From Gammaproteobacteria bacterium (lineage in GTDB: Bacteria; Pseudomonadota; Gammaproteobacteria; Halothiobacillales; Halothiobacillaceae): a DNA stretch of 17,029 nucleotides. The notes beneath the pieces are model-generated. The model worked only from the letters and a program-made list of their open reading frames with translations. It did no database searches and was not told the origin of the DNA. How positions within the stretch are numbered: position 1 is the stretch's first letter; each line of letters begins with the position of its first letter. The DNA is taken from positions 1 to 17,029 of the forward strand of contig JARJMX020000153.1 of the NCBI GenBank assembly GCA_029335925.2. The letters run 5' to 3'. This document shows, piece by piece, positions 1 to 17,029 of the stretch. Position numbers and translations under genes: made by a program.

Positions 1-9
1 CGCGGGGCC

Positions 10-22
10 GGCCCTTCGGGCC
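10..22. repeat. small hairpin GGCCC-TTC-GGGCC
   Basis: GGCCC at 10-14 and GGGCC at 18-22 form a 5-bp stem with a TTC loop at the left edge of the window. It probably belongs to the same repeat cluster as the elements at 45-141, or to the end of an upstream gene that is not visible. No T-run follows. Confidence 0.35.
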
Positions 23-44
23 AACCCTGGTCTGACCTGCTCCA

Positions 45-141
45 GCCGGGCCGCCCTGACGTGACCTCCTGTCACGACAGGGCTGAATGGGCCGTCCTTG
101 GCCCATTCACCCGGCTTCCTCAGGCCAGCCCAGGGCGGCCC
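45..141. repeat. nested inverted-repeat cluster able to form alternative stem-loops
   Basis: Several strong inverted repeats are packed here. GCCGGG at 45-50 pairs with CCCGGC at 110-115. Inside that lie two hairpins. The first is 53-83: GCCCTG, an A/A mismatch, then CGTGAC around a 5-base loop. The second is 84-109: TGAATGGGCC pairs perfectly with GGCCCATTCA around GTCCTT. Together these make a three-way junction. Separately, GGGCCGCCCTG at 48-58 is an exact 11-base complement of CAGGGCGGCCC at 131-141, which would break the junction and the first hairpin. No U-tract follows, so a simple intrinsic terminator is unlikely. It may be a REP/BIME-type repeat cluster or a structured 5' or 3' RNA. 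The pairing is directly visible; the function is unknown. Confidence 0.6.
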
Positions 142-155
142 CGAGGGGGGGATAG

Positions 156-189
156 CCCTCACCCCTGGCCCCTCTCCCAAAGGGAGAGG
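156..189 (+). repeat. dispersed intergenic repeat with CCTCTCCC/GGGAGAGG hairpin
   Basis: CCTCTCCC (171-178) and GGGAGAGG (182-189) form a perfect 8-bp stem with an AAA loop, preceded by CCCTCACCCCTGGC. This arrangement is recognised as a common dispersed intergenic repeat of many proteobacterial genomes. It lies 55 bp upstream of the start codon at 244 and has no T-run. Identification as a repeat family is from memory of the motif; copy number in this genome cannot be seen from one window. Confidence 0.5.
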
Positions 190-243
190 CGAAAATCCTG
201 TCCAGAAAACCTTCCTTATCACGCACTTGAGCCATAACCCACC

Positions 244-1044
244 ATGTCTACCCCCAACCACTTCGACATCGCCGCTCTCATCCGTCAGGCCGCGCTGGAG
301 GAAATCCTGCCTCGCTTTCGCAACGTCGAGCGCCACCTGAAGACCGACGGTTCCTGGCTGACCGAGGCGGACCTCGCTATGCAGGCCCGCGTGCAGCGCG
401 AGCTGGCCGCGCGCTTTCCGGACATCCCCTTCCTTGGCGAAGAGATGGGCGAGGACGAGCAGCAGCACCTGATGCAACACGCCGACAGTGGCCTGTGGAT
501 CCTCGACCCGCTCGATGGCACCAGCAACTTCGCCGCGGGCGTGCCGATCTTTGCCCCCTCGCTGGCCCTGATCTGCGGCGGCCGGGTGGTGCTCGGCGTG
601 GTGTTCGATGTGATGCGCGATGAATGCTTCAGCGCCGCCCAGGGGGAGGGGGCCTGGCTCAATGGCTCGCGACTACCACCGCCCACAACCGACATCCCGC
701 TCGGCAAGACCCTGGCCTGCATCGACTTCAAGCGCCTGTTACCTCAGCTCGCCACCCGCCTGGCGCTCCAGGCACCCTACAGCTCGCAGCGCTCGATCGG
801 CTCGGTCGCCCTCGACTGGTGCTGGGTCGCCGCGGGCCGTTTCCACATCTATCTGCACGGTCAACAGGGGCTGTGGGACTATGCCGCCGGACATCTGATC
901 CTGGAAGAAGCCGGGGGCTTCTCCTGCACGCTGGACGGTGAGAGGGTGTTCAACAACACCCTGGATAAGCGCTCCGCCATATGCGCCGGCGAGCGCCGAC
1001 TGTTCGCCGCCTGGACCGCCTGGCTCAAGGATCACAAGGGATAA
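244..1044 (+). CDS. inositol monophosphatase family protein
   Basis: This 266-residue protein belongs to the Mg2+/Li+-sensitive phosphatase superfamily (IMPase, FBPase, CysQ), which hydrolyses small phosphate monoesters in the cytoplasm. Visible metal-site motifs are GEE at residues 65-67, the DPLDGT signature at 88-93, and the C-terminal WDYAAG at 211-216. Length matches the family (about 260-270 residues). The chosen ATG gives the full N-terminal helix; no clear Shine-Dalgarno precedes it. It stands alone, between an upstream repeat cluster and a 218-bp gap before the next gene. Substrate cannot be told from sequence: inositol-1-phosphate, 3'-phosphoadenosine 5'-phosphate or fructose-1,6-bisphosphate are family options. 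I would not call it suhB without alignment. Family membership is certain, the exact reaction is not. Confidence 0.93.
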   Translation: MSTPNHFDIAALIRQAALEEILPRFRNVERHLKTDGSWLTEADLAMQARVQRELAARFPDIPFLGEEMGEDEQQHLMQHADSGLWILDPLDGTSNFAAGVPIFAPSLALICGGRVVLGVVFDVMRDECFSAAQGEGAWLNGSRLPPPTTDIPLGKTLACIDFKRLLPQLATRLALQAPYSSQRSIGSVALDWCWVAAGRFHIYLHGQQGLWDYAAGHLILEEAGGFSCTLDGERVFNNTLDKRSAICAGERRLFAAWTAWLKDHKG

Positions 1045-1047
1045 GCT

Positions 1048-1072
1048 GCTGTTGAAGAAGTCTTTCAACGGC
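1048..1072 (+). terminator. candidate hairpin terminator after the IMPase-family gene
   Basis: GTTGAA (1051-1056) and TTCAAC (1064-1069) form a stem that extends outward through a G-T pair to GC/GC, starting 4 bases after the stop codon. The following sequence (CTTGTTGAC) is only weakly T-rich, so termination strength is doubtful. Confidence 0.3.
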
Positions 1073-1234
1073 TTGTTGACACAAGCGATGGAGGGCTTGC
1101 ACGTGGCTTGGTCACACTAACTGAGTTGGAATTGCGGATATGCACTGCGCCGAGGCGAGTTGAAAAACGGCAGGCCGTCTTTTGTACAACCGGGTAACCC
1201 CGTCCCCTGGAAATGCCTCGGCAACCCCGCTCCT

Positions 1235-1243
1235 TGCTATAGT
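1235..1243 (+). promoter_or_regulatory. possible extended -10 promoter (TGCTATAGT) for the c-di-GMP operon
   Basis: TGC followed by TATAGT (1238-1243) resembles an extended -10 element, which can work without a good -35; none is visible at 17 bp. It lies 20 bases before the ATG at 1263, which would leave a short leader. Nothing else in the 218-bp gap 1045-1262 looks like a gene. Confidence 0.35.
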
Positions 1244-1262
1244 GCAACGGACCACCAGTTCA

Positions 1263-2249
1263 ATGACGAATGTCATGTGCCCACCGCCACGTCGGGACTT
1301 TCTGACCACAATCGCTGCTTCAGCCATCCTGCTGTTGGGATGCACGCCGCGTGCGTCACTGCGGGTCGCGGTTCACCCCTGGGTGGGCTATGAGACGATG
1401 TTTCTGGCCCGTCAACATGGCTGGCTTGATCCAGAGCGGGTTCGCCTGGTGGAAACCCCCTCCGCCAGCGATTCAGTGCATCTGCTCGGCCATGGGCTGG
1501 TGGAGGCTGCGGCCCTGACCCTGGATGAGGTGCTGCGCGCCTGTGCCCTGGGGCTGCGGCTCGCGGTGCCGCTGGTGTTCGATGTCTCCGTGGGGGCAGA
1601 CGGGGTGCTGGCTCGCCAGCCGCTGCGGCTGACGGAACTGGCTGGGGCGCGGATCGGTGTCGAGCAATCCGCCGTGGGGGCGATGATGCTCGCCGCCGTG
1701 CTTGAGCAGGCGGGGATGAGTGCGCAGGATGTGCAGCTCATCCATCTGCATCCGAACGAACACATCGCGGCCTGGCGTGCCGACAAGATCGATGTCCTGA
1801 TCACCTTCGAACCGATGCTGAGTGCGCTGGAAGTGGAAGGTGCAGTACGCATCTTCGACTCCCGCGCCATGCCCGACACCATCGTCGATGTGCTCGCCAT
1901 CCGTCAGCAGGCGCTTGCTTCCCATGGCCCGGCCATACGCCATCTGGTCATGGCCAGCCTGCGTGCCGTGCGGGATCTGACCATCAACCCTTTCGATGGG
2001 GCCTACCGCATCGGTGCCCGCCTGGGCCAGCGGCCTGAGACGGTGCTCGCCGGCCTGCGCGGTTTGCTGATCACCGATGTGGCGGACAACCGTCGCCTGC
2101 TGACGGGCGCATCCCCCTTGCTCGCAGCCCGGGCGAGGGAGGTGGCCAGCATCCTGCGCCAGGCGGGCATCCTACCCCTGCATCCGGACGCGCAGCCGTC
2201 GTCGCCTCTCGACCTACTCGTTACGGCCGACTACCTTCCCGACTTATGA
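1263..2249 (+). CDS. Tat-type lipoprotein, NMT1/TauA-like ABC substrate-binding protein
   Basis: This is a periplasmic solute-binding protein of the NMT1/THI5, TauA/SsuA type (328 residues from ATG 1263; ATG 1275 would give 324). The N-terminus carries twin arginines in RRDFL, then a hydrophobic stretch ending in the lipobox LLLGC. This predicts Tat export and a lipid-anchored cysteine at residue 27. Characteristic blocks follow: the WVGYETMFLARQHGWLD segment near the mature N-terminus, and DVLITFEPM at the hinge-proximal part. No permease or ATPase gene adjoins. Its stop overlaps the start of a GGDEF-EAL gene by ATGA. I infer that it senses a ligand for the following signalling proteins instead of serving an importer; a transporter elsewhere in the genome is the alternative. 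No good ribosome-binding site precedes either start, so the start is uncertain. Upstream ATG 1182 is unlikely because it would bury the signal peptide. Confidence 0.85.
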   Translation: MTNVMCPPPRRDFLTTIAASAILLLGCTPRASLRVAVHPWVGYETMFLARQHGWLDPERVRLVETPSASDSVHLLGHGLVEAAALTLDEVLRACALGLRLAVPLVFDVSVGADGVLARQPLRLTELAGARIGVEQSAVGAMMLAAVLEQAGMSAQDVQLIHLHPNEHIAAWRADKIDVLITFEPMLSALEVEGAVRIFDSRAMPDTIVDVLAIRQQALASHGPAIRHLVMASLRAVRDLTINPFDGAYRIGARLGQRPETVLAGLRGLLITDVADNRRLLTGASPLLAARAREVASILRQAGILPLHPDAQPSSPLDLLVTADYLPDL

Positions 2250-5128
2250 GCCGCTTCACTCTCCACCTGAAGACTGTTTTGCCCCTGCTGATGTTCGGCG
2301 TGTCGCTGTTCTTCAGCCTGTTGATGCTGCTGGTGGCGGATGTGCTGGAGCAGAAGCAGGTGATTGCCGAAGCCGAGGCCCAGCTGCGCGAGAAGGGGGC
2401 ACGGCTGACGCGGCTGGCCGAGCTGGATCTGGTCCGCGACCCGATGCGGCTGGAACGGGAAATCATGCTGTCCGCCGCCGAAAATGAACCGACGCACATT
2501 GCCCTGTTCGACCCACAGGGTACGGTGCGTTACGCCAGCCAGCTGGAGTGGCTGGGGCGGATGGCGAGAGAGGTCGCACCGCGACTCGATGCTGAGCGTT
2601 ATGCCAGCATCCGTGCAGGAATCGAACCCGTCCTTATGCGCGATGGATTGCGGCTGATGATCTGGGTGCCTTACGCCGACCCGCCGCGACCAGGGGAATT
2701 GAGCAGCAGTCGACGAGGGCTGATCTATATCGCACGCGATCTCAGCAACCGGATCGCCGTACGGCGGATGGAGATCTTGCGGAGCGAGTTGCCGTTGCTG
2801 GGGCTCGGCCTGCTGCTGGTGATGCTGTTCGCCTTCTGGCTGAATCGCGGCGTCACCACGCCGTTGCAAGCCCTGGACGAGGCGATGGGGCGGGTAATGA
2901 GCGGGGATCTCAATGTCCGCGTAGGCCGCCGTGGGGTCTTCGAACTGGCGGATTTGACAGCCTCCTTCGACCGCATGGTCGAGTGGCTGGCGCGTGAAAC
3001 GGATTCGCTGCGTCAGCAAAGAAACTTCAACCAGACCCTGCTGCAAGCTTTGCCTGCGCTGGTGGTCGTGGTGGATGGTAAGGGGGACATTGTGTTGGTC
3101 AACCTGCGGGCCGCCGAGTTACTCGGCGGCCCGCAGAAGGTGCTGCAGGGGCAGTCTTTTGCCCAGTTCGTGCCGGAGGATGAGCGGTCGATTCTACTAC
3201 CCGTGTTCCCACGACTTTGTAGGGGTGACCTGGGCACCGTTAAGGATATCGACACCTCTCTCATAGCAACCGATGGTTCGATCCGCAGGATCAACTGGTT
3301 GCTGCATCGAGTGGAAGTGCCCGACACCCCCATGTCCGCCCCTGATGCAGAAGGATGCGGGGCGCTCGTGTTGATGGTAGGTGAGGATGTCACCCTCCAA
3401 CGCCTGGCCGAGGCGCGCCTGCATCTGGCGCAGACGGTGTTCGATCATATCAGCGAAACCCTGATGATTACCGACCCCGAGCTGCGCATCGTTGCCGTCA
3501 ACCCCGCCTTCAGCCGTATTTTGGGCTACACAGAGGCGGAGGTGCTGGGCAAGACCCCGGCTTTGTTTCAATCCGGCCTGCATGATGCGGCCTTCTACCG
3601 CCAACTGTGGCACCACCTGCTCACTACCGGCCATTGGCAGGGCGAGATCTGGGATCGGCGCAAGGACGGCACGCTGATCCCACTCTGGCAGAGCATCTCG
3701 GTGGTGCGCGACACCCACGGTCGGCTGCTCCACTACGTAGCCAATGCCTCCGACCTCTCTGCGCTCAAGCAGGCTCAGGAACGCAGCGCCTGGCTCGCCG
3801 AGCATGACGCGCTGACTGGGCTGTTCAACCGCCTCGGCTTCCTCGCCCGCCTGCGCGAGGCTCTCAGCCAGGCGACCGAGAGTGGCTTGTATGGGGCGGT
3901 GGTGGTGTTCGATCTGGACCGTTTCAAAAGCATCAACGAGGGACGTGGCCCGCAGTGGGGCGATGCCCTACTGGCCGGAGTGGGGGAACGTCTGAGCAAG
4001 ACGGCTCCCAAAAGCGCCCACCTGGCCCGCCTGGCGGCGGATGAGTTTGCCGTCCTGCTGCCGCCTGAGCAGAACGACCCAACGACCGCCGCCGAAGTGG
4101 CCTTGCGCCAGGCCGAGGTGCTGCGCGCCGCTCTGCGGCTACCGCTGGAGGTGCGAGGGGAGTCCTTCCAGATCAGCGCTTCACTCGGTATTGCCCTCTA
4201 TCCCCCACAGGAACCGGTCTCTGCGGATCACTGCGAAGACGTCCTCAACCAGGCCACCCTCGCCATGCACACTGCCAAGACAGCGGGGGGTGAGCGGGTG
4301 GAATTCTTCGAGCGCGCCATGGGCGAGCGGGTGCGCAACGCCTTTGACCTGGAGCGAGCCCTGGCCCGCACCCTGGCGATGCCCAAGGAGGAGCAGCCGT
4401 TCCAGCTTTTTCTCCAGCCCCAGGTGGATAGTGTCGGCGAGCTGCGCGGTTTCGAGGCCCTGGTACGCTGGTACGATCCCGAGCAGGGCATGATCTCTCC
4501 CGCCCAATTCATCCCCATCGCCGAACAGAGCGGCCTGATCAGCGCACTGGGGGAGTGGGTGCTCGATCGCGCCTGCTACTACCTCGGCCAGCTGGGTCGC
4601 GCCGGGCGGACACTGAGCATGGCGGTGAACATCTCGCCGCGCCAGTTCGCCGCCGCCGATTTCGTCACCCGGGTCAGTGAGGCCCTCACCCGCCATGGCG
4701 CCGCCCCCGAGCAGCTGGTGCTGGAGGTTACCGAGGGGCTGCTGATCGACAATCCCGGTCACACCATCGCCACCATGCTAGATCTGGCTCGGCTAGGGGT
4801 GCGCTTCTCCATCGATGACTTTGGTACCGGCTATTCCTCGCTCGCCTACCTCAAGCGCCTGCCGATCCACGAGCTGAAGATCGACCGCAGTTTCATCCGT
4901 GACCTGCCGCAGGATAGCAATGATGCTGTGATCGTCGAAACCATCATCGCCATGGCCGCACACCTCAAGCTCGCGGTCGTGGCAGAGGGAGTGGAGACCG
5001 AGGCCCAGGCCGCCTTCCTACGCGAGCGTGGCCAGGTGATTGCCCAGGGCTTCCTCTACGGCCGGCCCGAGCCCGCGGAGGACTGGCTCGGACGGGTCTT
5101 TGCGGGCGGAGGAGGAGAGAAGGCATGA
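2246..5128 (+). CDS. membrane HAMP-PAS-PAS-GGDEF-EAL protein, predicted c-di-GMP phosphodiesterase
   Basis: The 960-residue inner-membrane protein is predicted to hydrolyse cyclic di-GMP to pGpG. Order: membrane helix about 11-31, periplasmic sensor about 32-180, helix about 182-199, HAMP about 200-252, PAS about 258-380, second PAS about 393-510 (with a DRRKDGT turn), GGDEF domain about 511-680, EAL domain about 700-950. The cyclase signature reads AADEF (597-601) instead of GGDEF and has no RxxD inhibitory site, so cyclase activity is probably lost; GTP binding for regulation remains possible. The EAL site looks complete: EAL 737-739, N795, E827/E830, DDFGTG 857-862, K878 and E914. Its ATG overlaps the stop of the binding-protein gene (ATGA) and no Shine-Dalgarno is visible, which suggests translational coupling. 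Its own stop overlaps the next gene the same way. Partner ligand and output are unknown. Confidence 0.93.
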   Translation: MSRFTLHLKTVLPLLMFGVSLFFSLLMLLVADVLEQKQVIAEAEAQLREKGARLTRLAELDLVRDPMRLEREIMLSAAENEPTHIALFDPQGTVRYASQLEWLGRMAREVAPRLDAERYASIRAGIEPVLMRDGLRLMIWVPYADPPRPGELSSSRRGLIYIARDLSNRIAVRRMEILRSELPLLGLGLLLVMLFAFWLNRGVTTPLQALDEAMGRVMSGDLNVRVGRRGVFELADLTASFDRMVEWLARETDSLRQQRNFNQTLLQALPALVVVVDGKGDIVLVNLRAAELLGGPQKVLQGQSFAQFVPEDERSILLPVFPRLCRGDLGTVKDIDTSLIATDGSIRRINWLLHRVEVPDTPMSAPDAEGCGALVLMVGEDVTLQRLAEARLHLAQTVFDHISETLMITDPELRIVAVNPAFSRILGYTEAEVLGKTPALFQSGLHDAAFYRQLWHHLLTTGHWQGEIWDRRKDGTLIPLWQSISVVRDTHGRLLHYVANASDLSALKQAQERSAWLAEHDALTGLFNRLGFLARLREALSQATESGLYGAVVVFDLDRFKSINEGRGPQWGDALLAGVGERLSKTAPKSAHLARLAADEFAVLLPPEQNDPTTAAEVALRQAEVLRAALRLPLEVRGESFQISASLGIALYPPQEPVSADHCEDVLNQATLAMHTAKTAGGERVEFFERAMGERVRNAFDLERALARTLAMPKEEQPFQLFLQPQVDSVGELRGFEALVRWYDPEQGMISPAQFIPIAEQSGLISALGEWVLDRACYYLGQLGRAGRTLSMAVNISPRQFAAADFVTRVSEALTRHGAAPEQLVLEVTEGLLIDNPGHTIATMLDLARLGVRFSIDDFGTGYSSLAYLKRLPIHELKIDRSFIRDLPQDSNDAVIVETIIAMAAHLKLAVVAEGVETEAQAAFLRERGQVIAQGFLYGRPEPAEDWLGRVFAGGGGEKA
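5108..5123 (+). promoter_or_regulatory. purine-rich ribosome-binding site for the PhnD-GGDEF gene
   Basis: A long GA-rich tract (GAGGAGGAGAGAAGG) lies within the last codons of the GGDEF-EAL gene, directly before ATG 5125. This gives the third gene a strong site of its own as well as the ATGA overlap. It supports the chosen start. Confidence 0.6.
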
Positions 5129-7134
5129 CCGCGGCTGTTCTGCATCGCCTCCTTATCGTCCTGCTGTTCGTCGGCCTCGTCCTCCCGGCGCGGGGAGGGC
5201 TCGCCCTGGAGCAGGCCGGGGCCGTTGCCGGTTTGGGCGGAGATGGGGTTTCCATCGGCATTCTTGCCACGCGCCCGCAAGCCCAGGCGCAGTGGGCGCC
5301 ACTCGGGGAGGAGTTGCGTGCACACCTTGGCCAGCCGGTACGTATCGTCGCCCTCGATTCCGAGAGCATGGAGCTGGCCATCCGTCGACGCGAAGTCGAC
5401 TTCATCCTCACCAACCCCGCGAACTATCTGCGGCTAGCCGGCCCATTCCACCTGTCCGCGCCGCTCTGTTCGTTAGTGGTGAGCGAAGAGGGGGTACCGC
5501 TCAATGTCTTTGGCGGGGTTATCTTCACCCGGGCCGACAGCCCGGTAAGGCAGTTGAGCGACCTGGACGGGCGCAAGATCGCGGTGAGCACCTTGAACTC
5601 CTTAGGCGGCTATCAGATGCAGGCCTTCGAGCTGATGTCCGCGGGTCTGAAACTGCCCGATACCCGCCATCTGGTGCTCACTGGCATGCCGTATGATCGG
5701 GTGGTCGAGGCCGTGCTGGAAGGTAAGGCCGAGGTTGGCTTCGTCCGCACCGGGGTGCTCGAAGCCATGGTGCGTGAAGGGCGGCTGGCGCCCGAGACCA
5801 TGCGCGTGCTCCACCGCCAGAACCTGCCGCACTTTCCCTACGCCAGCTCCACCCGTCTCTATCCCGAGTGGGTCTTCGTCGGCATGCCACAGGTCGATAC
5901 GGACCTCGCCCGGCAGGTCACCGCCGCCCTGCTGGCCCTGCCGCATGATGGCCCTACCGCGCGCAAGATTGGCATCTGGGGCTTCACCATCCCGATGGAC
6001 TATGAGCCGGTGCGTGAGATGATGCGTACCCTGCGGGTCCCCCCCTTCGAACAGGCCTCGGACTGCACCCTCGCTGACGTGTGGCAGCGCTACCGCATGG
6101 CCCTGATCGCCGCGCTGGTGCTTGCGGCCCTCAACCTGGGCCTGCTGGTGGTGGTATGGCGCAAGCAGCGGCGCCTGATGGAGCTGAATGCCACCATCCG
6201 CGCCCAGGGGCGCGAGATCGAGAGTCAGAGCACCATGGCGCGCCAGCTGCTCGGGGCGCTGAACGAGGGTGTTTACGGTGTGGGGCCCGATGGGCGCTGC
6301 ACCTTCATCAATCCGGCGGCCCTGCGCCTGCTGGGATATGCATCCGAGGCCGAGGTGCTGGGCAAGGACAACCACGCTCTGTTCCATCGGTGGAGGGCAG
6401 ATGGCACGTTTTATCCGGAGGAGCAGTGCCCGATCCACCAGACCCTGCAGGATGGCCAGGCGAGGCAGGCGGAGGATGAGTGGTTCTGGCGCAAGGACGG
6501 CACAGGCCTGCCGGTCTCCCTGCGGGTCTCGCCGGTAGGGGGGGATGACGGCATCCGCGGGGCTGTGGTCGCCTTCCACGACATCACTGAGCGCAAGCGA
6601 CTGCTCGAGACCCTGCGCCACCAGGCCACCCACGACGAACTCACCGGTCTGGTCAACCGCCGTCACCTGTTCGAGCTCGCCGAGCGCGAGCATGCGCGGA
6701 TCCGGCGTGGCCAAGCAAGCCCCGCTGCGATCATCATGGTCGACGTGGATCATTTCAAGCGCATCAACGACACCTACGGCCATCTCGCCGGAGATGCGAT
6801 CCTGCGTCACCTCGGCCAGTTCTTATGCGCCAAGTTGCGCACCACAGACATTGCTGCCCGCTATGGTGGGGAGGAGTTCATACTCATGCTGCCCAGTACT
6901 GATCTGGACGCCGCTCTGCGCCTGGCTGCGCGCCTGCGCGAGGAGGCGGCAGCCAGCACGGTGTACAGCGACGGTCAGCCATTGCACTTCACCCTGAGTC
7001 TGGGATTGACCGCCCTCACCGCGCAGGATCCGTCGCTGGATGTGGCTATCGCCCGCGCCGACGAAGCCCTCTACCGGGCCAAGATGGGTGGGCGTAACCG
7101 TATCGAGGTAGATCCCCAATACGGCGGGGTGTAA
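5125..7134 (+). CDS. PhnD-like periplasmic binding domain fused to PAS-GGDEF diguanylate cyclase
   Basis: This 669-residue inner-membrane protein is predicted to make c-di-GMP from two GTP. It has a signal/anchor helix at about 7-27, then a PhnD-type (phosphate/phosphonate-binding-like) periplasmic domain at about 40-315. Blocks typical of that domain are GILATRP, FILTNPANYL and GRKIAVSTLNSLGGYQMQ. A membrane helix at about 325-345 is followed by a short coiled linker, a PAS domain at about 370-490 and a GGDEF domain at about 495-665. The active motif is intact (GGEEF 581-585), with VDVDHFKRINDTYGH upstream and an allosteric RTTD I-site at 572-575. An active, product-inhibited cyclase is expected. 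It is the third gene of the ATGA-overlapped unit. Neither ligand nor output is visible; phosphonate is not implied, since PhnD-like folds bind diverse molecules. Confidence 0.94.
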   Translation: MTAAVLHRLLIVLLFVGLVLPARGGLALEQAGAVAGLGGDGVSIGILATRPQAQAQWAPLGEELRAHLGQPVRIVALDSESMELAIRRREVDFILTNPANYLRLAGPFHLSAPLCSLVVSEEGVPLNVFGGVIFTRADSPVRQLSDLDGRKIAVSTLNSLGGYQMQAFELMSAGLKLPDTRHLVLTGMPYDRVVEAVLEGKAEVGFVRTGVLEAMVREGRLAPETMRVLHRQNLPHFPYASSTRLYPEWVFVGMPQVDTDLARQVTAALLALPHDGPTARKIGIWGFTIPMDYEPVREMMRTLRVPPFEQASDCTLADVWQRYRMALIAALVLAALNLGLLVVVWRKQRRLMELNATIRAQGREIESQSTMARQLLGALNEGVYGVGPDGRCTFINPAALRLLGYASEAEVLGKDNHALFHRWRADGTFYPEEQCPIHQTLQDGQARQAEDEWFWRKDGTGLPVSLRVSPVGGDDGIRGAVVAFHDITERKRLLETLRHQATHDELTGLVNRRHLFELAEREHARIRRGQASPAAIIMVDVDHFKRINDTYGHLAGDAILRHLGQFLCAKLRTTDIAARYGGEEFILMLPSTDLDAALRLAARLREEAAASTVYSDGQPLHFTLSLGLTALTAQDPSLDVAIARADEALYRAKMGGRNRIEVDPQYGGV

Positions 7135-7158
7135 CACCAACGCCTCAGCCTGAAATAG

Positions 7159-7182
7159 GGATGAGCCAAGCACGGCTCATCC
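7159..7182 (+). terminator. strong hairpin downstream of the c-di-GMP operon
   Basis: GGATGAGCC (7159-7167) pairs perfectly with GGCTCATCC (7174-7182) around a 6-base loop, 25 bp after the operon's last stop. No T-run follows, so it could be a weak terminator, an mRNA-stabilising stem or a repeat element. Call is by position and stem strength. Confidence 0.4.
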
Positions 7183-7284
7183 GGGAAGCAAACATGGCCC
7201 ACGTGAGAGGCTCGCGGAACCCGTCGCGGGGATGCATCACAACCGGATGCGTTGCAGAAGGGAAGGGCGATCTTAAGCGATCAG

Positions 7285-7620
7285 TCAGGGTCGGATCTCT
7301 TCCACTTGGTAATACCAGACTCGGATGCCCTCCGGCCAGCCATGCAAGGGCAGGCCGGCCTTATGCTTTAGCTGCCTGAGAAATTCGGTTGGCTCAGGCA
7401 GCTGCGCCCATACCGACGGCAGGAAGGTCGCGCGCCGACCCTGCGCCTCAATGATCAGATCGTCTACCCCAGGGTGCAGTTGCTCCAGCAGTGCCTGCTA
7501 AGACGGTGCCGCGACCGGCTCCGGCAGGCTTTCGACCTGCACCGGCAAGGCGCAACCGTGCTCAAGGCCGTGGGCGATGGAAGCGTGCGTCAGCTCGATC
7601 AGGGGATGCCGCGTTGTCAT
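7285..7620 (-). pseudogene. amrA remnant (AMMECR1 domain), internally deleted with in-frame stop
   Basis: One frame on the minus strand starts at ATG 7620 and matches both ends of an AMMECR1 protein (AmmeMemoRadiSam system protein A). The first 40 codons include LIELTHASIAHGLEHG and LPVQVESLPEP. Codon 41 is TAG (7498-7500). After it, the same frame continues for 70 codons with the C-terminal family blocks GVDDLIIEAQGRRATFLPS, VWAQLPEPTEFL and LKHKAGLPL. The central roughly 70-80 residues, which hold the usual LRGCIGS block, are missing. Internal deletion plus a stop means no intact protein. ATG overlaps the stop of the amrB remnant (ATGA), the normal arrangement of neighbouring amr genes. Family assignment is by recognised motifs and not by search. 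Confidence 0.78.
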
Positions 7621-7710
7621 GCCGCCGCCTCGTACAGGGCCCAGGCACCGTAGCTCACCACTTGGTGGCGCGGGCCCGCGGTGTCACCGGAGTTGCGCAG
7701 ATCCAGCCAC
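7617..7710 (-). pseudogene. amrB remnant (MEMO family), C-terminal end only
   Basis: The minus-strand frame ending in TGA at 7617-7619 encodes LDLRNSGDTAGPRHQVVSY and then GAWALYEAAA. This matches the C-terminus of MEMO-like proteins (AmmeMemoRadiSam system protein B), where NSGDTAG followed by a VVGYGA-like block is typical. Homology appears to stop near 7710, where a plus-strand coding fragment begins. Only about 30 residues remain of a protein normally over 250 residues, so the gene is broken. It directly precedes and overlaps the amrA remnant. Confidence 0.7.
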
Positions 7711-7844
7711 TTTCCAAGGAGGACTGGCCCTTGGTCGCTCGCGTAAAGCAGTTTCCCCTGGTGGCCAACGGCCCGCTGGTCCATGTCCTGTACGAGGACT
7801 TCAAGGCCGATTGGCTCAAGCTCGCGCGAGCACGGTTACCTTGA
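7707..7844 (+). pseudogene. orphan C-terminal coding fragment of unknown family
   Basis: From about 7707 the frame ending in TGA 7842-7844 reads as natural protein: SKEDWPLVARVKQFPL, VANGPLVHVLYEDF, KADWLKLARARLP. It has no plausible start of its own; upstream the same frame runs antisense to the amrB/amrA remnants and reads as an arginine- and proline-rich shadow. It therefore looks like the tail of a gene whose front was removed at the junction that also truncated amrB. I do not recognise the family. A chance open frame is possible. Confidence 0.4.
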
Positions 7845-7999
7845 TGCATGCTTCACCCGCCATGAGATCCTCGTTGATTCCAAGGCTGGCACAACGGACG
7901 TTGACCTGCGCATGGATACGGGGGAGCCCTATGTCTTCCTCTCGCGGGATTCGACGTACAATGCCCTCACCCTGCCACAATCTCGTGATGGAGCCCCGC
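7845..7999. other. intergenic region before opgD, no gene recognised
   Basis: Together with the remnants, this makes 7135-7999 an 865-bp stretch without an intact gene. TTGACC at 7901-7906 lacks a partner -10 at normal spacing. TACAAT at 7957-7962 could be a -10 for opgD but has no good -35. Short open frames exist on both strands; I could not support any as real. Confidence 0.4.
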
Positions 8000-9583
8000 A
8001 TGTCCGTGGATACTTCCCGCCGCAGCTTCCTTGCCGCCATGAGCAGCCTGCCGCTTTGGGGTTTGTTCGGCGCCAAGGCGCGCGCCGCTCTAGATGCCGC
8101 CGGTCTCAAGTTCGGCGAGGCCAAGCCGTTCGACTTCGACATGCTGATCAAGATGGCCAGGGACATGGCCGACCAGCCTTATAAGGAGCCCGCCCGCCCA
8201 AACCCCGAGGCGGTCAAGAAGATCGACTACGACGAGCAGGGCAAGATCAAATTCAAGTATGACTACGCCCTGTGGAAGGACGGCCCCTCGGTCTATCCCA
8301 TCACCTTCCGCCCGGTCGGCTACTATTTCCAGAAGACCGTGCGCATGTTCGCGGTGGACAACGGCGAGGCGCGCGAGATCATTTACCAGCCGGACTACTT
8401 CAGCTTCGGCCCGCAGAGCCCGATGAACGACATCCGCCCGGGCGAATCTGCGATCGCTGGTTTTTGGGTGCAGGAGTCGCGCCGCATCGGTGACTGGACC
8501 AAGCAGGAGCCTTGGGCCACCTTTCAGGGGGCATCGTACTTCCGCGCCGTAGGTGAGCTTGGCCAGGTCGGCATGTCTGCGCGCGGCATCGCCCTCAACG
8601 TCGGCGCTGCCGAGCCGGAGGAATTCCCGGATTTCCGCTCCTTCTGGTTCGAGCCCGCCGCACGCGAGGGTGATCCCTTGATCGTCTACGCCCTGCTCGA
8701 TGGTCCCTCCATCACTGGGGCTTACCGCTTTGCCCTGCATCGGACCAGTGGCGTGGTGATGGACATCGAGAATCACCTCTTCCTGCGCAAGGATGTGGAG
8801 CGCCTCGGCATCGCCCCGCTCACCTCCATGTTCTGGTATGCCGAATACCCGGCCGCCCACTCCCACGACTGGCGGCCGGAGGTGCACGATTCCGACACCC
8901 TGGTGATGTGGAATGGCGCGGGGGAGCACCTGGTCCGCCCGCTCAATAACCCCACCCGCATCATGTTCTCCTCGTTCATGGACGAGAACCCGCGTGGCTT
9001 TGGCCTGGCCCAGCGCGATCGCAACTATGAGCATTACCTTGACGGCGTGAACTACGATCGGCGCCCCACCACCTGGGTCGAGCCGCTTGGTGAGTGGGGA
9101 AAGGGCCGGGTGCAGCTGGTCGAGATTCCCACGGATGATGAGGTTTACGACAACATTGGCGTGTTCTGGGTGCCGGAAAAGCCCGCCCGCGCTGGCACCA
9201 CCTTCAGCTTCCGCTATCGCCTGCACTGGCTGGCCGATACACCCTACTTCCCGAAGAAGGATCTTGCCCGCGCCGTCGCCCTGCGTATGGGCCGCGGGGG
9301 TGAATTCGGCAAGGCACGCCCCGCCAATGCCAAAAAGATCGTCATCGAGTGGGATGGCGAGATCCTCAAGTCCATCCCCTGGGGCGTGCGCCCGACCGTG
9401 GTGGTGTCCGCCTCGCGCGGGCAGATCTCGCTCACCCGTAGCGAGGCCATCTGGTACACCCCGCGCTGGCGCTCGGAGTTTGACATCACCGTGGATGGCA
9501 GCGAGCCGGTCGAGTTGCGCTGCCACCTGGAGCTCGACGGCAAGCCGATCACTGAGACCTGGCTGTACCAGTACCATCCGTAA
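8000..9583 (+). CDS. opgD: glucans biosynthesis protein D (OpgD/MdoG family)
   Basis: A periplasmic protein of 527 residues acting on osmoregulated periplasmic glucans (beta-1,2-linked backbone). OpgG/OpgD proteins are required for correct glucan structure, and OpgD-type members have been described as beta-1,2-glucanases. The N-terminus has a Tat signal: SRRSFL at residues 6-11, a hydrophobic stretch, and cleavage predicted after AKARA (about residue 29). Tat export distinguishes OpgD from Sec-exported OpgG. Family blocks include FKYDYALWKDG, MFWYAEYPAAHSHDWRPEVH, HDSDTL, ENPRGFGLAQRDRNYEHY and VEIPTDDEVYDNI, and a C-terminal Ig-like domain about 400-527. GGAG at 7990-7993 sits 6 bases before ATG 8000 and decides the start. 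The in-frame ATG at 7988 would overlap that site. No opgH glucosyltransferase gene adjoins. A terminator follows. Confidence 0.95.
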   Translation: MSVDTSRRSFLAAMSSLPLWGLFGAKARAALDAAGLKFGEAKPFDFDMLIKMARDMADQPYKEPARPNPEAVKKIDYDEQGKIKFKYDYALWKDGPSVYPITFRPVGYYFQKTVRMFAVDNGEAREIIYQPDYFSFGPQSPMNDIRPGESAIAGFWVQESRRIGDWTKQEPWATFQGASYFRAVGELGQVGMSARGIALNVGAAEPEEFPDFRSFWFEPAAREGDPLIVYALLDGPSITGAYRFALHRTSGVVMDIENHLFLRKDVERLGIAPLTSMFWYAEYPAAHSHDWRPEVHDSDTLVMWNGAGEHLVRPLNNPTRIMFSSFMDENPRGFGLAQRDRNYEHYLDGVNYDRRPTTWVEPLGEWGKGRVQLVEIPTDDEVYDNIGVFWVPEKPARAGTTFSFRYRLHWLADTPYFPKKDLARAVALRMGRGGEFGKARPANAKKIVIEWDGEILKSIPWGVRPTVVVSASRGQISLTRSEAIWYTPRWRSEFDITVDGSEPVELRCHLELDGKPITETWLYQYHP

Positions 9584-9606
9584 AGCGGACGCCGCTTGAC
9601 CTCATC

Positions 9607-9626
9607 GGCCCGGGGGCGGGCCTTTT
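9607..9626 (+). terminator. rho-independent terminator of opgD
   Basis: GGCCCG (9607-9612) and CGGGCC (9617-9622) form a 6-bp GC stem with a GGGG loop, followed by TTTT, 23 bases after the opgD stop codon. Confidence 0.75.
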
Positions 9627-9755
9627 ACATTCTGGCTGGAGGAGCGGCGCCCCCGCCGCGACAGCGCAAGCGTTTCAAGCGGCTGAAGCGGACCGCCGCC
9701 ACGGCTTTCCATGGCTCGCATCGCGCGGGCCGTTTTCATTGATGGGAATGTCCAT

Positions 9756-11027
9756 ATGAGCCCCCCTTACCGCGCCCGCTACCACCACTTTGCCCTTGCG
9801 GTGGAGATCCTCGAGGAGATTGCAAAAGGTCGTATTCCGGCCGACCAGGTCATCCACCACCATTTCCGCCAGCGCCCGCAGATGGGGGTGCGGGATCGCG
9901 GTGTGGTGGCGGAGAGCGTGTACGGTGTACTGCGTAGCCGTCGCAGCCTGGCGTGGCGGATGAAGGTGAACGAAAGCCAGTGGAACTATCTGGTCGCAGG
10001 CTTCTTGCTTGACCAGGGCTGGGCGGAGCGCGAGTTCGTCATTAAGTGGCTTGGCGGGGGCGGCGCGGCCGCTGCCCTCGACCGCCTAAAGTGCAACCTT
10101 GCTACGGCCCCGCTCGCGGTGCGCGCCAACCTGCCGGACGCACTGGCCGAGCGCCTGCTGCCTGTCTATGGCGAACAGGGCCTGCTGGCCCTGATGCAGG
10201 CGATGAACCAGCCTGCGCCGGTCGACCTCCGTGTCAACCTGCTCAAGACCGACCGCGCGACCCTCCAGAACATGCTGGACGAACTCGGCTTGCCGACCGA
10301 GCCTACGCCCTACGCCCCGCATGGCCTGCGCCGACATGATCGCCGCCCGTTATTCAACCTGCCCGCCTTCAAGGACGGACTGTTCGAGCTGCAGGATGAG
10401 GCCAGTCAGCTCATCGGCCACCTGCTCGACCCCAAGCCCGGCGAGCGCGTGCTCGACCTGTGTGCCGGGGCGGGGGGCAAGACCCTCCAGCTCGGCGCCC
10501 TAATGCAGAGCAAAGGTCAGTTGTGGGCCACGGACATCTCGGCCCACCGGCTGGACAAGCTGACCCCGCGCATGCGCCGCGCCGGGCTGTCCAACGTGCG
10601 CCCGCTGCCGATTGCCGGCATGAGCGATACCCATCTTAAGCGCGCCAAGGGCACGTTCGACCGCATCCTGATCGACGCCCCCTGTTCTGGCACCGGCACC
10701 TGGCGGCGCAATCCGGACCTCAAATGGCGCCCGCTTGACCTTGATGCCCTCAACCGCACCCAGTTCGAATTGCTGGAAGGCAGCATGCGCCTGCTCAAGC
10801 CGGGCGGGAGGATCGTCTACGCCACCTGCTCCATCCTGCCGGAGGAGAACGAGCGTATTGTCGAGCAATGCCTCGTCCGGCATCCGGAATTCAGCCTGCT
10901 TCCAGCGGCAGAGATCCTTGCGACACAAGGGATCGACGTACCCGTCCAGGGCGCCTGGCTTCGCCTCGATCCGGCCCGGCACGGCACGGACGGGTTCTTT
11001 GCCGCCGTGCTGGAAAGGCCTGTATAA
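9756..11027 (+). CDS. RsmB/Nop2-family RNA (cytosine-5) methyltransferase
   Basis: SAM-dependent enzyme transferring methyl to C5 of cytosine in RNA, 423 residues from ATG 9756. An N-terminal NusB-like region (about 1-140) is followed by the catalytic Rossmann domain. Motifs: SAM-binding LDLCAGAGGKT (about 233-243), DAPCSGTGTWRRNPDLKW with the motif IV cysteine near 310, and YATCSILPEENE with the nucleophile cysteine near 358. Both Cys residues of the m5C mechanism are present. Length is close to RsmB, which modifies C967 of 16S rRNA, but the N-terminal part is divergent, so I call the family and not the position. ATG 9711 would add 15 residues and is less likely. The gene is alone; nothing clear lies in 9627-9755. 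Confidence 0.9.
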   Translation: MSPPYRARYHHFALAVEILEEIAKGRIPADQVIHHHFRQRPQMGVRDRGVVAESVYGVLRSRRSLAWRMKVNESQWNYLVAGFLLDQGWAEREFVIKWLGGGGAAAALDRLKCNLATAPLAVRANLPDALAERLLPVYGEQGLLALMQAMNQPAPVDLRVNLLKTDRATLQNMLDELGLPTEPTPYAPHGLRRHDRRPLFNLPAFKDGLFELQDEASQLIGHLLDPKPGERVLDLCAGAGGKTLQLGALMQSKGQLWATDISAHRLDKLTPRMRRAGLSNVRPLPIAGMSDTHLKRAKGTFDRILIDAPCSGTGTWRRNPDLKWRPLDLDALNRTQFELLEGSMRLLKPGGRIVYATCSILPEENERIVEQCLVRHPEFSLLPAAEILATQGIDVPVQGAWLRLDPARHGTDGFFAAVLERPV

Positions 11028-11028
11028 T
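10999..11028 (+). promoter_or_regulatory. sigma70-type promoter for the PAS/Roadblock gene pair
   Basis: TTGCCG (10999-11004) and a consensus TATAAT (11023-11028) are 18 bp apart. The -10 overlaps the stop codon of the methyltransferase gene. Transcription would start near 11035, within a small hairpin (GCCTTA 11033-11038, TAAGGC 11042-11047). This is the best promoter match in the window. Confidence 0.5.
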
Positions 11029-11070
11029 CGTTGCCTTATGGTAAGGCGAATAAAAAGGAATTGGAGACTT

Positions 11071-11169
11071 ATGTCGCCTTCCCCTATAGTCAGGACAGGG
11101 TTTGTTGACGGCCCAAGGCGGTCATGCCTAGCCACCATGGGCATGGCCACACCAGCCTTGCCCAAGTGA
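11071..11169 (+). CDS. possible 32-residue leader ORF
   Basis: An ATG at 11071 preceded by AAGGAATTGGAG (GGAG 11063-11066, 4-base spacing) opens a 32-codon frame ending TGA 11167-11169. It sits between a good promoter and the PAS gene start at 11211. The predicted peptide (MSPSPIVRTGFVDG..., ending ATPALPK) has no recognisable domain and no run of regulatory codons. It could be a translated leader, a small protein, or chance. Confidence 0.3.
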   Translation: MSPSPIVRTGFVDGPRRSCLATMGMATPALPK

Positions 11170-11210
11170 ACCTTTATCGCCAATGCTTGGCAACTTCTTG
11201 GAGAAGGGAC

Positions 11211-11651
11211 ATGGAGCTCAATCTGACGACCAATGAACTCGAACAGACCTGGACGAGCGTCGAGCGCATGTTTGCGGTCATTGTCTTTACCCCGCAGGGC
11301 GAAGTGATGGCCGCCAACGGCATCTTCTTGCAGGCTATGGGCTATACGCTGGCCGAGATCGAGGGCAAGCATCACCGTATGTTTTGCTCCAGCGAATATG
11401 TCCAATCACCGGCCTATGCCGAATTCTGGACTGCCCTCGCCCGGGGGGAAAGCGTGCACGGCACTTTCCGCCGTCTGCGCAAGGACGGCAGCGAGATTTT
11501 TCTCTATGCCGAGTATGCCCCGCTGCTTGATGCAGAAGGCCGGGTGGTCAAGGTCATCAAGATCGCGCAGAACATCTCGCGCGTGGCAGAGAATCTCATC
11601 CGTCAGCTTGGCATGAGTGAAAAACTCATTGGCCGGTTGATGACCCTTTGA
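11211..11651 (+). CDS. single PAS-domain protein
   Basis: A 146-residue soluble protein made almost entirely of one PAS domain (about 15-125), of the type found in front of chemoreceptor and aerotaxis-like proteins. Blocks are VIVFTPQGEVMAANGIFLQ, MGYTLAEIEGKHHRMFC, YVQSPAYAEFW, RRLRKDGSEIFLYAEYAPL and VKVIKIAQNIS. There is no output domain; only a short C-terminal helix follows. It probably binds a small cofactor or works by protein contacts. GGAGAAGGG at 11200-11208 precedes ATG 11211 and decides the start over the ATG at 11124. The next gene, a Roadblock/LC7 protein, starts 19 bp after its stop, so the two are likely co-transcribed and may work together. Function is inferred only to the level of sensing or scaffold. 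Confidence 0.85.
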   Translation: MELNLTTNELEQTWTSVERMFAVIVFTPQGEVMAANGIFLQAMGYTLAEIEGKHHRMFCSSEYVQSPAYAEFWTALARGESVHGTFRRLRKDGSEIFLYAEYAPLLDAEGRVVKVIKIAQNISRVAENLIRQLGMSEKLIGRLMTL

Positions 11652-11670
11652 AGCTGCAAGGAGTCGATCC

Positions 11671-12033
11671 ATGCGTATCGAAATGCTCACTTCCATTCTC
11701 TCCGAGCTCAACGGCTCGTCTGCTGATATCGAGGCCTCCGCCATTGTCTCCAGCGACGGTCTGATGATGGCTTCCTTGCTGCCTGCGGGCATGGACGAGG
11801 ACCGGGTCGGGGCCATGAGCGCGGCGCTGCTCTCTCTTGGCGACCGCACCGCGAAGGAGCTGGCGCGCGGCGCGCTGGAGCAGGTGCTGATCAAGGGCGA
11901 TCGCGGCTATATCCTCATGACCCACGCTGGCGAGGAGGCGGTATTGACCGTGCTCGCCAAGCCGCAGGCCAAGCTCGGGCTGATCTTCCTCGATGTCAAG
12001 CGCGCCGCCGAGGCCATCACCCGCATCCTCTGA
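11671..12033 (+). CDS. Roadblock/LC7 (MglB-like) domain protein
   Basis: A 120-residue single-domain protein of the Roadblock/LC7 superfamily. Its features are the N-terminal helix MLTSILSELN, the strand AIVSSDGLMMAS, LPAGMDEDRVGAMSAALLSL, and the C-terminal strand LTVLAKPQAKLGLIFLDV. Bacterial members dimerise and act as regulators of small Ras-like GTPases, as MglB does for MglA in polarity and motility, though many are orphans. AAGGAG precedes ATG 11671. No GTPase gene is in the window; the only partner visible is the PAS gene immediately upstream. Its stop faces the xthA stop across 19 bp. Family is confident; the partner and process are unknown. Confidence 0.88.
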   Translation: MRIEMLTSILSELNGSSADIEASAIVSSDGLMMASLLPAGMDEDRVGAMSAALLSLGDRTAKELARGALEQVLIKGDRGYILMTHAGEEAVLTVLAKPQAKLGLIFLDVKRAAEAITRIL

Positions 12034-12052
12034 CTCGCTTGCGCGGCAGGGA

Positions 12053-12847
12053 TCAGGACGTCTCGGTCGCCAGGCTGGGCAGGTCGTAGTCGATAATCAG
12101 CGGGGCATGGTCCGAGAAGCGGGTGGTCTTCCAGATCGAAGCCGCCAGCACCTTGGGGGCAAGGTCTGGGGTGATGAGCTGGTAGTCGATGCGCCAGCCT
12201 ACGTTCTTGGCCCAGGCCTGGCCGCGGTTGGACCACCAGGTGTACTGCTCGGGTTCCTGGTTCACCACCCGGAAGGCGTCCACCCATCCCTCCTTGTCAC
12301 AGCGCTCATCCAGCCAGGCGCGTTCGTGCGGCAGAAAGCCGGAGTTCTTCTGGTTGCCGCGCCAGTTCTTCAGGTCGATCGGCTTGTGGGCGATGTTCCA
12401 GTCTCCGCACAGGATCACGCTGCGACCGGAGGCCTTGAGCTCGCGCATCTTCGCCGGGAAGGACTTAAGGAAGCGGTCCTTGCTGGCCTGGCGCTCTGGC
12501 CCGGCTGAGCCGGAGGGCAGATAGAGGCTCACCACGCTCAGCGGGCCAAAGCGGGCTTCCAGGTAGCGGCCCTCGCGGTCGAACTCCTCCACCCCGAAGC
12601 CTGCGATCACATCATCCGGCTCACGCCGGGCGTACAGCCCCACCCCGCTGTAGCCCTTGCGCTCGGCGGGTTCGTAGTAGCAGTGGTAGCCCGCGGGCCA
12701 GAACACCTCCGCGCCGAGCTGGTCGACCTGGGCCTTGAGCTCCTGCAAGCAGACGATGTCGGCCTGCTGTGAGGGCAGCCAGTCGAAGAAGCCCTTGCTC
12801 GCGGCGGAGCGGATGCCGTTGACGTTGAGGGTGATGACGCGAAGCAT
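12053..12847 (-). CDS. xthA: exodeoxyribonuclease III (AP endonuclease)
   Basis: A 264-residue Mg2+-dependent nuclease of base-excision repair that cuts 5' of abasic sites and trims 3' ends of duplex DNA. All EEP-fold catalytic motifs are visible: LNVNGIRSA with N10, CLQELKAQ with E36, Y109, CGDWNIAH with D149 and N151, WRIDYQL with D221, and SDHAPL with D246/H247. Length is typical of ExoIII (about 255-270). It starts at ATG 12847 and follows purH on the same strand after a 130-bp gap that holds an inverted repeat. It is convergent with the Roadblock gene, with no clear terminator in the 19 bp between. Confidence 0.96.
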   Translation of the reverse strand: MLRVITLNVNGIRSAASKGFFDWLPSQQADIVCLQELKAQVDQLGAEVFWPAGYHCYYEPAERKGYSGVGLYARREPDDVIAGFGVEEFDREGRYLEARFGPLSVVSLYLPSGSAGPERQASKDRFLKSFPAKMRELKASGRSVILCGDWNIAHKPIDLKNWRGNQKNSGFLPHERAWLDERCDKEGWVDAFRVVNQEPEQYTWWSNRGQAWAKNVGWRIDYQLITPDLAPKVLAASIWKTTRFSDHAPLIIDYDLPSLATETS

Positions 12848-12874
12848 GGGTCGTGGCGTTTGGGTGAAAGCACG

Positions 12875-12935
12875 GTAGGAGCGCTACCCTCGGCGCAACC
12901 TGGCCGGAAGATCGGCCCGAGGGCGGTCCTCCTAC
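12875..12935. repeat. 61-bp imperfect inverted repeat, REP-like, between purH and xthA
   Basis: The left arm GTAGGAGC....CCCTCGG and the reverse complement of the right arm GTAGGAGG....CCCTCGG match at both blocks with the same 4-base offset; the centre also pairs (TGGCC/GGCC region). Ends beginning GTAG with a GC-rich palindrome recall REP sequences of gammaproteobacteria. No T-run on either side, so it is not a canonical terminator, though a stable stem could protect purH mRNA or reduce read-through into xthA. Confidence 0.6.
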
Positions 12936-12977
12936 GAACTGCTGCGGGTGGGGGCGGCGTGTCGCCGCGATGGCTGC

Positions 12978-14585
12978 TCAGTGCCGGAAGTGGCGCATCC
13001 CGGTGAACACCATGGCCATGCCATGTTCGTTGGCCGCGGCAATCACTTCCTCGTCGCGCATCGATCCGCCCGGATGGATCACGGCAGTGATGCCAGCGGC
13101 GGCGGCGCTGTCGATCCCGTCACGGAAGGGGAAGAAGGCATCGGAGGCCATCACCGCACCTTTCACCTCAAGTCCGGCGTACTCGGCTTTGATGGCAGCG
13201 ATGCGCGCGGAGTTGACCCGGCTCATCTGCCCGGCGCCAATGCCGATGGTGGCCTCGTCCTTGGCATAGACGATGGCGTTGGATTTGACGTACTTGGCCA
13301 CCTTCCAGGCAAACAGCAGGTCGCGCAGTTCGGCCTCGGTCGGAACGCGCTGGCTCACCACCTTCAGATCGGCGGCCGAGATCATGCCCTGATCCAGGTC
13401 CTGCACCAGCAGCCCGCCTGCGACGTGCTTGAAGTCCAGTCGGCCCTTGTCATCTTCGCCCCACAGGCCGCAAGCGAGCACGCGCACATTCTTCTTCGCG
13501 GCGGTCGCCTGCAGGGCCTCCGGGGTGACCTCGGGGGCGATGATGACCTCGACGAACTGGCGCTCGATGATGGCGCGCGCGGTGGCGCCATCCAGCGGGC
13601 GGTTGAAGGCGATGATGCCGCCAAAGGCGGACTCGGGGTCGGTCTGATAGGCGCGCTCATAGGCAGCGAGGATATCCTCGGCCACCGCCACGCCACAGGG
13701 GTTGGCATGTTTGACAATCACGCAGGCCGGGGCGTCGAACTGCTTCACGCACTCCAGGGCCGCGTCAGTGTCGGCGATGTTGTTATAGGACAGCGCCTTG
13801 CCCTGGAATTGGGTGGCACGGGCGATGCTTCCGGCCGGTGCGTTGGCCTCGACATAGAACGCGGCGCGCTGGTGGGGGTTCTCGCCGTAGCGCAGGTCCA
13901 TGTATTTCTCGACCTGGAGGTTGAAGGTGCGCGGGAAGGTGGCGGGCGTATCCCAGCTGGCCTCGGCCACCTGCGCACAGCTATGCGCAGGCACGCGTCG
14001 GCCAAAGTAGTTGGCAATCATGCCGTCGTAGGCAGCGGTGTGTTCAAAGGCGCGCACGGCGAGATCAAGGCGGGTGGCCGCAGAGACGCCCCCCTGGGTC
14101 TCGATCTCCGCCTGCACGCGGGCATAGTCGTCCGGGTTGACGACGACGGTCACATCACGATGGTTCTTGGCCGCTGCACGCACCATGGTCGGGCCGCCAA
14201 TGTCGATGTTCTCCACCGCGTCCTCATAGCTGCAACCGGGCTTGGCCGTGGCCTCGGCGAAGGGGTAGAGGTTGACCACCACCAGGTCGATGGGGGCGAT
14301 GCCATGCTTAGCCATGACCGCGTCGTCCACTCCGCGACGGCCAAGAATGCCGCCGTGTACCTTCGGGTGCAGGGTTTTCACCCGCCCATCCATCATCTCC
14401 GGAAAGCCGGTGTACTCAGAGACATCTTTCACCGCCAGGCCGGCCTCGCGCAAAAGCTTCGCCGTGCCACCGGTGGACAGCAGCTCCACGCCACGGTTGG
14501 CCAGATAGTGAGCAAATTCAATCAGGCCGGTCTTGTCGGATACGGAGAGCAGGGCGCGGCGGATGGGGGTGAGGTGCTGGTGCAT
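12978..14585 (-). CDS. purH: bifunctional AICAR transformylase / IMP cyclohydrolase
   Basis: Catalyses the last two steps of de novo purine synthesis: formylation of AICAR by 10-formyl-tetrahydrofolate, then ring closure to IMP. The 535-residue product has the N-terminal MGS-like cyclohydrolase domain ([33 protein letters not shown]) over about 1-195 and the transformylase domain after it. Transformylase marks are YGENPHQ, the catalytic KH at 292-293 in [40 protein letters not shown] and the C-terminal [10 protein letters not shown] and [14 protein letters not shown] 14585 is chosen because family proteins begin just before [12 protein letters not shown]; an upstream ATG (14684) would run into the preceding gene. 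The usual partner purD is not in the window. It lies 49 bp downstream of a dehydrogenase gene. Confidence 0.98.
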
Positions 14586-14619
14586 GGGAGTACTCGCGTA
14601 GACAGGCAAAATCGGCGCG

Positions 14620-14649
14620 ATTGTAACCCGTCGGTCACATGGGCCTGAA
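14620..14649 (-). promoter_or_regulatory. possible purH promoter
   Basis: On the minus strand TTCAGG (14649-14644) and TACAAT (14625-14620) are 18 bp apart, upstream of the purH ATG at 14585 and overlapping the 3' end of the dehydrogenase gene. The -35 matches poorly, so purH may instead be read through from the upstream gene. Confidence 0.3.
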
Positions 14650-15495
14650 ACCCTCCGCCAACACGCTGTAGTCCGCGTTGCCATGACCTTGGACGGACAC
14701 CTTGCCCAGCACGGTCTCCAGCGCGGCTAGGGGGCTGGTGTCGATGCCTGCCCCTTCGGCGGCGCGGATGAACAGGTGCACGTCCTTGATCAGGTGGTCG
14801 AGCGGGAAGTTGGGGTGGGCGTAATCGTGCTTGAGCATACGCTTAAGTTTTTTGTCGAAGGTCGGCGCGTAGAGGGCGCTGCCGCGCAGGATCTGCATAA
14901 AGTCCTCCACCGCCACCCCGCTCGCCTGCACCAGGGCGAGGCTCATGGCGAAGGCGGCGGTCTCGGCGGCGATCAGCTGGTTGAGGGCGAGCTTGAGCGC
15001 CGCGGCCTGCCCGACTTCGCCGATGCGTTTCGGCTCGGGGCCAAGCGCGCGCAGCATGGGCTCGATCCGTTTGAGCAGATCCTCATCCCCGCCGTACATC
15101 AAAATCAGCGTGCCTGCACGCGCCTCCGGCAGGCTGCCGAGCACCGGGCATTCGGCATACTCAGCCCCGGCGGTGGTCAGGGCTTGGGCAAGCTGGCGAC
15201 TGTCCTCGGGGCCGAGGGTACCCATTTGCACCACGGTCTTGCCGGGCAGGGCCGTGCGTGTGGGGGGAGCGAGCAGCACGCCCTCGCAGGCGGCACGATC
15301 GGCCAGGAACAGCAGAATGACCTCACTCGCCGCGATGGCTTCCGCGGCCGTGGTGGCTTGCTGTGCCCCGAGCGCTGCGAGAGGAGCGGTCTTGTCCGCC
15401 GTGCGGTTCCAGACCGTAACGGCAAACCCTTGGTCGAGCAGGCGTTCGACCACTGCTGAGCCGAGCAGGCCGGTGCCGAGCAGGCCGATCTTCAT
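14635..15495 (-). CDS. NAD(P)-dependent beta-hydroxyacid dehydrogenase family oxidoreductase
   Basis: A 286-residue member of the 3-hydroxyisobutyrate dehydrogenase / glyoxylate-succinate semialdehyde reductase family. The N-terminal Rossmann fold has [12 protein letters not shown] near residues 4-15 and [10 protein letters not shown], whose Asn-Arg after the second strand suggests NADP(H). The catalytic lysine lies in [12 protein letters not shown], and the [10 protein letters not shown] block resembles the glyoxylate/succinic-semialdehyde reductase branch. The substrate loop, usually PVSGG or PVSGS, reads [16 protein letters not shown], so the substrate serine is replaced by leucine. ATG 15495 is chosen because AAGGGGGGAT precedes it and the Rossmann fold starts at once. 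It is divergent from dgt across 76 bp. The true substrate is not determined. Confidence 0.88.
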
Positions 15496-15571
15496 GGCAA
15501 TCCCCCCTTCATTCGTTATGCTTGTCGGCATTGTACCGATCGCGGCATCAGGCCGCCCCCAAGGGAAGCTG

Positions 15572-17014
15572 ATGACTGACTGGATACGTCTTCTCAATCC
15601 AGCGCGCCGCCGCCCCAGCTCGCAGGCGCCAATGCCGCTCGGTGGGCATGAGGTGCGCACCGAGATCGAGCGCGACTACGACCGCGTGCTCTATGCCGCG
15701 CCGGTGCGCCGCATGGCGGACAAGACCCAGGTCTTCCCGCTCGAGCGCAACGACGTGGTGCGCACTCGCCTGACCCACTCGCACGAGGTGGCCAACCTCG
15801 CCCGGGCAATGGGGGTGGACTTGGTGTTCAACCACGGTATCGGGCGCGGGCGGCCGCATGTGGAGCGCGACATCCCCGCCCTGCTCGCAACCCTCGGCCT
15901 TGCCCATGACCTTGGCAACCCCCCCTTTGGTCATCAGGGCGAGCGGGCGATCCAGACCTGGTTCGAGCGCCACGCAGAAACCGTGCTCGGCCGGGAGCAT
16001 GGCCTTTCCGAGGCGATGCGGCAGGATTTCCTGCGCTTTGAGGGCAACGCCCAGACCCTGCGCCTGCTCACCAAGTTGCAGATCCTCAACGACGACTACG
16101 GCCTTAACCTGACCTATGCCACCCTGGCGGCGCTGATCAAGTATCCGGTGGCCTCCGACCGGACCGACAAAACCGTGCCGGTGCGGCGCAAGCATGGCTT
16201 TTTTCAGTCCGAGGCCAGCCTGGTCGAAGAGGTGTGGGCCGCCACCGGCCTGGGTGAAGGCCTCCGTCATCCGTTGAGCTTTCTTCTCGAAGCCTGCGAT
16301 GACATTGCCTACTGTGTGCTGGATGCCGAGGATGCGGTGAAGAAGCGCCTGGTGTCGTTCCACGACATCCTTGCCCACCTGCGCCATGCGGCGGGTTCGG
16401 ATGCGACCGTGGCCTGGGTGTGTGACGCCGCCGAGCGCGAGCACAACGGCTACCGCGAGGCGGGCCTGTCGCCGGCGGAGCTGAACGACATCTCGATGCA
16501 GGTGTTCCGCATCCGCGCCATCGGCGCCCTGACCCGTGCCCTCACCGAGGCTTGGCTGAGGCATCACGAGGCGATGCTTGCCGGCCGTTTCGATGGAGAG
16601 CTGCTGGCCGCTTCCAGCGCGGGGGCCTTCATCGGCGCCCTGCGCCAGTTCAATCTGCGTCACATCTATCGCCACCCCAGCGTGCTCGCTGTGGAGCTGA
16701 CCGGCTTCGAGGTCATCCATGAGCTGATGGACATGCTCTGGTTCGCTATCACGGACCGCACCGACCCCGCCCGCCCCGAGTCGCCGCGCCGCACACCGTT
16801 TGCCGCCTATGCCTATGGGCGCATCTCGGAGAACTACCGGCGGGTGTTCGAGTCGCCGCGTAATACCATGCCGCTGCGCTATCGCGAGGCCCAGCTGTTG
16901 ACCGACATGATCGCCGGGATGACCGATTCCTATGCCCTAAGCCTGCGCGATGAGCTTAAGCCTCATGCGTATGCAAGTCGCCATGGGTGGATGGATCGTG
17001 GACTTGGCGCCTGA
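15572..17014 (+). CDS. dgt: deoxyguanosinetriphosphate triphosphohydrolase (dGTPase, HD family)
   Basis: Cleaves dGTP to deoxyguanosine and tripolyphosphate, affecting the dNTP pool. The 480-residue protein carries the HD-domain metal ligands H69 in RTRLTHSHEV, H112-D113 in LGLAHDLGNPPFGHQG, and an aspartate at 243-244 in ACDDIAYCVLDAEDAVK. RFEGNAQTLRLLTKLQ and YPVASD are further family blocks. The segment after the first histidine reads SHEV, where SLEV is usual. Length fits bacterial dGTPases (about 440-505). AAGGGAAG at 15561-15568 and the tail of the divergent intergenic region support ATG 15572; the frame is open far upstream but there runs antisense to the dehydrogenase gene. The TGA overlaps a possible next ATG (TGATG). 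Confidence 0.94.
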   Translation: MTDWIRLLNPARRRPSSQAPMPLGGHEVRTEIERDYDRVLYAAPVRRMADKTQVFPLERNDVVRTRLTHSHEVANLARAMGVDLVFNHGIGRGRPHVERDIPALLATLGLAHDLGNPPFGHQGERAIQTWFERHAETVLGREHGLSEAMRQDFLRFEGNAQTLRLLTKLQILNDDYGLNLTYATLAALIKYPVASDRTDKTVPVRRKHGFFQSEASLVEEVWAATGLGEGLRHPLSFLLEACDDIAYCVLDAEDAVKKRLVSFHDILAHLRHAAGSDATVAWVCDAAEREHNGYREAGLSPAELNDISMQVFRIRAIGALTRALTEAWLRHHEAMLAGRFDGELLAASSAGAFIGALRQFNLRHIYRHPSVLAVELTGFEVIHELMDMLWFAITDRTDPARPESPRRTPFAAYAYGRISENYRRVFESPRNTMPLRYREAQLLTDMIAGMTDSYALSLRDELKPHAYASRHGWMDRGLGA

Positions 17015-17029
17015 TGGCAGCGTCCTTGA
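17014..17029 (+). CDS. possible start of a downstream gene overlapping dgt
   Basis: The ATG at 17014-17016 shares its A with the dgt stop codon (TGATG) and reads M-A-A-S-L before the window ends. Overlaps of this kind mark co-translated genes elsewhere in the window, but only five codons are visible, so this is a weak call. Confidence 0.2.

Follow-up and report, generated by a model that had tools for sequence, protein, structure and literature searches.

A TauA/SsuA-like lipoprotein gene overlapping two c-di-GMP enzyme genes: a candidate sensory co-receptor

What is a binding protein of an importer type doing in an overlapping gene set with two membrane enzymes of c-di-GMP turnover? The question is raised by three plus-strand genes in a 17,029-nucleotide stretch (the window) of contig JARJMX020000153.1, from a gammaproteobacterium of the family Halothiobacillaceae. 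Gene 1 (1263..2249) codes for a 328-aa NMT1 lipoprotein with an SsuA/TauA fold, which we propose to be a dedicated sensory binding protein; gene 2 (2246..5128) codes for a Cache-like periplasmic domain followed by HAMP, PAS, a degenerate GGDEF and EAL, and gene 3 (5125..7134) for a PhnD-like periplasmic domain, a membrane helix, PAS and an intact GGDEF. An earlier note had read from the letters alone that ATGA joins the stop of each gene to the start of the next and that the trio lacks a transporter; both ATGA overlaps (2246..2249 and 5125..5128) are present, Pfam matches agree with its domain assignments, and neither a permease nor an ATPase gene adjoins the trio in the window. The upstream neighbour is an inositol-phosphatase-family gene, and the downstream one, 442 bp away, an open frame that encodes an MdoG domain. 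The gene 1 start at 1263, taken from that note, is plausible, with in-frame alternatives at 1275 (ATG) and 1182 (TTG).

The three gene products

Gene 1 carries a lipobox, LLGC (residues 24-27; 1332..1343, plus strand, as for all features below), with a twin-arginine-like motif, RRDFL (residues 10-14; 1290..1304), just before it. Of 62 aligned relatives, at least 90% keep Cys27; among the matches listed, a simple lipobox pattern is found in 85 of 119 members of the branch described below, and an RRxFL-like motif in 61. Matches in Pfam (PF13379 NMT1_2, 48.6 bits against a gathering cut-off of 24.7; PF09084 NMT1, 42.4 against 20.5) and NCBIfam are solely to NMT1, SsuA, taurine and urea-type families, and the best fold matches are SsuA and TauA. 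The importer-family cut-offs are all missed: 73 bits of 163.5 for TIGR01728, 61 of 333.9 for TIGR03427, and 39 of 304 for TIGR01729. Gene 1 shares its fold, T86, an acid at 89, S109, G111, D113 and D209 with most transporter-linked SsuA/TauA/urea-type relatives; it differs from the importer binding proteins (TIGR03427, TIGR01728, TIGR01729) in having D88 where they mostly have M or G, and in lacking a transporter. This residue is part of a T-x-D-E signature, here TLDE (residues 86-89; 1518..1529), whose T, D and E are invariant among the 62 aligned relatives and which is mostly replaced by TN[MG]D in transporter-linked relatives. By this signature, gene 1 is a member of a distinct T-x-D-E branch of NMT1-type binding proteins. 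Because urea-type importer proteins are among its relatives (L186 and L190, with 549 and 571 bits for TIGR03427), we venture a small cation or an amide as its ligand, a weak and rather unlikely guess; a literature search on the ligand yielded nothing usable.

In gene 2, Pfam profiles identify HAMP, two PAS stretches, GGDEF and EAL. No Pfam model matches the periplasmic domain (~residues 34-182; 2345..2791), which in the predicted structure of residues 1-250 (pLDDT 92.3) has a long N-terminal helix and then a PAS/Cache-like alpha-beta fold; by its long helix and alpha-beta core, it is a Cache-type extracellular sensor domain. The GGDEF signature is degenerate, reading LAADEF (residues 596-601; 4031..4048), and departs from the GGDEF/GGEEF active site of diguanylate cyclases. 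The EAL domain (4388..5068; PF00563, 227.5 bits) is intact, with EALVR and DDFGTGYSSL, and gene 2 is predicted to be a c-di-GMP phosphodiesterase.

Gene 3 matches Pfam Phosphonate-bd (PF12974, 131 bits), PAS and GGDEF, and its membrane helix was read directly from the sequence. Its output domain has RTTD, a possible inhibitory-site RxxD, followed by an active-site GGEEF (residues 581-585; both within 6838..6879); with the GGDEF/GGEEF active site intact, the protein is predicted to be a diguanylate cyclase. A TtrS model matches residues 43-378, scoring 142.7 bits and so falling short of the 750 that are its cut-off. In PhnD and PtxB, an S-T-S segment anchors the ligand; at the aligned place of the PtxB S-T-S, the PhnD-like domain of gene 3 (5248..6096) has NSLGGYQ (5596-5616), and the consensus of 46 sequences is SLGGYQ. 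Phosphonate sensing by this domain is disfavoured by the replacement of the segment.

Pairing of the lipoprotein branch with sensors

Among the matches listed, 119 of 126 distinct T-x-D-E members lie directly upstream (<=100 bp) of a PhnD-like (71) or Cache-like (48) sensor, and two further members precede another signalling protein. The earlier note had set against its own reading the case that the closest relatives always sit next to transporter genes; judged by neighbour genes, none of the 126 listed is transporter-linked, a term that applies where either of the two following same-strand genes encodes a permease, where a permease gene lies <=60 bp upstream, or where an ATPase gene lies <=150 bp downstream. 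A permease gene lies beside 22 of 24 TN-x-D relatives. For five of the 126, no sensor falls inside the 100-bp limit. One of these five has a PhnD domain at a distance of 168 bp, and in another the next gene is of an unrecognised kind. The remaining three come from methylotrophs and have a gene for an ABC ATPase 189-893 bp upstream; the genome of one of them has a PhnD-HK gene elsewhere, with no lipoprotein beside it. An ATPase gene also lies upstream of two further T-x-D-E members (126 bp for L168 and 461 bp for L199). The lipoprotein gene overlaps its partner gene in frame by a 4-base NTGA in 76 of the 119 listed branch members (54 ATGA, 17 GTGA and 5 TTGA), and this overlap exceeds chance.

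Pairing recurs across the surveys. In 96 related genomes, among them that of the window, there are 24 matches with E <1e-40, and each of them is followed by a protein with a PhnD-like or Cache-like domain. The named loci are the best 80 of at least 400 confirmed, and the motif count among them is biased because the fetch patterns include TLDE; without the 80 TLDE-pattern loci and identical sequences, pairing is found in 21/21 cases in related genomes and in 22/26 in the class sample, which was searched with alignments from sensor-linked proteins, with ~8-10 candidates scored per genome. In a second family, 35 of the 37 loci examined are paired, a count covering 37 of 38 fetched loci (L275, of 3038 bases, was dropped by length); three of the 41 second-survey places were already in the set and were not re-fetched. 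Viewed from the sensor side, most PhnD-type domains in the class sample lack a neighbouring lipoprotein: one is encoded next door, or with one gene between in the case of the window, at only 9 of 97 listed places, though at 8 of the 11 best (E <1e-100). The outputs that recur with the pair are GGDEF, GGDEF-EAL and HK, the labels HK, PAS and GGDEF being approximate because the domain profiles were built from the window's own domains together with E. coli K-12 TauA/B/C and TorS. By their labels, the records with the pair belong to the Gamma-, Beta- and Deltaproteobacteria, or to members of these classes, and to the Magnetococcales. Culturable, non-pathogenic organisms that carry it include Marinobacter and Methylotuvimicrobium buryatense, in the latter as an unlinked pair. 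A fusion of lipoprotein and sensor was also considered; a profile search of the long frames L212 and L218 found only a binding-protein domain, at the C-terminal end.

The conserved unit is a lipoprotein paired with one sensor. The exact three-gene order occurs in 2 of 156 distinct partnered loci, the window and Ferriphaselus sp. R-1 (these 156 are distinct sequences with no gap limit, unlike the count of 119, which requires <=100 bp). The earlier note had held rarity of the three-gene order to count against it, and on this point the triple fell short while the pair held. Both triples have both gene overlaps, and both combine an EAL protein with degenerate GGDEF and a PhnD protein with intact GGDEF, which suggests that the triple splits phosphodiesterase and cyclase between two proteins. 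GGDEF is degenerate in the gene preceding the third gene in 2/2 triples versus 3/53 others, a contrast found post hoc and resting on two loci. A wider rule, linking any cyclase in third place to a degenerate GGDEF in the second gene, was rejected (2/12 loci with any downstream cyclase versus 3/43 without; Fisher p 0.30); in 9 of the 10 other loci with a downstream cyclase, the third gene starts like a response-regulator receiver, judged on its first 60 residues.

Gene 1 might still feed an importer encoded elsewhere, with uptake and signalling co-regulated through the gene order. As a rule, NMT1 proteins are subunits of importers, transporter-linked relatives exist, and a TauB-like ABC ATPase gene lies next to a two-domain permease gene on contig C148 of this genome. 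Against this stand the neighbourhoods of the branch, the co-divergence with sensor domains described below, and the permeases of the genome: none of its nine matches is of the TauC type, the best scoring 25.8 bits versus 287-331 for true ones. On the neighbourhoods and the missing TauC-type permease, we set the importer reading aside as quite improbable, with the C148 ATPase and permease remaining as candidates.

Co-divergence and partner history

The divergence of the lipoprotein tracks the periplasmic domain of its partner more closely than the output domain. Distances of the lipoprotein correlate with those of the PhnD periplasmic domain at rho 0.77, versus 0.41 for the output domain (n=48), and at 0.68 versus -0.17 (n=21); the corresponding values for the Cache periplasmic domain are 0.73 versus 0.55 (n=58) and 0.77 versus -0.09 (n=14). 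Among Cache proteins with EAL, the lipoprotein gives rho 0.74 with Cache versus 0.49 with EAL (n=53), and for Cache proteins with GGDEF the rho difference has an interval that spans zero (-0.03 to 0.36). These sets comprise all partnered rows, a few of them outside T-x-D-E, and the bootstrap resamples non-independent loci. Linkage of the genes gives rise to co-divergence as well; the tests support a coupling of lipoprotein and sensor in the periplasm. The sensory system proposed in the earlier note is borne out to this extent, and not in its treatment of the triple as the unit. Its two suggestions, that the lipoprotein loads a ligand onto the periplasmic domains or competes with them, and a ligand-dependent docking, which has a precedent in NspS-MbaA, would all fit these results.

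The lipoprotein could also be a scavenger that titrates a ligand bound directly by the PhnD-like and Cache-like domains, with no docking, and both domain types do come from ligand-binding folds. A competitor that never touches its neighbours, however, need not co-diverge more with the partner domain than with the output domain, and the PhnD domain differs in sequence where PtxB has S-T-S; we regard this alternative as improbable. Shared history is likewise what a neutral relic of operon inheritance would predict of linked genes, yet the pair is seen with outputs of three kinds and across the proteobacterial classes and Magnetococcales named above. Moreover, on the lipoprotein tree the input type changes 4 times and the output type 31 times (same 109 rows), with 5 input changes on two other trees, and adjacency as a mere relic is hardly credible.

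The trees also bear on which enzyme gene 1 serves. Window gene 1 lies at the base of the side holding all PhnD-paired rows (support 87); in another lipoprotein tree, it falls inside an 85-row side (99) and outside an 84-row side (59). Seven loci, including the window, group as a single clade in a tree of the Cache domains from 78 loci (100/100) and again in one of the lipoproteins from these loci (99/94); on the full lipoprotein tree, they account for the Cache-paired rows of the PhnD side. They look like one partner change; in the EAL-domain tree, five of the seven fall in a side of 8 rows that is weakly supported (46).

Gene 1 may act with one partner only. The lipoprotein tree places its branch with the PhnD-paired rows, so gene 3 may be the sole partner, with gene 2 a passenger that has its own sensor; in the reverse case, gene 2 is the partner and gene 3 a leftover. 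The basal position among PhnD-paired rows, the single sensor at other loci and the apparent single partner change all favour such an arrangement. Set against it are the gene 2 Cache domain, which belongs to the clade matching these lipoproteins, the gene 3 PhnD domain, which scores with the lipoprotein-partnered kind (E 2.6e-118), and the presence of both overlaps in both three-gene loci. We consider a single partner possible but on the doubtful side.

Comparison with known systems and a proposed reading

NspS is of the PotD type, a polyamine family. A Sinorhizobium meliloti pair like NspS-MbaA is reportedly named in PMC9993111. As in NspS-MbaA of Vibrio cholerae, a stand-alone binding protein is here encoded beside a membrane GGDEF-EAL protein. 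In that system, the periplasmic binding protein controls the membrane c-di-GMP enzyme, ligand occupancy sets activity, and NspS binds polyamines, according to the sections of PMC8967002 that treat it. Unlike NspS, gene 1 has the SsuA/TauA fold and the T-x-D-E signature and falls outside the PotD family; two enzymes follow it, of which the first combines EAL with a degenerate GGDEF and the second has GGDEF alone.

PhnD-related proteins also serve in signalling: AioX, ArrX and ArxX are binding proteins encoded with an AioS-type kinase, as outlined in the relevant part of PMC5908839. Our PhnD-domain profile matches ArrX and AioX chains. In AioX-AioS, the free PhnD-like protein is the ligand binder and acts with a kinase and a response regulator, an arrangement that does not apply here, where the PhnD-like domain is fused to a membrane enzyme (gene 3) and the NMT1-type lipoprotein is the free component. 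Another comparison is with tetrathionate and thiosulfate sensing, where one sensor is named ThsS. TtrS-type sensors have a PhnD-like periplasmic domain on the signalling protein itself, and tetrathionate or thiosulfate is proposed to bind directly; the portion of PMC5408782 on these sensors does not mention a companion lipoprotein. Searches of open-licence full texts, judged by their listings, brought up no account in which an NMT1-type protein is paired with sensors of this kind.

We propose that gene 1 is probably a dedicated co-receptor, with a logic like that of NspS-MbaA built from different parts. A detachable part of a receptor, which would tell the cell when to switch lifestyle, is probable because the branch, a widespread one, adjoins signalling enzymes and appears to have co-evolved with their sensing parts. 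As a sensory solute-binding lipoprotein rather than part of an importer, gene 1 would bind a small molecule in the periplasm; it quite likely docks on the periplasmic domain of one or both membrane partners, as the co-divergence suggests, and, by analogy with NspS, a ligand-dependent state is likely to be the one that docks and signals, changing the c-di-GMP activity of the partner. Most loci have one lipoprotein and then one sensor, whereas here the lipoprotein gene leads an overlapping series of two. Since gene 2 is predicted to degrade c-di-GMP and gene 3 to make it, one lipoprotein could determine how synthesis and breakdown are balanced; that gene 1 controls both enzymes at this locus we put forward tentatively, leaning slightly against it. 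More speculative still, and rather doubtful, is that the lipoprotein is a shared, interchangeable co-receptor on two unrelated folds that drives cyclase and phosphodiesterase reciprocally, the locus being a surviving intermediate in a partner swap from PhnD-like to Cache-like.

According to PMC8967002, it has yet to be identified what most c-di-GMP enzymes respond to in V. cholerae and most studied species. The T-x-D-E branch is recognisable by a short motif and a neighbour and would turn many orphan sensors into testable two-part receptors, for which a single ligand, once found, would be a lead to many more. Co-divergence with two unrelated folds, together with labile outputs, makes the family a case for how a binding protein learns signalling instead of transport, and the same loci may serve as a case for how partners are exchanged.

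Genomic neighbors of gene 1 relatives

A search of 96 related genomes for relatives of gene 1, the NMT1-type lipoprotein gene of the window, gave 54 matches including gene 1 itself, and neighbors were mapped for all. The 24 matches with E < 1e-40 all lie directly 5′ of a gene coding for a PhnD-like or Cache-like domain protein; among the weaker 30, 20 adjoin a permease or ATPase, six precede a signalling protein (Cache-like in three), and four have neither. We also mapped neighbors for the best 80 of at least 400 confirmed gene 1 relatives, fetched in a species-genome scan. In a class-wide sample of 276 genomes, the gene 1 profile matched with E < 1e-80 at 33 places in 29 genomes, none of them transporter-linked; the next gene codes for a PhnD-like or Cache-like domain at 31 (168 bp away in one) and does not at two. 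Within the Ferriphaselus family, 39 of 158 genomes have matches, and a PhnD-like or Cache-like sensor follows the lipoprotein at 35 of the 37 loci examined.

A recurrent operon in the Ferriphaselus family codes for a lipoprotein, a Cache-PAS-GGDEF-EAL protein, and a short GGDEF protein with a receiver-like start (nine loci: L280, L290, L292, L294, L295, L298, L299, L301, and L302), with a PAS-GGDEF-EAL gene lying 5′ in seven. At locus L118 (Deltaproteobacterium-labelled), a Cache-HK-REC protein is preceded by a run of genes, three of them NMT1-like and one coding for a kinase, and the partner protein at L204 has tandem PhnD-like domains followed by PAS-GGDEF-EAL.

A tree of 131 proteins contains a single group of 100 (SH-aLRT 99), in which the next gene codes for a PhnD-like sensor in 64, a Cache-like sensor in 33, and neither in three; all transporter-linked rows fall outside it. 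The group is marked, with few exceptions, by T-x-D-E at residues 86-89, where transporter relatives mostly have TN[MG]D; T86, the acid at 89, S109, G111, D113, and D209 are common to most group members and most transporter relatives. Among 177 distinct proteins, 126 carry T-x-D-E (71 with PhnD-like, 48 with Cache-like, two with other signalling neighbors, and five with none) and none of these is transporter-linked; 24 have TN-x-D (22 transporter, two none), and the remaining 27 are mixed (five transporter, seven Cache-like, five other signalling, 10 none). T-x-D-E proteins have a sensor in 21 of 21 cases in the related genomes, 22 of 26 in the class sample, and 76 of 79 at the loci named in the species-genome scan, a count biased by fetching with patterns that include TLDE. 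No permease matches occur among the listed neighbors of T-x-D-E members; five T-x-D-E loci (L069, L073, L087, L168, and L199) have a gene for an ABC ATPase at a distance of 126-893 bp on the 5′ side. L191, L194, and L195 (298-302 aa) represent a very distant type of binding protein in which TQYE replaces T-x-D-E; each lies immediately 5′ of a GGDEF-EAL protein in a genome from the window's family, and L195 has no NCBIfam match at E 1e-10.

The gene 1 lipoprotein might serve an importer encoded elsewhere in the genome, where a TauB-like ATPase (7.6e-61) adjoins a two-domain permease on contig C148. However, the nine permease-domain matches in this genome (92% complete), every one on a contig other than the window's, include no TauC type, the best scoring 25.8 bits vs 287-331 for true TauC, and we thus regard such an importer as unlikely. 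The same genome has no further NMT1_2 matches.

Elsewhere in the window, an Rfam TwoAYGGAY RNA match lies at the contig start (12-154, - strand; 46.7 bits vs a cut-off of 43). Gene 3 is followed by 442 bases without an assigned gene (7135-7577) and then by an open frame with an MdoG domain that begins only at residue 185. A short PAS-only protein (11124-11651, + strand) and a Roadblock/LC7 protein (11671-12033, + strand) are flanked by rsmB-like and exonuclease III genes.

Co-divergence of lipoproteins and periplasmic domains

A lipoprotein acting on the periplasmic domain of its sensor is expected to track that domain more closely than the output, and we found this to be so. On the lipoprotein tree (109 rows), input type changes four times vs 31 for output type, with a shuffle mean of 48 (30 shuffles). 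Pairwise-distance correlations with the lipoprotein, subject to differing domain rates and lengths and to non-independence of loci, are 0.77 for the periplasmic domain vs 0.41 for the output in PhnD/GGDEF proteins (n=48), 0.68 vs -0.17 in PhnD/HK (n=21), 0.73 vs 0.55 in Cache/GGDEF (n=58), and 0.77 vs -0.09 in Cache/HK (n=14). Bootstrapping the difference gives an interval clear of zero for all of these four sets but Cache/GGDEF (-0.03 to 0.36); for Cache vs EAL (n=53) the correlations are 0.74 and 0.49 (interval of difference, 0.09 to 0.42). Because both domains lie in one gene, linkage alone does not explain the gap.

The methylotroph loci L069, L073, and L087 have lipoproteins without an adjoining sensor, and the genome of one (G254) codes elsewhere for a PhnD-HK protein with no lipoprotein beside it, its PhnD domain matching the partnered profile at 8.6e-125. 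The class sample lists 97 PhnD-domain places with E values of 1e-40 or lower; a gene 1 match adjoins just nine of these, but eight of the 11 best-scoring ones (E < 1e-100). Pairing was judged by coordinates, and the window's gene 1 match was counted though one gene away. A tree of 95 PhnD domains splits the 21 domains labelled alone into two groups, of 19 and two, and six Cache-type sensors (L246-L251) have no recognised lipoprotein. With so many sensors lacking an adjoining lipoprotein, the PhnD-like and Cache-like folds do not require a neighboring lipoprotein gene. The lipoprotein, for its part, comes with a sensor and may depend on it.

Relation to known systems

The principle of a binding protein controlling a receptor is already known. 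An excerpt of PMC8967002 describes NspS-MbaA, in which the activity of a c-di-GMP enzyme in the membrane depends on the ligand state of the binding protein; the gene 1 system would be alike in its mode of working but unlike in its parts. From similar excerpts, AioX is a PhnD-like protein of the free sensory type (PMC5908839), TtrS has a PhnD-like domain in a fused sensor (PMC5408782), and receptor stimulation by binding proteins is widespread, being known for 13 of 22 families in the strains of one survey (PMC9602780), among which NMT1 proteins may already be included. In the open-licence full texts searched, we found no description of an NMT1-type sensory branch, of one lipoprotein branch used with two unrelated sensor folds, or of a triple (lipoprotein, Cache-GGDEF-EAL, and PhnD-GGDEF genes in a row) with split activities.

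Apparent division of activities and a possible exchange of partners

At the window, gene 2 combines a LAADEF signature with an EAL domain in which the EAL motifs are present, and gene 3 has RTTD and GGEEF, so that opposite c-di-GMP activities are predicted for the two. The triple of Ferriphaselus sp. R-1 (L081) has LTGDAF in its second gene and GGEEF in its third, and the GGDEF signature is absent from just three of 53 other Cache-GGDEF-EAL proteins. From these motif states, the two predicted activities seem to be divided over two proteins at both triple loci, a post hoc contrast drawn from two loci.

In a Cache-domain tree of 78 loci, the window, L081, L088, L106, L116, L122, and L146 form one clade (100/100), and the identical clade is recovered in the lipoprotein tree of the same loci (99/94). 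It is not recovered in the EAL tree, in which five of the seven are represented (smallest side 8 rows, support 46). The full lipoprotein tree places all PhnD-paired rows on one side of 85 rows (support 99), and the seven loci are the sole Cache-paired rows there; the simplest reading of these trees is a single exchange of partner type. This clade includes the window and L081, both of which retain the two sensors; by path, each one's PhnD domain is nearest to the other's, the joining branch being without good support. We infer that the intermediate state of such a swap may survive in these two loci.
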